A DNA stretch of 64,000 bases from Verrucomicrobiaceae bacterium (GTDB lineage: Bacteria; Verrucomicrobiota; Verrucomicrobiia; Verrucomicrobiales; Verrucomicrobiaceae), in the NCBI GenBank assembly GCA_027487315.1, contig JAIYDW010000037.1:1-64000 (forward strand), in the 5' to 3' direction. Below the pieces are notes generated by a model. The model saw nothing but the letters and a program-made list of their open reading frames with translations. It did no database searches and was not told the origin of the DNA. A program made the position numbers and the translations under genes. This document shows, one piece after another, positions 1 to 64,000 of this stretch. Every line of letters starts with the position of its first letter. Positions within the stretch are counted from its first letter, which is position 1.

Positions 1-119
1 GCGTCGGCGGCGTTGGAGACGAGCTCGCGGACGAAGATTTCCCGGTCGGTGTAGAGGGAGTGGATGACGATGTCGAGGAGCTGTTTGACTTCGGCTTGGA
101 ATTCGTGTTTGGCGGACAT
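1..119 (-). CDS. htpG: Hsp90 chaperone HtpG, N-terminal part (cut by window edge)
   Basis: Only the first 39 codons are in the window; the gene continues past position 1. The reverse-strand product starts [20 protein letters not shown] and soon reaches [15 protein letters not shown], the N-terminal ATPase signature of bacterial Hsp90, in which the Glu of the RELVSNA segment is the family's catalytic residue. The family acts as a cytosolic ATP-dependent homodimeric chaperone. The start ATG (117-119) is the only sensible one because the family begins at this point. Nothing can be said about the rest of the protein. Confidence 0.93.
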
Positions 120-138
120 AGAGGCGTTATTTGGGGAC

Positions 139-173
139 AGGATTGACAGGATTTAGAAAGGATTAACAGGATT
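139..173. repeat. Two copies of a 15-bp direct repeat upstream of htpG
   Basis: AGGATTGACAGGATT (139-153) is followed five bases later by AGGATTAACAGGATT (159-173), differing at one base. They lie 20 to 54 bases upstream of the htpG start. They could be a regulatory direct repeat or simple-sequence drift; nothing in the sequence decides. Confidence 0.6.
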
Positions 174-257
174 TTGGGAGAGGAACTGTAGTGATGGCTT
201 TCGCGGTGTCAAATTTGGAGGTTTTCAGACCGACTCTCGAAAGTCTTGTCACCTTGC

Positions 258-361
258 CCGGCGGCGGAGCGGCCTCATTGGCTGCGTCAGCCGCTTGCCC
301 GTTATTGATTTAATAGCGGGCTGCGCGACTTCCTTGCCACTGAGGCCGCTGCGCTCGCCGG
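258..361. repeat. Long imperfect palindrome in the htpG upstream region
   Basis: The outer arms are near 258-277 and 341-361 (GGAGCGGCCTCA against TGAGGCCGCTGCGCTC). An inner arm CCCGTTA (298-304) pairs with TAGCGGG (314-320) around a short AT-rich loop. The whole unit can fold into a nested hairpin of about 100 nt. No ORF covers it. It resembles a REP-type extragenic palindrome, but only one copy is visible here and no REP-associated transposase is in the window. The rest of the 120-510 gap shows nothing I can name. Confidence 0.5.
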
Positions 362-510
362 ATCAAAATGACAATCTTTTCGAGAACCGGTCTAGGTGAC
401 GGTTGGGTGGGGGCGCGACGTTAGCTTGGTTGGCTGAGGGGCCGTGAGGTGGCGGCGGTGCGCCGGGGTGCGGGGCGGGATGGCTTTGTGGACTTGCCTT
501 TGGCGCCTTT

Positions 511-1905
511 TTAGTGGGCGCCGCTGCCGCGGAGGACGGCGGGGAGGGTGCGGAGGAGGATTTGGAGGTCGAGCCAGAGGGACCAGTTGTCGATGTAGGC
601 GAGGTCGAGGGCGACCCATTCTTCGAAGTTTTTGATGCCGTTGCGGCCGGAGACTTGCCAGAGGCAGGTGAGGCCGGGTTTGACGCTGAGGCGGCGGCGT
701 TGGGCGTGTTTTTCGATGCGGTCGATTTCGTAAACGGGGAGGGGGCGGGGGCCGACGAGGCTCATTTCGCCACGGAGGACGTTGAGGAGTTGGGGGAGTT
801 CGTCGATGCTGAGGCGGCGGAGCCAGGAGCCGAAGGCGAAGATGCGGGGGTCGTTGCGGATTTTGAAGACAGGGCCGTCCATTTCGTTTTGAGCGGCGAG
901 TTCCTCGCGCATGGCTTCGGCGTTGGTGTGCATGGTGCGGAATTTCCACATCATGAAGGGCTTGCCATTGCGTCCGGCGCGTTCCTGGCGGAAAAAGATG
1001 GGGCCGGAAGAGGCGAGGCGAATGCCGACGAGGGCGATGATCCAGAAGGGGATGCTGAGGACGAGGAGGACAGCGGCGCCAACGCGGTCGAGAGTGTCTT
1101 TAAAGAGGAGCGCCCAGGAGACTTGCGGGGTGCTGTGGAAGACGAGCATGAGGCGTCCGGCGAGGGTGTCGAAGGTGGGGCGGGCGATGGCGGTTTGGAA
1201 GAAGTCGGAGGCGATCCAGGCTTCGACGCCTTCGGTTTCACAGGCTTGGACGGCTTCTTCGACTCGGGCGAAGTGGATGTGCTGGGCGGCGAGGAGGACG
1301 CGGCTGACGGCATGCTGATGCATGGCGGACACCAGGGTTTCGACCGGGTGCTGGGTGAGGTCGATGCAGGCGCGGACGTCGATTTCGGCGCGGTGTTCGT
1401 CGCTCATGGATTCGAGGAGGCGGTCCATGTCCTCGGTGAGGCCGGCGATGAGGACGGGTTCGCGACCGACGCCGGAGTGGATGCGGCGACGGAGGGAGAT
1501 GCGCTGGCAGCTTTCGCGCAGGAGGATGGCGAGGACGCCGAGGGAGAGGCCGAGGATGAGGACGGCGCGACTGGGGACCTGCCAGCGGACAAAGATGGAG
1601 AGGGCACCGATGATCATGCCGACGATGACCAGGGCTTCAAGGATTTGCCGGATGGAGCGGGCGGGGGTTTTGCTGATAAGGTTCGTATAGAAACCGCGGC
1701 TTTCGAGGATGACGGGGGTGAAGGGGACGATGACGGCGAGGAGCCAGAGGGACTCACTGAAGGGAGGGATGGCGCCGAGGTTGGGGAAGAAGTGGAGGGC
1801 GAGTTCGGAGCGGAGGTAGTGGCCGAACCACAAGAAAAATGCCAGAAGACCGCTGTCGGTGAGTTCTGTGAGCTGCAAATTGATTTCTTGTCGCCTACCG
1901 AGCAT
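511..1905 (-). CDS. Polyprenyl-phosphate sugar-1-phosphate transferase (WcaJ/WbaP-like)
   Basis: This 464-residue membrane protein belongs to the bacterial sugar transferase family (PF02397 type), which moves a sugar phosphate from a nucleotide sugar to undecaprenyl phosphate to start exopolysaccharide or O-antigen synthesis. Hydrophobic segments fill about residues 15-130, followed by a soluble region near 140-250 and one more membrane segment near 270-295. The catalytic part then shows MWKFRTM, the SIDELPQLLNVL Asp-Glu dyad motif, SLVGPRPLPVYE and VKPGLTCLWQVSGRN. Length and layout fit the long WcaJ-type form. It is divergent from aroD with a 61-bp gap. The sugar substrate cannot be read from sequence. 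Confidence 0.92.
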   Translation of the reverse strand: MLGRRQEINLQLTELTDSGLLAFFLWFGHYLRSELALHFFPNLGAIPPFSESLWLLAVIVPFTPVILESRGFYTNLISKTPARSIRQILEALVIVGMIIGALSIFVRWQVPSRAVLILGLSLGVLAILLRESCQRISLRRRIHSGVGREPVLIAGLTEDMDRLLESMSDEHRAEIDVRACIDLTQHPVETLVSAMHQHAVSRVLLAAQHIHFARVEEAVQACETEGVEAWIASDFFQTAIARPTFDTLAGRLMLVFHSTPQVSWALLFKDTLDRVGAAVLLVLSIPFWIIALVGIRLASSGPIFFRQERAGRNGKPFMMWKFRTMHTNAEAMREELAAQNEMDGPVFKIRNDPRIFAFGSWLRRLSIDELPQLLNVLRGEMSLVGPRPLPVYEIDRIEKHAQRRRLSVKPGLTCLWQVSGRNGIKNFEEWVALDLAYIDNWSLWLDLQILLRTLPAVLRGSGAH

Positions 1906-1966
1906 AGTGAAAGGAGTGAATTCTGATTTACTTCCAATAACCTGAAAATTATAGCACTCCTAATAA
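1906..1966. promoter_or_regulatory. Short divergent control region with mirrored CACTCCT
   Basis: The 61-bp gap between the sugar transferase and aroD is AT-rich. CACTCCT occurs at 1955-1961, five bases before the aroD ATG, and on the other strand at 1912-1918, six bases before the sugar transferase ATG. Both genes therefore start with the same heptamer at nearly the same distance. Neither gene has a recognisable Shine-Dalgarno sequence. Both promoters should lie here or inside the neighbouring gene. Confidence 0.4.
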
Positions 1967-2680
1967 ATGGCTCAACTTGTTTCATCGAAAAATTTGCTGC
2001 TTTCTGCGAGGCCGTTGGTGGTGGGAGTGCCTGCTGGGATGGAGGCTTTGCGGGGGTTTGTGGCGGAGGGGGCGGAGTCGCAGGCGGCGCAATGTGATGT
2101 GTTGGAATTGAGGTTGGATTTGCTTAAGGTGGGGGCGGATGAGTTGCTGAGGATGCTGGAGGGGGTGGAGACACCGTTGTTGGTGACGGCGAGGCATGGG
2201 GCGGAGGGGGGCGAGGGGAATCTGAGTGCGGAGGCGCGGTGGGGGCTGGTGGAGCCGTTTTTGGGGCGCGCGGCGCTATGGGATGTGGAGCTGCGGAGTT
2301 TGGGGGAGATGCGGGAGGGGGTGCGGCAGGCGCAGGCGGCTGGGGTGGGGGTGATCGGGTCGTTTCACGATTTTGAGCGGACGCCGTCGGCGGAGGTGTT
2401 GGAGGGGGCGGCGGGGATGGCTGAGGCGACGGGTTTGGCGGCGGTGAAGGTGGCGACTTTTTTGCAGGGTGCGGAGGATTTGGCGACGCTGGTGCGGTTT
2501 GCGGGGAAGGAACGGCGAGCGCGGGTATCGGTGATGGGAATGGGGACTTTAGGTCCGGTCTCGCGCTTGGCGCTTGCAAAGTGTGGCAGCGTGTTGAATT
2601 ACGGGTTTCTCGGTGCGAATGGCAATGCGCCGGGGCAATGGCCAGCGCGGCGCTTAAAGGCGGTGTTGGCGGAGCTTTGA
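1967..2680 (+). CDS. aroD: Type I 3-dehydroquinate dehydratase
   Basis: The product (237 residues) matches class I dehydroquinase, the third step of the shikimate pathway, which dehydrates 3-dehydroquinate through a Schiff base. Visible motifs in order: VLELRLDLL near residue 45, LLVTARHGAEGG, the catalytic His in IGSFHDFERTP near 130, the Schiff-base Lys in AAVKVATF near 160, VSVMGMGTLGPVSRLAL near 190, and the C-terminal GANGNAPGQWPARRL. Length is typical. No Shine-Dalgarno sequence precedes the ATG. The next gene starts 13 bp downstream, so the two may be cotranscribed. Confidence 0.95.
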   Translation: MAQLVSSKNLLLSARPLVVGVPAGMEALRGFVAEGAESQAAQCDVLELRLDLLKVGADELLRMLEGVETPLLVTARHGAEGGEGNLSAEARWGLVEPFLGRAALWDVELRSLGEMREGVRQAQAAGVGVIGSFHDFERTPSAEVLEGAAGMAEATGLAAVKVATFLQGAEDLATLVRFAGKERRARVSVMGMGTLGPVSRLALAKCGSVLNYGFLGANGNAPGQWPARRLKAVLAEL

Positions 2681-2693
2681 CGGTTGATTTTTG

Positions 2694-3758
2694 ATGTTTG
2701 AAATGAGTTCAGTGAAATGGGGTAGTGGTCGGCAACTGAGGTTGCTGATGGGGGTGGCGTGGTTGCTGATGCTGGTGCCGGGGTGTGATGATCCGGAGCG
2801 GGAGGCGCGGTTGCGGTGGCGCGAGGAGGAGGTGAACGCGAAGGAGGCGGCGGTGGTGCGGAAGGATCGGGATTTGCTGCGGGAGCGGGAGGAGATTGCG
2901 GCGGCGCGGTTGATGATTGCGGCGAGGGAGGCGGAGTTGGCGAAAGTGAAGGGGGAGATGGAGGCGGAGTTGGAAAAGATGAAGGCGGCGCGGCGGGCGT
3001 TTGAGATCAAGAATTTGCGTGGGCAGGCACCGAGGATTACGGCGGAGCGGGTGATCGTGATCGATCCAGCGACGGGGGAGGTGCTTTATGAGAAGAATGC
3101 GGACAAGCGAGGGGCGATTGCGAGCACGCAGAAGTTGCTGACGGCGCTGCTGGTGGTGGAGAAGGGGAACCTCGATGGGATGATGAAGGTGGAGAAAAGT
3201 GACTCGGATTGCGCGCCGGTGCGGTTGGGGATCAAGGAGGGGGAGGAGTATTCGCGGAGGCAGCTTTTGACGGCGCTGATGGTGAAGAGTTCGAACGACA
3301 TTGCGCAGGCTTTGGCGCGGGATCATTCGGGATCTGTGGAGGCGTTTGTGGTGGCGATGAATGCGAAGGCGAAGTCGCTGGGGTTGGAGGATTCGTTGTT
3401 TCAGAACCCGCATGGTTTGCCATCGGATCCGGAGCAGTATTCGACGGCGAGGAATTTGTCGAAGATCGCGTCAGTGGTGGATTTGATGCCGGATATTCGG
3501 GCGATGGTGAAGCTGAAGCGGTTTGTGTTTGAGCGTGCGGGGCAGACGAGTTTGACGTTGGAGAATACGAATCGGGTGCTGAGCAGTTACTCGATTTGTG
3601 ATGGGATGAAGACGGGGTTCACGAATGCGGCGGGGTATTGTTTGGTGGCGAGCGGGGAGAAGAACGGGAAGCGGCGGATTGTGGTGGTGTTGAACGGGGG
3701 GAAGAGCGGGGTGTGGGCGGATGCGCAGGCGCTTTTGGAGTGGGCGGTGAAGGCTTAG
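2694..3758 (+). CDS. Lipoprotein D-alanyl-D-alanine carboxypeptidase (peptidase S11)
   Basis: A penicillin-binding-protein type peptidase that trims the terminal D-Ala of peptidoglycan stem peptides in the periplasm. The N-terminus has a hydrophobic stretch ending LMLVPGC, a lipobox with Cys31, so it is probably a lipoprotein. Residues about 35-100 are Arg/Glu/Lys/Ala-rich and look like a coiled coil that holds the enzyme away from the membrane. The three S11 motifs are present: STQK (Ser about 144, Lys about 147), SSN (about 199-201) and KTG (about 306). The usual C-terminal beta domain and membrane anchor are missing, which fits N-terminal lipid anchoring. A TTG at 2691 and an ATG at 2703 are alternative starts. 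Confidence 0.9.
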   Translation: MFEMSSVKWGSGRQLRLLMGVAWLLMLVPGCDDPEREARLRWREEEVNAKEAAVVRKDRDLLREREEIAAARLMIAAREAELAKVKGEMEAELEKMKAARRAFEIKNLRGQAPRITAERVIVIDPATGEVLYEKNADKRGAIASTQKLLTALLVVEKGNLDGMMKVEKSDSDCAPVRLGIKEGEEYSRRQLLTALMVKSSNDIAQALARDHSGSVEAFVVAMNAKAKSLGLEDSLFQNPHGLPSDPEQYSTARNLSKIASVVDLMPDIRAMVKLKRFVFERAGQTSLTLENTNRVLSSYSICDGMKTGFTNAAGYCLVASGEKNGKRRIVVVLNGGKSGVWADAQALLEWAVKA

Positions 3759-3955
3759 GGCACGCAGAGGCGCGGAGATGAGGAGAGGCGCAGAGGGAGG
3801 GGCATTTGCGGGCGCTTTGCTTCATCCTTCGGGCAGGCTGTGGATGGTGATCTCGCTTTGGTTAGGTGAGCGGGGATGGATCCTTTTGGGGAAATCACGC
3901 GGAGCAGTGATGGGTGCTTTGGGGGGAGATCACCTGTGGTGGTTATGGGCACCGT

Positions 3956-4477
3956 TTAGCAGCGGCGCGCTTCGCGGGCGGTGAGGCGGTGGGCTTCGCT
4001 GCTTTGGAAGTGGGTGATGGCGACGGCGAGGGCGTCGGCGGCGTCGGCGGGTGGGGTTTCGCGGAGGCGGAGCATGGAGCGGATCATGAAGGCGACCTGC
4101 TCTTTGGCGGCGGCGCCGCGTCCGACAGCGGCTTGTTTGATTTCGCGCGGGGCGTATTCGTAGATGGCGAGGCCGTGTTCGGCGGCGGCGATGAGGGCGG
4201 CGCCGCGGGCGGAGCCGAGGACGATGGCGGTTTTGAGGCTTTGGACGAAGATGGTGGCTTCGATGGCGCAGACGGTGGGCTGGTATTGGCGGATGACGTC
4301 GTTGAGTTGTTCACGGATGGCGACGAGGCAGCCGGAGGGGAGGAGTTTGGGGTTGTTGGTGATGGTGCCGTAGGTGAGGGCGCGGAGTTCTTTGCCAGCG
4401 GATTCGACGATGGCGAAGCCGGTTTTGCGGAGGGCGGGGTCGATGGCGAGGACGCGCTCTGTGGGGGTGGGTTGCAC
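3956..4477 (-). CDS. ruvC: Holliday junction resolvase RuvC
   Basis: The 173-residue product is a full-length RuvC, the endonuclease that cuts Holliday junctions after RuvAB branch migration. The four metal-binding acids of the RNase H fold are visible: Asp13 in LAIDPALRKTG, Glu73 in CAIEATIFVQS, and Asp145 and Asp148 in ADAADALAVAITH. KQAAVGRGAA carries the conserved Lys/Gly loop. Translation appears to begin at GTG (4475-4477). ruvA and ruvB are not nearby. It lies 18 bp downstream of the DoxX-like gene on the same strand, so it may be at the end of that operon. Confidence 0.95.
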   Translation of the reverse strand: MQPTPTERVLAIDPALRKTGFAIVESAGKELRALTYGTITNNPKLLPSGCLVAIREQLNDVIRQYQPTVCAIEATIFVQSLKTAIVLGSARGAALIAAAEHGLAIYEYAPREIKQAAVGRGAAAKEQVAFMIRSMLRLRETPPADAADALAVAITHFQSSEAHRLTAREARRC

Positions 4478-4495
4478 GAAGACTTGAGAGGACGG

Positions 4496-4981
4496 TTAGT
4501 AGCGCTGGGGGCTGGATTTGCCGCGCTGGGAGCCGATGCGGAAAAGTTTGTCGAGGGAGATGGCGCCGGAGCCGAAGAGGGTGAGGGTGAAGGCGATAAG
4601 GAGGTAGAGCCAGCAGAGTTCGGAGAAGGCGGCGAATTCGGTACTGGCGAAGCCGAGGGCGGCGATGCAGAGGAGCATCATGAGGACGGAGAAAAGGCGG
4701 GTGAGGAAGCCGACGATCCAGGTGGTGGCGATGATGAAGAGGCTGAGGGCGGCGAAGGGGGCGGCGAGGTGGGGCATGGGGACGCCTTCATTGACAAAGG
4801 TGGTGACCCATTCCCACGGGATTTCCTTCCAGAGGAAATGATAGGCGTTGAAGACGGCATCCCAGGCGTGACGCGTCATGAGGACGATGCCCGCGCCGAT
4901 TCGGAGGATGGCGGAGGTTTTGAGGAGGGAGCCGAGGGGATTTTGCGCTTGGCGGGGATTGGGGCCGTAGGATTCGAGCAT
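4496..4981 (-). CDS. DoxX-like integral membrane protein
   Basis: The 161-residue protein has four predicted membrane helices, near residues 23-40, 75-92, 95-112 and 122-140. The pattern ILRIGAGIVLMTRHAWDA, then GFLTRLFSVLMMLLCIAA, then LFGSGAISLDKLF near the C-terminus is that of the DoxX family, whose members usually end with a GxGxxSLD segment. The family is loosely linked to redox or stress functions and no reaction is assigned here. It is followed closely by ruvC and preceded by the export-type lipoprotein, all on the minus strand. Confidence 0.72.
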   Translation of the reverse strand: MLESYGPNPRQAQNPLGSLLKTSAILRIGAGIVLMTRHAWDAVFNAYHFLWKEIPWEWVTTFVNEGVPMPHLAAPFAALSLFIIATTWIVGFLTRLFSVLMMLLCIAALGFASTEFAAFSELCWLYLLIAFTLTLFGSGAISLDKLFRIGSQRGKSSPQRY

Positions 4982-4996
4982 GGGGCGGGGTGCCGA

Positions 4997-5671
4997 TCAA
5001 TGGTCTGCGGAGAGGTGGATGATGTCGCCAGCGGCGAGGCGCCAGTCGTTGGCGGCGGTGATGGAGCGGAAGTAGCGTTTCTGGCCTTCGCGGGTGATGT
5101 AGAGGCCGTGAGCGCTGGAGCTTGGTTTGCGTCCACCGGCGAGGCGGACGGCGTCGGCGACGGTGATGTTGTCGTAGAGGGGGAGGGGTTGGGGGCCGGA
5201 GGTGAGGTCGCCTTCGACGGCGATGACGGGGGTGTTTTCGACGGAGAGGATGTGGACGGCGACGGGGGAGGAGGTCATGCCGGCGACGCGAAAGACGGCG
5301 CCGATGGAGGCGGCGGCTTCGGGGAGGGTGAGGCCGCGGAGTTTGGCGGACCCGATTTTACCGATTTGGGCAGTGCCGTCGAGTTCGATGACGGCGAGGC
5401 CTTTCCAGAGGGATTTGGCGGAGCGGAGGCCTTCGTGGATTTGCAGACGGAGGGTGTGGCCGGGGCGAAGGGTGCCGCGAGGGTCGAAGTCGATGTCGGG
5501 GTCCTGGCTGTCGACTTTATCGGCACTGCCGGGAAGGATGCGGGCGACTTGGGTGAGGTCGGGGAGCGGAGGGAGAGGAATGGAGGGGGTGTATTTTTTG
5601 ATGGTGTCACAGGCGCTGAGGCAGAGGACGAGCCCGATGGCGAGGAGGGGGGTGGAGCGGAGGGCGATCAT
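4997..5671 (-). CDS. Polysaccharide-export-like lipoprotein (Wza/SLBB type)
   Basis: The product (224 residues) starts with a lipoprotein signal ending VLCLSAC (Cys21). After a Pro-rich linker, LRPGHTLRLQIHEGL through SAKLRGLTLPEAAASI resembles the polysaccharide export domain. ENTPVIAVEGDLTSGPQPLPLYDNITVADAVRLAGG resembles an SLBB domain that binds the ring-forming export channel. It is shorter than E. coli Wza, so it may be an accessory or truncated export component. The start at 5671 was chosen because the lipoprotein signal begins there; the frame stays open upstream to 5932 but that part is low-complexity. A link with the sugar transferase at 511-1905 is my inference. Confidence 0.7.
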   Translation of the reverse strand: MIALRSTPLLAIGLVLCLSACDTIKKYTPSIPLPPLPDLTQVARILPGSADKVDSQDPDIDFDPRGTLRPGHTLRLQIHEGLRSAKSLWKGLAVIELDGTAQIGKIGSAKLRGLTLPEAAASIGAVFRVAGMTSSPVAVHILSVENTPVIAVEGDLTSGPQPLPLYDNITVADAVRLAGGRKPSSSAHGLYITREGQKRYFRSITAANDWRLAAGDIIHLSADH

Positions 5672-5738
5672 TTGAGACGAGGGTGTGGAAGGCGACAGGA
5701 TGCGGTGGGTGGGGGAGCTTGCAAGGGGCGTTTGGAGG

Positions 5739-5897
5739 TCAAGGAGCGGCGGGAGCGGGCGGGGTGCGCTCAATGATGGTCCAGTGGGAGAGGGCGCCGT
5801 AGATGCCGAAGGTGGCGGCGAGAAGGAGGAGAAGGAGGAGGAGCCAGCGGAGGCCTGGGATGATCGGCTTGGAGGGGCGGCGACGGCGGCGTGACAT
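5739..5897 (-). CDS. Small single-pass membrane protein, 52 residues
   Basis: A short gene reading MSRRRRRPSKPIIPGLRW, then a run of eight Leu, then AATFGIYGALSHW and a Pro/Ala-rich tail. The Arg-rich N-terminus followed by one helix predicts a cytoplasmic N-terminus and a single membrane span. It lies 67 bp upstream of the export-type lipoprotein on the same strand and may share its transcript. I recognise no family. The frame and composition suit a real gene, but its small size leaves doubt. Confidence 0.5.
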   Translation of the reverse strand: MSRRRRRPSKPIIPGLRWLLLLLLLLAATFGIYGALSHWTIIERTPPAPAAP

Positions 5898-5996
5898 GGC
5901 GGAGCGGGGACGAGCGACTGCCAGTTAGCCAACGCGCAGTGGGGTGGGGCTGCAAATGATTTGTTTGGAGGTCAGATCGCAAACGTATCGTTGCGT

Positions 5997-6782
5997 ATGA
6001 GACCGTGGATGGGGCTTTTTTTGATGGTTATTTTGGGAGCGTGCAGTTCGCTGCCGAAGCCGGGGAGTGGGTTGGTTGAGGTGAGTGGGATGGGTGAAGG
6101 TGGGGAGTGGGTGAGGCGGGCGGCGGAAGTGGAGGGGGATGCGTGGAGGAAGGCGGAGCGGGTGGAGATGCGGTTTTCAGGGGAGTGGCGGCGGATTGTG
6201 GAACGGTTGCAACCGGGGCTGGTGGATACGGGATTTCGGAAGCGGTCGGTGGAGGTTTATGAACCGGGGAAGGGACGGGTGACCCAGACGCATGTGGGTC
6301 CGATGGGGATGAAGGTGGTGACGCGGGTGGGGCGGGAGGTGGAAGTGGTTTACAATGGGGTGAGAGAAGGGGATGCGGTGAAGCGGGCGTCGGCGGCGCT
6401 GGTGGCGGATGCGTATTGTTTGTTCGGGTTCGGGGCGAGTTGGTTGCAGGAGCGGGGGCGGGATTTTCGCGTGGTGGGGAGGCGGTCGTTTGCGGGTGAG
6501 GATTGTGTTTTGGTGGAGGCGGTGGTGCGACCGGGTTTTGGGGAATCGAAGGAGGATTGGGTGATTGCGTGGATTGGAGAGGAGACGCGGAGGGTGCAGC
6601 GAGTGCAGTTGACGTTGTTTGGATTGGAGTCCACGGCGATGGCGGATGTGGACGTGGTGAGGAGCGATTTTCGGGCGGGGCCGAAGGGGACGGAGTGGGC
6701 GGGGCGCTATGTGGAACACGTGCAGCGACCGCTGCTGGTGAAGGCGCACGAGTGGGTGCTGGAGGCGATCGAGGTGGAGTAG
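5997..6782 (+). CDS. Lipoprotein of unknown function
   Basis: The product (261 residues) starts with a lipoprotein signal, MRPWMGLFLMVILGAC, giving a lipidated Cys16 and probably a periplasmic or outer-membrane location. The mature part alternates beta-prone segments (RVTQTHVGPMGMKVVTRVG, DFRVVGRRSFAGEDCVLVEAVV, RRVQRVQLTLFGL) in the manner of lipoprotein-carrier-like or outer-membrane beta folds. I do not recognise the family and assign no function. ATG at 5997 was chosen because the signal begins there; a TTG at 5961 would add 12 poorly fitting residues. It converges with the S1/P1 nuclease gene 3 bp away. Confidence 0.75.
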   Translation: MRPWMGLFLMVILGACSSLPKPGSGLVEVSGMGEGGEWVRRAAEVEGDAWRKAERVEMRFSGEWRRIVERLQPGLVDTGFRKRSVEVYEPGKGRVTQTHVGPMGMKVVTRVGREVEVVYNGVREGDAVKRASAALVADAYCLFGFGASWLQERGRDFRVVGRRSFAGEDCVLVEAVVRPGFGESKEDWVIAWIGEETRRVQRVQLTLFGLESTAMADVDVVRSDFRAGPKGTEWAGRYVEHVQRPLLVKAHEWVLEAIEVE

Positions 6783-6785
6783 GTG

Positions 6786-7901
6786 CTACTCTGTTTTCGG
6801 GGCGATGGAGCGGGCGTGGAGGCGTTTGATGGAGGCGGCGAGACGGAGGCCGCCGGTGACGGCTTGCTGATCGGCGATGGTGCGGGCTTTGGCGACGTAG
6901 GCGTTGAGGGCGAGGGTGGGCATGCTGGCCATGACGGTGTGTTCGAGGCGGGTGCCGAGGGAGCGGCTTTTCTTTTCGACGACTTCGGCGCGGCCTTTGG
7001 CGATGCGGTCGAGGAGTTCGGGGGAGTAGACGCTGGTGGCGGCGATGGCGCGGCCTTCTTTGAGCCAGGCGAGGGGATCGGTGACGGCGATGACGGTGCG
7101 GCCGGTGGTCCAAAGGGCGGGATTGGCTTTGAGGAGGCCGGCGCGTTCAAGGATGTCGACGTGGGTGTTGGTTTTGCCATTGAAGAGGCTGTCCCAGAAG
7201 GCGTGGAGGACGTCTGAGTTCATGTCGCCGGGGCTTTTTTGTTTGAGGCCGAGGATCATGACGCCGTTGCCGCCGCGGTCACCGGCAGGGAATTTTTCGG
7301 GGTCGAAGAGTTGGGCGCAGTGGCAGGGTTGGTGGGTGTCGCCGACGAGGTGGAAGAGCCACATGAGTTCGACGGCGCGCTCGGTGACGGGGAGGGAGGT
7401 ATCGGGGACTTGGGCTTCGATTTTGGCGAAGGCCTGCATGGAGTTGAGTTTGGTGTCGGGTTCTTTGAGGTCGGGGGTCCAAGCGGTGACGGGGGTGATG
7501 TCGTGCTCTTTGAGAGCGAGGCGGGCGGATTCGGAGGTGAAAACGGCGAAGTCAGTGTAGTGGCGGTCGGGGCGGTCGTAGGTGTCTTTGATGGATTGGG
7601 CGTTGGAGTAGCCGTTGTTGTAGCGGATGAGGTCGGCCCATACGGAGGCCTGGCCGAAGTACCAGCGTTGGCGGGCGTCTTCGGAAGGGGTGCCGGAGAG
7701 TTCGTCTTTGATTTTATCGAGGAAGAGTTCCTGATGGGTGGGATTGGCCTCGAGGAGGCTCATGACCCAGGCGCGTTCGTCGGGGGTGAGGTGGTCGTAG
7801 GCGATGTAGGCGATGACTTTGTGGCCGCCGTCCCACCAGGCGGAAGCAGGGGAGGTGAGGAGGATGGTGAGGAGGGCGGTGGTGAGGAGGCGGGGGAGCA
7901 T
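6786..7901 (-). CDS. Secreted S1/P1-type nuclease
   Basis: A 371-residue exported protein of the zinc-dependent S1/P1 nuclease family, which degrades single-stranded nucleic acids and releases 5'-mononucleotides. A signal peptide of about 22 residues ends SPASA, leaving mature WWDGGHKVIAYIA. In this family the N-terminal Trp and the following His bind zinc, so cleavage at this point matters. Further ligands sit in DRHYTDFAVF, FHLVGDTHQPCHC, GDRGGNGVMI and VLHAFWDSLF. The likely role is nutrient or phosphate scavenging outside the cytoplasm. The family is commoner in eukaryotes but known in several bacterial phyla. Confidence 0.93.
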   Translation of the reverse strand: MLPRLLTTALLTILLTSPASAWWDGGHKVIAYIAYDHLTPDERAWVMSLLEANPTHQELFLDKIKDELSGTPSEDARQRWYFGQASVWADLIRYNNGYSNAQSIKDTYDRPDRHYTDFAVFTSESARLALKEHDITPVTAWTPDLKEPDTKLNSMQAFAKIEAQVPDTSLPVTERAVELMWLFHLVGDTHQPCHCAQLFDPEKFPAGDRGGNGVMILGLKQKSPGDMNSDVLHAFWDSLFNGKTNTHVDILERAGLLKANPALWTTGRTVIAVTDPLAWLKEGRAIAATSVYSPELLDRIAKGRAEVVEKKSRSLGTRLEHTVMASMPTLALNAYVAKARTIADQQAVTGGLRLAASIKRLHARSIAPKTE

Positions 7902-7949
7902 TGAGGGATGGAGAGGGGGTGGGAATCGGGGATCAGTAATCAGTATTCA

Positions 7950-8005
7950 GTGGAGAGTGGAGAGTGGAGAGTGGAGAGTGGAGAGTGGAGAGTGGAGAGT
8001 GGAGA
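7950..8005. repeat. Eight perfect tandem copies of GTGGAGA
   Basis: A 7-bp unit is repeated eight times without error between the S1/P1 nuclease and sulfatase genes, about 48 bp upstream of the nuclease start and 77 bp upstream of the sulfatase start. It is non-coding on both strands. Such tracts change length by slippage and could alter spacing in either promoter region, but no promoter is evident. Confidence 0.95.
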
Positions 8006-8082
8006 GGCGGTGGGGAGGGTAAAGGTGTGGCGATGTCGTCACTTTTTGGGAATGGATGCAAGGGGGTGGGGTGAGGTGCGTT

Positions 8083-9525
8083 ATGGGGGCGACGATGACG
8101 ACAAAATGCTTGAGTTGGGTGCTGGTTGCGATGGTTTGGCTGATGGGGGAGCCTGTTATGCAAGCAGGTGAGCGGCCAAATGTGCTCTTTCTCTTTGCGG
8201 ATGACTATTCTTTCGAGGCGCTGGGGGCGGTGGGGCTGGTGGATGTGGAAACGCCGAACCTGGACAAGCTGGCGGCGCGGTCGGTGCGATTTAGCCATGC
8301 GTACAACATGGGTAGCTGGAGTGGGGCCGTGTGTGTGGCGAGTCGGGCGATGCTGAACACGGGGCGGTATTTGTGGCGGGCGAGTGCGGTGGATAAGAAA
8401 TTGGGGGCTGAGGCGGCGGCGGGGCGGATGTGGTCGCAGATGATGAAGAGTGCGGGTTATCGGACGTTTATGACGGGGAAATGGCATGTGTCATATGCGG
8501 TGGAGAAGTTGTTTGATGAGACGGCGAATGTGCGGGCGGGGATGCCGAAGACGGTGGAGTCATCCTACAACAGGCCTTTGCCGGGCGTGCCGGATGGGTG
8601 GAGTCCGAGTGACCGGTCGTTGGGTGGCTTTTGGGAGGGAGGCAAGCATTGGAGCGAGGTGACAGCGGATGATGCGATTGGGTATTTGGAGAAGGGGAAG
8701 GGAGCGAAGGAGCCGTTTTTTATGTATGTGGCGTTCAATGCGCCGCATGATCCGAGGCAGGCGCCGGAGTCGTTCGTGGCGAAGTATCCGAAGGAGCGGG
8801 TGAAGGTGCCGAAGAACTTTTTGCCGGTGTATCCGCATGCGGAGGCGATGGGAGCGGGGAAGGGTTTGCGGGATGAGAAGTTGGCGCCGTTTCCGAGGAC
8901 GGAGGAGGCGGTGAAGGTGCATCGGGGCGAGTATTTGGCGCTGATCACGCATTTGGATGAGCAGGTGGGGCGGGTGCTGGCGGCGCTGGAGGCAAGTGGT
9001 GAGGCGGAGCGGACGTGGGTGTTTTTCACGGCGGACCATGGCTTGGCGGTGGGGCATCACGGGCTGATGGGGAAGCAGAACATGTATGAGCCGAGTTTGC
9101 GGGTGCCGTTTTTGGCGGCGGGGCCCGGGGTGAAGCCGGGGGTGGTGGAGGCGCCGATTTATTTGCAGGATGTGATGGCGACGGCGCTGGATGTGGCGGA
9201 GGTTAAGAAGCCGGAGCATGTGGAGTTTCAATCGCTGCTGCCGTTGATTCGGGGGGAGTCGACGCGGGCGACGGCGGAACCGGTGTATGGGGCGTATTTG
9301 CAACTGCAGCGGGCGGTGATCGCGGACGGGATGAAGCTGGTGGTGTATCCGAAGGCGGGGGCGGTGCGGTTGTTTGATTTGAAGGCGGACCCTGAGGAGA
9401 TGAAGGATTTGGCGGAGGTGCCGGAGATGAAGGGGAAGCGGGCGGCGCTGCTGGCGAAGTTGCGGGAGGTGCAGGCGACGATGGGGGATGAGCTGGATTT
9501 GAGGAAATTGGCTCAGTCGGAGTGA
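8083..9525 (+). CDS. Secreted sulfatase (type I, formylglycine-dependent)
   Basis: The product (480 residues) has an N-terminal signal (LSWVLVAMVWLMGEPVMQA) and then RPNVLFLFADDYSFEALGA, the metal-binding start of the alkaline phosphatase/sulfatase fold. The modified residue lies in GAVCVASRAMLNTGRY: Cys-x-Ala-x-Arg rather than the commoner Cys-x-Pro-x-Arg, with the Cys expected to become formylglycine. Other conserved pieces are KSAGYRTFMTGKWH, WVFFTADHGLAVGHHGLMGKQ and the C-terminal RLFDLKADPEEMKDLA. It would hydrolyse sulfate esters outside the cytoplasm, perhaps on polysaccharides. ATG at 8095 is an equally good start. Its 3' end overlaps the convergent asparagine synthetase by 13 bp. 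Confidence 0.93.
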   Translation: MGATMTTKCLSWVLVAMVWLMGEPVMQAGERPNVLFLFADDYSFEALGAVGLVDVETPNLDKLAARSVRFSHAYNMGSWSGAVCVASRAMLNTGRYLWRASAVDKKLGAEAAAGRMWSQMMKSAGYRTFMTGKWHVSYAVEKLFDETANVRAGMPKTVESSYNRPLPGVPDGWSPSDRSLGGFWEGGKHWSEVTADDAIGYLEKGKGAKEPFFMYVAFNAPHDPRQAPESFVAKYPKERVKVPKNFLPVYPHAEAMGAGKGLRDEKLAPFPRTEEAVKVHRGEYLALITHLDEQVGRVLAALEASGEAERTWVFFTADHGLAVGHHGLMGKQNMYEPSLRVPFLAAGPGVKPGVVEAPIYLQDVMATALDVAEVKKPEHVEFQSLLPLIRGESTRATAEPVYGAYLQLQRAVIADGMKLVVYPKAGAVRLFDLKADPEEMKDLAEVPEMKGKRAALLAKLREVQATMGDELDLRKLAQSE

Positions 9526-11498
9526 GGGGCGGGGGTCCAAGAGGGGAGGTCTGCGAGGGTGGGGTCGATGAAGGTGTGATGCCAGAGCTGGGTGGCGATG
9601 ACGGCGGTGAGGCCCATTTCGATGGAGAGGCGAGGGAAGGAGCCGGGGCGCAATTTGCTGAAGGTTTTGCGCCAGTGCAGGACGGCGGGGATGTCGAAGT
9701 AGCCGGTGCGTTTGAGGGATTCCTCGCTGAGGAGCTGGCTGATGTATTTGGGTTCGTGGTCGGTGAGGAGACCGTCGATGGGGGCACGGAAGATGGCTTT
9801 TTTGCGCTGGCAGATGTCTTTGGGGAGCCAGCGTTCGGCGACGAGGCGGAGGAGGTATTTGTCCCAAAAGCCGTGGAGTTTCCAATCGGGATGGAGGCTG
9901 GAGGTGAAGTCGCAGACGGCTTCGTCGAGGAAGGGGTAGCGGGTTTCGATGGAGGAGAGCATGGCGACGCGGTCGCCTTTGGCCTGGAGGAGGAGACCTG
10001 AGAGAGTGACGCGGGCGCCGAACCAGAGGCCGCGGTTGAGGGGGTGCCATTTTTTGGCGCGGTCTAAATCGAGGTCGAGGCCTGTCCAGGGATTGGCGTG
10101 GTGTCGGACTTCGTGCATGGACTCGCTGTAGAAGCGGAGTTTGGAAAGGGATAGGAGACCGTAGGAGTCGATCCAGGCGTTGGGGCCGCCGACGGAGGCT
10201 TCGAGTTGGGGACGGAAGTCGAGGGGGTATTGGGGGACGTCATGCCATTTGAAGAAGGCGCGGCGGGCCCGGTTGCTGAGGGGGAGGCCGGGGATGAGGT
10301 CGAGGAAGTGGAGGGCTTTGGCGATTTTGTACCAGGGATAACCTGCGAGCCATTCGTCCGCGCCTTCGCCAGTGAGGACGACTTTTTGTCCGTTTTGATG
10401 GACGCGGCGGGCGAGCATGAGGAGCGCGGCGCATGAGGTATCGACGACGGGGGATTCGGCGGCCTGGATGAGTTGGGGGTAGGTGTCGAGGACGTTGGCG
10501 GCGCTGAAGTGCTGGACGAGCGGCGCGGCGATGCCGATGTGTTTGGCGGTTTGATTGGCGCCGCTGAGTTCGTCGAGGACGGGATTGTCGACCTGGATGG
10601 TGTAGGTGCTGATGTCGGGGCCTTTGATGCGGCGGGCCATGGCGACGATGAGGCTGGAGTCGAGGCCGCCGGAGAGGTAGGCGCCGACGGGGACGTCTGC
10701 GCGGAGGCGATTTTCGACGGCGTTGAGGAGGATTTGCTCGAATTCGTCGACGAGTTGCTTCGGGTCGGTAGTGTTGGGAAATGGTTCGTGGCCTTGGTCT
10801 GGGAAGTCGAGTTTCCAGAAGGCTTGCTCGTGGATGACTGGGTCTTTGCTGGATTCGGTGCTGGGGGTGATTTGGAGGAAGTGACCGGGGGGGAGGAGGT
10901 GGATGCCTTCGAAGCAGGTGACGGGGCCGGGCATGGCGGCGAAGGTGAAGATCTGATCGAGGCCACGGCGGTCTGGCTTGGCGGTGACGTGGCCGGAGGC
11001 GAGGAGGCTTTTTATTTCGGAAGCGAAGAGGAGCCAATCGCCCTGCCGGGTCCAGTAGAGGGGGGAGATGCCGAAGCGATCTCGGGCGAGGGTGATCTGG
11101 TGGCGGGGCTGGTCATAGAGAGCGATGGCGAACTGGCCGCGGAGTTGGCGGAAGATGTCCTCGCGACTTTCCTCCCAAAGGTGGGGGATGAGTTCGGTGT
11201 CGCAGTGGGTGACGAGGTGGTGGCCGCGCTGGAGGAGTTCGGCGCGTTGCTCGCGGTAGTTGAAGAGTTCGCCGTTGAAGACGACCGAGATGGAGCGGTC
11301 TTCGTTGGTGACGGGTTGCTGGCCATCGGCGAGGCCGACAATGCTGAGACGGCGGGAGGCGAAGGCGAGGCCGGGGCGATGGAGGAAGCCTTCTTCGTCG
11401 GGGCCGCGGTGGATGAGGGCGCGAGCCATGCGTTTGACGATGCCATCTGGCACTGAGCGGCGTCCAGTTAGATCAATCACACCCGCTATTCCGCACAT
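9513..11498 (-). CDS. asnB: Glutamine-hydrolysing asparagine synthetase
   Basis: This 661-residue cytosolic enzyme makes asparagine from aspartate, ATP and glutamine. Cys2 of the MCGIAGVID start is the nucleophile of the glutaminase domain. RGPDEEG, FNGELFNYRE and LARDRFGISPLYW complete that domain (residues about 1-205). The synthetase domain begins with the ATP-pyrophosphatase loop AYLSGGLDSSLIVAMA near residue 265 and includes VLTGEGADEWLAGYPWY. Length is typical of the longer AsnB group, some of which act in surface polysaccharide or peptide pathways; that cannot be settled here. Confidence 0.95.
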   Translation of the reverse strand: MCGIAGVIDLTGRRSVPDGIVKRMARALIHRGPDEEGFLHRPGLAFASRRLSIVGLADGQQPVTNEDRSISVVFNGELFNYREQRAELLQRGHHLVTHCDTELIPHLWEESREDIFRQLRGQFAIALYDQPRHQITLARDRFGISPLYWTRQGDWLLFASEIKSLLASGHVTAKPDRRGLDQIFTFAAMPGPVTCFEGIHLLPPGHFLQITPSTESSKDPVIHEQAFWKLDFPDQGHEPFPNTTDPKQLVDEFEQILLNAVENRLRADVPVGAYLSGGLDSSLIVAMARRIKGPDISTYTIQVDNPVLDELSGANQTAKHIGIAAPLVQHFSAANVLDTYPQLIQAAESPVVDTSCAALLMLARRVHQNGQKVVLTGEGADEWLAGYPWYKIAKALHFLDLIPGLPLSNRARRAFFKWHDVPQYPLDFRPQLEASVGGPNAWIDSYGLLSLSKLRFYSESMHEVRHHANPWTGLDLDLDRAKKWHPLNRGLWFGARVTLSGLLLQAKGDRVAMLSSIETRYPFLDEAVCDFTSSLHPDWKLHGFWDKYLLRLVAERWLPKDICQRKKAIFRAPIDGLLTDHEPKYISQLLSEESLKRTGYFDIPAVLHWRKTFSKLRPGSFPRLSIEMGLTAVIATQLWHHTFIDPTLADLPSWTPAPHSD

Positions 11499-11570
11499 GG
11501 GCAGGGTTAGACGGGTCTGGGGGGGATGTCATGCGACATCGGAGGGAATCTGGAAGAGGGATGCGCGGGG

Positions 11571-12284
11571 CTATTTGGAGATTGTGTGCTTCTTTTTCGG
11601 GGTGGGGATGGGGGGAGGGGGGCCGAAGGAGTGGAGGGTGGATTTGGAGGTGGCTTTGGGGAAGGCGAGGTCGAAGACGGAGACGCCGGTGCGGCGCTGG
11701 CCGGCGTACGTGCGGCCGTCGCTGGAGCCGAAGAGGAGGGGTTTGCCGGTGGTTTTGTGAGTGCCGAGGTAGAGCATGACGTGGGTGATGGGCATTTGGC
11801 GTGCTTTGGGGGCGTCGGAGGTGGTCCAAAAGAGGAGGTCGCCGGGTTTGAGGGAGTCGAAGGCGGGATCGGAGAGGGAATGGGAGTCTTTGACGCTGTT
11901 GAGGGTGCTTTTTTCGATGAGCCACTGGGCGATTTGGTCGGACTGGCGGGGGATGTCGTTGTGGCCGAGGCTTTGGAAGAGATGGTAGATGGCGCCGGAG
12001 CAGTCCATGCCGCGACTTTTGGGGTCGTGGGAGTTGGGGAGGTAGGTGAGGTTGAGGCGGGTGAGGGCGAGGGCGGCGGTGAGGCGGGTCTGGATGAGGG
12101 GGGGGAGGTTGGCGAAGTCAGCGAGATCGGTGGGTTCGAGGCTGGTGACGGCGGCGGGCGGTGGAGAGGATTTTTGGGATGTATCCTGGGCGCTGAGGGT
12201 CGAAGCCGGGGATAGGAGGGCGGCCAATGCGAGGTTGCAAAGCAGGCTGTGGTAGGCGAGCGATGGGGCGTTTGTTTTTCCCAT
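11571..12284 (-). CDS. NlpC/P60 family cell-wall hydrolase, exported
   Basis: The product (237 residues) has a signal-like N-terminus ([20 protein letters not shown]) and an NlpC/P60 cysteine peptidase domain, which usually cuts peptidoglycan stem peptides between D-gamma-Glu and the diamino acid. The catalytic Cys is in [14 protein letters not shown], followed by LKPGDLLFW, the catalytic His in [11 protein letters not shown], and FGSSDGRTY. Codons for MISS extend the frame to 12296. The ATG chosen (12282-12284) overlaps the start codon of the divergent gene on the other strand, so either start may need revision. Confidence 0.87.
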
Positions 12285-12858
12285 GCTGCTGATCATCGAT
12301 AACTACGACTCCTTTACCTACAATCTGGTTCAATACTTTGGCGAGATGGGGGCGGTGATGGAGATTCGGCGCAATGATCAGGTGACGCTGGAGGAGATTG
12401 AGAAGCTGAATCCGGATCATATTTGTGTGTCGCCGGGGCCGTGCACGCCGAAGGAGGCGGGGATCAGTTGTGATGTGATCCGGAAGTTTGGGGCGCGGGT
12501 GCCGCTGCTGGGGGTGTGTTTGGGGCATCAGTGCATTGGGGATGTGTTTGGGGGGGATGTGGTGCGGGCGGGGCGGTTGATGCACGGGAAGACCTCGATG
12601 ATTCATCATACGGGGACGTCGGTGTTTGCGGGATTGCCAGACCCGTTTGAGGCGACGCGGTATCATTCGCTGCTGGTGAAGAAGTCGACTTTGCCTGATT
12701 GTTTGGAGGTGACGGCGGTGGCTGGGGACGATGACACGGAGATCATGGGCTTACGGCACAAGGAATTGCCGATTCATGGGGTGCAGTTCCATCCGGAGTC
12801 GATTCTGACTTTGGAGGGGAAGAAGTTATTGAAGAATTTCCTGGAGATGGCGCGTTAG
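12283..12858 (+). CDS. Glutamine amidotransferase of anthranilate/aminodeoxychorismate synthase (component II)
   Basis: The 191-residue class I amidotransferase supplies ammonia to TrpE or PabB for tryptophan or folate synthesis. It starts [18 protein letters not shown], has [11 protein letters not shown], the nucleophile Cys in [10 protein letters not shown] near residue 81, and the His-Glu pair in [13 protein letters not shown] near residue 170. TrpG and PabA share these features and many bacteria use one protein for both. The partner gene is not in the window, so no symbol is given. The product is close to the usual length of about 190. Confidence 0.93.
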
Positions 12859-12915
12859 CCGCTTTTAGTCAGTTGTGAACGGATTCGCTGCGGCGGTGTC
12901 CGTATCCTTAGCACT

Positions 12916-14361
12916 ATGTCACCTCTCAAAGCTTTCCAAGAAGCCCTGCGGCAGAGTCCGGAGAACATTCCACTGCTTCTGCTCTATGGGCGGGCCTGTC
13001 TGGAGGAGTTGCAGATGGAGGATGCGGTTTCGGCGTATGAGAAGGCGGTGGAGTTGGACTCCCGGCATACGGATGCGCAGTTGGGTCTGGCGCGGGCGCT
13101 GTTGTTGAGCGGGGATGCGTCGGGGGCGGCGGTGAGGGCGGAATTGGTGTTGCAGCAGGATCCGCTGTGCGCGGCGGCGCACTTGATGCTGAGCCGGGTG
13201 CATCTGGCTGAGGGCGACAAAACACGGGCGAGACATCATTTTAACCGGGCGGCGCAATTGGATTCCAGCGCGCTGGATGTGGGCTTGGAGAAGGATCTGG
13301 GGCAGACGCTGCTGGATGCGAGGAAGGCGCAGCAGTCGAACTCGGGCAATGGGTCGGCGGATGGCAAGGAGGGGGCATCGGAAGGTGGGTTTGGTGCGGA
13401 CGCGGGATCGGATTTGGATGATGAGGTGTTCATGGATGAGCCGCCGTATGATTGGCGGCCTGAGACGTTCTGGATGCCGGGGGATCCGGAGCGGGATCGG
13501 TTGAGTTTTGAGGACATTGGGGGCTTGGAGTCGGTGAAGGAGGAGATCCGGCGGAAGATTGTGTATCCGCTGCAGCAGCCGGAGTTGCACCGGGCCTACG
13601 GGCGTCCGGTGGGTGGGGCGATGCTGCTTTACGGGCCTCCGGGGTGCGGGAAGACGCTGCTGCTGCGCGCGGTGGCGGGAGAGGCGCAGTGCAATTATCT
13701 GTCAGTGGGATTGCATGAGATTTTTGATCCTTACTTCGGGAGCACGGAGCGGAATCTGCATCAAATGTTTGAGACGGCGCGGTTCAATGCGCCGTGTGTG
13801 CTGGTGATCGATGGATTGGACTCGCTGGCGCAGGATCGGAGGCAGGTGAGGGAGAGTCAGTTGCGCAATGTGGTGAATCAGTTGCTGCATGAGATGGATG
13901 CGCTGCGGGTGGGGAATCATCGGGTGCTGGTGCTGGCGGCGACGAGTCAGCCGTGGTCGCTGGATCCAGCGTTGTGTCGGCCGGGGCGGTTTGAGCAGTC
14001 GATTTTTGTGCCACCGCCGGATGAGAAGGCGAGGGAGGTGATTTTGCGGGAGTTGGCGGAGGAGAAGCCGCTGGGGCATGTGGACTACAAGGCGCTGGTG
14101 AAGGCAACCGACGGTTTTTCAGGGGCGGATTTGCGCTGGGTGATGGATCGGGCGGCGGAGTTGACGCTGGGTGAGGCGATGGCGAAAGGGCATGGGGCGC
14201 CGATTACCGGGGCGTTGCTTTTGAAGGTGGCGGGGGAGCATCAGCCGACGACGCGGGATTGGTTTGAGGGGATGCGGTCGGTGGAGTCTGAAGCGGTGAC
14301 GGAGCGGAGTTGGATGACGAGCGAGGTGAAGAAGTTCGCTGAGCGGAGTGCGAAGCGGTAG
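12916..14361 (+). CDS. TPR-AAA+ ATPase-like protein with altered Walker B
   Basis: The product (481 residues) begins with about three TPR-like helical repeats (residues 5-125), then an acidic linker, then a CDC48/FtsH-like AAA+ module. LSFEDIGGLESVKEEIRRKI is the usual N-linker of this subgroup. Walker A is GPPGCGKTLLLRAV near residue 239. Walker B reads VLVIDGLDSLA: Asp299 is present, but the catalytic Glu is replaced by Gly300 (GAT GGA in the DNA). Sensor 1 and the second region of homology are present (LVLAATSQPWSLDPALCRPGRF), then DGFSGADLRWVMDRA. It may bind but poorly hydrolyse ATP. The substrate is unknown. It follows the amidotransferase by 57 bp. Confidence 0.88.
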   Translation: MSPLKAFQEALRQSPENIPLLLLYGRACLEELQMEDAVSAYEKAVELDSRHTDAQLGLARALLLSGDASGAAVRAELVLQQDPLCAAAHLMLSRVHLAEGDKTRARHHFNRAAQLDSSALDVGLEKDLGQTLLDARKAQQSNSGNGSADGKEGASEGGFGADAGSDLDDEVFMDEPPYDWRPETFWMPGDPERDRLSFEDIGGLESVKEEIRRKIVYPLQQPELHRAYGRPVGGAMLLYGPPGCGKTLLLRAVAGEAQCNYLSVGLHEIFDPYFGSTERNLHQMFETARFNAPCVLVIDGLDSLAQDRRQVRESQLRNVVNQLLHEMDALRVGNHRVLVLAATSQPWSLDPALCRPGRFEQSIFVPPPDEKAREVILRELAEEKPLGHVDYKALVKATDGFSGADLRWVMDRAAELTLGEAMAKGHGAPITGALLLKVAGEHQPTTRDWFEGMRSVESEAVTERSWMTSEVKKFAERSAKR

Positions 14362-14589
14362 GGGGTGACGTGATGGCTAGAAGCCATCACTCCTTGGGTG
14401 GGCAGGGCTTGTTCGAGCGACTCGTTAGGGGAAGAAGTTTGCTTAGCGGGTGCGGAGCGGTAGGACTGCGGAGCGGTAGGGGGTGACGTGATGGCTAGAA
14501 GCCATCACTCCTTGGGTGGATAGGGCTTATTCGAGCGATCCGTTAGGGGAAGAAGTTTGCTTAGCGGGTGCGGAGCGGTGAGACTGCGG
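14354..14589. repeat. 118-bp tandem duplication with hairpins
   Basis: Two adjacent copies, 14354-14471 and 14472-14589, differ at only a few positions (for example GGGCAGGGCTTGTT against GGATAGGGCTTATT). Each carries a perfect 9-bp stem, GTGATGGCT and AGCCATCAC, with a three-base loop (14370-14390 and 14488-14508). The first copy overlaps the last codons of the TPR-AAA+ gene. The hairpins could protect or end that gene's transcript. No ORF of interest lies inside. Confidence 0.93.
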
Positions 14590-14594
14590 GACAC

Positions 14595-14630
14595 AAAAAA
14601 GCGTGAACAACGGGTGAGGTTGTTCACGCT
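14595..14630 (-). terminator. Intrinsic terminator of the YidB-like gene
   Basis: On the minus strand the stem AGCGTGAACAAC, a seven-base loop and GTTGTTCACGCT form 12 perfect pairs, followed at once by TTTTT. It lies 22 bp past the stop of the YidB-like gene, which reads leftwards. Confidence 0.9.
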
Positions 14631-14651
14631 GTGAAGGCTTTTTTTCGGGAG

Positions 14652-15131
14652 TTAGGCGGGTTTGCCGCCGCCGAGGGTGCTTTTGATGACGGAGGCGAAG
14701 ACGTTTTGGAGAGAGTCGCCGGAAGGTTGCTCGGATTCGATGCTGCCGTTGGGGGTGAGTTTGTCGATGATGACGGGGAGGAACTGGGCGAGCAGGGGCA
14801 TGATTTTGGAGGCGTCGACGCCGAGTTTGGAGGCGAAGCCCTGGAGGGCGTCGGGACCGATGGCGGACTCGATCTGGCCGGGTTCGATGGGTTGGTTTTC
14901 GCCGGTGCCGACCCAGGATTTGGCGACGTCGCCGAGGCCGGCCTGGTTGAATTTCTCCATGAGGCCGGACATGCCGCCGACCTGACCGAGCAGGCCGGAG
15001 ACGGCGTCAGAGGCTTGGCCTTGATTGGAGAAAACGTTCATGAGGGTGCTGAGGTCGAGGCCACCGGAGGCGTTTGAACCTCCGAGTAGGCTGCCCATGG
15101 CTTGTTTGGCGAGTGAGTCGAAGAGTCCCAT
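14652..15131 (-). CDS. YidB/DUF937-like protein
   Basis: A 159-residue soluble protein starting MGLFDSLAKQAMGSLLGG. The second half (MSGLMEKFNQAGLGDVAKSWV, then QPIEPGQIESAIGPDALQGFASKLGVDASKI, then LAQFLPVIIDKLTPNG) follows E. coli YidB closely in order and spacing. The function of this family is not established. The Gly/Ser-rich N-terminal third is likely flexible. It stands alone with its own terminator. Confidence 0.85.
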   Translation of the reverse strand: MGLFDSLAKQAMGSLLGGSNASGGLDLSTLMNVFSNQGQASDAVSGLLGQVGGMSGLMEKFNQAGLGDVAKSWVGTGENQPIEPGQIESAIGPDALQGFASKLGVDASKIMPLLAQFLPVIIDKLTPNGSIESEQPSGDSLQNVFASVIKSTLGGGKPA

Positions 15132-15213
15132 AAGTTGTTTGGTTTGAGGAGGCAGTATTTAGGTAGGAGGGTAGGTCGTCAATGAGGGATTTGAGGTTTA
15201 GCCAGGCATCACG

Positions 15214-16290
15214 TTATTTGGCCTTCGTGGTGAAGGTTTGCTGGTGGGATTGGGAGGGGACGGAGACGGTGAACAAGGAGCCGTCTGCGGTGACTTGGCA
15301 GTGGATGGGGTGGGCGGCGCAGGCGTCTTTGAGGTCGCCATGATTGGCGATGCGGGTTTTGTCAGGGGTGTTGTTTTGGGTTTCGTCCGGGCGGATGTTT
15401 TCGTGGATTTGGTAAATGGCTTGCAGGGTGGGGGTGGCGTGGAGTGAGGCGAGGGCGATGGCGCTGGTGCCTTTGCTGGGGCCGTTGTTCATGACAGCGA
15501 CGGTGGGGGCAAGGGAGCGGATGAGGAGGGGGTGATTGCTGGTTTGGAGGCCGTGGTGATTGACTTGGTAGAGGTCGACTTTGCCCGGGAGGTTGTGCGG
15601 GGTGACGAGGCGTTTCTCGACGTTCCAGGTGAGGTCGCCACCATCGAAGAAGCGGAAGTCGCCGAGGTTGAGGAGGAGGACGAGGCTGTTGGCGTTGTCG
15701 GATTTGTCCTCGGGTTGGTCGGCGGCGAGTGCGGGGTCGTCGGGGTTTGCGGGCGTGCTGGCAGACGCAGGGATCATTTTTTGATTGGCGGCGAGGACTT
15801 TCAAGGAGAGGGGCGCGGTGCCTGGGAGTTGTTTGAGGGGGATGGAATCGCCTGGAGCGAGGACGATTCGGTTTTCGACTTTGGCATTGCGATAGGGGCG
15901 TGATGTTAGGGCCCAGCGGGCTTGGTTGCCACCTTGATCGGGGACTTGGTCGGGCAGGCCTTTGTCGTAGAGGGTGCCGACGGGCATGAGTTCGGCGAGT
16001 TCAGCAAGGCCGCCGAAGTGGTCGATATGGAAGTGGGTGATGATGACGTGATCGATGCGAGAGAGGCCGGCTTGGGTGGCGGTGTGGTGGATGCGGGCGG
16101 CGTCACGACCGCCGGGGTTGCCGGAGTCGATGAGGATGGATTCGCCGGCGGGGGTGACGAGGAGAGTGGAGCCGCCGCCTTCGGAGTCGATCCAGTGGAT
16201 GCCCAGAGAGGGAGCGGATTTTTCTTTTGCCAGGAGGGAGAGGGCGGTGGCTGCTACGAGGGCGGCGAAGAGGGCGAGACGGGTGGGCAT
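15214..16290 (-). CDS. Exported metallo-beta-lactamase-fold hydrolase (ComEC-C-like)
   Basis: The 358-residue protein starts with a signal peptide (RLALFAALVAATALSLLA). The metallo-beta-lactamase fold is shown by LGIHWIDSEGGGSTLLVTP, SILIDSGNPGGRD and the zinc-binding HVIITHFHIDHFGGLAEL. Later come NSLVLLLNLGDFRFFDGGDLTW and YQVNHHGLQTSNHPLLI, whose order matches the hydrolase domain found at the C-terminus of ComEC and in stand-alone secreted relatives. The domain can act as a nuclease or other hydrolase; no substrate is visible. It has no membrane channel part, so a DNA uptake role is not supported. Confidence 0.82.
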   Translation of the reverse strand: MPTRLALFAALVAATALSLLAKEKSAPSLGIHWIDSEGGGSTLLVTPAGESILIDSGNPGGRDAARIHHTATQAGLSRIDHVIITHFHIDHFGGLAELAELMPVGTLYDKGLPDQVPDQGGNQARWALTSRPYRNAKVENRIVLAPGDSIPLKQLPGTAPLSLKVLAANQKMIPASASTPANPDDPALAADQPEDKSDNANSLVLLLNLGDFRFFDGGDLTWNVEKRLVTPHNLPGKVDLYQVNHHGLQTSNHPLLIRSLAPTVAVMNNGPSKGTSAIALASLHATPTLQAIYQIHENIRPDETQNNTPDKTRIANHGDLKDACAAHPIHCQVTADGSLFTVSVPSQSHQQTFTTKAK

Positions 16291-16386
16291 GATGGTTGGG
16301 AGTGTATGAGGAGAGGGATGAGGCTGTCGAGATAAAGTGAAAGCGGGTGAAGGGTGGTTGGGCTTGTGTGGAGGGGAATTCGATTC

Positions 16387-17052
16387 ATGATGGCGGGCAT
16401 GTTTGAGGAGTCTTTAGTGAGTCGATTGGAAGCGAGCGGTGTGTTGGCAGTGTTGATTTTGGAATCGGTGGAAGCGGCGGTGCCGGTGGCGAGGGCGTTG
16501 CTGGCGGGCGGGGTGGATTGTGTGGAGTTGACGCTGCGGACGCCGGTGGCGATGGAGGCTTTGCGGCGGATTCGGGAAGAGGTGCCGGAGATGCTGGTGG
16601 GGGCAGGTACGATCCTGACGGTTGAGCAGGTGCGAGAGGCGAGGGCGGCGGGAGCTGCGTTTGGGGTGGCGCCTGGGATGAATCCGCGGGTGGTGACGGC
16701 AGCACGGGAGGCTGGGCTTTCGTTTGCACCGGGAGTGTGCACGCCGACGGATATTGAACTGGCGTTGGAGCAAGGGTGCAGGGTGATGAAGTTTTTTCCT
16801 GCGGAACTGAGTGGCGGGTTAGCGTATCTGCGCGCGATTGGGGCGCCGTTTGCTCATTTGGGGGTGAGGTTTATTCCGTTGGGTGGCTTGGGGGCGACCA
16901 ATGCTGAGTCGTATTTGAGAGAGGAGTCGGTGCTCGCTTTGGGTGGGTCGTGGTTGGCGACGAAGGCTGCGATTGAAGGGGAGCGATGGGAGGATGTTTC
17001 GGAACAGGCGCGGTTGGCGCGGGAGTTGGTGAAGCGAGTGAGGGGTGCGTAA
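16387..17052 (+). CDS. eda: KDPG/KHG aldolase
   Basis: The product (221 residues) is the class I aldolase that splits 2-keto-3-deoxy-6-phosphogluconate into pyruvate and glyceraldehyde 3-phosphate (Entner-Doudoroff) or the related hydroxyglutarate. The catalytic Glu is in CVELTLRTPVA, the Schiff-base Lys in CRVMKFFPAELSGG, and GAGTILTVEQV, GVAPGMNPRVV and FIPLGGLG are conserved loops. A GAGGGGA sequence sits 10 bases before the ATG at 16387; ATGs at 16390 and 16399 are in frame. No dehydratase gene is adjacent. Confidence 0.93.
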   Translation: MMAGMFEESLVSRLEASGVLAVLILESVEAAVPVARALLAGGVDCVELTLRTPVAMEALRRIREEVPEMLVGAGTILTVEQVREARAAGAAFGVAPGMNPRVVTAAREAGLSFAPGVCTPTDIELALEQGCRVMKFFPAELSGGLAYLRAIGAPFAHLGVRFIPLGGLGATNAESYLREESVLALGGSWLATKAAIEGERWEDVSEQARLARELVKRVRGA

Positions 17053-17082
17053 AAAAAGCGGCTCCCGAATGGAAGCCGCTTT
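17051..17082 (-). terminator. Terminator for the peroxiredoxin gene (perhaps also eda)
   Basis: The stem AAAGCGGCT and AGCCGCTTT has nine pairs around a ten-base loop. Reading left, the stem runs into a seven-T tract, so it should stop peroxiredoxin transcripts. Reading right, the T tract is only three long, so termination of eda is weaker. The eda stop codon overlaps its edge. Confidence 0.82.
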
Positions 17083-17115
17083 CATGGGTTTGAATCTTAT
17101 GTGGTGGAACTCGGT

Positions 17116-17610
17116 TTAGGCGAGTTCGGCGAGTCGGGACTTGATGGCGTCGAAGTCGGGGAGTTGTCCGGGGGAGTCGTGGGACTCGGCGTATTGGATG
17201 ACACCGGCTTTGTCGACGATGAAGGCGGAGCGCTTTGGCACTCCTCCCATAATGAGGTTTTTGTCCGGGAGGAAGGCGGAGTAGGCGACGTCGTAGGCGG
17301 TGGCGACGTGGTGATCGTAATCGCTGAGGAGTTTGAGGGTGATGCCTTCTTTTTCGGCCCAGGCTTTTTGAGCGAAGGGATTGTCACCGCTGATACCGAT
17401 GACGGTGGCGTTGAGTTTTTCGTATTCGTTGATGCCCTTGGAGATCTCGCAGAACTCGGTGGTGCAGACGCCGGTGAAGGCCATCGGGACGAAAAGGATG
17501 AGGAGGTTGGTGCTGCCGAGGTTTTCGGAGAGTTTGAAGAGCTCGGGGCCAGCGGCTCCGAGGGTGGTGAGGGTGAAGTCAGGGGCGGTGGTGCCGACGG
17601 AGAGTGCCAT
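17116..17610 (-). CDS. Peroxiredoxin (AhpC/TSA, AhpE/BCP-like)
   Basis: The product (164 residues) is a thiol peroxidase that reduces hydrogen and organic peroxides in the cytosol. It starts ALSVGTTAPDFTLTT. The peroxidatic Cys lies in PMAFTGVCTTEFCEI near residue 50, with a second Cys five residues later that could resolve the disulfide. VIGISGDNPFAQKAWAEKEGI and KRSAFIVDKAGVIQYAE complete the fold. The frame is open further upstream to 18033, but that stretch is antisense to sppA and low-complexity. It is divergent from sppA with a 158-bp gap. Confidence 0.92.
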   Translation of the reverse strand: MALSVGTTAPDFTLTTLGAAGPELFKLSENLGSTNLLILFVPMAFTGVCTTEFCEISKGINEYEKLNATVIGISGDNPFAQKAWAEKEGITLKLLSDYDHHVATAYDVAYSAFLPDKNLIMGGVPKRSAFIVDKAGVIQYAESHDSPGQLPDFDAIKSRLAELA

Positions 17611-17768
17611 GGTAGGTTGTGGGGGGTGAATTGTGGAGTTTGAGTTTAAGCGGTATAGTAGGGCCGCGCGGTTGTTTTTCGTTGCTGGAGGTGGTTTCGT
17701 CAAGGGGACGTTGGCGACCGGCATGGGAGAGATTGCATTCGAAAGGAAAGCGGGTAGGATCGGCGGGA

Positions 17769-18803
17769 ATGAAACAAGGATCTCTGGGATGTCTTTTGGC
17801 GCTGGTGCTGTTTGCGCTGGTGGTGAGCTTGGCGATGAACCTTTTGCAGTTTTCGTCGGGCACTGGCGGAGGCCAAGGCATGGCGGCGATGGGGAGTGCG
17901 GCGAAGAAGAAAACGAAGTATACCGAAGTGGTGCAGGAGAGTGGGGCGGCGGATCAGAAGGTGGTGCAGATCGATCTGGACGGGGTGATTTCTTCGGTGG
18001 GTGTGGAGGGTTTGCTGGGGGCGGCGCTGTCATCGGTGGAGTCGATCAAGTCACAGATTGAACAGGCGGAGGCGGATGATCGGGTGAAGGCGGTGCTGTT
18101 GAAGATCAATTCGCCCGGCGGAGAGGTGACAGCATCGGATACCCTTTACCAGGCAGTGAAGACTTTGGCGAAAAAGAAGCCGGTGGTGGTTTACATGGAT
18201 TCCATCGCGGCATCCGGGGGCTATTACATTGCGTGCGGGGCGACTAAAGTGGTGGCGAATGAGACGACGTTGACGGCGAGCATTGGGGTGATCATCGACA
18301 CGATCAATTACAGTGGCTTGTTTGAGAAGGTGGGCTTGCAGGCGAACACGTTTGTGAGTGGCGCCTTCAAGGATTCGCTGAGTGGATCGAGGCCGATGAG
18401 GGAAGAGGAGCGTGCGTATGTCCAAAACCTGGTGGCACAGATGTATGACCGGTTTTTGGGGATTGTGTCGGAGGCGCGAGGGGTGCCGAAGGATGTGCTA
18501 AAGAATGGGGTGGCGGATGGTCGCGTGGTGACGGGGAAAGAGGCGCTGGAGGCGAAGTTGGTAGATCAACTGGGTTACCTGGAGGATGCGGTGGCGTTGG
18601 CGAAGGAGTTGGGCAAAGCGGATAAGGCCTCGGTGGTGAAGTATCGGCATGAGATGGGATTCATGGATCTATTTGCGACGGCCTCAGCGGGGGTGAGTCG
18701 TGCCGGGGAGCCTGTGCAGGTGAATGTGGCACCGGCGATCATGCCCTCATTGCGGCCAGGGTTGCCTTATTACATGGCACCTTTGGCGGTGCCGACGCAC
18801 TGA
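17769..18803 (+). CDS. sppA: Signal peptide peptidase SppA (S49, short form)
   Basis: The product (344 residues) is a membrane-anchored serine protease with a Ser-Lys dyad that degrades leftover signal peptides. One N-terminal membrane segment (CLLALVLFALVVSLAMNLL) is followed by KVVQIDLDGVIS, VLLKINSPGGEVTASDTLY, the catalytic Ser in DSIAASGGYYIACGA and the Lys in FVSGAFKDSLSGSRPM. It is the single-domain type as in Bacillus, not the duplicated E. coli form. ATG at 17769 was chosen because the membrane segment starts there; a longer frame back to 17619 has no matching features. Confidence 0.93.
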   Translation: MKQGSLGCLLALVLFALVVSLAMNLLQFSSGTGGGQGMAAMGSAAKKKTKYTEVVQESGAADQKVVQIDLDGVISSVGVEGLLGAALSSVESIKSQIEQAEADDRVKAVLLKINSPGGEVTASDTLYQAVKTLAKKKPVVVYMDSIAASGGYYIACGATKVVANETTLTASIGVIIDTINYSGLFEKVGLQANTFVSGAFKDSLSGSRPMREEERAYVQNLVAQMYDRFLGIVSEARGVPKDVLKNGVADGRVVTGKEALEAKLVDQLGYLEDAVALAKELGKADKASVVKYRHEMGFMDLFATASAGVSRAGEPVQVNVAPAIMPSLRPGLPYYMAPLAVPTH

Positions 18804-18850
18804 GCGTTGCGGTAGGTTTTTTCTGGTGACGCCCTTATTGCCTTTGATTC

Positions 18851-19732
18851 ATGGTTGATGTGACGAGCACCAGTGTCCTAGCTGATGTGGCGGCGTGGGT
18901 GATCGTGGCTTTGGTGCTAGGGGCGGGGGTTTATCAGGCGCGGCGGTCGATGTGGCCGATGACGGATTGGAGTCACCGGGGGAAGGTGCCATCGGGAGAC
19001 TATCGGGAAGCGGATGGGGTGGTGGTGATGGTGTTGGGGTGGATGATGTGGATGGGGTTGCGAGCTACGGCGGTCGGAGAGAAGGCGGGGAGTGCGACGG
19101 AAGCGGCGTTGAAGACGGCGGGGGAAGCCGCGACGAAGGGGCCTGGGGCGGTGGAGATGCTGGCGAACGTGGTGTTCTTGTTGATGGTGTGCGTGGCGTT
19201 GCTGTTTTATCTGAGGCAGATTCGCGGGCTGGATCCGGTGGTGTTGTTTGGGATCCGTGAGTTGAGATTGAAGGCGGTGTTTGGATGGGCGCTGGCGTGG
19301 TTGGCGCCGCTGCTGTTGGTGGTGTCGGGCTGCAATTGGTTAACGCTCGAGTGGTTGAAGGGGTTTTGGCCGGACTTAGCACCGCAGGACAGTGTGAAGA
19401 TGTTTTTGGAGAACAGTCATTTGGGGACTCGGGTGATCATGGGAGTGGCGGCGGTGGTTGTGGCGCCGTTGGTTGAGGAGACGGTGTTTCGAGGGTTTGT
19501 TTACGGGGTGGTGAAGCGGTTCACAGATCCGATTTTTGCGGCGATCGTTTCTTCGGCTCTGTTTGCGCTGGCGCATTTTCATTTGGGGAGCGCGGTGCCT
19601 TTGTTTGTTTTGGCGCTGGGATTTGTGGGGGCTTATGAGCGGACGGGGTCGCTGCTGGTGCCGATGCTGATGCATGCGCTGTTCAATGCGATCTCGCTGG
19701 TGGCGCTGGTTGTGATAGGGACTGAGTCATGA
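18851..19732 (+). CDS. CPBP-family intramembrane metalloprotease
   Basis: A 293-residue protein with about seven membrane helices. Near the C-terminus are the family motifs in order: EETVFRGFVYG (Glu-Glu-x3-Arg), FALAHFHLGSA (Phe-x3-His) and MLMHALFNAISL (His-x3-Asn), which form the metal site of CAAX-protease/bacteriocin-processing relatives. Substrates are usually prenylated or membrane peptides and cannot be predicted here. Its last four bases overlap the thiL start (ATGA), so the two are translationally coupled. Confidence 0.88.
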   Translation: MVDVTSTSVLADVAAWVIVALVLGAGVYQARRSMWPMTDWSHRGKVPSGDYREADGVVVMVLGWMMWMGLRATAVGEKAGSATEAALKTAGEAATKGPGAVEMLANVVFLLMVCVALLFYLRQIRGLDPVVLFGIRELRLKAVFGWALAWLAPLLLVVSGCNWLTLEWLKGFWPDLAPQDSVKMFLENSHLGTRVIMGVAAVVVAPLVEETVFRGFVYGVVKRFTDPIFAAIVSSALFALAHFHLGSAVPLFVLALGFVGAYERTGSLLVPMLMHALFNAISLVALVVIGTES

Positions 19733-20631
19733 AGAAGCCGGCGACGTTGAGGGATGTGGGAGAGGATGCGCTAGTGAAGCGGTTGATTGCGGATGCACCG
19801 TTGGGTGCGGAGGTGGTGGCTGGTGCGGGGGATGATTGCGCGGTGGTGAAGGGGGTGAGGCGTGGGGAATTGTGTTTGCTGAAAACGGATGCGATTGTCG
19901 AAGGGGTTCATTTTGAATCCGAGTGCGCACCGCGATTGGTGGGACGAAAGGCGCTGGCGAGGGTTTTGAGCGATGTGGCGGCGATGGGGGGGCGACCCGG
20001 GCAGGCGATGGTGACTTTGATTTTGCCTTCAGAGACAGCGATAAAGTGGGTGGAGGCGGTTTACGCCGGGCTGTATCAATTGGCCCGGCAGCATGGGGTG
20101 AGTGTGGTGGGCGGGGAGACGACGAGGGGGAAAGAGCGGATCCTATCGGTCGCGTTGACCGGGGTGGTGTCGGCGAAACGGTGGGCGGCGCGGGGGGGCG
20201 GGCGATCGGGGGATGTGCTGCTGGTGACGGGAAAGCTTGGAGGATCGATTGGGGGCAGGCATTTGACGTTTGAGCCGAGGTTGGAGCAGGGGCAGTGGCT
20301 GGTGGAGCATTTTCCGATTCACGCGATGATGGACATCAGTGATGGATTGGCGAAGGACCTGCCGCGATTGGCGGGCGGGGCGGGATTGGGTTTTCGGGTC
20401 GATTTGGATCGACTGCCCAGGCATCGAGGCTGCTCGGTGGAGCAGGCTTGGGGGGACGGAGAGGACTATGAATTATTGATGGCGGTGCCCAAGCGCTGTC
20501 TGAAACGATTGCAGACGGACTGGGGTGAGCGGTTTCCCCGGGTGCCTTTGACTGCGATTGGGGAACTGGTGGAAGCTGAGGCTTCGACGGGGGGACCGGC
20601 CGGGGGATGGGATCCTTTTGTGAGGCCCTGA
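19729..20631 (+). CDS. thiL: Thiamine-monophosphate kinase
   Basis: The product (300 residues) phosphorylates thiamine monophosphate to the active cofactor. Motifs of the PurM-like ATP-binding fold are clear: GAGDDCAVV near residue 28, LLKTDAIVEGVHFE, KALARVLSDVAAMGGRPGQA, VVGGETTRGKERI, LLVTGKLGGSIGGRHL, MMDISDGLAKDLPRLAGG and GEDYELLMAV. Length is somewhat short of E. coli ThiL (325) but all blocks are present. It overlaps the upstream protease gene by 4 bp. Confidence 0.94.
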   Translation: MKKPATLRDVGEDALVKRLIADAPLGAEVVAGAGDDCAVVKGVRRGELCLLKTDAIVEGVHFESECAPRLVGRKALARVLSDVAAMGGRPGQAMVTLILPSETAIKWVEAVYAGLYQLARQHGVSVVGGETTRGKERILSVALTGVVSAKRWAARGGGRSGDVLLVTGKLGGSIGGRHLTFEPRLEQGQWLVEHFPIHAMMDISDGLAKDLPRLAGGAGLGFRVDLDRLPRHRGCSVEQAWGDGEDYELLMAVPKRCLKRLQTDWGERFPRVPLTAIGELVEAEASTGGPAGGWDPFVRP

Positions 20632-20655
20632 ACGAGCGCTGCTCAGAGCGGCGGG

Positions 20656-21393
20656 TTACAGCATGGCTGTGATGGTCTTTGATTGAGATTTTTTGGAGAC
20701 CGGGATGGTGGTGTGATAGAGGCGTGATTGAAGGTTATCAAACATTTTGCGGACGTGAGGGTAACGGGTGCGGTCCTTGATGATGGTCATGCTGTCCTGG
20801 TAGGAACCCCACTTGATCACTTCGATGCTGACATGGCGAACGCCCCATTGATTCATGGCGGAGCGCGAAGGTTTGTAGAGATCGATGGTGTCGGTGCCGA
20901 CGAGCGCACTGCCGTAGTCATCGACTTGATAGAGGATGCCGGGTTGTTCGGCGATGCGGAAGAGGGTGCCTTTGGGATAGCGTGACCAATCGGCGGCGGC
21001 GCTGCGGACGTTGCCGAAGCGGAGAGGGGTGCCGACAGCGCTTAGCTTGCCGTAGACGAGGTGGTCGGATTCGCTGTGGGTGTAAGCGGTGGTGCGGACG
21101 GTTCGGAGAGAAGCGGGATCGCGAAGGAGGGGGGGGATGCTGGCGACGGTGGGTTTGGGGGCGGTGGCGATTCTGGGGGGGTGGGTGGGTTCGACCATGC
21201 TGAAATAGCTTCGGATCAATTCAGGTTGGAATGCTCCGGTAGCGGCGATGGCGGGACGGACCTCGTAGTTCCGGCTGGATTTGAAGGATTCGAATTTTTG
21301 GGCGATTTGCCTTAGGGGACAGGTAGTGAGGGAGCAGGAAGCCATGGCTGAGAGACAAGAGCCGGCGAGAAGGAAGGAGCGGAGTTGTTTCAT
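20656..21393 (-). CDS. 3D-domain lipoprotein (MltA/YabE-like)
   Basis: The product (245 residues) has a lipoprotein-type start, LLAGSCLSAMASC. Its centre, TVRTTAYTHSESDHLVYGKLSAVGTPLRFG followed by DWSRYPKGTLFRIAEQPGILYQVDDYGSALVGTDTIDLYKPSRSAMNQWG, carries the 3D motif with its Asp residues (VDDYG, DTIDLY) of the double-psi barrel found at the end of MltA lytic transglycosylases and in resuscitation-type proteins. No other catalytic domain is visible. A role in peptidoglycan remodelling is inferred. Confidence 0.8.
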   Translation of the reverse strand: MKQLRSFLLAGSCLSAMASCSLTTCPLRQIAQKFESFKSSRNYEVRPAIAATGAFQPELIRSYFSMVEPTHPPRIATAPKPTVASIPPLLRDPASLRTVRTTAYTHSESDHLVYGKLSAVGTPLRFGNVRSAAADWSRYPKGTLFRIAEQPGILYQVDDYGSALVGTDTIDLYKPSRSAMNQWGVRHVSIEVIKWGSYQDSMTIIKDRTRYPHVRKMFDNLQSRLYHTTIPVSKKSQSKTITAML

Positions 21394-21760
21394 GGCTGAG
21401 AGGAATTAATAGAATTATAAGAGATTAAATTTGTTAATCAATATAAAAATTACAGCAGCTATTAAATGACAATACCTGGAAATACCCACATAATCTGGTT
21501 TTTATGGTGCAGGTGGACGGTTTGGGCGTTGGGGTGGGGGAGACCTAGTTGGAGTGTGGGCGTCCATTTTTTGGCCTCGGTGGCACGTTTAGGAGAGGCC
21601 ATATGGAGGGAAGCTTGAGGGGCCTAGCTTTTTGTGCTTGCCCAAGATGATCGTGGCGCTACTTTAGTGCTTTCCTTTCCCGGGCAAGAGCCACATACCG
21701 TCGCTTTTGAGAGAGTGGGCTTACGCCCGCTCTTTCTTTGTCTCGGGGTGGTCTCGATTT
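21394..21760 (+). promoter_or_regulatory. Non-coding leader region ahead of nusA
   Basis: This 367-bp gap starts AT-rich (21400-21520), unlike the rest of the window, and then turns G-rich. GAGTGGGC (21713-21720) pairs with GCCCGCTC (21725-21732), one pair being G-T, and TTTCTTT follows. It could be an attenuator within the nusA leader. GGCCTC and GAGAGGCC near 21570-21600 may pair as well. No rimP, which often precedes nusA, is present. A promoter for the translation operon must lie here, but I cannot point to its boxes. Confidence 0.4.
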
Positions 21761-23008
21761 ATGATTAGCGAACTTAAAGCACTTTTCGATTATTACGAAA
21801 AAGAGAAGGGTATTGACCGTGTTAAGATGGTTGAGGCTCTCTCGCAGGCACTCCTTGCCGCATCGAAGAGAAGTATTGGTCCGGCCCGCGAGTTGCGGAT
21901 CGATATTGATCCGGAGAAGGGAACTATCAAAGCGTGGGCCAAATTGGTCGCGGTTGAGAAGGTGACCAATCCCTTTGAGGAGATCGCGATTGGCACGGCC
22001 AAGCGATTGAAGAAGGATGCGGAGCTTGGGGACGAAATTGAGCTTGAGGTGACTCCGAAGAACATGGGGCGGATTGCGGCGCAGACGGCGAAGCAGACGA
22101 TGTTGCAGCGGTTGCGGATGGCCGAGAAGGAGAACCTTTACGATGAGTTCAAGGACAGGACCGGGGATGTGGTCAGCGGGGTAGTGCGGCGGTTTGACAA
22201 GAACGATGTGATCGTCGACTTGGGCAAGTTTGAAGGGGTGATGACCTCGAAGGAACGCGTTGCGACGGAGGACTACAATGCGGGTGACCGGATGCGGTTT
22301 TACGTTAAGGCGGTTGAGAAAGACAGTTCGCGTGGGCCTGAGATCATTCTGTCCCGTGCGCACCCGAATTTTGTGCGGCGTTTGTTTGAATTTGAGGTCA
22401 GTGAGATTGCGGATCGGACCGTGGAGATTGCGAGCATTGCTCGTGAAGCGGGCTATCGCACCAAGGTGGCGGTGAACAGTTCCGATGACAAAGTTGATCC
22501 AGTGGGAGCCTGCGTGGGGCTGCGCGGAGCGCGGGTGAAGAACATCGTTCGTGAGTTGAACAATGAGAAGGTTGATATCATCCGTTACAAGTCAGATCCG
22601 GCTGAGTTCATCCGCGAAGCGCTGCGTCCGATCAAAGTGATCACGATCCGTGTTGATCCGGCCAAGAAAGAGGCCCGGTTGACGGTGAGCGAAGAGGATC
22701 TGTCGAAGGCGATTGGTCGTCGCGGACAGAACGCGCGTCTGACATCGAGGCTGGTGGCGATGGATTTGATCATCGAGAAAGATGAGCACGCCGCAGAGGT
22801 CTTTGAAGGGCAGATGGGCAGTGCGGTGCATGCGCTGGCTGCGATTCTTGGCATTGATGAAGCGACCGCGAGGACCCTGACGGGTGCTGGTTTGGTGGAT
22901 GTCCGGGTGTTCGACGACGTGTCTGCGGAAGACGTGGCGGAGATCATCGGTGGCGACATGGAACTGGCGACGCAGATCATCGAGCGTGCAAAAGCCCACG
23001 TGGGTTGA
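21761..23008 (+). CDS. nusA: Transcription termination/antitermination factor NusA
   Basis: The product (415 residues) binds RNA polymerase and nascent RNA and tunes pausing, termination and antitermination. The N-terminal polymerase-binding domain (1-130) starts MISELKALFDYYEKEKGI. An S1 domain follows (GDVVSGVVRRFDKNDVIVDLGKFEGVM), then two KH domains (DPVGACVGLRGARVKNIVRELNNEKVDII and LSKAIGRRGQNARLTSRL). A short C-terminal helical domain carries ILGIDEATARTLTGAGLVDV. Base use is more balanced than in neighbours, as expected for a highly expressed gene. The start at 21761 matches the family. Confidence 0.97.
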   Translation: MISELKALFDYYEKEKGIDRVKMVEALSQALLAASKRSIGPARELRIDIDPEKGTIKAWAKLVAVEKVTNPFEEIAIGTAKRLKKDAELGDEIELEVTPKNMGRIAAQTAKQTMLQRLRMAEKENLYDEFKDRTGDVVSGVVRRFDKNDVIVDLGKFEGVMTSKERVATEDYNAGDRMRFYVKAVEKDSSRGPEIILSRAHPNFVRRLFEFEVSEIADRTVEIASIAREAGYRTKVAVNSSDDKVDPVGACVGLRGARVKNIVRELNNEKVDIIRYKSDPAEFIREALRPIKVITIRVDPAKKEARLTVSEEDLSKAIGRRGQNARLTSRLVAMDLIIEKDEHAAEVFEGQMGSAVHALAAILGIDEATARTLTGAGLVDVRVFDDVSAEDVAEIIGGDMELATQIIERAKAHVG

Positions 23009-23123
23009 GAAGATTCAGTTCAATCACGGCGTCTTTATTAAAGCGCCCAGAGATTCATTTTTTACCAAACCTCAAAACCTCCATCCTCATAGTTGATCCT
23101 TCACTTGTTGATTCCCCTTTATC

Positions 23124-25424
23124 ATGCCTAACCGACCTTCCTCCTCCAAGTCCAGTAAACCTTCCACAAGTGGGGCGGATGCGAATGCCGCGCCCCAGGA
23201 GGACTTGGCAGGTCAGCCCAAAGCTGGGAAAAAAGTGGCTGGCAAAGAGGTGCTTTCGCTGATTGAAGACACCAAGCCTGCGCCGAAGAAGCGGGGTGAC
23301 ATCGCCCAACACAAGGCGGGGGCAGGGTTGCCACGCATTGGAGGCAAGCCGACACCCGCGCCAAAGCCTGCTGAGGCACCGGCCCCTGTTGAGGAGCCGA
23401 AGAAGACGATGGAGGATGCGAAGAAAGAGGCGCTGAATCTTTTTGACGAGCAGGACAAGCCGAAGGTGAAGAGGCGGCCTGCGACGGAAGTGCGCCGGGA
23501 GACTAGTACCTCAGCTTTGCCACCGATTTCTTTGTTGCGGGAGCCTGAGCCAGTGGCGGCTCCGAGCCCGGTCGTTGAGGTAGCGGCACCGGTGGTGGTT
23601 GAAGAGGTGCCTGAGTTTGAGATCAATGAGGCGGGCGAGAAGATCATTCATCTGAAGCCGCCAATCATTGTCAAAGAGTTGGCTGAGCGGATGGGCTTGA
23701 AGCCCTTCAAGGTGATTTCCGATTTGATTGGATTTAAGGTGTTTGTGGCGAGCGCGGACAAGCACATCGAGATCGATGTGGCTGAGAAGATTTGCGAGAA
23801 GCACGGCTTCAAGTTGGAGCGTGAGAAGCGCGAGAAGGGTGCTGGTGTGCACAAGGTTGAGGAAGTGATCGTGGAACCGGAGGCTCAGGCGCCGGAAGAG
23901 GTGGAGGAGGAGAAACTCGAGCTGCGCGCTCCGATCATCACGTTCATGGGACACGTTGACCATGGCAAGACATCGCTTTTGGATGCGCTGCGCAAGGCGC
24001 GGGTCGCCGCTGGTGAGGCGGGTGGCATCACGCAGCACATTGGTGCTTACAGTGTTGAGCACAATGGTCACCCGATCACGTTCATTGACACCCCAGGTCA
24101 CGCCGCGTTTTCGGAGATGCGGGCGCGGGGTGCGAATGTCACCGATATTGTGGTGCTCGTGGTCGCGGCGGATGACGGCATCATGCCGCAAACGCGTGAG
24201 GCGTTGAGCCACGCGAAAGCAGCCGGGGTTACCATCATGGTGGCTTTGAACAAAGTGGATGTTCCAGGAGCGGATGTTCTTCGTGTGAAAGGTCAACTGC
24301 AAGAGGTCGGGCTCATGCCGGTCGATTGGGGTGGCGAGACCGAGTGCATGGAAGTTTCGGCGACGAAGGGCATTGGCATTGAGGATCTCTTGGAGACCAT
24401 GTCGATTCAGTCGGAAGTGCTGGAGTTGAAGGCGGATCCGAAGGCCCCGGCGCGTGCGACGGTGATCGAATCTTCGATGGTGGCTGGCAAGGGGCCGGTG
24501 GCGTCTGTGATTGTGCGTCAAGGATCGCTGAAAGTGGGGCAATCGTTCATTTGCGGGCCGCATTGGGGCAAGGTGAGGGCGTTGCAGAATGATCGCGGTG
24601 AGTCGATCAAGGTGGTGAAGCCCGGGATGCCTGCAGAGGTGGTGGGTTTCAGCAACATGCCGAATGTGGGTGATGAAGTGGTGGTGATGGATAGTGAGCG
24701 TGATGTGAAAAAGCTCAGTGAGGAGCGGCTACTGGACCTGCGGACGAAGAAGCTTTCGGCACCGCGTCGTTCGACTCTTGAGAGTTTGTTTGCGAACATC
24801 GAGGAGGGGAACAAGAAGACCCTCAAACTGGTGATCAAGGCGGATATGCAGGGGTCGGTTGAGGCGATCAAGAAGTGCCTGAACGACATTCCGAATGACA
24901 AGGTGAATGTGGATATTCTGCATGCTGAAGCCGGGCCGGTGAACGAGTCGGACGTGCTGTTGTCGAGTGCTTCGGATGCGGTGGTGATTGGATTCAACGT
25001 GAAGCTTGAGAACAAGGCTTTGGCGGTGGCGAAGCGCGAGGGGGTGCAGGTGAAGCTGTTCTCGATCATTTATGAATTGATCGACCAAGTGAAGGACGCG
25101 ATGAAGGGTCTGCTGGATCCGATCACGCGGGAGAATGTGCTGGGCCATGCGAAGGTGAAGCAGGTGTTCAAGGTGACCCGTGGCAAGGTGGCAGGGTGTT
25201 TGGTTGTCGACGGCAAAATCGACCGCAAGCAGCGGGCTCGGGTGCTGCGCGGAACCCAATCGGTTTACGATGGTGGGATCGAGACTTTGAAGCGTTTCCA
25301 GGACGAAGTTCCGGAAGTGAAGAACGGTCTGGAGTGCGGGATCAAGCTGGGCAATTTCAGCGATTACGAAGAAGGCGACGTGATCGAGTGCTATGGTCTG
25401 GAGAAAATTCCGCAGAATCTGTGA
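23124..25424 (+). CDS. infB: Translation initiation factor IF-2
   Basis: The 766-residue GTPase brings initiator tRNA to the ribosome. The first 190 residues are a charged, Pro/Ala-rich linker; an IF2_N-type domain follows ([22 protein letters not shown]). The G domain has G1 [15 protein letters not shown] near residue 275, [22 protein letters not shown] and [10 protein letters not shown]. The C-terminal domains include [11 protein letters not shown] and [19 protein letters not shown]. The 115-bp gap after nusA is C- and T-rich and has no Shine-Dalgarno sequence before the ATG. Confidence 0.97.
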
Positions 25425-25517
25425 CGCTGCGGGTGGCGGGAGATGAGGTGACTGAAAAGTGGACCATCTCTCCTGTCACTGCTGGTTTTGTTTTGTAACC
25501 TCGATTGACTGACTCCA

Positions 25518-25916
25518 ATGAACCATCGCTTAACACGGGTAAAGGAGCTGATTCGGCGTGAGCTGGGGATGATTCTGGAGAAGGACTATGATTTTGGCGG
25601 TCGGTTGGTGACGATTCATGATGTGGATATCACGGCGGACTTGAAGCAGTGTTTTATCTTTTTGGGCGTCCTGGGCAAGGAGGGGGGTGACGAGGTGGTG
25701 CTGAAGAAGTTGCAGGCGTATCGTCCCCAGATTCAGCGGGCGCTGTACAAGCGGGTGATTTTGCGGAACTCACCGCAGCTGCTGTTTCGGGTGGATCATT
25801 CGATTGAGCGGGGTGTGAGGGTTTTGAATTTGATCGAGTCATTGCCGGAGCCTTTGCCAGACGAAGAGACGGGGGCGGAAGCTGGGACGGATGAGGAGGG
25901 CACGAAGTCGGCCTGA
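25518..25916 (+). CDS. rbfA: Ribosome-binding factor A
   Basis: A 132-residue KH-like protein needed for 30S maturation and 16S 5' end processing. It starts NHRLTRVKELIRRELGMILEKD. VTIHDVDITADLKQCFIFLGVLG and RAVLYKRVILRNSPQLLFRVDHSIERG-type strands (here IQRALYKRVILRNSPQLLFRVD) follow the family pattern. The acidic C-terminal tail is dispensable in relatives. Its stop codon overlaps the next start (TGATG). Confidence 0.94.
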   Translation: MNHRLTRVKELIRRELGMILEKDYDFGGRLVTIHDVDITADLKQCFIFLGVLGKEGGDEVVLKKLQAYRPQIQRALYKRVILRNSPQLLFRVDHSIERGVRVLNLIESLPEPLPDEETGAEAGTDEEGTKSA

Positions 25917-26902
25917 TGGTGACGCCGGAACATGGCTTTGAGGTGCTGGTGGAGAGGTTGCGGAGCGCAGAGCGCATTGTGGTGATCGCGCATGTGCGTC
26001 CGGACGGGGATGCGATTGGATCGGTGATGGGATTGACGTTGAGTTTGCGCGCCCTGGGCAAGACAGTGATTCCTTTGCTGGAAGATCCGGTGCCGGAGAA
26101 CCTGGCGTTTTTGCCGCACTCGGACGAGGTGGAAGCGCCGGGGGGATTGATTGAGGCGGATTTGGTGGTGGCGTTGGATACGGCGACTCAGGAGCGGGTT
26201 GGGAAGCGTTGTTTGGAAGTATTGGCGGGCGTCAAAGAGTGGATCAACATGGATCACCATGGGACGAACCCGGGCTATGGGACCTGGAACCATGTGAATT
26301 CGGGGGTGCCGGCGACGGGGCAGTTGGTTTATGAATTGCTGCAGGCGGGTAGCTTTCCGATGACGGATGCGATTCGGCAGCATTTGTATGTGGCGATTTC
26401 GACTGACACGGGATCGTTTCAATATCCGGGGACGGGGGCGCGAACGCATGAGATCGCGGCGGAGATGCTGGCGGCGGGGTTGGATTCGGGGAGGTTGTGC
26501 CGATTGACGTATGAGACCTTTCCGGCGCGGCGATTGCATTTGCTGAGGGCGGTCTTGAATGAGATGAAGTTGAGTTTGGAGGGGCGGGTGGCGAGCTGGC
26601 AATACACGCAGAAGACGGCGATCGAGGCGGGAGCGAGGGCGGGGGATACGGAGGGGTTGATTGATACTTTGAGGATGGTGGACTCGGTGGTGGCGGCGGT
26701 GATTTTTGAGGAGTTGCCGGATGGCAAGATTCGGGTGAGTGCGCGTTCGAAGACGATGGATGTGAACGTGTCGGAGATTTGCGGACGGTTTGGAGGAGGG
26801 GGGCATCCTCTTGCTGCGGGTGCCCGGATGGCGGGACCGATTGAGCAGGCAGCGGAACGCTATTTGAAGGAATTGGAAAATGAAGTCAGACGACACGATT
26901 AA
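25916..26902 (+). CDS. nrnA: DHH/DHHA1 phosphoesterase, NrnA-like
   Basis: The product (328 residues) fits the nanoRNase/pAp-phosphatase family that removes short RNA fragments and 3'-phosphoadenosine 5'-phosphate. Metal-binding motifs of the DHH domain are VIAHVRPDGDAIGS, VVALDTATQERVG and WINMDHHGTNPGYG; VAISTDTGSFQYPGT follows. The DHHA1 part ends with GGGHPLAAGARM. Its place between rbfA and truB is the usual bacterial order. It overlaps rbfA by one base and truB by 23. Confidence 0.92.
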   Translation: MVTPEHGFEVLVERLRSAERIVVIAHVRPDGDAIGSVMGLTLSLRALGKTVIPLLEDPVPENLAFLPHSDEVEAPGGLIEADLVVALDTATQERVGKRCLEVLAGVKEWINMDHHGTNPGYGTWNHVNSGVPATGQLVYELLQAGSFPMTDAIRQHLYVAISTDTGSFQYPGTGARTHEIAAEMLAAGLDSGRLCRLTYETFPARRLHLLRAVLNEMKLSLEGRVASWQYTQKTAIEAGARAGDTEGLIDTLRMVDSVVAAVIFEELPDGKIRVSARSKTMDVNVSEICGRFGGGGHPLAAGARMAGPIEQAAERYLKELENEVRRHD

Positions 26903-27608
26903 CGGGGTATTGCTGGTGGACAAGGGTCCTGACATGACGTCACACGATGTGGTGGCGGTGGCGCGGGGGTGCCTGGGGACCAAGAAGATCGGTCACTGCG
27001 GTACGCTGGATCCGATGGCGACGGGGATGTTGATTTTGGTGGTGGGAACGGCGACGAAGATTCAGGATCTGCTGATGGCGGAGGAGAAGGAGTATGTGGG
27101 GAGTTTGAAGCTGGGAGTGACCACGAACAGTCAGGATCGGGAAGGGGAGGTGGTGGAGGAACGGCCTGTGCCGGCGTTTACGGATGAGCAGATCCGGGAG
27201 GCGTTTGATGCCTACAAGGGAGATTTTTATCAGACGCCGCCGATGGTTTCGGCGGTGAAGATTGGGGGGGTGCCGCTTTACAAGCTGGCGCGGAAGGGGC
27301 AGGTGGTGGAGCGGGAGCCGCGGTTTGTCCGGGTGTTTGACTATCAGTTGCAGCGGATTGCGGTTCCGGAGGTGGATTTTCGAGTGGTGTGCAGCAAGGG
27401 TTTTTATGTGCGGACCTATGCGGCTGATATCGGGGAGAAGCTGGGTTGCGGGGCGCATTTGACGGATTTGCGGCGGACGCGGTCGGGGCACTTCACGCTT
27501 GAGCCGGGGCGGTGTGTGACGTTTCAGACGTTGAAGTCGGGGGATCGGGCGGCGGCGCTGTCGGCGATGATGTCGCTGTATGATGTGTCGAAGTTGCGGG
27601 GAGCGTGA
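26880..27608 (+). CDS. truB: tRNA pseudouridine-55 synthase
   Basis: The product (242 residues) converts U55 of tRNAs to pseudouridine. It starts INGVLLVDKGPDMTSHDVVA, and the catalytic Asp is in GHCGTLDPMATGMLILVVG near residue 39. YVGSLKLGVTTNSQD, QTPPMVSAVKIGGVPLYKLAR and CSKGFYVRTYAADIGEKLGCGAHL are further TruB blocks. The C-terminal PUA-like extension is short, as in many bacteria. It begins inside the end of nrnA. Confidence 0.96.
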   Translation: MKSDDTINGVLLVDKGPDMTSHDVVAVARGCLGTKKIGHCGTLDPMATGMLILVVGTATKIQDLLMAEEKEYVGSLKLGVTTNSQDREGEVVEERPVPAFTDEQIREAFDAYKGDFYQTPPMVSAVKIGGVPLYKLARKGQVVEREPRFVRVFDYQLQRIAVPEVDFRVVCSKGFYVRTYAADIGEKLGCGAHLTDLRRTRSGHFTLEPGRCVTFQTLKSGDRAAALSAMMSLYDVSKLRGA

Positions 27609-27635
27609 GGCGTCTGGTTGATTGATCATTGTTTT

Positions 27636-28577
27636 ATGAGCTGGCCTCATCGCATGGCGGAACTTTCGGGGTTGCCTGGACCTGTGGCGGTGGCGATTGG
27701 GGTGTTTGATGGTTTGCATCGGGGGCATCAGGAGGTGGTGCGTGCGGCGGTGGAGCATGCGAGGCAGCACCGGGGGACGGCGGTGGTGTTGACGTTTGAT
27801 CCGCATCCGGCGACGGTGCTGAGTCCGGAGCGGGTGCCGCCGTTGCTGACGACGCCGGGGCAGCGGAGGCGGTTGGCCGCTGAGATGGGGGTGGAGCATC
27901 TGGTGGCGCTGCCGTTTGATCAGGCGATGGCGGCGACGTCGCCGGAGGGATTTGTGGAGGGTCTGATGGAGGCGTGTCGGCCGTTAGGATGTGTGTCGGT
28001 GGGGTATGACTGGCGATTTGGTGCGGGGGGAGTGGGCAATGTGCATTTTTTGATGGATGCCGGGGCGAGGGATGGGTTTTCGGTTTACGGGGTGCCGCCG
28101 GTGAAAGTGGACGGGCGGGTGATCAGCAGCACGTGGGTGAGGGAGGCGGTGACGGCGGGGGATTTGGATTTGGCGGCGACGTTGTTGGGGCGGCGCTTTG
28201 GTTATCTGGGAGTGGTGGAGAGGGGAAGGCAGTTGGCGGGGCAGATGGGTTTTCCGACGGCGAACGTGCGGTTGGAGACGCAGGTGCATCCGCCGCAAGG
28301 GGTGTATGTGGGCGAGGTGATTTTGGGAGGGGAGAAACGGGGGGTGGTTTGCAATTTGGGGAGGCGACCGACGGTTGAGGCGGAGGGGGCGTTGTCGCTG
28401 GAGGCGCATGTGCTGGACTGGACAGGGGATCTTTATGGGCAGGAGATCGAGGTGCGGCTTTCGCACCTGCTGCGCGGTGAGCGTCGGTTTGACGGGGTGG
28501 AGGCGCTGTTTCAGCAGATTCGATTGGATATCGAGGCTGGACGGCGTTGGTGGGAAGGTTTTCGAGGAAAAGATTGA
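27636..28577 (+). CDS. ribF: Bifunctional riboflavin kinase/FAD synthetase
   Basis: The product (313 residues) makes FMN and FAD from riboflavin. The N-terminal nucleotidyl transferase domain has AVAIGVFDGLHRGHQEVV and VLTFDPHPATVL; GYDWRFGAGGVGNVHFL and ISSTWVREAV follow. The C-terminal kinase domain shows RQLAGQMGFPTANVRL and VHPPQGVYVGEVIL. ATG at 27636 is used; a TTG 18 bases earlier keeps the frame and an ATG at 27654 is also possible. It is the last protein gene before ssrA, as in many translation operons. Confidence 0.95.
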   Translation: MSWPHRMAELSGLPGPVAVAIGVFDGLHRGHQEVVRAAVEHARQHRGTAVVLTFDPHPATVLSPERVPPLLTTPGQRRRLAAEMGVEHLVALPFDQAMAATSPEGFVEGLMEACRPLGCVSVGYDWRFGAGGVGNVHFLMDAGARDGFSVYGVPPVKVDGRVISSTWVREAVTAGDLDLAATLLGRRFGYLGVVERGRQLAGQMGFPTANVRLETQVHPPQGVYVGEVILGGEKRGVVCNLGRRPTVEAEGALSLEAHVLDWTGDLYGQEIEVRLSHLLRGERRFDGVEALFQQIRLDIEAGRRWWEGFRGKD

Positions 28578-28621
28578 ACGTGACCGGTTTCGCGGGTATC
28601 TGATCTTTGTCTCAACGACAT

Positions 28622-28974
28622 GGGGGCGTCACGGTTTCGACGGGTAGCCTGAAGTCGTAGTGGCATGCCGAGGATGATTCGTTGGCCTCGTAAATCACCG
28701 AGTCAAAACAAACAAACGCAAACTCTAACGAGCTAGCACTCGCGGCTTAAGCCCCGCGACATCCTGACGGCAATGTCTAGTAGCCGGCCGGATGCACTCA
28801 CTAGGCTGGTCAGTTGACCGGGTCACCGGGTCGAAGACGAGATTCAACAGGGGTCTAGGTGAAGGGGATTCTGCCGATCGAAGCCCTCAACCGAAATCAA
28901 ATGAACGGCTAAGCATGTAGAAGCTGCGGTAGACGGTTGCTCGGACAGGGGTTCGACTCCCCTCGCCTCCACCA
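28622..28974 (+). ncRNA. ssrA: Transfer-messenger RNA
   Basis: The 5' end GGGGGCG (28622-28628) pairs with CGCCTCC (28964-28970) before ACCA, forming the acceptor stem; GTTTCGACGGG near the start and GGTTCGACTCCCC near the end are the usual tRNA-like parts. The resume codon GCA (28718) opens a tag of ten residues, ANSNELALAA, ending at TAA (28748-28750). Total length is 353 nt with pseudoknot-rich middle sequence. It rescues stalled ribosomes and marks their products for proteolysis. The 3' CCA is encoded. Confidence 0.96.
28934..28974 (+). other. Likely prophage attachment site (attL) in the ssrA 3' end
   Basis: An integrase gene follows ssrA at once, and the 3' end of tmRNA is a common target of tyrosine integrases. 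The T-arm and acceptor part (GGTTCGACTCCCC to CCACCA) would be the shared core. The matching right site lies outside the window, so the core length cannot be measured. Confidence 0.45.
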
Positions 28975-28984
28975 TTCAAAAAAG

Positions 28985-29024
28985 AGCGCTGGGCCTTGTA
29001 AAATAAGGTCTGGCGCTTTTTTTG
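28985..29024 (+). terminator. Intrinsic terminator of ssrA
   Basis: AGCGCTGGGCCTT (28985-28997) pairs base by base, with three G-T pairs, to AAGGTCTGGCGCT (29005-29017), and seven T residues follow. It lies 10 bp past the tmRNA CCA. If the prophage is inserted within ssrA, this terminator came with the phage or was duplicated. Confidence 0.93.
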
Positions 29025-29102
29025 TGGGTTGGTGGGTTGGGGCTGAATTTGGCCTTTTTTGGCTCTTTTTGGCCTTGTTTTGGGTGTAAAAGTGGGTAAT
29101 TC

Positions 29103-30338
29103 GTGGGCATGTCTGAGGGGGCGGAAGTGGTGTCTTTTGGGGGGGCGGTGTGCCGGGTGGCACGGCGCTCGGATGGGCGTTGGGTGGTGCGGTGGCGGGA
29201 GGCGCGGGTGGGGCGTTCGACGACTTCGATGTCGAAGGAGGGGGCGATGAAGTTGGCGCGGGCGAAGGTGCGGGAGCTGGCTGGGGGGATTGGTGGGCAG
29301 GTGGTGACTTCGGGGGAGGTGGAGTTGATCAAGCGGCTGAAGGCGGTGGCGGGGGAGCGGTCGTGTTTTGCGGTGCTGGATCTGTTGGAGGATGCGGTGA
29401 AGCGGCTGGGGGGATGGGAGGTGTTTGGGCGGGCGCTGCGGTTTTATGAGGCGTCCGGTATGGCGACGGTGGAGCGGGTGACGGTGAAGAAGGCGAGGGA
29501 TAAGTTTTTGGATGCTTATGAGGCGAAGGCTCGGTTGACGCGGGCGGGGCTGCGGAAGGAGCTGGATGCGTTTTGTGCGACGTTTGAGGGGCTGGCGGTG
29601 TGTGATCTTTCGGTGGAGATCCTGGGGCCGTGGATCCTGCGGCCGCGTGCGGATGGGTTGGCGGTGGGGGCTCGCTTTGCGAACAATCGATTGGATTCCT
29701 GGCGGACGTTTCTGAACAAGTGTCGCGGGTGGAATTTTTGGCCGAAGGGGGAGAAGCATCCGGCGGAGTTGATCGAGCGGCAGAAGGAGGCGAGTCGGTT
29801 GCCGCCGATTTGGTCGGTGGAGCAGATCCGGAAGGCGCTGGGGGCGGTGGAGCTACGGCAGCGGCCGTATTTGGTGCTGGGGTGTTTTGCGGGGTTGCGG
29901 CCGTTTGAGCTGACGCGGCTGCAGTGGGAGCACGTGGATTGGGTGCGGGGTTACGTGCATGTGCCGCCTGAGGTGGCGCTTAAGACTTTGCAGGAGCGGT
30001 TTGTGCCGCTGGAGGCGAATGCGCGAGCGATGCTAAGTGGTTGGATAGGGAAGACGGGGAAGTGCTGCCAGGTGCATGATCGGGAAGAGATCAGTTTGGT
30101 GCTGCGGGGGGCGGGGATCATTGATAGTTGGCCGCAGGATGTGATGCGGCATAGCTACATCAGTTATCGCATTGCGCGGGGCGATGGGGCGGGGGTGGTG
30201 GCGGAGCACTCGGGGAACTCAGAGAGGATCATTCGGAGGCACTACAGGCGGCCGTTGATGCGGGAGGATGGGGTGGGGTGGTTTGGGGTGACGTTAGCTG
30301 AGGCGGGGGAAGCAGAGGGCGAAGAGGAGGAAGCCTAG
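29103..30338 (+). CDS. int: Tyrosine recombinase (phage integrase)
   Basis: The 411-residue protein has the catalytic domain of tyrosine recombinases at its C-terminus. The first Arg is in LGCFAGLRPFELTRLQWEHV near residue 265, the His-Arg box reads QDVMRHSYISYRI, the next His is in VVAEHSGNSERI and the nucleophile Tyr in IIRRHYRRP. The N-terminal 60 residues look like an arm-binding domain (RRSDGRWVVRWREARVGRSTTS). It should insert and excise the prophage at ssrA. GTG at 29103 and ATG at 29109 are both possible starts. Confidence 0.93.
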   Translation: MGMSEGAEVVSFGGAVCRVARRSDGRWVVRWREARVGRSTTSMSKEGAMKLARAKVRELAGGIGGQVVTSGEVELIKRLKAVAGERSCFAVLDLLEDAVKRLGGWEVFGRALRFYEASGMATVERVTVKKARDKFLDAYEAKARLTRAGLRKELDAFCATFEGLAVCDLSVEILGPWILRPRADGLAVGARFANNRLDSWRTFLNKCRGWNFWPKGEKHPAELIERQKEASRLPPIWSVEQIRKALGAVELRQRPYLVLGCFAGLRPFELTRLQWEHVDWVRGYVHVPPEVALKTLQERFVPLEANARAMLSGWIGKTGKCCQVHDREEISLVLRGAGIIDSWPQDVMRHSYISYRIARGDGAGVVAEHSGNSERIIRRHYRRPLMREDGVGWFGVTLAEAGEAEGEEEEA

Positions 30339-30388
30339 GAGCCACAGTGTGCAGGCTTTGGCGGCTGAGGCTATCGTGAGGGCGAGGA

Positions 30389-31054
30389 TCATTTCCAGTT
30401 TCGATCAAAAGCGCGGCGGACCTCAAATGCTTTGAATCCGGGTTCAATGTAGCGAAAGAAAAAAGGTAATACCTGGAGGTCAATTTCAGTGAGTGCTTGA
30501 CGTGGTTTGTCGCGATAGGGTCCAAGCACGCTGTCGACGGGGGATTGCGAGTGACCGCTGAATCCAAGTGCTGCCATGATGGCGATGTGAGCTTGTTCGG
30601 TGAACAATTCGAGACTGCCCTGTTCAACGCTCAATATGACCAGGGAACGAGTGAGTTCGTTCGATCCATTCCACCATTTCCACCATCCCCAGGTGCGGGT
30701 GCCAATTGGGGTAACGCCGTGTTTTTTGACGGCGGCGATGAAGTCTTTTCGTTCGACAATGACGATGCGAAATGGGGCTTCATTGAAGCGTGGCGCCATG
30801 AGGGGAAAATGAAATGGAACAGGAGCCAGTGCATCGTTGATGCTTTGAAGTATGGTGGTGCAAGCCGCTTCTGGTTCTGGATTTGAAGTTTCGTTGTAGA
30901 TGGTAACGGCTCCGGGGCTGGCCCAACGTTGAGTAGGCTGCTTGGGGTCGCTAGCGACGTCCTCCACGAATTTGCGCAACGCTTCCGGCGTTGGCTGTTG
31001 GGAAAATGATAGGAGAGGTTGGGATGCCACCAAAAGAAGTAAGATTGCCTTCAT
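30389..31054 (-). CDS. Exported protein of unknown function (possible moron gene)
   Basis: The product (221 residues) starts with a signal peptide, MKAILLLLVASQPLLSFSQQ. The C-terminal half (EQAHIAIMAALGFSGHSQSPVDSVLG, then LTEIDLQVLPFFFRYIEPGFKAFEVRRAF) resembles DUF2927-like putative peptidases in spacing, but I am not certain. It lies against the direction of the phage genes and its base use is more even than theirs, which suggests separate acquisition. Such genes between integrase and repressor are often expressed from the prophage and alter the host. Function unknown. Confidence 0.7.
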   Translation of the reverse strand: MKAILLLLVASQPLLSFSQQPTPEALRKFVEDVASDPKQPTQRWASPGAVTIYNETSNPEPEAACTTILQSINDALAPVPFHFPLMAPRFNEAPFRIVIVERKDFIAAVKKHGVTPIGTRTWGWWKWWNGSNELTRSLVILSVEQGSLELFTEQAHIAIMAALGFSGHSQSPVDSVLGPYRDKPRQALTEIDLQVLPFFFRYIEPGFKAFEVRRAFDRNWK

Positions 31055-31158
31055 GGAAGCAAGGTAGCATGGCAGTCAAGGCCAAGGGCCGCGAATCACG
31101 TTGCGGCTGGGGTAGCTGCGAACATTTAGATGAGAGTTTTTGGCGAGGTCGATTTTTT

Positions 31159-31428
31159 CTAACTCGCTTTGTTTTTGCGTGGCGGGGTGCGGTAGGGTGC
31201 GGATTGTTCAGCAAGGAGAGCGATGCTGTTGATATCGGGGTCGTCGGCCGCGATCTCCATGCGCAAAGGAAAAGCGATGCGCCCTGTGCTGTGATATGCT
31301 TCAAGAGCGGCTTCTAAAGCTGCACGGGCTAAGGTTACGCCTTCGATTTTGGTGGCGGTTTCAAAGGCGTTAAGGCGGTCGGTGGTGGTCTGATCCAGGC
31401 GGAGGCCAAGGTTACGAGCATTTTTCAT
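31159..31428 (-). CDS. Small ribbon-helix-helix-like regulator
   Basis: The 89-residue protein begins NARNLGLRLDQTTTDRLNAFETATKIEGVTLARAALEAALEAY, a pattern of one strand and two helices close to the ribbon-helix-helix fold of Arc/CopG repressors. The tail is Pro- and Lys-rich. It is transcribed leftwards away from an array of GCCAAC repeats that it probably binds. Given the position beside the early operon, it is a candidate lysogeny repressor or its modulator. Confidence 0.6.
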   Translation of the reverse strand: MKNARNLGLRLDQTTTDRLNAFETATKIEGVTLARAALEAALEAYHSTGRIAFPLRMEIAADDPDINSIALLAEQSAPYRTPPRKNKAS

Positions 31429-31440
31429 GTGTAGCCCTTA

Positions 31441-31510
31441 GTGGAAAAAGTTGGCATTGCCAACAAAAAGTTGTTGCGCACTCTGCCAACATCGCCAACA
31501 ATGCCAACAT
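31441..31510. promoter_or_regulatory. Operator array of GCCAAC repeats between divergent regulators
   Basis: TTGGCATTGCCAA (31451-31463) is a perfect 13-bp palindrome. To its right GCCAAC occurs three times at 9-bp steps (31485, 31494, 31503), the last touching the start of the rightward gene. Inverted and direct repeats of short boxes at this spacing are the usual targets of ribbon-helix-helix repressors. The array covers the whole space between the two regulators, so both promoters should be controlled from it. Confidence 0.75.
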
Positions 31511-31693
31511 ATGAGATCGGTGCATGCGAAACTAGACGACGAGCTGGACAAGGAGCTGACAGACTTGGAAGCGAGAACACGACTGAGCGCGGCTGACTTG
31601 ATGCGCCAGGGCCTGATGAGAGTGGCGAAGGAAGTTAAGACGCTGGGGAAGCTGGAGATTCTAACGGACGTGGGTGCTGAGGAAGCAGTCTGA
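31511..31693 (+). CDS. CopG-like ribbon-helix-helix protein
   Basis: The 60-residue product reads MRSVHAKLDDELDKELTDLE, then ARTRLSAADLMRQGLMRVAKEV, a short strand followed by two helices as in CopG/Arc DNA-binding proteins. ATG at 31511 was chosen because the longer frame from TTG 31451 would run through the operator array. It heads the rightward operon with the BRO-type gene 29 bp downstream. It likely acts as a Cro-like or arbitrating regulator together with the leftward gene. Confidence 0.7.
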   Translation: MRSVHAKLDDELDKELTDLEARTRLSAADLMRQGLMRVAKEVKTLGKLEILTDVGAEEAV

Positions 31694-31722
31694 ACACTGA
31701 GAGAAATTTAGGAGTGAACGAG

Positions 31723-32634
31723 ATGATGAACACTGACAACGACACGACTGGCCTGATGAGGGCATTTGATTTTAACTCCCATCCGGTGCGGGTGGTCGAG
31801 CGCGACGGGGCACCGTGGTTTGTTGCGGCAGATGTTTGTCGGGTATTGGACCTTTCTAATCCATCAAAGGTGTGCGGAGATTTGGATGAGGACGAAACAA
31901 TGACCCTAACTACTAGTGAGGGTCATTCTGGTCAGCGTGGCGGGGCGCAGTTTTTGAATGTCATTTCCGAATCCGGCCTCTACGCGCTGGTGTTCAAGTC
32001 CCGCAAGCCTGAGGCGAAGGTGTTTCGGCGGTGGGTGACGTCGGAGGTGCTGCCTGCGATCCGGCAGACGGGGGCTTATGCGGTGGGGGGCTCTGGTGAT
32101 GGGCTGGGGATGAGTGAGGACAGGGAGAGCATTTTGCGCTTTGTGCGGGGGTGCTGCGCGGGTTGGCCGCTGGAGCGGCAGTTGGAGTTCGGGCTGGCGG
32201 TGCGGCGGTTTGCGAAGGGGATGGGGGTGGTGTTTGAGACGGCGGTGGAGCCTGGGGTGGGACGGGTGCTGGTGTTTCCAAAGGTGGTGCTGGAGGAGGT
32301 GCGCAAGCGTTACACGACGGTGACCCGCCTGCCTGACAGCGATGCGGTGGAGTTTGAGAAGCTGCTGCTTACGGCGGTGGAGGGGATGGGGGCTGAGGGG
32401 CAGATGTCCTGCGAGCTGCTGCGCGGGCTGGCTAAGACGCTGAGCCTTTTCCCCGGCATTTTTGGGCCGAATACGAGTCTGGCGAGCGAGCGGAGCGGGT
32501 TTGGGAAGCTGGCGCAGCGATTCAATGGGCTGCGGTTTCCGAGCGGGGTGGTGCTGACGATCAGACGTCGCAGCGACCGGGTGACTTATTTCATCAAGCG
32601 GGACGCGGCCTACGGGGTGGCGCTGCTGAGCTAG
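31723..32634 (+). CDS. BRO-family phage antirepressor
   Basis: The product (303 residues) opens with a BRO N-terminal DNA-binding domain: FDFNSHPVRVVERDGAPWFVAADVCRVLDLSN, then ISESGLYALVFKSRKPEAKVFRRWVTSEVLPAIRQTGAY. The rest (about 130-303) has no family I recognise and may be the regulatory or ligand part. AGGAG eight bases before ATG 31723 decides that start over GTG 31714. Antirepressors of this type work in the switch from lysogeny to growth. Confidence 0.85.
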   Translation: MMNTDNDTTGLMRAFDFNSHPVRVVERDGAPWFVAADVCRVLDLSNPSKVCGDLDEDETMTLTTSEGHSGQRGGAQFLNVISESGLYALVFKSRKPEAKVFRRWVTSEVLPAIRQTGAYAVGGSGDGLGMSEDRESILRFVRGCCAGWPLERQLEFGLAVRRFAKGMGVVFETAVEPGVGRVLVFPKVVLEEVRKRYTTVTRLPDSDAVEFEKLLLTAVEGMGAEGQMSCELLRGLAKTLSLFPGIFGPNTSLASERSGFGKLAQRFNGLRFPSGVVLTIRRRSDRVTYFIKRDAAYGVALLS

Positions 32635-32704
32635 TGACTTTCAGGCCCTCTACCAGCGGGGCGGTGCGAGCTGGGAAAAACAACCCAAAGCGGAGGACAA
32701 CGCG

Positions 32705-33292
32705 ATGACGACGACGACAAAAGAACCAAGCAAGAGAAGAACGGTTAGGGGTGTGCAAGCGCAGCCGAAGGGACGCACACAGGTGGGAGGCCGGGGGCCT
32801 CGCCAGATGGGGGCTGTGAACGATACGGAGACGCGGGCTGTGATGCTGGGGCATACCGTTCGCATTTTAGCGGATTACGATGGGCTCAAAGGGCACTATG
32901 CGAAGGTGCTGAGCAGCGGTGGGGGGCAGGTGGAGGTGAATGTGCATCTTTACGGGAAGCTGGAGCCGAGGCGGGTGATTTTCCTGGAGCGGGAGCTGGC
33001 GGTGGTGCCGATGAATGACACGCTGACGGACACTGGGGAGGCGATGGCAGTCGATGCGGAGGTGTATGTGATGATTCGGCGATGCGCGAATTTGAGGGCG
33101 GAGGCGCGGGTCGGGCCAGTTTCGACGGTGGTGGCGGAGAGGCTGGAGAGAAGAGCGAAGAAGCTGCACGATGTGGTGCGGTGCCTGCAGCGGGCGCGGT
33201 CGGTGCGGCAGGCGCATCAGTGGGTGAGGGACGTGGGGACGCCGTGCTGTTATGCGCTGGTGGTGGTGAATGAAGGGAGGATCGGGGCATGA
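32705..33292 (+). CDS. Phage protein with a possible KOW/SH3-like barrel
   Basis: A 195-residue basic protein. Residues about 45-105 (MLGHTVRILADYDGLKGHYAKVLSSGGGQVEVNVHLYGKLEPRRVIFLERELAVVP) look like a KOW-type small barrel as in NusG or ribosomal L24. The remaining C-terminal half is helical and Arg-rich. The N-terminal 40 residues are Lys/Arg/Gly-rich and probably disordered. It may bind nucleic acid, perhaps in transcription control; this is inference from the fold guess. It opens the long early operon. Confidence 0.6.
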   Translation: MTTTTKEPSKRRTVRGVQAQPKGRTQVGGRGPRQMGAVNDTETRAVMLGHTVRILADYDGLKGHYAKVLSSGGGQVEVNVHLYGKLEPRRVIFLERELAVVPMNDTLTDTGEAMAVDAEVYVMIRRCANLRAEARVGPVSTVVAERLERRAKKLHDVVRCLQRARSVRQAHQWVRDVGTPCCYALVVVNEGRIGA

Positions 33293-33489
33293 GTCGCTTG
33301 AGCGAACAAATCGAATGGCGGGAGTCTTCGGTGGAGATGCCGGATGATGAGCAGTCGGTGCTTATTTGTGCGGGCGGCGAAGTGGGTGAGGCGTTTCACG
33401 ATGATGGGGCTTGGTATTGGGCAAGTGGTGGCGGTTTCAAGGGTGAGGTGATTTGGTGCCCGATGCCTGAAGGGAGGGCTGGGGTATGA
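33289..33489 (+). CDS. DUF551-like small protein
   Basis: The 66-residue product has IEWRESSVEMPDDEQSVLICAGGEVGEAF, then a Trp-rich middle and a final VIWCPMPEG. The spacing of the opening Trp, the Pro-x4-VL strand and the terminal W-x-P-x-P-E matches DUF551 proteins, which are common in prophages and of unknown function. It overlaps the genes before and after by four bases (ATGA). Confidence 0.7.
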   Translation: MSRLSEQIEWRESSVEMPDDEQSVLICAGGEVGEAFHDDGAWYWASGGGFKGEVIWCPMPEGRAGV

Positions 33490-33782
33490 AGCTGTTTGAG
33501 GTGCTGATGGGGTTTGAGGATATGATGCATCACTACACGGCGATGTGTTTGTGTCGGGCGGAGGTGGACTGGATGGCGGTGATGGAGGCGGAGGAGCGGG
33601 TGCGGTTTGTGTTTCGGCTGCTGGAGGGGGTGAAGGTGGAGGTGGCGCGGGTGCGGGAGCTGGATGTGCTGGAAGCGTGGCGGATCGGGGAGGCGCAGGG
33701 TCCGACGTGGGGGCGGATTTCGAAGGCTGAACTGGCGGAACTTGAAAACGAAGAAAGGAACCTAAATTGTGAATGCGAGTGA
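33486..33782 (+). CDS. Early phage protein, unknown, 98 residues
   Basis: A short acidic, mostly helical protein (KLFEVLMGFEDMMHHYTAMC, then VDWMAVMEAEERVRFVFRLLEGVKVEVARVRELDVLEAW). I recognise no family. It is coupled to the previous gene at GGGGTATGA and overlaps the next by 14 bases. The Asn/Glu-rich end (ENEERNLNCECE) is unlike the rest. Confidence 0.7.
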   Translation: MKLFEVLMGFEDMMHHYTAMCLCRAEVDWMAVMEAEERVRFVFRLLEGVKVEVARVRELDVLEAWRIGEAQGPTWGRISKAELAELENEERNLNCECE

Positions 33783-34047
33783 GTTGTTCTTGAGTGGGAT
33801 GGTGACGGGGGTGCTGCTGACGATCGCGGTGCTGGTGGCGGCGAAGCGGCCGAGAAGACGGGTGCGAGGTGATGGGGAGTCTGAGCGGCAGTGGATGCGG
33901 GCGGTGGATCAGGCGTTTGTGAAGGGGCGTGAGGAGGGGCTGGAGATGCGGCTGCCTAAGCAGGTGCTGAGGATCGAGACGGTGGGGCGCGGGTGGCGGG
34001 GGACGACGAAGCCGATCACGGCGGACGATGGAAGGGGGGCGGCGTGA
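33769..34047 (+). CDS. Small phage membrane protein
   Basis: The 92-residue product has one membrane helix near its start (LFLSGMVTGVLLTIAVLVAA) followed by a very basic stretch (KRPRRRVR), predicting an extracytoplasmic N-terminus and a cytoplasmic tail of about 65 residues. Translation begins at GTG (33769), inside the end of the previous gene. Function unknown. Confidence 0.68.
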   Translation: MNASELFLSGMVTGVLLTIAVLVAAKRPRRRVRGDGESERQWMRAVDQAFVKGREEGLEMRLPKQVLRIETVGRGWRGTTKPITADDGRGAA

Positions 34048-34847
34048 TGCGTGTGGATGTGGTGGAACAGTCGGTGCTGCTGCCGTGGGAGCGGTCGCAC
34101 AGGGGGTATCGATGGAAGGATATGCCTGGGAATGGTGAGGAGGATAAGAAGCTGAATTTCTACCTGTTTCGGACGGGGAGGATGCAGCTGGAGGAGGTGA
34201 AGGTGGAGCTGGAGTTGGAGGGGGAACTGCCGCAGGAGGTGACGGTGCCGATGGTGGAGGGTGGCTGGCGGTTGGGTGAGAAGGCGAAGGTGGAGAAGGC
34301 GAAGGGGATGGCGCTGGCACAGCGGCGGAAGAAGCTGCGGGTGGTGAAGCAGCCGTTTGGGAAGATCGGTTCTTTGCTGACGGATGTGACGCGGCGGCGG
34401 CGGGTGGTGACGGCGGAGCAGTTGTCTTTGGTGGAGGAGTATAAGGGGCTGTCGGCGCGGATGAACCGGATGGACTCGCCGCGGTCGATGATTATCGGTG
34501 TGATTCGGACGTTGGGCGGGAAAGAGGGGCCGTTTCTCAATGGGCTGGAGCGGGGCCAGGGGTGGACGCCGGAGATGCTGGGGATGGTGCGGCAGGCGCT
34601 GCCGATCATGCGGGCGCATGTGGAGGTGGTGGAGGCGACGCTGGCGCGGGTGCAGGCGGCGTGGGGGGTGTTTGAGCAGGGGCGGATGAAGAGGCGGCTG
34701 TGGATGGTGGATTTGATGCGGGCGAGTGGGTTGAGTGATCAGGCGGTGAAGGATTTTCGCGCTGGGGGGCTGCCGACTTTGAAGACGCTGAAGGCTTTGG
34801 AGAAGGGGCTGAATGCGCTGAACAGGAAGGAGGGGGCTGGGGTATGA
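34047..34847 (+). CDS. Early phage protein with a C-terminal helix-turn-helix
   Basis: The product (266 residues) is rich in Lys, Arg and Glu, with long helices in the middle (AQRRKKLRVVKQPFGKIGSLL and VEVVEATLARVQAAWGVFEQ). The C-terminus, WMVDLMRASGLSDQAVKDFRAGGLPTLKTLKALEKGLNAL, has the form of a Cro/C1-type helix-turn-helix. It may regulate transcription or replication, but I recognise no named family. ATG 34047 shares its A with the TGA stop of the previous gene. Confidence 0.7.
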   Translation: MRVDVVEQSVLLPWERSHRGYRWKDMPGNGEEDKKLNFYLFRTGRMQLEEVKVELELEGELPQEVTVPMVEGGWRLGEKAKVEKAKGMALAQRRKKLRVVKQPFGKIGSLLTDVTRRRRVVTAEQLSLVEEYKGLSARMNRMDSPRSMIIGVIRTLGGKEGPFLNGLERGQGWTPEMLGMVRQALPIMRAHVEVVEATLARVQAAWGVFEQGRMKRRLWMVDLMRASGLSDQAVKDFRAGGLPTLKTLKALEKGLNALNRKEGAGV

Positions 34848-35116
34848 GTCGGGGGCTTTACACGGTGGCGGAGGTGGCGCGGTATCTGGGCAAGCGGCCG
34901 CAAGAGGTGGTGGCGATGATCGAGCGCGATAAGCTGCCTGCTTGCAACATGCCTGGTGAGAAGCGGCTGCGGTGGAAGTTCACGCTTCATGGGCTGCATC
35001 GCTGGCTGTCGAGTCGGTCGACGGGTGGGCCGTTTATGACGCTGGAGGAGCTGGCGTGGGAGATTGAGCGGGCGCAGGTGTGTGAGAAGAAAGAGGAAGA
35101 GGAGGTGGGGGTATGA
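34844..35116 (+). CDS. Excisionase-like helix-turn-helix protein
   Basis: The 90-residue product begins GLYTVAEVARYLGKRPQEVVAMIERDKLPACNMPGEKRLRWKF, the winged-helix layout of MerR-like excisionases, followed by HGLHRWLSSRST and an acidic tail. It could be the Xis that directs excision at ssrA, or another early DNA-binding protein. Its start is coupled to the previous stop at GGGGTATGA. Confidence 0.72.
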   Translation: MSRGLYTVAEVARYLGKRPQEVVAMIERDKLPACNMPGEKRLRWKFTLHGLHRWLSSRSTGGPFMTLEELAWEIERAQVCEKKEEEEVGV

Positions 35117-35379
35117 GCGAGCAGGGGATTTCCAAATCATGGAAGAAGTCGAAGGCGATGCGTGAGGTGATCGAGCGGCTGCGGGGTGGGGAGCGGTTGA
35201 TGTGGTGTGGGGACGCTGGGCCTGAAATCTCTGGGCGGCCGTTTTGGCCGCAGAAAAGGACGGTGCGGAAGATGCTGAGTCTGGGGCTTTTGGTTTGGGG
35301 TGAGTGGCTGAACGATACGCAGAAGCAATGCGGGATTCGGCCAATCGTTTTGGCGGCTAACAAGGAGGTGGGGGTATGA
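35113..35379 (+). CDS. Early phage protein, unknown, 88 residues
   Basis: A small protein starting MSEQGISKSWKKSKAMREVI. The segment RPFWPQKRTVRKMLSLGLLVWGEWLND suggests a compact helical or winged fold, perhaps a second small DNA-binding protein, but no family is recognised. It overlaps both neighbours by four bases and ends EVGV like the gene before it. Confidence 0.65.
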   Translation: MSEQGISKSWKKSKAMREVIERLRGGERLMWCGDAGPEISGRPFWPQKRTVRKMLSLGLLVWGEWLNDTQKQCGIRPIVLAANKEVGV

Positions 35380-35717
35380 TTCGGCGTCCTGTGCACAATA
35401 AGTTGGCCGGTGCGGTGCGGGCCAAGATCAAGCAGACGACGATGCGTGAGAAGGCGTGGCCGGTGGGGGTGCCGATCATGCTCTACGAATGGAGCGGGAA
35501 GCCGTATCGGTCGAAACAGGTGGAGGTGGGTGTGGTGGCGGTTTCGTGGGTGAGGGATGTTTGGATTCATCGGTTGGGCGATGAGATGTGGGAGGTGGAG
35601 GGGTTTGAGTCGCAGCAGGAGATGAATGCGTGGTTTCGGGCTTTGGTGAAGCCTGGGAAGGTGCTGAAGAGGAAGCTGATGCGGTTTGTTTTGGTGGAAG
35701 AAAGGGGGGTGGCGTGA
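35376..35717 (+). CDS. Early phage protein, unknown, 113 residues
   Basis: The product is basic at first (IRRPVHNKLAGAVRAKIKQTT) and then strand-rich with several Trp (MLYEWSGKPYRSKQVEVGVVAVSWVRDVWIHRLGDEMWEVEGFES). It may be a small beta-barrel protein. No family recognised. Coupled to neighbours at both ends. Confidence 0.65.
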   Translation: MIRRPVHNKLAGAVRAKIKQTTMREKAWPVGVPIMLYEWSGKPYRSKQVEVGVVAVSWVRDVWIHRLGDEMWEVEGFESQQEMNAWFRALVKPGKVLKRKLMRFVLVEERGVA

Positions 35718-36052
35718 TGGAGATCGATGCGGACATGAGAAGACGGGGGTGGTATGATGGGGGCGATGGGTTGGCGATGCGGGTGATCGTGGCTGGGGAG
35801 TGGGGGGCTTTGAGGGTGTTTGATGGTGGGGTGGGTGTGGATCCGCGTGAGGTGCGTGGGTTGGAGCTGGATCTGCTGGGGTGGGTGGTTCGGGTGGGGC
35901 TTCTTATCTCGCCCTGGCTGCGGCCGCTGGCGCGTGTGGCTTTTGCGTGGCCGGATGGGACAGGGTGGGGCGGGGTGTCGGCGGCGGTGGATGTGTTTGC
36001 GATTACGGTGAGGACCTGGCATGACGAAGGAGAGGCGTCGCACCTGTCATGA
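35717..36052 (+). CDS. Early phage protein, unknown, 111 residues
   Basis: The product starts MEIDADMRRRGWYDGGDGLA and has two hydrophobic strands (GLAMRVIVAGEWGALRVFDGG and LLGWVVRVGLLISPWLRPLARVAF). The frame is open before 35717, but ATG 35717 shares its A with the TGA of the previous gene, which fits the operon's style. Function unknown. Confidence 0.62.
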   Translation: MEIDADMRRRGWYDGGDGLAMRVIVAGEWGALRVFDGGVGVDPREVRGLELDLLGWVVRVGLLISPWLRPLARVAFAWPDGTGWGGVSAAVDVFAITVRTWHDEGEASHLS

Positions 36053-36306
36053 AATGGGGGCAACTAGAGCAGAGGGAGAAGAACGTGGCGATTCGTTGCG
36101 CGAAACAAGGGGCTTTGTTTTTTGGTTCTTTGATGGCCTTATTGACCTGGCTGGCGGGGGTCGAATTGGAGCGAGGATGGCCGCTGGTTGTGGCGCTGTT
36201 GCTGGTGCTGCTGGGACTCTGCATGGGGTTTTGTTTTGGGGCGGTCGTGGGCCTCGAGTACATTCGCCTTTTGCGCAAACAGAAGGGAGGGCCGGACTGT
36301 GAGTGA
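36049..36306 (+). CDS. Small phage membrane protein with two helices
   Basis: The 85-residue product has two membrane segments (GALFFGSLMALLTWLAGVEL and LVVALLLVLLGLCMGFCFGAVVGL) joined by a short loop, with charged ends. It could be a holin-like or superinfection-exclusion-type protein, but it lies among early genes rather than in a lysis cassette, so I do not call it a holin. It overlaps both neighbours. Confidence 0.65.
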   Translation: MKWGQLEQREKNVAIRCAKQGALFFGSLMALLTWLAGVELERGWPLVVALLLVLLGLCMGFCFGAVVGLEYIRLLRKQKGGPDCE

Positions 36307-36694
36307 GATCCCGCACGAGATCCGAGGGCTTGCGGCTGATTTGAAGCAGTTGGCGACGAAGCTGAGTGGGATGGTGCGTGGGATCCAGACGACGACGCCT
36401 GAGGCGAAGTCGGCGGTGCTGGTGGAGATGGCGGGGCTGCATGCGGATCTGAACCGGTTGCAATCGATGGTGGCGGCGGCGGGCATGGTGGGGGTAGTGC
36501 AGGCGAAGCCGACTGTGAAGGCTGAGGAGCTGGAGCTGCATCCGGCGCATGCGGGGCATGATGAGCGACAGCGGGAGCTGATGCTGGCGAGTTTGCATCG
36601 GTGTGGGGATCACACACAGGATCCTGAGGGTGCTGAAGATGGAGATCGCGCCGGAGAGAACTCGGGGTGTGTGAATGCGGGAGGGATGCTTTGA
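36299..36694 (+). CDS. Early phage protein, unknown, 131 residues
   Basis: Translation from GTG 36299 gives SEIPHEIRGLAADLKQLATKL, a helical N-terminal half with heptad-like spacing to about residue 65, then a His/Glu-rich segment (EELELHPAHAGHDERQREL) and a polar tail. A longer frame from 36188 would lie inside the previous gene. No family recognised. Confidence 0.55.
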   Translation: MSEIPHEIRGLAADLKQLATKLSGMVRGIQTTTPEAKSAVLVEMAGLHADLNRLQSMVAAAGMVGVVQAKPTVKAEELELHPAHAGHDERQRELMLASLHRCGDHTQDPEGAEDGDRAGENSGCVNAGGML

Positions 36695-36696
36695 TT

Positions 36697-37275
36697 ATGG
36701 CTGAGTACACGAATTACCAAGACTGGCAGATGGCGGTGGATCGCATGACGGCGGCGGCGTATGCGGCGGCTGGGGGTGGGTTGGCGTTTGATCCGAGGGA
36801 GGCGAGCCTGGGGGTGGGATCCGTTTTGCATGATGAGGAGGATGAGTCGTGGGAGGTGCGCCAGGTGCGGATCAACACGTTCCAAAACATGATGGATTTC
36901 ATCTGGCAGGACGGTCCGGATTTGCTAAAGGCGATGAAGCGGCTGCTGGTGATTACTCGCTGTGGGTCGCCGACGCATGTGGTGCACATGGATCAGACGG
37001 AGGTGGCGGTGCTCTTAAACGAGACGCGGAGTGCGACGAATGCGCGGGAAACAAAGGTGTGGGTGGAGTGGCTGGAGGGGAAGGGGTTCTTCGGGACGCG
37101 GACGCGGCTGCACAAGAGCGATGAGGCGAAGGCGAAATACGCGAAGGAGGCGGTGGGGAATGTGAGCCGACTTGGGGGGAAGGCGGCGGTGCGGAAGATC
37201 AGTGTTTTGAGAAAGCAATACGGTGCGGAGAACGCGCCGAAATCGAACAAACGAACCAAGAAAAAAAGGAACTAA
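36697..37275 (+). CDS. Early phage protein, unknown, 192 residues
   Basis: The product starts MAEYTNYQDWQMAVDRMTAAAYAAA and is helical and charged, with QVRINTFQNMMDFIWQDGPDLLKAMKRLLVITRCG and a Lys/Arg-rich end (KSNKRTKKKRN). The basic tail suggests DNA or RNA contact. It directly precedes the ParB-like gene and may belong to the same replication or partition set. No family recognised. Confidence 0.65.
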   Translation: MAEYTNYQDWQMAVDRMTAAAYAAAGGGLAFDPREASLGVGSVLHDEEDESWEVRQVRINTFQNMMDFIWQDGPDLLKAMKRLLVITRCGSPTHVVHMDQTEVAVLLNETRSATNARETKVWVEWLEGKGFFGTRTRLHKSDEAKAKYAKEAVGNVSRLGGKAAVRKISVLRKQYGAENAPKSNKRTKKKRN

Positions 37276-37277
37276 AC

Positions 37278-40202
37278 ATGAGTGCAAGAGATCAAGCGAT
37301 GGGACATAAAGCGGGCGAGTTTTTCACTCGCGGTGTGATGCGTATGATGACGGTGACGATGCCTGGGAGGGAGGAGCCGACTGAGGTGGAGATCATCGAG
37401 AAGATTCCGACTGGGGAGATTGATCCAAATCCGTTGAACCGGACGGAGTTTGATGAGGTGAAGATGGGGGAGATGGTGGAGAGCTTGATTGAGCATGGGC
37501 AGACGACGGCGGCGATCGTGCGGCCGAAGGCGGACGGCCGGCTGGAGCTGGTGGCGGGGGAGCGGCGGCTGCGGGGGTGCAAGCTGGCGGGGATTCCGAC
37601 ACTGGACTGTGTGGTGAGAACCTACTCAGATACCCAGGCGGCGGAGATCCTGCTCATCGAGAACCTGGAGCGGGAGGATTTGAAGCCGACTGAGGAGGCC
37701 CGGATTTACCAGCGACTGCTGGAGCTGAAGGATGAAAGCGGGGCGAAGCTGTATACGCTGGAAAAGATCGCGGCGCGGGTGCACAACGATGTGAGGAAGG
37801 TGGATCGGGTGTCCAGGGTGCTATCCATTTTGAATTTGCCACCACCCGTGAAAAAGGCGCTCGATGCGAATCAGATCGGGGTGAATGTGGCCTATTTGGT
37901 GGCGCGGATCGCGGATCCGGAAGATCGGAAGGAGGCGGGTGAGATGGTGCTGAAGGGGCAGCACGGGCAAGGGACGATGACGCGGGTGCAGGCGGCGGAT
38001 TACATCGCAAGGACTTTCCAGGTGAATTTGAGGTCGGCGAAGTTTGATCGTGAGGATCCGGACATTCTGAGTGAGGAGCAGAAGGCGGAACTGGGCTACA
38101 CGGGGGCATTTGGCCAGGCGAATGATGGAAGCTGTGAGCGGTGCCCGTGGCTGGCGAAGAACCATGTGGTTTATCGGGAGGAGCTTTCGACTAAGGGGCA
38201 GGGTGTGGCGGGAGTGGCACGAGGGAGTGGCATCGATCCTCTGACGTGCACGCGGGCCAAGTGCCATGAAGTGAAACTGGAGGCGCTGTGGCAGCGGGAG
38301 GCGGCGGTGTTTGCGAAGAAGCATGAGGCGGTGCGGGTGCTGACGCGGCGGGAGAGTGAGCTGGTGAGGAACTACAACGGGGAATGGGTCTTGCTGGAGG
38401 AGAAGCCGGACCATAATGATACGGGGGATTGGCAAGCGGCGCAGTCGGCTCCGACCTGGGCGAAGCTGATCAAGGGGGCGGGTGTGCCGCTGGTCGTGGC
38501 GATGGAAACGTTTCATACAGAAAGGAGTGGGACGCCGATTCTGGTGGTGGAGCGAGCGCTGGCTATCGAGGCGGGGAGAAAGGCGAGGCCGGAGTTGTTT
38601 GCGAAGGCTAAGGTGGTGGGTCAGTCGGCGTCCAAGGTGGTGCTGACTGAGGAGGAGGTGGAGGCGCAGAAGAAGCTGGAGTTTGAACGGAAGGTCGATG
38701 CGGCGGTGGATGCGCGGCTGAAGCGTGTGGTGCTGGAGGAGCTGCTGAAGAGCATCGGTAGTGGGGGGTTGGCGCTGGATGGGTATCGGGGGCTGTTCGA
38801 TAGCATCAGCCGGAATGTGGATCACATGGGGTTGCTGGCGACGTGGGTGCTGCCTGGGCACACGGATGAGGATGAGTGGCCTGAGAAGGATTTTGCGGTG
38901 TATCTGAGTGCCATCAATGCTGATGGTCTGCTGGCGCTGTGTGCGGTCGCGTCGGTGGTGGACGATGTGATGTATTCGGGGCCGGATGGGGCGGAGGATT
39001 TTCAGACGCTGGCGAAGGCGCAGGGGATGGACATCAAGGCGATCCGGAAGCGGGTGGAGAAGGAGGTGAAGAGGAAGCTGGAGGCTGAGGCGAAGGCGGC
39101 TGAGGCTGGGGAGAAGGAGAAGGTGCAGCGGGAGAATCGGAATGCGATGGAGGAGATTCAGAGGCGGACGATTTTGGAGGGAAAGAGCATCCCGGCTGAG
39201 CCTGGGGAGTGGGTGTATGGGCATGAGCTGCTGGAGCAGCTGAAGCCGCACCTGGGCGGGAATGTGGAGGGTGGTAACTGGCTGGCGGTGTTGGCGGGGA
39301 TGGCGGTGAGAAAGAGTCAGCCGAATGAGCATGGGGTGTATCTGGATACGCGCAGTCCGGAGCCGCTGAAGTGGAAGGGGGCGAAGAAGAAGGATGGGGT
39401 GAATCTTGATTTGGCGCTCGATGAGGAGAATGGGACCTGGCATGTAGGGTATAACTATCAGACGGGTGATCGGAGTGGTGGAGGTGGGCCGAGAATGCGG
39501 GATGCCTTTGCGACGAGAGAGGAGGCAATCGCTGATGGTTTGAGGACCTTGTGCACTGTGGTGAAGGTGGGGGCGATCTTCAACGTGCTGGATGAGCTGC
39601 GGGAGGTGCTGATGGATGCGTGCCCGGTGCTGAGTGCGGGGAGAACGGTGGATGAAGCGGCTGAGAAGGTGGTGGACGTCGATGATCCAAGGGTGGCTTT
39701 GAAGATGCGGTGTCGGGAGTGGCGGGCGGAGAATCCTCATGCGGGTGCGATGGCGATGGCCGATGCGCTGGGTCTGGAGCAAGATGAGGCGTTTGGGATC
39801 GTGGATGAGCTGATCGATGAGGACTATCAGGGGGCGCAAGACAAGATCGCGGAGATCGAGGCGCGGGAGGTGCCTGGGAAGGGGAAGGCGAAAGAGCAGC
39901 TTTTCGATTGTGAGAAGTGCGGTGGTAAGAACTTCACGAAGCGAGGGCTGAAGGCGCATCTGTGTGAGGTAAGGAAGGCCAGGAACGAAGCGAACGCGGC
40001 TGAGGTGGTGGCGGAAGAGGTGCCTGAGACGGGCAAGCGGGGGGCGATGCCTGAGGCGGAGAAGGTGGCGTGGGAGAGCTACCTGGAGACGGGGAGCATC
40101 GATAAGGCAGCGAAGGCGGCTGGACTGGCGGTGGATACGGTCAAGAACTGGCACAAGCGGCGGAAGTGGAAGGCGCTGCGGTTGGCGACCGTGGGTGGGT
40201 GA
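37278..40202 (+). CDS. Large ParB-like protein with zinc finger and C-terminal helix-turn-helix
   Basis: A 974-residue protein. The ParB/Spo0J nuclease-like domain spans about 40-130 (GEIDPNPLNRTEFDEVKMGEMVESLIEHGQ, then LVAGERRLRGCKLAGI and ENLEREDLKPTEEARIYQ). A KorB-like helix-turn-helix region follows to about 250 (TLEKIAARVHNDVRKVDRV). Cys pairs at CERCPWLAKN and CTRAKCHEVK suggest a metal site. A long helical middle leads to a C2HC finger (CEKCGGKNFTKRGLKAHLC, about 877-895) and a terminase-small-like helix-turn-helix (GSIDKAAKAAGLAVDTVKNWHKRRKWKAL) at the very end. It could act in phage genome partition, replication or host takeover. No ParA is nearby. Confidence 0.82.
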   Translation: MSARDQAMGHKAGEFFTRGVMRMMTVTMPGREEPTEVEIIEKIPTGEIDPNPLNRTEFDEVKMGEMVESLIEHGQTTAAIVRPKADGRLELVAGERRLRGCKLAGIPTLDCVVRTYSDTQAAEILLIENLEREDLKPTEEARIYQRLLELKDESGAKLYTLEKIAARVHNDVRKVDRVSRVLSILNLPPPVKKALDANQIGVNVAYLVARIADPEDRKEAGEMVLKGQHGQGTMTRVQAADYIARTFQVNLRSAKFDREDPDILSEEQKAELGYTGAFGQANDGSCERCPWLAKNHVVYREELSTKGQGVAGVARGSGIDPLTCTRAKCHEVKLEALWQREAAVFAKKHEAVRVLTRRESELVRNYNGEWVLLEEKPDHNDTGDWQAAQSAPTWAKLIKGAGVPLVVAMETFHTERSGTPILVVERALAIEAGRKARPELFAKAKVVGQSASKVVLTEEEVEAQKKLEFERKVDAAVDARLKRVVLEELLKSIGSGGLALDGYRGLFDSISRNVDHMGLLATWVLPGHTDEDEWPEKDFAVYLSAINADGLLALCAVASVVDDVMYSGPDGAEDFQTLAKAQGMDIKAIRKRVEKEVKRKLEAEAKAAEAGEKEKVQRENRNAMEEIQRRTILEGKSIPAEPGEWVYGHELLEQLKPHLGGNVEGGNWLAVLAGMAVRKSQPNEHGVYLDTRSPEPLKWKGAKKKDGVNLDLALDEENGTWHVGYNYQTGDRSGGGGPRMRDAFATREEAIADGLRTLCTVVKVGAIFNVLDELREVLMDACPVLSAGRTVDEAAEKVVDVDDPRVALKMRCREWRAENPHAGAMAMADALGLEQDEAFGIVDELIDEDYQGAQDKIAEIEAREVPGKGKAKEQLFDCEKCGGKNFTKRGLKAHLCEVRKARNEANAAEVVAEEVPETGKRGAMPEAEKVAWESYLETGSIDKAAKAAGLAVDTVKNWHKRRKWKALRLATVGG

Positions 40203-40344
40203 ACGTGACTTTCCCGAGGCCTCCGGCGTGTGTCGGTCGGTCGCGCTACCGCCTGCCGAGACTCCAATGCTTAGCGACTGTGTGTCGGGGTCTGGGTGGG
40301 CGGGGCAGGGATCTAACGGAAGCTGTGACGATAGTGAAGCATTT

Positions 40345-40698
40345 ATGAAAACTGAGTTTGATAAGGAAGTGGAAGCGGAGCCTTGCGCGTGCCGGGATTG
40401 GGCGCGTGATGGGCGGGATGGGATGAGCGTGCATCATCCAAAGTGCGAGCATCACAAGCCTGCGCTGGCGGATCCGAGGTATGCGCGATTCGGGGAGCTG
40501 ATGTGGGCCTACATTGTGAAGCAGGGCGGGGACTTTTGCGGGGAGGAGATCAGTGAGGATGTGCTGCCGTTGGCGATGGCGGCGGGCCTGTGTGAGAAGG
40601 TGGCGTATGATCCGGCGATACACGGTGAGGGCATCGAGGCGGATGTGGGGTCGGAGATTTGGTATTGGGGCGATAGTGTCCGGGGCGGAGATGTTTGA
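40345..40698 (+). CDS. Phage Cys/His-rich protein, unknown
   Basis: The product (117 residues) contains CACRDWARDGRDGMSVHHPKCEHH, where four or five Cys/His could bind zinc, followed by a helical part (FGELMWAYIVKQGGDFCGEEI). GTG 40195 would add 50 residues that overlap the ParB-like gene; the ATG at 40345 is more natural but leaves 142 bp without a gene. That gap holds no other feature I can see. Confidence 0.65.
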   Translation: MKTEFDKEVEAEPCACRDWARDGRDGMSVHHPKCEHHKPALADPRYARFGELMWAYIVKQGGDFCGEEISEDVLPLAMAAGLCEKVAYDPAIHGEGIEADVGSEIWYWGDSVRGGDV

Positions 40699-40719
40699 GA
40701 GGAAATTGATGGGATTTTT

Positions 40720-41517
40720 ATGAGCCGACGCGCTGTCATGCGATACTATGGGGGGAAGCACCGGATCTCTGCGGAGATCGTGGCGCTGATGCCTGCGCAT
40801 GCGGTTTATGTGGAGCCGTTTGGCGGGGCGGCGAGTGTGCTGCTGGCAAAGACGCGGTGTGCCTGCGAGGTTTACAATGATCTCAATGGGGAGGTGGTAA
40901 ATGTGTTTCGGGTGCTGCGCGATTCGCAGGAGGCGCTGCTGCGGGGGCTGGCGCTGACGCCGTATGCGAGGGAGGAGTATCTGCGGGCCTACGAGGTGAC
41001 GAGTGATCCGATCGAGGCGGCGCGGCGGTTTGTGTTTCGTTCCAATGCTGGGATCGGGTCTGATGCAGGACGGCGGAAGAGTGGTTTTAGAAACAGTCTC
41101 GACGATGGGAAGTATGCGCATGCGATGCCTTGGGCGGGCCTGCCTGGGGCGCTGGTGGAGGTCTGTGAAAGGTTGCAAGGGGTGATCATCGAGTGTCGAG
41201 ATGCGGTGGCGGTGATGAGGCAATACGATGGGGCGGAGACACTGCATTATGTGGATCCACCGTACCTTGCGAGCAGTCGGAAGCGGAAGACGAAGGCTTA
41301 CTCGTTCGAGATGCTGGCGGATGAGGAGCATGAGGTGCTGCTGGACGTGGTGAAAGGTTTGAGGGGGCGGGTGATCGTGAGTGGGTATGAGACGAAGCTT
41401 TATGAGGCGGCTTTGACTGGCTGGTGGAAACGCTGCTTTGCGGCGCGGGATCAGACGAATGGTGCGCGAAGTGAGGTGGTGTGGATGAACTTCGAACCGG
41501 AGGCGCGGTTGTTTTGA
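40720..41517 (+). CDS. Dam-type DNA adenine methyltransferase (D12 class)
   Basis: The 265-residue enzyme has the SAM-binding start RYYGGKHRISAEIVALMPAHAVYVEPFGGAASVLLAK and the catalytic motif HYVDPPYLASSRK near residue 180, in the alpha-group order of Dam-like enzymes. It would methylate adenine N6, probably in GATC or a related site. Phage copies often protect against host restriction or time packaging. No partner endonuclease is adjacent, so it is an orphan methylase. Confidence 0.93.
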   Translation: MSRRAVMRYYGGKHRISAEIVALMPAHAVYVEPFGGAASVLLAKTRCACEVYNDLNGEVVNVFRVLRDSQEALLRGLALTPYAREEYLRAYEVTSDPIEAARRFVFRSNAGIGSDAGRRKSGFRNSLDDGKYAHAMPWAGLPGALVEVCERLQGVIIECRDAVAVMRQYDGAETLHYVDPPYLASSRKRKTKAYSFEMLADEEHEVLLDVVKGLRGRVIVSGYETKLYEAALTGWWKRCFAARDQTNGARSEVVWMNFEPEARLF

Positions 41518-41518
41518 T

Positions 41519-42670
41519 ATGATGACGATCATTGAACGAGCGCAGCGACTGCTGGACACGCGACCTGGGGCGGTGGCGGGTCAAGGGGGGCATGTGACGA
41601 CGTTCAGTGTGGCGTGTGTTTTGGTGCATGGGTTTGGGCTTGAGCCTGAGGAGGCGATGCCGTTGATGCAAAGCTGGAACAACAAGTGCGATCCGCCGTG
41701 GAAGGATCGGGATTTGATGCACAAGCTGGTGTCGGCGCGGAATGCGGTGCATAAGGAGGAGCGGGGCTACCTGCTGAAGGGTGGCGAGGATAAGGGGAGG
41801 GTGGATGCGTGGAAGCCGCAGGAGAAGCGGGTGAAGAAGGAGTATGAGGTGGAGACGCTCAGGGCCCTGCAGCATCCGGATCTGCCGCCGACCTGGAATG
41901 ATTGGCTGCTGTGGCTGCGTGCGCGATCGCCGATCGATCCGAAGGGGGTGGATCCTGGGGCGTTCCTGGATGCGCTCTATGAGCCGGGGGATTGTGTGAT
42001 GTGCTTTGAGAACATGCGGACGAATGGGGACTGGATGCGCTGGGTGGGAAAGGGGTGGTTTCAACTCGGGAAGGTGCCGGGCAAGAAGGCGGTGCCTGGG
42101 AAGCTGCCTGAGGGGACGCGGGAGGGGATGTGCTTTCTGATGCAGCCGGTGGATGGGCAGTGGCGGCCGGTGGTGGGGACGGCGAAGATGAGCCGTCGAA
42201 CCAAGGCGAGTGTGACACGGTGGCCGTTCATTTTACTCGAGAGCGATAAGGCGCCTCATCCGCTGTGGCTCAATGCTCTGGCCCAGGCGAAGATCCGGGT
42301 GGTGGCGATCGTGACGAGTGGCGGTCGCAGTCTGCATGCGGTCGTGCGACTGGATAAGGGGACTGAAGAGGAGCTTCAGGCGGAGCTGCAAAACCCGAAT
42401 GCGCGGGAGGTTTTGACGGTTCTCGGCTGTGATGCGCAAGCTATGCAGAGCCTGGTCTATCCGCGTCTGCCGGGTGTGTGGCGGGAGGGGAAACTGGTCA
42501 GTGAGCGCGGTGGGGATGGGAAGGCGAAGCGGGATGCGCACGGGAAGTGTGTGATGAAGTTTGAGCCGTTCGAACATGGGCGGCGCAACCAACGGTTGAT
42601 CTATTTTAATCCGCGGCCGGATAAGGGTCGCAGCATGATGGAGGGGGCAATATTTGAGCACGAACAATGA
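41519..42670 (+). CDS. Phage primase of the archaeo-eukaryotic type (AEP-like)
   Basis: The 383-residue product starts with a helical PriCT-like domain (TFSVACVLVHGFGLEPEEAMPLMQSWNNKCDPPWKDRDLMHKLVSAR). The second half has WPFILLESDKAPHPLWLNALAQAKIRVVAIVTSGGRSLHAVVRLD, the acid-strand and Ser-Gly-Gly-x-Ser-x-His layout of archaeo-eukaryotic-type primases. The domain order is reversed compared with common primase-PriCT proteins. It should make primers for phage replication together with the overlapping helicase gene. Confidence 0.8.
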   Translation: MMTIIERAQRLLDTRPGAVAGQGGHVTTFSVACVLVHGFGLEPEEAMPLMQSWNNKCDPPWKDRDLMHKLVSARNAVHKEERGYLLKGGEDKGRVDAWKPQEKRVKKEYEVETLRALQHPDLPPTWNDWLLWLRARSPIDPKGVDPGAFLDALYEPGDCVMCFENMRTNGDWMRWVGKGWFQLGKVPGKKAVPGKLPEGTREGMCFLMQPVDGQWRPVVGTAKMSRRTKASVTRWPFILLESDKAPHPLWLNALAQAKIRVVAIVTSGGRSLHAVVRLDKGTEEELQAELQNPNAREVLTVLGCDAQAMQSLVYPRLPGVWREGKLVSERGGDGKAKRDAHGKCVMKFEPFEHGRRNQRLIYFNPRPDKGRSMMEGAIFEHEQ

Positions 42671-44468
42671 TGACGCGAGACATGAAGCACCAGATTCATC
42701 CGAGCTGGCGGGAGGGCTTTCCGCTTTGCGAGAACAGGCGGGTCTGCCCGCTACGGAAGATGAGGCGCTGAAGGCGCGGGTCGTTAAGACGAAGCTGCCG
42801 ATCGATGACATCATTGGGAAGATCGTTGGGTTTTTGAAGTCGGGCGAGTACGAGATCTACCGTCGTGGGAACGAGATCGGGACAGTGGATCAGAAGTCGG
42901 GTGAGTGGCGGGTGATGACGGCCAGGCGCTTCCGAAGCTGGCTGCCGATGAATTGCGGGATTCTGCCGGTGGAGCGTTTCCAGAAAGATGAGAGCGCGGA
43001 TGGGACCCCGATCTGGCGGCCGATCAAGGGGGAGCTGACGCTCGACCAGGCGGCGACGATTTTGGAGAGCGATGAGCTGAGGGTGAAGTTGCCGGTGATC
43101 GAGAGTATCCACAAGGTGAAGCTGCCGGTGTGGCGGGAGGCGCTAGACGAGCGTGGGAGCGAGAAGCGGAAAGGTTTTCGGAAGCTGGAGTTGCTGCAGC
43201 ACGGCTATGATCCGGAGACGCTGACCTACACGCTGAGAGGTGGGATCGACTATGATGAGGCGCAGGATCCGAACGAGGGGCTGAAGTTTTTGAAGCATCT
43301 GCTGGAGTATTTTCCGTGGGCTGATCGGCGGAGTCTGGCGGTGCAGGTGGCGGGTATGATGACGATTTTTTGCGCGAAGCTGTTTCGCGGCCGCTCGCCT
43401 ATGTTCCTGTGGAATGCGAACCTGCCAGGATCCGGGAAGTCGCGCCTGGCTGAGCTGTGCCTGACTCCAGTGCATGGCAGTGCGGCACGGGCGGGTTTTA
43501 GCTATGAGGACAAAGCTGAGGTGAAGAAGGAGCTGGATGCGGCAGCGCAGGCTTTTGCGCCCTACATTTTTTTCGATGATTTGCAGCGGGGGAAGATCCG
43601 GAACGAGCACCTTCAGCGGTGGTTGACGGCTCCTGATTGGTCGTGCCGGGTGCTGGGGAGTAAGGAGCTGTGGAAGGGGCGACTCTACGCGATGACGGCG
43701 ATGACAGGGAACGAGGTGAAGGTGAACGATGACCTGGAGCGAAGAACGTTGGTGGTGGATCTGTTCGCCAGGGTGTCGGCGCGGGAACGGGTGCTGCCGA
43801 ATGATACCATCACGCTCGATGACGAGTTCTTTGCGGATGAGAATCGGATGGCGCAGGTGCTGGCTGCGATGTGGGGGCTGATGAAGTGGTGGGATGAGAA
43901 CGAGCGGCCGAAGACGAGCGACAAGCCGCTGGATTCGTTCGAGGGCTGGTCGAGAATCGTGCCTGCGGTGGTGGAGTGCGCTGGATTTGGCAATGCGCTG
44001 GCACCGTTCGATGCTCCGGATGCTGGGAACACTGAGGCCCGTGAGATGGAGCGGCTGGTGAAACTGGTGATCAAGGAACTGATGCCACCACGGCCGACGT
44101 CGCTGCCGGCCGATGAGCCGCACGTGCACGAGATCACCCTGCAGCAGGTCGTGGGTGTGGCCAGGCGCAATGGGTTGTTTCAGGAGATCCTGTGGACGAC
44201 GGATGCTGTCCTGGAGAGCGAGGGCGACAAGGGTGGATTTAGACCGAAGAAGGCGGCGGATTTTGCGCCCGATGACGAGGATCTGCGCAGCCAGGCTGAA
44301 CTGTGGATGAACCCATCGATGCGATCGAAGTGGGGTAAGATGTTCAAGGGACGGGCAGCGAGCGGCCGATACTGGAAGGCCGAGAATGGGGAGGTTTTTG
44401 AGGTTGGGTCGCGGGCAAGTAGTGACCTGTCGAAGATCCGATTGGTCAGACTCGCACAAAAGGCCTGA
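42654..44468 (+). CDS. Phage replicative helicase/ATPase (SF3- or AAA-like)
   Basis: The 604-residue protein has Walker A in MFLWNANLPGSGKSRLAELC near residue 255 and Walker B in APYIFFDDLQRGKIRN near 305, with an Asp-Asp pair. LYAMTAMTGNEVKVNDDLERRTLVVDLF follows as a sensor-like Asn and arginine-finger region, as in phage/plasmid primase-helicases. The N-terminal 100 residues are acidic. Translation starts at TTG 42654, with GGAGGGGG nine bases before it and a 17-bp overlap with the primase gene. Confidence 0.82.
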   Translation: MSTNNDDARHEAPDSSELAGGLSALREQAGLPATEDEALKARVVKTKLPIDDIIGKIVGFLKSGEYEIYRRGNEIGTVDQKSGEWRVMTARRFRSWLPMNCGILPVERFQKDESADGTPIWRPIKGELTLDQAATILESDELRVKLPVIESIHKVKLPVWREALDERGSEKRKGFRKLELLQHGYDPETLTYTLRGGIDYDEAQDPNEGLKFLKHLLEYFPWADRRSLAVQVAGMMTIFCAKLFRGRSPMFLWNANLPGSGKSRLAELCLTPVHGSAARAGFSYEDKAEVKKELDAAAQAFAPYIFFDDLQRGKIRNEHLQRWLTAPDWSCRVLGSKELWKGRLYAMTAMTGNEVKVNDDLERRTLVVDLFARVSARERVLPNDTITLDDEFFADENRMAQVLAAMWGLMKWWDENERPKTSDKPLDSFEGWSRIVPAVVECAGFGNALAPFDAPDAGNTEAREMERLVKLVIKELMPPRPTSLPADEPHVHEITLQQVVGVARRNGLFQEILWTTDAVLESEGDKGGFRPKKAADFAPDDEDLRSQAELWMNPSMRSKWGKMFKGRAASGRYWKAENGEVFEVGSRASSDLSKIRLVRLAQKA

Positions 44469-45043
44469 GGCGAGGGAGGCGGGGAGAGTGCGACGTAGGC
44501 CACGGTGCCGGCGAATGGGTCGTGAGCGGCCGCAGGTATCATGCCGACCGGCTACGCCTTCTCAGGGGCGCTCGATGGGGGCGGCAGCATCGCGGCTGCG
44601 CCGCGCACTGATCTATTCGGCCAGGTGGGTTGTGAACGCACGGGTGCGAGCGCGGGAGGTATCCCCGAACCCCTGATTAAAAAAACAGGAAATTAGCAAA
44701 ACCTCCCGAACCTCCCGCCAAAGTCAGTGAAAAAATGGGGCGATGAATGGGTGGGCAGAAAAAACCTCCCAAAACCAACGGTGGATTTGAAAAACCTCCC
44801 GCTCGATAAAATAAGGGATTCAGGGTGGTGGAGGAGGTTTAGAAGGTTTTCAGCTATGTAAGGAGTATTTTTGGCAAGTGTTTTGGTGGGTGGAAATGCC
44901 TTTTGACCTCCTCAACCATGCCAAAAAGGAATCTATTAGCCCCTAAGGGCGGGGTAGGCGGGCTTCCTGTCCTCAGGTGATTTTGTGAGATAGAACTCTG
45001 AAATTGTTTTGTCCCTTGTTCTTTGACACTTGGGCGGGTTGAG
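44469..45043. other. Non-coding region with AACCTCCC repeats: candidate origin or packaging site
   Basis: This 575-bp gap lies between replication and packaging genes. AACCTCCC occurs four times in direct order (44700, 44709, 44763, 44793), with the opposite-strand heptamer GGGAGGT at 44654 and a related ACCTCCT at 44906. Around them the DNA is unusually AT-rich for this phage, with several A runs. An inverted repeat, TTTTTGGCA (44868-44876) and TGCCAAAAA (44919-44927), follows. The first 170 bp are GC-rich with small palindromes. The position suits a replication origin or a terminase recognition site; I cannot choose between them. Confidence 0.55.
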
Positions 45044-45829
45044 ATGGGTGATGATGGAGATTCGGGTTTTGTCCCTTTGCCAGCGCTGGAGTTGACTGGG
45101 GAGCCGCCTGGGAAAACTCAGGCGGTGGCGCGGGCGGCTACTCGGGCGCGGTATGGGAAGACGATTCTGGAATATGTGGCGGCGTTTGGGTTGGGGGCCG
45201 GAAGTGAAAGGACGTTGAAGCGGTATGTGGCAGCGGGGCGGAAAAAGGATCCGGTGGATCTGCCGCCTTTTGATGAGCCTCATCTTCTGGCTGCCTGGTG
45301 GCGGCGGACGATGAAAAACAAGGTGCCGGACTGGATGGTTTTGATCGAGCAGGTTGGGGCGGTTGAAGAAAAGAAGGATGAAAAGGGGGAGGTGCATGAA
45401 GATCTGCCGCCGGCGTTCGATATGATGGGGCTGGCGGCGGATGCGGGGGATGCGGAGAAGGAGCTTTGGGTGATGGCCAATGGTTTCCGGACGGAGATGG
45501 AGATTGCCCGGAAAAATCGGATGAGTGATCGGTGGTGGCGGGCTTACAATGAGTACAAGAAGCTGATCGAGGAGCTGCGGAAGTGGGAGAAAGATCGATC
45601 GACGAAGCGGTTGCAGCGTGGGGAGGTGATGGAGACGGCCGTGGTGGTGGAATCGCTGACGCGAATTTTTGGGAGCGTGTCGCAGACGTTCACGGGCTGT
45701 CTGTTTGACCTGGCGAAGCAGCTGCGGCCGGATCTGGAGGCCAGTGAGGCGATGGCGATTGTTTACCCGATGCGTGACAAGATGTTTGCGGCGTTGAAGG
45801 AGAGTAAGTTTGCGGAGGCGGCGGCATGA
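45044..45829 (+). CDS. Probable terminase small subunit
   Basis: A 261-residue protein placed directly before the large terminase and overlapping it by 4 bp. The sequence is helical and charged (AVARAATRARYGKTILEYVAAFGLGAGSERTLKRYVAAGRKKD looks like a helix-turn-helix start; KLIEELRKWEKDRSTKRLQ is coiled-coil-like). No named small terminase family is evident, so the call rests on position and the DNA-binding-like N-terminus. A TTG at 45023 keeps the frame but belongs to the TTGACA junction. Confidence 0.6.
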   Translation: MGDDGDSGFVPLPALELTGEPPGKTQAVARAATRARYGKTILEYVAAFGLGAGSERTLKRYVAAGRKKDPVDLPPFDEPHLLAAWWRRTMKNKVPDWMVLIEQVGAVEEKKDEKGEVHEDLPPAFDMMGLAADAGDAEKELWVMANGFRTEMEIARKNRMSDRWWRAYNEYKKLIEELRKWEKDRSTKRLQRGEVMETAVVVESLTRIFGSVSQTFTGCLFDLAKQLRPDLEASEAMAIVYPMRDKMFAALKESKFAEAAA

Positions 45830-47925
45830 CGGATCTGGCTTTGTTTGATCATGCGGCGGTGGTGGCGCGGGAGAGGTGGTTGTTTGCGCAGCCGGAGTAT
45901 GAGCTGTGCAATCAGGTGGCGGCGATGTGTTTTCGGGAGCGGCCGACAAAGCCGACGTGGCGATGGGCGGAGCAGCATGTGTGGCTGGATGAGAAGATGA
46001 CGGCGGAGCCGGGGTATTATGACTCGGGGAAGACGCCTTGGGCGCGGGAGTGGCATGAGTTGCCTTTGCGGGGGGATGTGCGGGAGGTGGCGATCAAGAA
46101 AAGTTCGCGGTCGGGGGCTTCGGAAACGGGATTTAATATCATCCGGTGGATGCCTGGTCACTGGCCGGGGAATGCGGGGGTGGTTTTTCCGGATGACAAG
46201 CAGGCGCGGGATGTGGCCAGGCGGCGGTTGTTGGAGAGTATTCGGCGGACGGCCGCGGCGAATTTGAGCCCAGACAAGGATGATATCGGGCTGAGCAACA
46301 TTCACTTGCTGAACATGATGATCAAAGTGGGCCCGTCGGGATCGGCGCGGATGTTTACGGAGTGGTGGGTGCGGTTTTTCATGCTGGACGAGCTGGAGGA
46401 GCACAGTGTGGAGGACACGACGACGACGTATGAGCGCGCGCTTTCCAGGCAGACGGATGTGGCGGATGCGGTGCTGTTTGCGATCAGTAAGCCGAAGATG
46501 GCGGGCGGGCCGATTGATCGGGCGTATATTCGGGGGACGCAAAAGCAGTGGTGGCTGCCTTGTCCGAGGTGTGAGCAGTTGATTTTATTGAATCGGGATG
46601 GGTTTCGGTCAGACGATTGCAAGCACAGTGACGGGACTTGGGATCTGGAGTTGGTGCGGCGGCATACGTGGTATCAGTGTCCGCATTGCGGGGGGAAGAT
46701 CGAGGAGAAGGAGAAGCGGGTGATGAATGATGCGGGGTTGTGGGTGCCGACGGCGTTGGAGCATCGGCGGCGGAATCCGGATGGAAAGCCGGTGCCGGCG
46801 GTGCCGGGGGTGGAGAGTTACCAGATCACGGATTATGTGAGTTACCATGCGGCGGTGAGCTGGGGGAAGTTGCGGGCGATGTATTTGCTGGCGTTTGAGA
46901 TCCAGCCGACGAAGAAGGCGCAGACGCATTTCATTAACAATCACGAAGGCGAGGCGGATGAGGTGACGTTGATTGCGGTGGATGACAAGACGGTGGAGGC
47001 GCTGAAGGCGGGGCGGATCGAGTCGAGGAAGGTGAAGCTGGCGGATGGGGAAGAGGTGGAGCAAACGGAGGTTTTGGGCATTCCTGGAGGGTATCGGCTG
47101 GCGTTTGTTCAGGGGGCTTTTAGTGCGCGGCTGCCTTACGTGCCGGATGTGCTGCTTTTGTTTGCGGACAAACAGCAGAGCTATTTTAAGTATCTGGTTT
47201 TTGCGGTGCGGGTGGATCCGGCGCTGCCCGGGAAGGTGGAGGCGCATTTGGTGGATCTGGGGCGGGAGGATGATGAGGATGCGTTGTTTGCGAATGTGGT
47301 GCTGCGGGGGTATTCGGTGGTGGGGTCGGAGGAGGTGGTGAGGATTTCGGGGGGGTTTGTGGATTCGAGGTATCGAGGGCAGGATGTCTATAAGTTCTGT
47401 TTGAGGTGTTATTCGGAGGTTGGGGCCCAGATCTGGCCGGTGCGAGGTGAGGGGGAAAAGCAGTCGCAGGGGCGAAGGAAGAATGAAGTGGCGGAGGATA
47501 CGAAGACGAGGAGCACGCTGCGGGGGCGGGTGTTTCGGTGCATTGAGGACTGGTGCGAGGCTGGGAAATTGATCGTGCGGTATTTCAAGGATCACGATCT
47601 GAAAACGGCGTTTTACCATGACAAGATCCAGCGGCGGAGCGGGTGGCGCATTTGGTTGCCGATGGACTATCCGGCGGCATTGGCGGCGGAGTGGACGGCG
47701 GAGAAATACAATCCGACTGAGGATGAGTGGGTGCACAACAAGGCGAAGTATGGGCCGAATGATTTTGGGGATTGCGGCAAGTATTTGGTGCTGTGGATGT
47801 TGGAGAATTTGGCGGCTTTGCTGGCTTTGAAGGGGATGGAGACGGAAGAGGAGAAGCCGGAGGAGGGGAGGACTTACGAGCTGGAGCCGGAAAAGCGGAA
47901 GTATCAGCCGCCTGCAGTGAATTGA
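45826..47925 (+). CDS. Phage terminase large subunit, GpA (lambda) type
   Basis: The 699-residue packaging motor has the GpA layout: WRWAEQHVWLDEKMTAEPGYYDSGKTPWAREW, the ATPase loop IKKSSRSGASET near residue 95, and MLDELEEHS as Walker B near 190. A zinc site (CPRCEQ, CPHCGGK) separates the ATPase from the nuclease. In the nuclease, LLLFADKQQSYF near 445 supplies the first metal Asp and GFVDSRYRGQDVYKFC the next region. It cuts and pumps phage DNA into the prohead. The call is firm. Confidence 0.95.
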   Translation: MTDLALFDHAAVVARERWLFAQPEYELCNQVAAMCFRERPTKPTWRWAEQHVWLDEKMTAEPGYYDSGKTPWAREWHELPLRGDVREVAIKKSSRSGASETGFNIIRWMPGHWPGNAGVVFPDDKQARDVARRRLLESIRRTAAANLSPDKDDIGLSNIHLLNMMIKVGPSGSARMFTEWWVRFFMLDELEEHSVEDTTTTYERALSRQTDVADAVLFAISKPKMAGGPIDRAYIRGTQKQWWLPCPRCEQLILLNRDGFRSDDCKHSDGTWDLELVRRHTWYQCPHCGGKIEEKEKRVMNDAGLWVPTALEHRRRNPDGKPVPAVPGVESYQITDYVSYHAAVSWGKLRAMYLLAFEIQPTKKAQTHFINNHEGEADEVTLIAVDDKTVEALKAGRIESRKVKLADGEEVEQTEVLGIPGGYRLAFVQGAFSARLPYVPDVLLLFADKQQSYFKYLVFAVRVDPALPGKVEAHLVDLGREDDEDALFANVVLRGYSVVGSEEVVRISGGFVDSRYRGQDVYKFCLRCYSEVGAQIWPVRGEGEKQSQGRRKNEVAEDTKTRSTLRGRVFRCIEDWCEAGKLIVRYFKDHDLKTAFYHDKIQRRSGWRIWLPMDYPAALAAEWTAEKYNPTEDEWVHNKAKYGPNDFGDCGKYLVLWMLENLAALLALKGMETEEEKPEEGRTYELEPEKRKYQPPAVN

Positions 47926-47940
47926 CATGGCGGGCGAGGC

Positions 47941-48267
47941 GTGGCGGCTACTCTCAACGCTGAACTTTTGGTATCTGGAATCCTGCGGCGTGCCAAGCTG
48001 CAAGAGAATCCGGCGGCGTGGCTGAATACTCAGCACGGGTTGGCGTTGGATGCGGTGATGGCGGGTGATGAGTATGTGACGTCGACGAGTTTTGATGGCG
48101 CATCCCACACGGCGGAGCGGGGGTTGACAGCGGTGACTTTGCTTTCGCTGTATGAGGCGGCGTTGAATCTTTTTGAGCAGGAGACGGCGGCGGATGATGC
48201 GGGCATGAGTGCGCCTGGCAGTGTGAAGCATGCCGACTTTTCGAAAAATCCTTGCACCCTGGGCTGA
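47941..48267 (+). CDS. Head-tail joining candidate (gpW position)
   Basis: The 108-residue product (AATLNAELLVSGILRRAKLQ, later LLSLYEAALNLFEQETAADD) sits between large terminase and portal, where lambda gpW lies, but is longer and not clearly similar. It starts at GTG 47941 in a TTGACATG junction and its TGA overlaps the portal ATG. Function inferred from position only. Confidence 0.55.
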   Translation: MAATLNAELLVSGILRRAKLQENPAAWLNTQHGLALDAVMAGDEYVTSTSFDGASHTAERGLTAVTLLSLYEAALNLFEQETAADDAGMSAPGSVKHADFSKNPCTLG

Positions 48268-49889
48268 TGAAAAAGAACAATCGATATGGCCGGCAGCCGC
48301 AACTGATGAAGCAGGTGGAAGCGCCGGATTTGGTGGCTGAGGCGGCGATCAGTTCGTTTCAGGGGGCGGATACGTCGTCACGCGATCGCGGTTTTGTGTA
48401 TGTGCCGACGTTGGACACGCTGAAGGAGGTGGATGCGTGGAGTCACACGGAGCTGCTGAGGCGGGGGCGATTCATTTACAACTCGGGCGGTGGGTTGATT
48501 CATCGCGGGGTGAATGGGGTGGCGCGGATGGTGTGCGGGACGGGTTTGTTTCCGTATCCGTTGAGTCCTAGCAAGTCGTGGAATACTAAGGTGCGGCGGC
48601 TGTGGATGCAGCGGTGTGAGAGCAAAAATACGTTTGACCTTTCGCGCAAATTCACGTGCGGGGCGGCGCAGGCGGGGATCATTCGGAGTAGCATTGTCGG
48701 GGGTGACATGGCACCGGTGCTGGCGCGGGAAGAGGGTGGGAGGTTGCGGTGCATGTTTTATGAGGCGCATCAGGTGGGGAATGGGTTGAGCCGGATGCCC
48801 GGGAACAGTGAGCGCTGGCATCATGGGGTGTTGCTGGGGCAGCATAATGCGCCGATGGCGTATCGGATCATCAGCCGGGATCCGGCGAACGGTAAGGAGA
48901 CGGTGGCTGAGGTGCCGGCGGATAACGTGCTGTTTGTGGCGAATTACGAGCGGTTTGGCCAGGTGCGCGGGTTGAGCCGGTTTTACCCGGTGATTAACAA
49001 GGTTTTGGATCGTGGTGAGATCATGGCGGCGCTGACGAAGGGGATCAAAATGCGCTCACAAATTGGGTGGGCGATTGAGCAGCAGATGCAGCAGCAGCAG
49101 GTGCAGGTGCCGGGGGCGAGTGGGACGACGGTGGCACCGAGGCCGACCACGATGGTGCAGACTTCGAACGGGAAGACGATCACGCTGGAGCAGTTTTTTG
49201 GGGGTGGGCAGAGCATGGAGCTGAGGCCGGGGCAGACGTTCAAAACAGTCGAGTCGGCGCATCCGCATGAGAATGTGCGGGAGCATTTGGAGAATCTGGT
49301 GCGGGACGTGGCTTGGGCTTTGGGGTATGCGCCGGAGATCCTTTGGAACATCACGCAGCTGGGCGGGGCGAATACGCGTTTTATCATGGCGGATGCGCAG
49401 AGCCAGATCGAGGAAGAGCAGCAGCGGCTGGTGGAGCAGTTTTTGGGGCCGTGGTATATCGCGTGGGTGCGGGACATGATCGAGGCGGGGGAGATCGAGG
49501 ATGTGGACGGGTGGGATCTGCATACCTGGTTGCTGCCGAAGCGGTTGACGGTGGATTTTGGACGGGATGGAAAGCTGCACATCGAGCAAGCGAAGCGGGG
49601 GATGATCACGCTGAAGAGCCTGTATGGTTTTGTGGGGGATGAGTGGCAGATTGAGATCGATCAATACCTGGACGAGCGTTTGTATATCAAGGAGGGGATG
49701 ACGCAGCGGGGGCTGAGCTGGCAGGAGGCTTATCCGGAGCTGCCGCAGATCAGTGCGACCGCACGCGTGCGGTCGCGGGAGGAGGAGGACGAGGAGGATG
49801 ATGAGGAGGAGCTGACGGCGAAGCAGCACGATGAGATTCAAGCGGCGATTGAGCGGGCCAAGTTGGATCCAGCCGCCCGGAGATCGTAA
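48267..49889 (+). CDS. Phage portal protein (lambda gpB-like)
   Basis: The 540-residue product forms the vertex ring through which DNA enters. It starts near RYGRQPQLMKQ and includes LRRGRFIYNSGGGLIHRGVNGVARMVCGTGL, FEAHQVGN-like YEAHQVGNGLSRMPG, FVANYERFGQVRGLSRFYPVINKVLDRGEIMAALTKGIKM (the conserved portal core), and LEQFFGGGQSMELRPGQTFKTVESAHPHENVREHLENL. The acidic Glu/Asp run near the C-terminus is a normal feature. ATG 48267 shares its A with the TGA of the upstream gene. Confidence 0.92.
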   Translation: MKKNNRYGRQPQLMKQVEAPDLVAEAAISSFQGADTSSRDRGFVYVPTLDTLKEVDAWSHTELLRRGRFIYNSGGGLIHRGVNGVARMVCGTGLFPYPLSPSKSWNTKVRRLWMQRCESKNTFDLSRKFTCGAAQAGIIRSSIVGGDMAPVLAREEGGRLRCMFYEAHQVGNGLSRMPGNSERWHHGVLLGQHNAPMAYRIISRDPANGKETVAEVPADNVLFVANYERFGQVRGLSRFYPVINKVLDRGEIMAALTKGIKMRSQIGWAIEQQMQQQQVQVPGASGTTVAPRPTTMVQTSNGKTITLEQFFGGGQSMELRPGQTFKTVESAHPHENVREHLENLVRDVAWALGYAPEILWNITQLGGANTRFIMADAQSQIEEEQQRLVEQFLGPWYIAWVRDMIEAGEIEDVDGWDLHTWLLPKRLTVDFGRDGKLHIEQAKRGMITLKSLYGFVGDEWQIEIDQYLDERLYIKEGMTQRGLSWQEAYPELPQISATARVRSREEEDEEDDEEELTAKQHDEIQAAIERAKLDPAARRS

Positions 49890-49932
49890 CGGTGCGAGCT
49901 CAAAACATGCGATTTTTGAACCCTGATATTTT

Positions 49933-50865
49933 ATGAATGAGACTCTGAATTTTCCGTTGATCACAAGGCAGTTCTACATGGAGCCGCTGGCTTTGGAGGA
50001 GGGGGCGATGATGGCGTGTCACTTGTATTTGTGGCCGAGGATCACGGGACAGGTGAAGGACATGGAGCCGATGGCGGCGGCGGGGGCGAAGGATCCGAAT
50101 GATGTGAAATACAGCGGTGCCTATGCTCACATGAGAAGGCAAGTGGCTGGACCTCGTTATGAGGGTTACGCCATTGCAGACGAGAATTATTACTGGTCTG
50201 TGACTGGTAAGCCTGGGGTGGCGGTGATTCCGGTGAATGGGATGCTGATGAAGGGGGCGGGGCCGTTTGCGGAGGCTTGCATGGGGGTGGTGAATCCGGA
50301 TCGGGTGAGTCACGCGCTGGGGCAGGCGATGGCGGCGAAGGAGATCAAGCAGATCGTGCTGGACATTGGAAGTCCTGGCGGGCGGGTGACTTACATTCCG
50401 GAAATGGCGGCGCAGATCAAGGCGGCGGCTGCGACTCGGGGAAAGACGGTGTGGGCGTTCACGGATACGCATATTGCGAGCGCGGCGACTTGGATGGCGA
50501 GCCAGGCGAATGAGATCATCACGACGCCTTCAGCATCGGTGGGATCGATTGGGACTTATTTGGCGTTCTTGAATCCGAAGGTGGCGATGCAGATGCAGGG
50601 GTATCAGCTGGAGCTGTTCAAGAAGGGGACGCACAAGGCGTTGGGGTTGCCGGGGCAGGATCTGACGCAGGCGGATCGTGCGTATTTGCAGGATGGGGTC
50701 GATAAGATCAATGCGCAGTTTGTGGCGGCGGTGAAGGCGGGGCGGCCGAGGGTGAGTGAGGAGGCGGTGACGGATGCGAAGATGTATGACGGGCCGGAGG
50801 CGGTGAAGCAGGGTCTTTCGGACGGGATTGCGTCGAGTTGGGAAGACTTCATTGGCATGCTGTAA
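49933..50865 (+). CDS. Head maturation protease, S49 (lambda gpC-like)
   Basis: The product (310 residues) is a ClpP-fold serine protease that processes the prohead. GVAVIPVNGMLMKGAGP begins the domain near residue 95; IVLDIGSPGGRVTYIPEMAAQI, the Ser in DTHIASAATWMASQANEI, ASVGSIGTYLA and the Lys region LELFKKGTHKALGLPGQDL follow. The N-terminal 90 residues are phage-specific. In lambda this gene also contains an internal scaffold start; no such start is evident here. Confidence 0.93.
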   Translation: MNETLNFPLITRQFYMEPLALEEGAMMACHLYLWPRITGQVKDMEPMAAAGAKDPNDVKYSGAYAHMRRQVAGPRYEGYAIADENYYWSVTGKPGVAVIPVNGMLMKGAGPFAEACMGVVNPDRVSHALGQAMAAKEIKQIVLDIGSPGGRVTYIPEMAAQIKAAAATRGKTVWAFTDTHIASAATWMASQANEIITTPSASVGSIGTYLAFLNPKVAMQMQGYQLELFKKGTHKALGLPGQDLTQADRAYLQDGVDKINAQFVAAVKAGRPRVSEEAVTDAKMYDGPEAVKQGLSDGIASSWEDFIGML

Positions 50866-50886
50866 TTGACATCGCGACGGCGGTGT

Positions 50887-51612
50887 ATGAAAAATCGCTT
50901 CGCACGTCGGAACCCGTGGATTTTCGCCACGGCAATCATTCTCCTGGCAATTCTTTTTGTGCCGCTGGCGCTGATGGCCATCACGGCTGATGCCGGGGCC
51001 GGTGGCAATGGGGCATCCTCGCTGGCAATGGCTGGCTTGATGGGGGCACCGTTGATGCTGCGCGATAAGGCCGGCGAGCATGAGGGCGGCGGCGGTGGTG
51101 CTGCGCCGGATGTGGCGACGGCTTTGGCTGAGATTCAGGATACGACGTTGCCGATGTCGCAGCGGTTGGGGGTGGCGATCAAGGCTCTGGGGGGCATTGA
51201 TCCGACGAATCAACTGGCGAAAATCAAGGCGGATTTGACGGAGGTGCAGGGGCAGCTGGCGGCGAGGGATTCGGAGTTGGCGACCGTGCGAGCGGAGCTG
51301 GAGACGGCGAACAAGCGGATTGCGGCGCTGGCGACGGATGTGACTGAGGCGCAGGCGGCGACGGCGGCGGCGGAGACGAGGGCGAAGGAGTTGCAGGCGA
51401 AGGATCAGGATTTGCAGAAGCGGGTGGATGCGAAGGTGAAAGAGGAGCTGGCGGCGAAGGGGTTTCCGGCGTCGAAGCTGCCGAATTCCAGTGAGCACAT
51501 TGGGGCGGAAGTTCCAAGCAGTCGGGCGGAGTTGGAAGACAAGTTGAAGGAGTGCAAAACGCAGGGTGAACGCAGTGCCATGCTGCGGGCTTTCAAGGCG
51601 GGACTCAACTGA
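50887..51612 (+). CDS. Membrane-anchored coiled-coil protein in the scaffold position
   Basis: The product (241 residues) has an N-terminal hydrophobic helix (WIFATAIILLAILFVPLALMAITA), a Gly/Ala linker, and a long helical region with heptads (LTEVQGQLAARDSELATVRAELETANKRIAALATDVTEAQAA). It lies between protease and capsid, where scaffold or decoration proteins are usual. A membrane anchor is odd for a scaffold. It starts in a variant junction (TTGACATC at 50866); ATG 50887 is used. Confidence 0.65.
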   Translation: MKNRFARRNPWIFATAIILLAILFVPLALMAITADAGAGGNGASSLAMAGLMGAPLMLRDKAGEHEGGGGGAAPDVATALAEIQDTTLPMSQRLGVAIKALGGIDPTNQLAKIKADLTEVQGQLAARDSELATVRAELETANKRIAALATDVTEAQAATAAAETRAKELQAKDQDLQKRVDAKVKEELAAKGFPASKLPNSSEHIGAEVPSSRAELEDKLKECKTQGERSAMLRAFKAGLN

Positions 51613-51676
51613 GGCATTTGACACTCTTCATTCATCGCAATCTGAGTCTTCAAACTAAAATTCATTTTTCACTCTC

Positions 51677-52840
51677 ATGAATACCATCGCCTCCGAACTC
51701 CAGTTGACCGAAGTGCTTGACGCCGCTTTGGTTGCTTTCCGCCGTGCCATTCTCCCCCTCCAGCAATTTGCCACAGCTTTCAGTCCGGTGCAGTTGAAGG
51801 GTGACAACTCGATGGCGGTGCCATACTACCCCCTCTCCACCAGCGACAGCGCCACACGTGCCAACAATGGCAGTTACAAGGCGCTGGCCACGGCGACGAC
51901 GACGCAGGCGCGCAAGGTGGTGATCAACAAGAACAAGGTGCAGGCGCTTTCGTTCACTTCCGAAGATCGCGCACGCCAGCCGATGTTTGATCCTGAAATG
52001 CACGGGCGTTTGAAAGGTGAAAAACTGGCGTTCGACATCATCGCTGACATCTTCGCTCGTTTCCGCCATTCCGACTTCACGAGTGGCACCATTCCGGCGG
52101 TGGCAGCGGCCAGTTTCGATGAAAACGATGTGGCTGATTTGGCTCAGCTTTGCATGGAGTCCTTCTGGCCTGAAACGGGCCGTTCGTTGATCCTCAACCC
52201 TGCTTTTCACTTCAATCTTTTGAAGCAAGGGCAGATCATTGATGCGAGCAAGAGCGCGGATCCTCGTGCTTTCCGTGATGCGATGATTCAGCGCATCCTG
52301 GGCTTTGAGGAAATGGGCACGGCAGGACTGCCAAGCAACAACGGCGCACCCTTTGCGATCACGGCAACGGCTTCGACGAATGTGGTGAGTGCCGTGGCGC
52401 ATGGTTTGAGCAATGGCGACCGTGTGATCTTCCCGACGTTGGCCGGTGGTGCTGGTTTGACGGCGGCTTCGGTGGCTTACTTTGTGCGTGATGCGGCTGC
52501 GGATAGCTTCAAGGTTTCCGCCACCATCGGGGGGGCTGAGGTGGACATCACCACCAATTACAGCTCTGGTACTTGCCGGAAGTTTGAGAACATCACCGGG
52601 ATTGCTGCGGTGCCTTCGGCTTTGCTGGTGGGTTTTGCGCCGGTTGAGCCTACGGCGGCGGTGAGGAGCCAGCTGTATGATTACCGGATTGTGACCGACA
52701 GCTACTCGGGCATTGTTCTCGAATACAAGCACATCGGCTACGGTGACACGGATGAAGAGGTGCAGGTGATCGAGTGCCACTATGGCGACGGGCTGGGTGA
52801 AACCAACGCTGCCAAGTTGATCACGACGCCGCTGGCCTGA
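51677..52840 (+). CDS. Major capsid protein
   Basis: A 387-residue structural protein in the position of lambda gpE. It starts MNTIASELQLTEVLDAALVAFRRAILPLQQFATAF. Base composition changes here: codons end in C far more than in neighbouring phage genes, as expected for the most abundant product. Residues about 225-310 (FAITATASTNVVSAVAHGLSNGDRVIFPTLAGGAGLTAASVAYFVRD) form a separate beta-rich module like those found in phage tail proteins, inserted between two parts of the capsid fold. The ending returns to capsid-like DYRIVTDSYSGIVLEYKHIGYGD. The upstream gap holds a TTGACA at 51618. Confidence 0.85.
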   Translation: MNTIASELQLTEVLDAALVAFRRAILPLQQFATAFSPVQLKGDNSMAVPYYPLSTSDSATRANNGSYKALATATTTQARKVVINKNKVQALSFTSEDRARQPMFDPEMHGRLKGEKLAFDIIADIFARFRHSDFTSGTIPAVAAASFDENDVADLAQLCMESFWPETGRSLILNPAFHFNLLKQGQIIDASKSADPRAFRDAMIQRILGFEEMGTAGLPSNNGAPFAITATASTNVVSAVAHGLSNGDRVIFPTLAGGAGLTAASVAYFVRDAAADSFKVSATIGGAEVDITTNYSSGTCRKFENITGIAAVPSALLVGFAPVEPTAAVRSQLYDYRIVTDSYSGIVLEYKHIGYGDTDEEVQVIECHYGDGLGETNAAKLITTPLA

Positions 52841-52877
52841 TCTGAAACCCTGATCTAAAACCTTCTTTTTTCACTGC

Positions 52878-53204
52878 ATGAAACTTGCTCTTCTCATTGG
52901 TCTGGGCGCTGACAAGCGCTCGGGCCGGCCGTTGACTCCTGAACTGGAGCCGTTTGATCAAGCCTTGGCGAAGTTCAAGGGGATGGTTGAAAAAGGGGTG
53001 GGTGCTGCGCCTCATGTTGAGCTTTGGGCTGGTGGCCGAGTGGTGAAGTCGGCGCGTTTTAAGGTGGTGGAAGGTGAGGGGGTGCCTGTCGAAGTGGTTG
53101 AAGAAGTGCCCGTCGAGGTTACTGAAGAGGTGCCTGTCCAAGTGGTTGAAGAGGTGCCTGTCGAGGTCGCTGAAGAGGTGACTTCGAAGCGTGGCAAAAA
53201 ATGA
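52878..53204 (+). CDS. Phage structural protein with EEVPVEV repeats
   Basis: The 108-residue product has an N-terminal domain (KLALLIGLGADKRSGRPLTPELEPFDQALAKFKGMV) and a C-terminal tail made of about five 8-residue repeats of the type Val-Glu-Glu-Val-Pro-Val-Glu-Val (residues 70-100), ending Lys/Arg-rich. Its place right after the capsid gene and shared base use suggest a head-associated or tail-completion protein. Repeats in the DNA are 24 bp long and could change number. Confidence 0.68.
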   Translation: MKLALLIGLGADKRSGRPLTPELEPFDQALAKFKGMVEKGVGAAPHVELWAGGRVVKSARFKVVEGEGVPVEVVEEVPVEVTEEVPVQVVEEVPVEVAEEVTSKRGKK

Positions 53205-53233
53205 TTTTTCGCGGCGTCCTCCGCTGAATAAGA

Positions 53234-53276
53234 GAAAACCCTCGTGCGGTGCTGGTTGTCCGTGCGGGGGTTTTTT
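53234..53276 (+). terminator. Terminator after the capsid block
   Basis: AAAACCC (53235-53241) pairs with GGGTTTT (53268-53274), enclosing a second short stem (CGG with CCG), and a T run of six ends at 53276. It would stop or reduce transcription between the strongly expressed capsid genes and the tail genes. Confidence 0.72.
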
Positions 53277-53300
53277 GTGTTTTGACATGGGGGAGGAGGC

Positions 53301-53582
53301 ATGCCGCTTGAAATTGGAGAAACGACTGTGCCTGCCTCTTCTGACTGTGGGATGCGGACGTTTCAGGTGCGGTCGGTGGAGGCGGATGGGGTGCCTGTGT
53401 CGGCGATGGATGTGAGTGTGGTGGCGTTGGAGGTGCCTGGGCAGACGGGGGAGGTGGAGGAGCTGATGGAGGTGCGGGATTCGGTGCCGAGTAATCGGGC
53501 GGTTGGGATGGTGCTGATCAATCTGGGGACGGCGCTGCTGAACAAGACGGGAGAACCCACTGCGTTAGCAGAGCTGAACTGA
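53301..53582 (+). CDS. Phage head-tail region protein, 93 residues
   Basis: A small strand-rich protein (MPLEIGETTVPASSDCGMRTFQVRSVEADGVPVSAMDVSVVALEVPG). Its start lies in a TTGACATG junction with GGAGGAGG as a strong Shine-Dalgarno. Gene order suggests a head completion or connector role. No family recognised. Confidence 0.65.
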   Translation: MPLEIGETTVPASSDCGMRTFQVRSVEADGVPVSAMDVSVVALEVPGQTGEVEELMEVRDSVPSNRAVGMVLINLGTALLNKTGEPTALAELN

Positions 53583-53584
53583 CT

Positions 53585-53899
53585 ATGCCTTCTGCTGCTG
53601 CTCTTCAACATGCCAGGCGTCGTCATCAGACGGCGATGGTGCAGGCTTACCCCGGTGAGGTGACATTGGGTGGGACGGTGTATGCGGCGGCGGTGGTGGT
53701 GCGGCCGGGGATGCTGCAAAATGAGGATGGGGGGCAGCGGAGTGCGAATATTTTGACGGCTTCGATTTCGAAGGTGGCGCTGGCGACGGCTCCGGAGCGG
53801 TTGGCGGTGCTGACCTACCAAGCGAAGAGCTGGGTGATCGAGGAGGTGGCGGGGACGGAACCTTGGGCGCAGGAGTGGGTGATTTCGGCGAGACAATAA
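53585..53899 (+). CDS. Phage head-tail region protein, 104 residues
   Basis: The product (AALQHARRRHQTAMVQAYPGEVTLGGTVYAAAVVVRPGM, ending VIEEVAGTEPWAQEWVISARQ) is compact and beta-rich, with a Trp-rich end. It lies two bases after the previous stop. Position suggests a stopper or tail-attachment protein. No family recognised. Confidence 0.65.
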   Translation: MPSAAALQHARRRHQTAMVQAYPGEVTLGGTVYAAAVVVRPGMLQNEDGGQRSANILTASISKVALATAPERLAVLTYQAKSWVIEEVAGTEPWAQEWVISARQ

Positions 53900-53903
53900 C
53901 GGT

Positions 53904-54368
53904 ATGAATGCGGAACTGGAAACGGCTTTGGAGGGTTACTTGACGACGGCTTTGCAGGGGGCGTTTGCGGGGGTGTTGTTTCGGGCGGCAACAAAGCGGG
54001 CGGATCTGCCGCCCGATAAGCAGCTGGCGATCGCGGTGGTGAAGGAGGTGCAGCGTCTGCCAGTGGCGGGTGAGCTTTTCAAGGGGATGGTGAGTCTGAC
54101 GGTGACGACGCCGGTGATCGCAGGTATGACGGTGGCGATGCATTCGAATTTGGTGAAGGCGGTGCGGTGGTGGGCGGAACCGCGAGTGGATGCAACGCAT
54201 AATCAGGCGGCAGTGAATGCGGCGAAGGCGGCGCTGGATGCGGCGGTGGTGGCGGCCTTGGATGGGCGGCATTGCAAGTCGACACGGGTGGAAGGGCCCC
54301 GCGAGCAGCACACGAATGAGGAGTGGGTGACGGTGATGGATGCGATGCTGCTGATTACGGTGGATTGA
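53904..54368 (+). CDS. Phage tail completion candidate, 154 residues
   Basis: The product (ELETALEGYLTTALQGAFAGVLFRAATKRADLPPDKQLAIAVVKEVQRLPVAGELFKGMVSLTVTTPV) alternates helices and strands in the manner of tail terminator proteins such as lambda gpU, and its length fits. Similarity is not strong enough to name it. It ends at the TGA inside the next TTGACATG junction. Confidence 0.55.
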   Translation: MNAELETALEGYLTTALQGAFAGVLFRAATKRADLPPDKQLAIAVVKEVQRLPVAGELFKGMVSLTVTTPVIAGMTVAMHSNLVKAVRWWAEPRVDATHNQAAVNAAKAALDAAVVAALDGRHCKSTRVEGPREQHTNEEWVTVMDAMLLITVD

Positions 54369-54383
54369 CATGCGGCGGGTGGC

Positions 54384-55058
54384 ATGGCAGCACACCTTGG
54401 AGTCACTAACCTTTTTGGCATCACGCAGCCCGCTGATACGGAGCTGAACAAGACGACGCGGACGACGCGGATCGAGACGTTCAAGACGCCTGCGGCGACG
54501 GGTGAGATTCTGAAATACACGGCGGGTCGGACCAAGACGATCGGGGTAGTGTTTTCGGGTTTCGGGACGGCTCCGGTGGCGGGTGTGACGGCTGCGAGCG
54601 GGATCACGCCTGGGACGCAGAAGCTGCTGAGTGCTCAGCAGACGGAGAACAACAAGCAAGGGGCGCCTCCATTCACGGCGACTTATTCGGCGTCCGAGGC
54701 TTTTGCGGATGCGGATGCGGATGAGGCTGCGCCTAGTGAGGTGCCGGACCTTTCGACGATCGAGATTGTGAGTGTGTCTTACTCGCTGACGGAGAGTCTG
54801 GAGATCACCACGCAGGTGACGGATCGGGTGATTTCGGATAAGGCGGGTGAGCCTGGATTCCGGGCGACGTTTGGCAAGGAGTCGACTTTCTCGATGAGTG
54901 GGTGGGGAGACATTCCAGTGAGCCTGGGGACGGGTGGAGCGGGTGTGGCGCGGTTGACGGGGGGCAAGCTGATCGTGGACAATTTGGAGGAGTCTGACAA
55001 CGCCCAGGATTGCAATCAGTGGCGGGCGAGTGGCGGTCACTGTCCGAGTGCGACCTAA
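54384..55058 (+). CDS. Probable tail tube protein
   Basis: A 224-residue protein rich in Thr, Ser and strands (IETFKTPAATGEILKYTAGRTKTIGVVFSGFGTAP, then LSTIEIVSVSYSLTESLEITTQVTDRVISDKAG). Size, composition and place before the tape measure suit a major tail or tube protein, but no family match is certain. The start lies in a TTGACATG junction. Confidence 0.55.
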   Translation: MAAHLGVTNLFGITQPADTELNKTTRTTRIETFKTPAATGEILKYTAGRTKTIGVVFSGFGTAPVAGVTAASGITPGTQKLLSAQQTENNKQGAPPFTATYSASEAFADADADEAAPSEVPDLSTIEIVSVSYSLTESLEITTQVTDRVISDKAGEPGFRATFGKESTFSMSGWGDIPVSLGTGGAGVARLTGGKLIVDNLEESDNAQDCNQWRASGGHCPSAT

Positions 55059-55066
55059 CTCCGGCG

Positions 55067-55579
55067 ATGGACACGCTGCTGAAGGGGACGACGTGGGTGA
55101 CGTTTGAGGAGGCGGTGACCTTCGATGCGGTGCTGCAATGTGTGCCGGTGGTGACGGCGGCGCTGCTGGCGGGTTTCAAGCTGGCTCCGACGAATGGCGG
55201 CCAGGTGGGGAACATAGAGCATGCGTTCATGGGCGATGGGCTGAACCATCCGAGGCAGATCAAGGACATGCGGCCGGGGCAGATCCGGCGGCTGATCAGT
55301 TTGCGCTTTCAGGCGACGTTGGTGACGGTGGTGGGGGTGGAGATGAGGCTGGAGGAATTTGTGGCGTTTTGGCAGCAGGATGCGGGGTTGCGGGCGACCT
55401 TTGAGCGGCGGGGGGATTGGGACATGAATCTGGCGATCATCGATACGAAGATCCGGGCGAGTGAGCCGGTGGTGAAGGCCGGGTGGGATGGACGGCGGAC
55501 GGTGATGGTGCCTTTGCGAGTGAAGGGGGATGAGGGGCAGCTCCGGAAGACGCTGGTGAACCGGTATGAGCGGGGGTGA
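55067..55579 (+). CDS. Phage tail protein, unknown, 170 residues
   Basis: The product starts MDTLLKGTTWVTFEEAVTFDAVLQ and continues with hydrophobic and helical parts (VVTAALLAGFKLAPTNGGQVGNIEHAF, LRFQATLVTVVGVEMRLEEFVAFWQQDAG). A TTG at 55010 keeps the frame but overlaps the previous gene by 49 bp; ATG 55067 is preferred although it lacks a clear Shine-Dalgarno. The role may be tail chaperone or minor tail protein. Confidence 0.6.
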   Translation: MDTLLKGTTWVTFEEAVTFDAVLQCVPVVTAALLAGFKLAPTNGGQVGNIEHAFMGDGLNHPRQIKDMRPGQIRRLISLRFQATLVTVVGVEMRLEEFVAFWQQDAGLRATFERRGDWDMNLAIIDTKIRASEPVVKAGWDGRRTVMVPLRVKGDEGQLRKTLVNRYERG

Positions 55580-55581
55580 CG

Positions 55582-56217
55582 ATGAAGAGCCTGGCGTTTT
55601 TTGAGAGCTTTCACGCGCTGCTAGGCGATGCGGTGCGGCGGCCGTTGAGTTTGGGATCTGCGGAGGTGCTGCGGTCGGTGGGGGTGACGGTGCATTTGCC
55701 GGGGGTGGTGTTGGAGCCGATGGAGGAGAGCAGGCAGATCAAGATGTATGATGCGGTGCATGTGCTGCCGCTGGCAGAGATGCTGAAGCTGGTGATGTTT
55801 GGAACGTTGCGGGAGTCGGTGGATGAGAAGCTGCTGGAGGAGGAGACTGTGGCGGTGTTTCGGCGAATGGTGGAGATGCAGAATGAGCTGCTGAGGGAGT
55901 GTGACTTTAAGGTGCGGGCGCGGGATTCGGAGAAGAAGCATGCGGAGGAGCCGCCGGGGGACATGGTGTATCCGAGCCTGCTGGGGGCACGTGTGGCGCG
56001 ACTGGCCGGGCAGACGGGGTGGGGCCGGGATTTTATCCTTTGGGAGATGCACCTGGCGCAGGCGCTGCAGTTGCTGCATGCGAATCATCTGGGGGAAGGC
56101 CGCTGGACGGTGGCGGTGGGGCAAGCTGGGGTGATGGAGGAGGCGGAGGATTTGCGGCCGGCTTGGATGGTGGGGGAGTCGAACGTCGCCGGTGAGGCAC
56201 GCGCCGGACAGGACTAG
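55582..56217 (+). CDS. Phage tail-region protein with a cassette-altered C-terminus
   Basis: A 211-residue helical protein (SLAFFESFHALLGDAVRRPLSLGSAEVLRSVGVTVHLPG; RRMVEMQNELLRECDFKVRARDSEKKHAEEPP). It precedes the tape measure by two genes, where tail assembly chaperones often lie. The last twelve codons (from TCG AAC, 56179) fall inside the first cassette, beginning at its left end, so the original C-terminus has been replaced. GTG 55576 is an alternative start. Confidence 0.62.
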   Translation: MKSLAFFESFHALLGDAVRRPLSLGSAEVLRSVGVTVHLPGVVLEPMEESRQIKMYDAVHVLPLAEMLKLVMFGTLRESVDEKLLEEETVAVFRRMVEMQNELLRECDFKVRARDSEKKHAEEPPGDMVYPSLLGARVARLAGQTGWGRDFILWEMHLAQALQLLHANHLGEGRWTVAVGQAGVMEEAEDLRPAWMVGESNVAGEARAGQD

Positions 56218-56268
56218 GCTACACGAGGGACGCGCTCCGGCGCGTTGCCTCCACTGGGCTTGTTCTGG
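56187..56268. repeat. Strong nested inverted repeat at the left end of cassette 1
   Basis: GAGGCACGCGCCGGA (from about 56194) pairs with TCCGGCGCGTTGCCTC (from about 56236) with one bulged base, and CCGGTG outside it pairs imperfectly with CCACTGG. The stem totals about 20 pairs around a loop of 27 nt that includes the stop codon of the upstream gene. It could be a terminator, an RNA structure, or a recombination site. Confidence 0.75.
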
Positions 56269-56297
56269 ACACCTTCCCACGGCTCCGAAATTATTTC

Positions 56298-56345
56298 TTG
56301 GCACCAGTAAATAAATATTGACGCCAGTAATTAACCCGCTACAGT
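56298..56345 (+). promoter_or_regulatory. Promoter with a 20-bp spaced operator repeat in cassette 1
   Basis: TTGGCACCAGTAAATAA (56298-56314) and TTGACGCCAGTAATTAA (56318-56334) are 17-bp direct repeats spaced exactly 20 bp, two helical turns. The second contains a -35-like TTGACG, followed after 16 bp by TACAGT (56340-56345) as a -10 box. The region is AT-rich. This suggests a repressible promoter for the 127-residue gene 53 bp downstream. Confidence 0.6.
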
Positions 56346-56397
56346 GTCACCAAGCGAGAGCGACCTCGCGCAAAACCAAACAAACAAATAGAGAGCC

Positions 56398-56781
56398 ATG
56401 AACACCACTGAAACCACCACTGAAATCGAACGCATTTGGACACGCAATGAATATACTGACTACCGAACAAAAGACGGTTGGGTAAGCCACGGCGAACTCA
56501 CAAAGAAGCAATACGCCGCGCTCGAAGACTGCGCGCGCCTGTCCCCAGGGTTTTGCTTCTGCGTCACTTGTTACGGCGGCGAAGGTTCCGGCGCTACCCA
56601 CGTCATGGTCTATCGCGCTGCAAGCCGTGACGAAGTTGACAACTACTGCGGCCTCGTCGGTAAAAAGTGCGCTCAATACGACACTGGGGCTGGAGCAGAG
56701 GAAGATGCAGAACTGCAACAAGTGGTGAAGCGCGTCGCTCACCGTGTCTATAAGCTCAGTAACCTTCACTTCGACCGCTGA
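56398..56781 (+). CDS. Cassette 1 protein, 127 residues, unknown
   Basis: The product (NTTETTTEIERIWTRNEYTDYRTKDGWVSHGELTKKQYAALEDCARL, then FCFCVTCYGGEGSGATHVMVYRAASRDEVDNYCGLVG) has five Cys and ends HRVYKLSNLHFDR. Codons are C-ending and balanced, unlike phage genes. I recognise no family. It has its own promoter-like region and is probably expressed from the prophage; a host-altering or defence role is possible but unsupported. Confidence 0.68.
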   Translation: MNTTETTTEIERIWTRNEYTDYRTKDGWVSHGELTKKQYAALEDCARLSPGFCFCVTCYGGEGSGATHVMVYRAASRDEVDNYCGLVGKKCAQYDTGAGAEEDAELQQVVKRVAHRVYKLSNLHFDR

Positions 56782-56870
56782 CCAAAGGTGCTCCGCTCCC
56801 CAGCGACGGGGAGCGGAGCCAGCGGCGAGAGCCAGTCAAAGCCGCTGCGGTCAGTGGCAAATAGCCAACA
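56774..56870. repeat. Nested hairpin between the two cassette 1 genes
   Basis: GCTCCGCTCCCC (56790-56801) and GGGGAGCGGAGC (56808-56819) form a perfect 12-bp stem with a six-base loop. Outside it CCGCTGACC (from about 56775) pairs with GGTCAGTGG (from about 56853), one pair being G-T, and GCGGC pairs with GCCGC between them. No T tract follows, so it is not a standard terminator. It separates two genes of the same island. Confidence 0.75.
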
Positions 56871-56882
56871 CCAGTCAACGCC

Positions 56883-57083
56883 ATGCCCAAGAAGAAAGCA
56901 ACCAAGAAACGCAAGCCTGGACCCGTGCCGGGCAGCAAGCGCACGAACCGAAACGAACGGCTGTCAGACCGGCTCATTGACGGCACCGTTGCCGGACTGC
57001 GCACGAAGGCCGGAAGCCTCGAACTCTACGAATACCTAGCGACTCTCGCTGGTGTCCAGAACACGGAGTTGGCCGACAGGTAA
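56883..57083 (+). CDS. Cassette 1 basic protein, 66 residues, ending ELADR
   Basis: The product starts with a very basic stretch (PKKKATKKRKPGPVPGSK), then NERLSDRLIDGTVAGLRTKAGSLELYEYLATLAG and ends ELADR. The last five codons belong to the 38-bp repeat shared with cassette 2, and the TAA lies in the loop of its hairpin. The Lys-rich start suggests nucleic-acid contact. No family recognised. Confidence 0.62.
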   Translation: MPKKKATKKRKPGPVPGSKRTNRNERLSDRLIDGTVAGLRTKAGSLELYEYLATLAGVQNTELADR

Positions 57084-57102
57084 TCCTGTTCGGTCCAACG
57101 GG
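57065..57102. repeat. 38-bp shared cassette end, copy 1, forming a stop-codon hairpin
   Basis: An exact copy of 62337-62374. GTTGGCCGACAGG (57068-57080) pairs with CCTGTTCGGTCCAAC (57085-57099), leaving two bulged T residues and a TAAT loop. The stop codon TAA (57081-57083) of the upstream gene is in the loop. One base and GTTCG follow in both copies. Confidence 0.9.
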
Positions 57103-57143
57103 CGTTCGACGGGGGTGGGATTGACATGGGGGCGGTGGCGTGG

Positions 57144-57902
57144 ATGAGCGAGCTGAAGTTCAAATGGCAACCTTTCGAGGACGCGCTGACGTTGCGGATT
57201 GCGACGTCTGCCAAGCTGGCTGAGGAGGTGCTCAAGGAACAGGCGCGGGGGATTTTCAGGCATGTGATTGCGATCACGCCTCCGGGGCATGAGGGTGTGA
57301 AGGCGGGGACGCGGGCGGCTGCGGAGATGGGTAAGGCTAAGGTGGCGGGAGACATTGCGAAGCTGTATGGAACGCCTTCAGCGGCATTTGATGAGATCGA
57401 GAAAAAGAGTCCAGCGGATGCGCGGGCGTTCTGGGCGGTGAAGCGGACGCGGCCGGATGCGGCGGCGGACATTGTGAGGCAGCATACGGGGACGTGGTAT
57501 GGGCCGTTCGACGGCGGGAAACTGCATGCGCAGCGGTTTGTGGGAGGGCGGGTGAGGGGCAATAAAAAGCGGCCGATTTTGTATGTCTCTGAGCCAAAAG
57601 AACTGAAGGATTATGTGAAGAGTAAGCAGGCGATGGTGCATTTTTTGGCGGCGGGGTGGAAGGAGATCGCGAACAGGCTGGGGCTGGCGGTGCCTGGAAT
57701 GATCGCGGGGCATGGTGCGCCTTCTGCGGCGATGATTTTGGCGAACATGGAGCGGATTATTATTCGGGCGGTGAATCAGGTTTCCTATGCTTCGGAAGCG
57801 GATGTGAGTCGGCGAGTGCAGTGGGCCATCGATGCGCAGACGGGGGCGATGCAGCGGCAGTGGAAAGAGTTTATGGAGAAACAATTTAGCAAGATCATCT
57901 GA
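57144..57902 (+). CDS. Phage tail-region protein, 252 residues
   Basis: The product (SELKFKWQPFEDALTLRIATSAKLAEEVLKEQARGIFRHVIAITPPG, later QAMVHFLAAGWKEIANRLGLAVPGMIAGHGAP) is mixed helical, with a middle part of Gly and Arg-rich sequence. It resembles minor tail or tail completion proteins in place and size, but no family is recognised. ATG 57126 is in frame too; it is the ATG of the TTGACATG junction. The junction's own RTG (57140) is out of frame here. Confidence 0.62.
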   Translation: MSELKFKWQPFEDALTLRIATSAKLAEEVLKEQARGIFRHVIAITPPGHEGVKAGTRAAAEMGKAKVAGDIAKLYGTPSAAFDEIEKKSPADARAFWAVKRTRPDAAADIVRQHTGTWYGPFDGGKLHAQRFVGGRVRGNKKRPILYVSEPKELKDYVKSKQAMVHFLAAGWKEIANRLGLAVPGMIAGHGAPSAAMILANMERIIIRAVNQVSYASEADVSRRVQWAIDAQTGAMQRQWKEFMEKQFSKII

Positions 57903-57906
57903 GACT

Positions 57907-59577
57907 ATGCCGACCGTATCGACCGAACTGGATCTCGAAATTCAGAAGCTTAAAACCAAAGCCGAAGAGGTGAAGGCGGAGTTTCGGAAGATGTCGCTGG
58001 AGGCGGAGAAGACGAAGCTGGGGGAGAAGATTGGCGCGGGGATGCAGAAGAGTGTGCTGAATGAGTTTCGGGCGCTGAAGGAGGCGGCGGTGAAGGCGGC
58101 GAAGGAGCGGGGGGAGGCTGCGAAGCGGGCGGAGCTGGCGGCGATGACGCCGAGTGCGAATGAGGTGTGGGGGGTGCATGCGGCGACGAAGGGGGCTCCG
58201 CCTGCGGCGGCGGGTGGGCGTGGAGGGAAACTGAATGTGGGCATGGCGGCAATGCAGGTGCAGGACATCGCTGTGCAGGCGGAGATGGGGGTGAGCTGGA
58301 TGACGATCATGGCGCAACAGGGATCCCAGTTGGCGTCGATGTTTGGGACGGGTGGGATGCTGCTGGGTGGGGTGGCGGCGATCGGCGGGGTGGCGTTCAG
58401 TGCGGGTCAACGGGCCAATGAGGCGTTTAAGAGCATGATCGATAATGCGAAGGCGCTGCGCGATGAGCTTTCGGGGCTAAGTGGGGAGTCTGCGAGCATG
58501 GGTGAGCTGAGTGCTGCGATCGAGCGGCTGGAGCAAAGCACGAAGGAACTGGCGAAGGCGGGCGAGGACCTGGATGGATTGGGGAGTATGGTGGCGGGAT
58601 CCTTTGGGGCGCTGATGGGAGGGGAGTCCTACGAAGAGAAAAAGCTGGCACTACAGGAAGCTCAGAATTTGGCGATCGTGAAGCAGTATCAGCTAATTCA
58701 ACAGCTGATGAAGGCAAGTCAGGAGTCGGTGAAGGTGGCGGAGCTGAGGGCGGCGGGTGAAAATGAGATGGCGGATGCCTATGAGGCCCAGGTGAGGTTG
58801 GCGAAGGAGTTGGCGGAGATCGAGAACATGCCGCGGGCGAGTGATCGCCAAAAGGATGCGCTGAAGGCGGATGCGGAGCGACGGTCGGAGATCGAGGCGG
58901 AGACGCGGCGGAAGAAGTATGAGGAGGAGAGGCAGGCGCAGCGTGACCGGTTCAACGCGGCTGAGAAGGCGGTGGAGAATGTGGGACAGAAGCCGTGGGA
59001 GAAGCTGCAAGATTTGGATGCGGAGCGACAGGCGCTGGAGGGGAAGATTGCGGGTGCGGATGGTGAGAAGGAGAAGCTGGAGCTGGCGATCAAGAGGGAG
59101 GAGATCGAGCGGCAAATTGTGGAGCTTCAGATGCAGATGGTGGAGGAGGGGAAGCGGCTGGCGAAGGAGCGGGAGGAGCGGGTGGCGGGGCTGAAGAAGA
59201 CGCTGGAGAACACGCAGTTTGCGGGGATGTCGGATCCGGAGAAGCTGAAGGTGCTGGAAAAGCGATTGGAGGGGGCTCAGAGCCGGATGAATAGCCAAGA
59301 TGAGGAGGAGAGGCTGAAGGCGCAGATCGAGGCGGCGCAGACGAAACAGGAGATGGATGCGATCATGGCAAGGGCGGAGACGCGGGGGTCGATGGTGAGT
59401 GCGCCGGGGGCGATCAGTTCGCAGTTTGACTGGGCGATGGGTAATGGATCCAGCCTGGTGAACGATGAGCAGGCGAAGAATACGCGGGAGATGACTCAAC
59501 TTCGGGAAGAGGTGAAGCGGCTGAGGGAGAAGCTTCCGGACACTTTTGGAGATAACACAGCACGCTTTGCACCATGA
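57907..59577 (+). CDS. Tail tape measure protein (short)
   Basis: The 556-residue product has long coiled coils (LDLEIQKLKTKAEEVKAEFRKMSLEAEKTKL; later repeated Lys/Glu heptads to the end) around a hydrophobic centre (MQVQDIAVQAEMGVSWMTIMAQQGSQLASMFGTGGMLLGGVAAIGGVAFSAG), the hallmark of tape measures. If length scales with tail, about 556 residues would mean a tail near 80 nm (the rule of thumb of 1.5 angstrom per residue). A peptidase domain is not seen. Confidence 0.82.
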   Translation: MPTVSTELDLEIQKLKTKAEEVKAEFRKMSLEAEKTKLGEKIGAGMQKSVLNEFRALKEAAVKAAKERGEAAKRAELAAMTPSANEVWGVHAATKGAPPAAAGGRGGKLNVGMAAMQVQDIAVQAEMGVSWMTIMAQQGSQLASMFGTGGMLLGGVAAIGGVAFSAGQRANEAFKSMIDNAKALRDELSGLSGESASMGELSAAIERLEQSTKELAKAGEDLDGLGSMVAGSFGALMGGESYEEKKLALQEAQNLAIVKQYQLIQQLMKASQESVKVAELRAAGENEMADAYEAQVRLAKELAEIENMPRASDRQKDALKADAERRSEIEAETRRKKYEEERQAQRDRFNAAEKAVENVGQKPWEKLQDLDAERQALEGKIAGADGEKEKLELAIKREEIERQIVELQMQMVEEGKRLAKEREERVAGLKKTLENTQFAGMSDPEKLKVLEKRLEGAQSRMNSQDEEERLKAQIEAAQTKQEMDAIMARAETRGSMVSAPGAISSQFDWAMGNGSSLVNDEQAKNTREMTQLREEVKRLREKLPDTFGDNTARFAP

Positions 59578-60293
59578 CTTTTGAACGCAAATTCTACGAG
59601 GCTAGTATTGATCGATTCGGCATCGAGCAAGGGACGATGATTTGGCATGCGGATACGCTGGAGGAGGCGCGGTCGGTTGGGGCGAGCAGCATCGGTGGCG
59701 TGCCGCTGGTGGGGCGGCGCTTTGGGCCGGGTGAGGATCCACGAACGTATGCGGTGACGCTGAGCTATGAGGGGCGTGCGCCAGATGGGCAGCCGCAGGG
59801 AGTGGGGATCGAGGAGACGGTGGAAGGGGAGGCTTTGTTCATCCAGGAGCCGATCGAGCTGCATCCTTCATTGGACACGCTGATGGAGCGGTTTGGGGGG
59901 TATCGGGACACAGATGGGCGGGTGAAGTTTAGCGATACGCTGCCGAGCCGTGGGACGGGCAGTGGGAGCGGGCTTTCACGCGGGGCGAGGACGACGGCGA
60001 CCAATCCGCTGTCTGGTCGGACGACGTTTGCGGTGGCGGGGCTGGAGGTGCTGCACAGCTATGTGCGTGACAGTCTGCCGGGCGATTTGTTTGCGGATTT
60101 GAACCGCATTCTGGAGAACCTGCCGAGCAGTCTGCCGAGCAATGCGCGGCCGGTGACGCCCCGGGGGAGAAACTGGATGAAGATGGCTCCGAGGTGGGTG
60201 GCGCGGGGGAATGTGGTGCAGATTTTTGATCGGTATCGGTTGAGTCCCCCTGGGGGCTTTACGAAGGAGCTGTATGAGCTGTTTGTGCGATGA
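59574..60293 (+). CDS. Phage tail-tip region protein, 239 residues
   Basis: The product (TFERKFYEASIDRFGIEQGTMIWHADTLEEARSVGASSIGGVPLVGRRF; later RTTFAVAGLEVLHSYVRDSLPGDLFADLNRILENLPSSLPSNARP) overlaps the tape measure by 4 bp. Thr/Ser/Gly-rich middle sequence suggests a structural protein. Lambda order would place minor tail proteins here. No family recognised. Confidence 0.62.
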   Translation: MTFERKFYEASIDRFGIEQGTMIWHADTLEEARSVGASSIGGVPLVGRRFGPGEDPRTYAVTLSYEGRAPDGQPQGVGIEETVEGEALFIQEPIELHPSLDTLMERFGGYRDTDGRVKFSDTLPSRGTGSGSGLSRGARTTATNPLSGRTTFAVAGLEVLHSYVRDSLPGDLFADLNRILENLPSSLPSNARPVTPRGRNWMKMAPRWVARGNVVQIFDRYRLSPPGGFTKELYELFVR

Positions 60294-60913
60294 CTGCGCC
60301 TCCTGACATCACGCGGTTGCGGGCGAAGGTGGGTGAGCCGATCACGGTGCGGAAGTGGAATGATCTGCTGGGTTTTGTGAATCGGCTGCTGTCCCAGTTT
60401 CGGCAGATGAATGGGCGGGGGCTGCATGTGGATGAGCAGGCTGAGGGTTTCTCGCTGTGGGCAGAACAGGCGGCGGTGAGTTTCACGGGGGCGTTTCATG
60501 TGACGGTGGGTGGGGGTGAGATTCGGGTGGCTGCGGGGACGGTGAATGGGGATGTGGTGCCTGTGCTGGCAGGGCGGCCGCTGGATGGGTCTGACAATCC
60601 GGGCCGGGGTGTGCCAGTGCTGAAGGTGCGGGGTTTGAAACCGAATGAGGCGATGAAGAGTTGGGTGGTGCTGGAGGTGACGTTGGGTGCCGGGGAGACG
60701 GTGCTGACGCCTGAGGTGGGACGGGCTGAGATCAAGCATGCGGACGATCTGGGAGCACGGCCGGCCGGGGTGGGGTGGCTGCCGCTGGCGATGCTGGAGT
60801 GGGCTGATGCGCGAGCGGTGAAGCGGGTGTGGCAGGTGGTGTATTTCAATCAGCGGCATCATTTTGTGATGAAGGGTGGGCGTGGGGTGCATTATTTCCA
60901 CGCGGCCTCATGA
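60290..60913 (+). CDS. Phage tail-tip region protein, 207 residues
   Basis: The product starts TAPPDITRLRAKVGEPITVRKWNDLLGFVNRLLSQF and then becomes beta-rich (AVSFTGAFHVTVGGGEIRVAAGTVNGDVVPVLAGRPLDG; later QVVYFNQRHHFVMKGGRGVHYFHAAS). It could be a base or tip subunit. Overlaps both neighbours at ATGA. No family recognised. Confidence 0.62.
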   Translation: MTAPPDITRLRAKVGEPITVRKWNDLLGFVNRLLSQFRQMNGRGLHVDEQAEGFSLWAEQAAVSFTGAFHVTVGGGEIRVAAGTVNGDVVPVLAGRPLDGSDNPGRGVPVLKVRGLKPNEAMKSWVVLEVTLGAGETVLTPEVGRAEIKHADDLGARPAGVGWLPLAMLEWADARAVKRVWQVVYFNQRHHFVMKGGRGVHYFHAAS

Positions 60914-61854
60914 AACCTTTTTCGGCAGCGGTGTGGAACCGGATGGTGGATGAGCTGAAGCGGTGGTGGCCGCTGGGCTTTGAGGGGGCAGATGCGGGGG
61001 TGTGGAGGCATCCGTGGTTTACCGGGGTGAGTTGGAATGGTGATGAGCGGCGGTGGGAGGCACGGGTGAAGGCTGGATTTGTGAACGGGGTGGATCCTAC
61101 GGTGGGTGTGGTGCAGCGGGATGGGAGCGTGAAGGCGGTGGGATTGACGGAGGTGCCTGCGGTGCCGTTGGTGAGTTTTCGGGTGCCTTCGCCGGTGCCG
61201 AAGTTCTTTGTGGCGCTTGGGGTGCAGGCGGGGCCTGCGGTGGATGGAGGAGCTTTGCTGGAGGCGGCGCAGATTGGGGGGGCGGTGGCGGTGGGTGGGT
61301 TGCTGGGGGCGGCGACGTCGACGCGGTTGCTGAGGGCTTGTGACCTGGTGCTGCATCAGCCGCGGCCGAAGACGGAACTGGATATTGTGACGGATGGGCT
61401 AGGCGGGGCGGCGGGGACGGGGGCGCAGTTTCGGGTGCGGTATGTGGGGGGCGTGGGGCGGCCGTTTGTGCGGGCGACGAGTTTGTATCGGCAGGTGGTG
61501 ACGGGGGATTTGGCGAGCCTGGTGCAAGGGACGCTGACGGATGCGGGGGAGGATACGCGGCTGGTGGCGACGGTGTTTTTCCTGGGGCCTGAGGGGGTGC
61601 TCAATGAGGAGGTGGTGGTGGATGAGACGTGGACGCCGTTCGTGCAGCATGGGCTGTTTTGGAATTTGGCCTGGTCATCGCCTGGGCTGGTGTATGTGCC
61701 GGATTCGCCGGGGCTGCGGTTTGATTTGCCGCTGGCGGGTGGGGTGGCGCAGCCGGTGATTAATCAGATCCTGAGCGTGGTCAATGACGCGAGCAGTGCG
61801 GCGGCGCAGTTCCTGGCGTCCAGGCGGGCGGAGGGGCGGTTCTGGAGTGTTTGA
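60910..61854 (+). CDS. Phage tail-tip region protein, 314 residues
   Basis: The product begins KPFSAAVWNRMVDELKRWWPLGFEGADAGVWRHPWFTGVSWNGDERRWEARV, a Trp-rich compact domain, and goes on with strands and Gly/Val runs (GGLGAATSTRLLRAC-like GGLLGAATSTRLLRACDLVLH; FRVRYVGGVGRPFVRATSLYRQVV). It ends in the TGA of the next TTGACATG junction. Structural role inferred. Confidence 0.62.
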   Translation: MKPFSAAVWNRMVDELKRWWPLGFEGADAGVWRHPWFTGVSWNGDERRWEARVKAGFVNGVDPTVGVVQRDGSVKAVGLTEVPAVPLVSFRVPSPVPKFFVALGVQAGPAVDGGALLEAAQIGGAVAVGGLLGAATSTRLLRACDLVLHQPRPKTELDIVTDGLGGAAGTGAQFRVRYVGGVGRPFVRATSLYRQVVTGDLASLVQGTLTDAGEDTRLVATVFFLGPEGVLNEEVVVDETWTPFVQHGLFWNLAWSSPGLVYVPDSPGLRFDLPLAGGVAQPVINQILSVVNDASSAAAQFLASRRAEGRFWSV

Positions 61855-61869
61855 CATGCGGGCGGGGGC

Positions 61870-61953
61870 ATGAATCCCGAGGAGCTGCCTGAGCCGTTGG
61901 ATCCGCCGTTTCCGTATCGGGTGGAGGGGTTTGATTTGGGGGTGTTGGGGTGA
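61870..61953 (+). CDS. Tiny ORF, 27 residues
   Basis: ATG 61870 follows a complete TTGACATG junction with GGGCGGGGGC and gives MNPEELPEPLDPPFPYRVEG followed by FDLGVLG and TGA. It is short and Pro/Glu-rich. The good ribosome-binding context argues that it is translated. It may be a remnant of a longer gene broken when cassette 2 entered two bases downstream of its stop. Confidence 0.5.
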   Translation: MNPEELPEPLDPPFPYRVEGFDLGVLG

Positions 61954-61995
61954 AACCGAACGTCCTAGAGCAGCAACCCGCACCGAGAGAAAACG

Positions 61996-62355
61996 ATGAG
62001 AACTGATAGAACTCCCAAGCCAAAAAAGAAGCCTGCCCAAGCGCGACGTAGTGCGGGTTGCTCTGCCTCGCATGGTTCGCTTTTGAAGGTGATAGAGCGC
62101 CCGCTGCTCACCAACGGCGGACTCTATTCGCCCCCGAATGGCGTGCCAGTAATCCTCATCGCGTCCGATCAGCCACACAAAGAAAAGCTGGTGACGCTAT
62201 GGCACGAGATCGTCCACCTGATGCGAATGGCGGGCGGCTACACTCAGGACGAGGCCAGCGTGGAAGATGCCGCGCACCGCTTGGCTACCGCCTGCCCCGA
62301 AGCTCTGGAGTGGGTAGGGATTCATAAAGCGAACAAGGAGTTGGCCGACAGGTAA
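61996..62355 (+). CDS. Cassette 2 protein with HExxH metalloprotease-like motif, ends ELADR
   Basis: The 119-residue product has a basic start (RTDRTPKPKKKPAQARRSAG), then VIERPLLTNGGLYSPPNGVPVILIASDQPHKEKLVTLWHEIVHLMRMAGG. HEIVH is an HExxH zinc-peptidase motif in a helix, as in ImmA/IrrE-like peptidases; a possible third ligand is a Glu or His in the helix that follows (DEASVEDAAHRLATACPE). It ends ELADR within the shared 38-bp repeat. A role in cutting a phage or host regulator is possible but not shown. Confidence 0.68.
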   Translation: MRTDRTPKPKKKPAQARRSAGCSASHGSLLKVIERPLLTNGGLYSPPNGVPVILIASDQPHKEKLVTLWHEIVHLMRMAGGYTQDEASVEDAAHRLATACPEALEWVGIHKANKELADR

Positions 62356-62374
62356 TCCTGTTCGGTCCAACGGG
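62337..62374. repeat. 38-bp shared cassette end, copy 2
   Basis: Identical to 57065-57102. The arms are 62340-62352 and 62357-62371, with TAAT (62353-62356) as loop, so the TAA of the upstream gene is in the loop here as well. Confidence 0.9.
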
Positions 62375-62407
62375 AGTTCGGTGGGAGATTGACATGGGGG
62401 GCGGGGA

Positions 62408-64000
62408 GTGCAGGCGTCGCTTTTTGCTAATCTTTCCAACCTGACTCTTTCGACCTCGCTGAGCGGGGGGTCATTCTCTTTTCCGAAGATTGTGGCGGGG
62501 GCAGATCTGACGCTGGGGCTGCGGTTTGCGGAGACGATCGAGGGGCAGGCGACGGAGATTGGGCGGGCGCTGGAGAGTGTGAAGGTGAGTCTGGGGATGA
62601 TGGATGCGCGGCCGACGAGTGGAAGCTACAAGCTGCACCTGGGGACGGATCCGGCGAGTGCGGGGGTGAATCTGACGGCGGCGATTGCGTGGGATGCGAC
62701 GGCGGCGCAGGTGCAGGCGGCGCTGGAGGCTTTGACGGGTTTTGGGTCGGTGGTGGTGACGGCTGAAGGTGGGACGTTCCGGATCCGGATCGGCGATGGG
62801 GCGACTGAGATCGAGGCGGTGGCGGTGGAGAATACGCTGCGGCCGGTGGCGTTCGTGGAGTGGTATGCGGTGGAGGTGGAGGATGAGTATGTGCATGAGC
62901 TGCGTCTGACGCAGACGCCTGTGGCGCAGACGGTGGATTTTGCGCTGGTGGCGGCTGAGGCTCCAAGTATTTCCCAGATTCAAGCGGGTGGGGAGAATGA
63001 CGACATCACTTGGAATGAGATTCAGAAGCTGAGTGTGCCGCCGGAGTTTCGGGGGAGTTTTCAAATTCGGCGCGGGTATGCGAAGACGCCGCCGATCGGG
63101 CTGCCGACAAGTGCGGAGGACATTGCGACGGCGCTGGAGGGGCTGGCGGATCTGGATGGTGAGTTTCTGGTGACGGAGGTGCAGGATGGGGTCTTGATTG
63201 AGTTCAGCGGGGAGATGGGGGGATCGGATCAGGCGCTGCTGACGGTGCAGGTGCTGGATCAGCCAGCGGGGGATCCGACATGCACGCTGCGGACGGATAC
63301 GGCGGAGATGTGGAGTGCGCTGGCGGGGGTGAATGCGGTGAAGGAGGTCAAATTGATTTTGGAGATCCGCTGTGTGTTTGCGGATGAGGAGGAGGATGAG
63401 GCGAACAAGGTGTACATCTTCCGGCAGGAGCTGACGATGGTGGCTCCGGTGGATGCGGGGACGAGGAATGCGGCGTCGGAGATCGACTGGAATCAGCCGC
63501 GTGGGAGACGGGCGATTCTGCCGTTTTCGCCTGGGCAAGTGCTGATCGGAAATCGGGACTATCAGGTGACGATCGGGAACGGGAGTGCGACGAGCTTTAC
63601 GATCAATCACAATCTGGATGCGGTGACGGTGCAGGTGATGATCAAGGAGAGTGTGGGTGGGAGGATCGTGGTGCATGGGGTGGAGTTTGAGGCGGCGATG
63701 ACTAACGCCAACACGCTGACGGTGACGCCCCAGGCGGCGACGCTGGCAGGTGGGGTGCTGGGGAGTGGGGCGTGGACGGTGCTGGTGGTGAGTGCGGGGC
63801 AGGCGCAGTATGAGGCGCATGAGCATGCCATCGAGGAGATCACGGGTTTGCGGGAAGAGCTGGATGCGCTGGGGGCGGCGGTGACGGCGCTCGAGGACCT
63901 GGTGCCGACAGGGGCGCTGACGAGTCGGGATGTGGCGAGTGGGACGCCGGTGGCTCAGTGGGTGCTGCCGCCGGTGCTGGAGGTGTATCCTTCCCGGGCG
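62408..64000 (+). CDS. Phage tail/tip protein, cut at the window edge
   Basis: An open frame of 531 codons from GTG 62408 runs off the right end without a stop. It begins after a TTGACATG junction as VQASLFANLSNLTLSTSLSG. The first 400 residues hold two similar blocks in which a ribbon of the form YKLHLGTDPASAG, then TAAQVQAALEALTGFGSVVVTAEGGTFRIRI (and later SAEDIATALEGLADLDGEFLVTEVQDGVLIEF) recurs, a beta module seen in many phage and surface proteins. GNGSATSFTINHNLDAVTVQVMI follows, then AHEHAIEEITGLREELDALGAAVTALEDL, a coiled coil like the shaft start of tail fibres. It is likely a host-binding or fibre protein. Confidence 0.78.
   Translation, partial: MQASLFANLSNLTLSTSLSGGSFSFPKIVAGADLTLGLRFAETIEGQATEIGRALESVKVSLGMMDARPTSGSYKLHLGTDPASAGVNLTAAIAWDATAAQVQAALEALTGFGSVVVTAEGGTFRIRIGDGATEIEAVAVENTLRPVAFVEWYAVEVEDEYVHELRLTQTPVAQTVDFALVAAEAPSISQIQAGGENDDITWNEIQKLSVPPEFRGSFQIRRGYAKTPPIGLPTSAEDIATALEGLADLDGEFLVTEVQDGVLIEFSGEMGGSDQALLTVQVLDQPAGDPTCTLRTDTAEMWSALAGVNAVKEVKLILEIRCVFADEEEDEANKVYIFRQELTMVAPVDAGTRNAASEIDWNQPRGRRAILPFSPGQVLIGNRDYQVTIGNGSATSFTINHNLDAVTVQVMIKESVGGRIVVHGVEFEAAMTNANTLTVTPQAATLAGGVLGSGAWTVLVVSAGQAQYEAHEHAIEEITGLREELDALGAAVTALEDLVPTGALTSRDVASGTPVAQWVLPPVLEVYPSRA

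Follow-up and report, generated by a model that had tools for sequence, protein, structure and literature searches.

A divergent ribbon-helix-helix gene pair with a conserved operator-like gap as a probable immunity cassette of a verrucomicrobial prophage

INTRODUCTION

Which protein keeps a prophage silent when no repressor of the lambda CI/Cro type is found beside its integrase? This question is raised by a prophage of a Verrucomicrobiaceae bacterium, located on contig JAIYDW010000037.1, of which a stretch of 64,000 nucleotides (the window) was analyzed. Here, two divergent genes for small ribbon-helix-helix (RHH)-like proteins, RHH-A (leftward) and RHH-B (rightward), enclose a short gap rich in repeats, and a BRO-domain gene follows RHH-B. 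The textbook bacterial RHH pair, Mnt and Arc of phage P22, is a secondary immunity module serving a helix-turn-helix (HTH) repressor. The original prediction for the present locus was that the RHH pair, together with a BRO antirepressor, may hold lysogeny itself. We followed up this prediction computationally.

RESULTS

The prophage is integrated at a tmRNA gene (28622-28974), the 3' end of which contains the attL core TTCGACTCCCCTCGCCTCCACCAT (28952-28975, plus strand), as located by the tmRNA call and a shared 24-mer. Since this 24-bp copy of the tmRNA 3' end recurs as attR at 74485-74508 on the same contig, beyond the window, the prophage is complete and closed, extending from 28952 to 74508 (about 45.5 kb). 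The rightward gene order is integrase, BRO, HTH_17/Cox-like, ParB-like, DNA methyltransferase, primase-like, terminase, portal, protease, major head protein, and tape measure. The integrase is a tyrosine recombinase (29103-30338, plus strand; Phage_integrase, E = 3.9e-7; phrog_1, E = 4.8e-17). On the minus strand, an ORF co-oriented with and behind RHH-A encodes a 221-aa protein (30389-31054) with no Pfam family at E 0.01; it is possibly expressed in the lysogen, as a candidate cargo gene. Near attR, a 413-aa protein (L002:7731-8969) gave weak matrixin and astacin matches (E = 0.006 and 0.008, below the cut-off) and contains an HExxHxxGxxH-like stretch. GC skew is strongly positive, about 0.2 to 0.5, across the whole window (1-64000), in host and prophage alike.

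To search for a classical repressor, Pfam was run at E 0.01 on 60 prophage ORFs of at least 45 aa (55/60 plus-strand candidates, without an 810-aa plus-strand ORF, and 5/73 minus-strand candidates); RHH-A, RHH-B, and BRO were scanned separately. Neither a CI/Cro-type HTH nor a lambda-type pair of HTH repressors was found among these 60 ORFs, in which HTH_17/Cox-like and HTH_ParB were the sole HTH families (25 of 26 families listed). The HTH_17/Cox-like protein (34844-35116, plus strand; HTH_17, E = 4.9e-10; Phage_Cox, E = 9e-4) is of excisionase type and is not a CI-type repressor; it has homologues in L124, L126, and L127 and is kept in relatives with either repressor type. Six-frame searches of this contig with PF01381 (HTH_3) and PF00717 (S24 peptidase) also returned nothing. 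Thus, the predicted lack of a CI/Cro-type HTH repressor near the integrase now holds over the closed prophage by Pfam and six-frame profiles, and a classical repressor elsewhere in the complete element, which would speak against the predicted switch, was not found as far as these profiles reach. Because PF01381 also misses the HTH protein that occupies the corresponding slot of a related prophage (G067, see below), absence by one model is no proof, and a divergent repressor could still be encoded.

RHH-A starts at 31428 on the minus strand and RHH-B at 31511 on the plus strand, and direct reading of the 82-bp intergenic gap between these starts shows that it is filled by repeats. On the left, a perfect palindrome with the core TTGGCATTGCCAA (31451-31463) extends to the 15-bp GTTGGCATTGCCAAC (31450-31464), a putative left operator that came from the repeat search and has a GTTnnCnTTnnCAAC-like aligned counterpart in five relatives. 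On the right, the same search gave three plus-strand boxes that would form the right operator: TGCCAAC (31484-31490), CGCCAAC (31493-31499), and TGCCAAC (31502-31508), the last of which stops 2 bp short of the RHH-B start codon. Their GCCAAC units begin at 31485, 31494, and 31503, a spacing of exactly 9 bp. Between the two operators lies the element AAAAAGTTGTTG (31465-31476, plus strand), which the gap alignment picked out and which has close counterparts at C244, G012, G065, and G064 but not at G002. TTGGCANTGCCAA matches once in the window, versus 0.01 expected, and GCCAACNNNGCCAAC twice, versus 0.07 expected, with at least two matches reached in 0 of 100 shuffles. Across the whole 5,874,343-bp genome, the triple GCCAAC box matches once and its backwards control never. 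GCCAAC or GTTGGC occurs 5 times within the 82 bp, versus 0.065 expected from the contig density (62 in 77,819 bp), and the densest spot elsewhere on the contig holds 2. The palindrome and the three boxes at 9-bp steps are therefore present as predicted, at counts far above chance. The longest inverted repeat in the gap, of 10 nt, was matched by 2 of 200 dinucleotide shuffles; long inverted repeats were clear in three of seven slots tested (the window, L124, and L128) and not in L126, L044, L046, or L047.

A candidate rightward promoter, TTGCGC-N17-AACAAT (31474-31502, plus strand), is weak (7/12), is the best at the window locus, and was missed by a consensus promoter scan. Its putative −10 hexamer, AACAAT, arises from the box unit itself and would coincide with the boxes, at a distance of 8 nt from the RHH-B ATG; the RHH-B transcript would therefore be leaderless or carry a very short leader. 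AACAAT counterparts are found 6 nt ahead of the ATG at C244 and G002.

RHH-B (31511-31693, plus strand; 60 aa) matches RHH_1 (E = 0.0044) and RHH_3 (E = 0.0064), both below the Pfam cut-off, while its G012 relative passes RHH_3 (31.8 bits versus a cut-off of 21.6). A profile of the six-member RHH-B family matches the DinJ antitoxin in the PDB (E = 8.6e-6). RHH-A (31159-31428, minus strand; 89 aa) by itself has no RHH match in Pfam. In profile comparison, RHH-A aligns with the RHH-B profile across 46 columns (E = 3.3e-6), and the two proteins are therefore probably paralogues; BLASTP gave no match between them, their kinship being visible only with profiles. The strand-helix-helix of the RHH superfamily is thus recognized by sequence profile in both proteins, in RHH-A only via RHH-B, and the prediction of two divergent RHH-like flanking genes stands on this footing. 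AlphaFold models of RHH-A and RHH-B, computed as monomers, were poor (pLDDT 58.3 and 57.4) and showed helices only and no strand.

The BRO gene (31714-32634, plus strand) encodes an antirepressor-like protein of 306 aa from a GTG (303 aa from the ATG at 31723). It carries a Bro-N domain (E = 1.5e-23) and matches phrog_130, anti-repressor Ant (E = 1.1e-43), placing it among BRO/Ant antirepressors and bearing out the predicted BRO gene. At the six loci with an RHH pair described below, BRO adjoins the pair at two (the window and G012); tblastn did not find it at the other four (C244, G002, G064, and G065), which keep the pair. The C-terminal domain of the window BRO is 51% identical to that of L044, a phage with an HTH repressor, versus 42% to that of G012, which has RHH-A, and 41 to 42% to those of L045 to L047. 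Because BRO is present at only two of six loci and its C-terminal domain is closer to that of an HTH-repressor phage, it is not tied to repressor type. As a dedicated antirepressor of the RHH pair it is unproven, and it could act on a different repressor, on a factor of the host, or on something that both repressor types have in common.

Of 496 confirmed BRO loci in viral contigs, 80 were considered, and the four full-length ones among these were read. The leftward gene encodes an HTH protein in L044 and RHH-like proteins in L046 and L047, and the leftward ORF of L045 did not read through. The L047 protein matches RHH_1 at 21.5 bits, over the cut-off of 20.5; the L046 protein has no Pfam match and is 68% identical to that of L047. 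RHH family HMMs found no relative at the other 76 of these 80 loci (best E = 0.53). The rightward genes of L044 to L047 and of G016 are RHH-like by eye, and Pfam gave nothing over the cut-off for them.

Relatives of RHH-B were found in 3 of 68 family genomes, its own genome included, and relatives of RHH-A in 5 of 387 genomes of a phylum sample and 10 of 386 of an order sample. In database genome contigs, RHH-A matched two loci, both in Verrucomicrobium strains; the host family appears to include Verrucomicrobium sp. BvORR106 and BvORR034. No relatives of RHH-A or RHH-B were confirmed in viral contigs, and RHH-B had no match among annotated phages. Of 14 order-sample RHH-A matches, six loci showed a divergent pair that could be read and were taken further, namely the window, C244 (own genome), G012, G002, G065, and G064; the other eight matched at E = 7.7e-13 to 3.5e-4 and were left out. 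Among these eight are RHH-A-like genes of 65 aa without a recognizable RHH-B, at G064:C130:27275-27448 and G065:C51:25658-25828.

The divergent pair and the operator plan recur at all six loci. Their gaps align as a GTTnnCnTTnnCAAC-like left palindrome, an AAAAAG...TTG element (five loci), and then half-sites that end 0 to 9 bp before the RHH-B ATG. Three to four half-sites recur at 9-bp steps in the window, C244, G012, and G002 (the last with four GCCAAC) and at steps of about 10 bp in G065 and G064. Alignment of the window gap beat 500 of 500 shuffles with C244, G012, G002, and G064; that with G065 was weak (11 of 500 shuffles reached the score), and alignments of G002 with G065 and G064 were not above chance (119 and 127 of 500 shuffles reached the score). 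The own-genome locus, C244:7278-7833 (L009, L027), is a second divergent RHH pair with GCCAAC boxes, with an RHH-B 65% identical to that of the window over 52 residues. Downstream of it lie relatives of the window early genes at 33486-34847, and BRO is absent. The two elements could cross-regulate one another.

Slot content beside related integrases differs among prophages, as seen in seven of eight relatives (G012, G013, G067, G016, G007, G046, and G048 were inspected and G009 was left out). In G067, whose prophage is inserted in the tmRNA gene as in the window, the leftward gene encodes a CI-type HTH protein (PF07022, E = 4.1e-4; 21.1 bits versus a cut-off of 22). The leftward proteins of G016 (HTH_31, E = 3.5e-8) and of the viral contig L044, a BRO relative (HTH_31, E = 4.9e-8; HTH_31/HTH_3), exceed the cut-off. 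G012 and G013 carry RHH-type pairs; that of G013 gave weak matches only (NikA-like, E = 0.0013; FitA-like RHH, E = 0.014), and its gap contains 15-bp inverted repeats that were reached in 0 of 200 shuffles. No repressor was recognized by eye in the slots of G007 and G046, the latter with an internal stop in its integrase, and G048 retains an integrase fragment only. A GYF_2-domain membrane-like protein (over the Pfam cut-off) lies between integrase and repressor in three related phages, at L029:6969-7487, L126:2032-2469, and L044:2922-3740.

The comparison of G012 with G016 is the most direct. G012 RHH-A and the G016 HTH protein have a common 61-residue C-terminal tail, with 39 of 61 residues identical (64%; E = 1e-17). 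At the DNA level, the two are homologous over the integrase (73%), the GYF_2 gene (81%), and the repressor tail (74%); homology ends at about residue 63 of RHH-A, and none was found in the region of the head and operators or in RHH-B and BRO. Two unlike heads, RHH in G012 and HTH in G016, are thus carried on a common tail in the same slot. As read from these alignments, G012 versus G016 is an immunity-cassette exchange in which the head is replaced along with the operators and the rightward gene, as in exchangeable cassettes of the lambda type. The window RHH-A is 59% identical to that of G012 over the head (59 columns) and has a different, shorter tail. Strong tail homology to HTH proteins was confined to G012 (C244 versus G016, E = 0.56; window RHH-A versus L044, E = 0.11). 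An RHH domain ending the G016 HTH protein was suggested by Antitox_RHH (E = 0.0014, below the cut-off) and the family HMM (E = 0.0046); it is not claimed, because hhalign of RHH-A against two HTH proteins found nothing. Candidate RHH-like stretches behind the HTH were noted at L126:2989-3525 and L044:3798-4403, both on the minus strand, with Antitox_RHH at E = 0.0014, below the cut-off, in L126; hhalign did not confirm them.

In Arc, alternating residues of the strand contact DNA, and this was used to pick the corresponding RHH-A and RHH-B positions. In RHH-A they read N-G-R (N-x-G-x-R) at the three GCCAAC loci (the window, C244, and G002), T-G-R at G012, with GTTAAC/GATAAC boxes, and L-G-R at G065 and G064, with GTAAC/GTTAC boxes. 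In RHH-B they read S-H-K in the window and C244 and R-M-T in G002 despite its GCCAAC boxes. Because the strand residues of RHH-A, not those of RHH-B, are common to the GCCAAC loci, this pattern points to RHH-A as the main reader of the boxes, although six loci, two of them near-identical, are too few to count the covariation as shown.

DISCUSSION

Our data indicate that this locus is real, functional-looking, and conserved and that, judged from sequence, it is a known kind of module in an apparently new role. The RHH pair and the gap probably constitute the immunity cassette of this temperate prophage. RHH-A, with a CI/Mnt-like role as the proposed lysogeny repressor, would keep the prophage silent; it would regulate its own gene by binding the left palindrome, beside the RHH-A promoter, and would bind cooperatively to the boxes that cover the rightward promoter at 9-bp steps. 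RHH-B, the product of the first early gene rightward, would likewise be a repressor acting on this gap, in a role like that of Arc or Cro, and would shut off RHH-A and damp early transcription after induction. BRO, in the same operon, would probably lift repression by this or another phage's repressor. The predicted RHH-pair lysogeny switch thus gains an immunity-type operator between divergent RHH genes, a CI-type HTH protein encoded by the corresponding leftward gene of relatives, and one HTH/RHH head swap, with the switching itself kept as a proposal.

In plan, the window locus appears to work like P22 immI, a likeness of layout alone. In the immI sequence (BK000583), mnt runs leftward, Oarc and Omnt lie in the gap, and arc and ant run rightward, the same order and orientation as in the window. 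The gap is 90 bp in P22 and 82 bp here, the rightward repressor 53 aa (Arc) and 60 aa (RHH-B), and the antirepressor in the same direction 300 aa (Ant) and 303 to 306 aa (BRO). According to the accessible part of PMC11016777, Mnt acts as the repressor of both arc and ant, Arc in turn represses mnt and has a moderating effect on ant, and Ant binds C2. In contrast to P22, which has C2/Cro besides immI, no C2-like, CI-type, or S24 gene was found in the window prophage. The window proteins had no detectable homology to Mnt, Arc, and Ant (hhalign/BLASTP E = 0.52, 0.042, and 0.94/0.59), Arc reached no better than E = 0.052 against the six-row profile, PF03869 had no match in the window proteins, and Rfam found only the tmRNA, and no sar-like antisense RNA, in 28500-34000. 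The HTH cassettes of G016, G067, and L044 resemble the lambda-type CI/Cro region and share with the window the slot, the divergence from a small rightward gene, and the related integrase; the leftward DNA-binding head is HTH in these and RHH in the window. An RHH protein, F55 of SSV1, is described as CI-like and binds tandem repeats over early-gene starts and its own gene (PMC5569661, accessible part). Unlike the window with its divergent pair, SSV1 is an archaeal virus with a single RHH repressor acting at several promoters, and the same part of that source describes no divergent RHH pair. To call the switch less common, as originally predicted, is therefore fair, with the qualification that its layout is that of immI and that SSV1 already provides an example of a lysogeny repressor of the RHH type. 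In the literature covered, which excluded most subscription journals, we recognized no bacterial RHH primary switch and no verrucomicrobial phage repressor.

The pair could instead provide secondary immunity only, controlling just BRO, while the true lysogeny repressor is an unrecognized prophage protein. This would match P22, whose immI, the equal of the window in layout, is the secondary region beside immC in the accessible parts of PMC11016777 and PMC8022706, and many prophage ORFs are without a family. However, immI lies in the late region, whereas the window pair adjoins the integrase and stands at the front of the early genes; the pair also outlasts BRO at four loci, and relatives have an HTH repressor in the same slot. 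We therefore regard a purely secondary role as unlikely, while granting it some weight. That the HTH_17/Cox-like protein is the main switch, merely tuned by the RHH pair, is improbable. Besides ParB it is the only HTH-family match among the scanned ORFs (25 of 26 families listed), and Cox of the P2 type represses the lysogenic promoter; its gene, however, points rightward inside the early operon, and because it is kept in L124 and L126 beside their own HTH repressor, it is a constant partner rather than an alternative.

Antitoxin-type autoregulation, as in a remnant toxin-antitoxin pair with BRO or another neighbor as the toxin, would fit the DinJ match, the closest in the PDB to the RHH-B profile, and the weak RHH_3/RelB-type matches. 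Yet no toxin family matched in the Pfam-scanned neighboring genes, two divergent RHH genes are present, and the slot is exchanged with CI-type repressors, so that we consider this reading quite improbable. Least of all do we expect the palindrome to be a terminator or RNA hairpin rather than an operator. A terminator-like call does fall on it (31464-31450, minus strand, then a T-run), but it lies upstream of both genes, terminator-like sites number 3 versus 4.2 in shuffles, and at other loci the hairpin is broken (GTTAACATTCGCAAC, GTTAACTTTGTCATC) while the aligned bases are kept.

For the RHH-pair immunity cassette, a broader and more tentative proposal follows the G012/G016 comparison: the lysogeny repressor of these verrucomicrobial phages may be modular, with a common tail, a head of the CI-type HTH or RHH kind, and operators and rightward partner that change along with that head. 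Where the head is RHH, lysis or lysogeny would be decided entirely by a pair of RHH paralogues that compete as repressors for the tandem boxes, without any CI/Cro. If this is true, an RHH pair takes the primary slot and HTH and RHH heads swap on one tail, which would open the evolution of immunity specificity to experiment, with operators, heads, and tails exchangeable and separately readable. It would also explain why repressor searches with HTH models overlook the switch in some prophages, and the small operator set (GCCAAC, GTTAAC, and GTAAC types) would be useful for learning how RHH strands choose their sequence.
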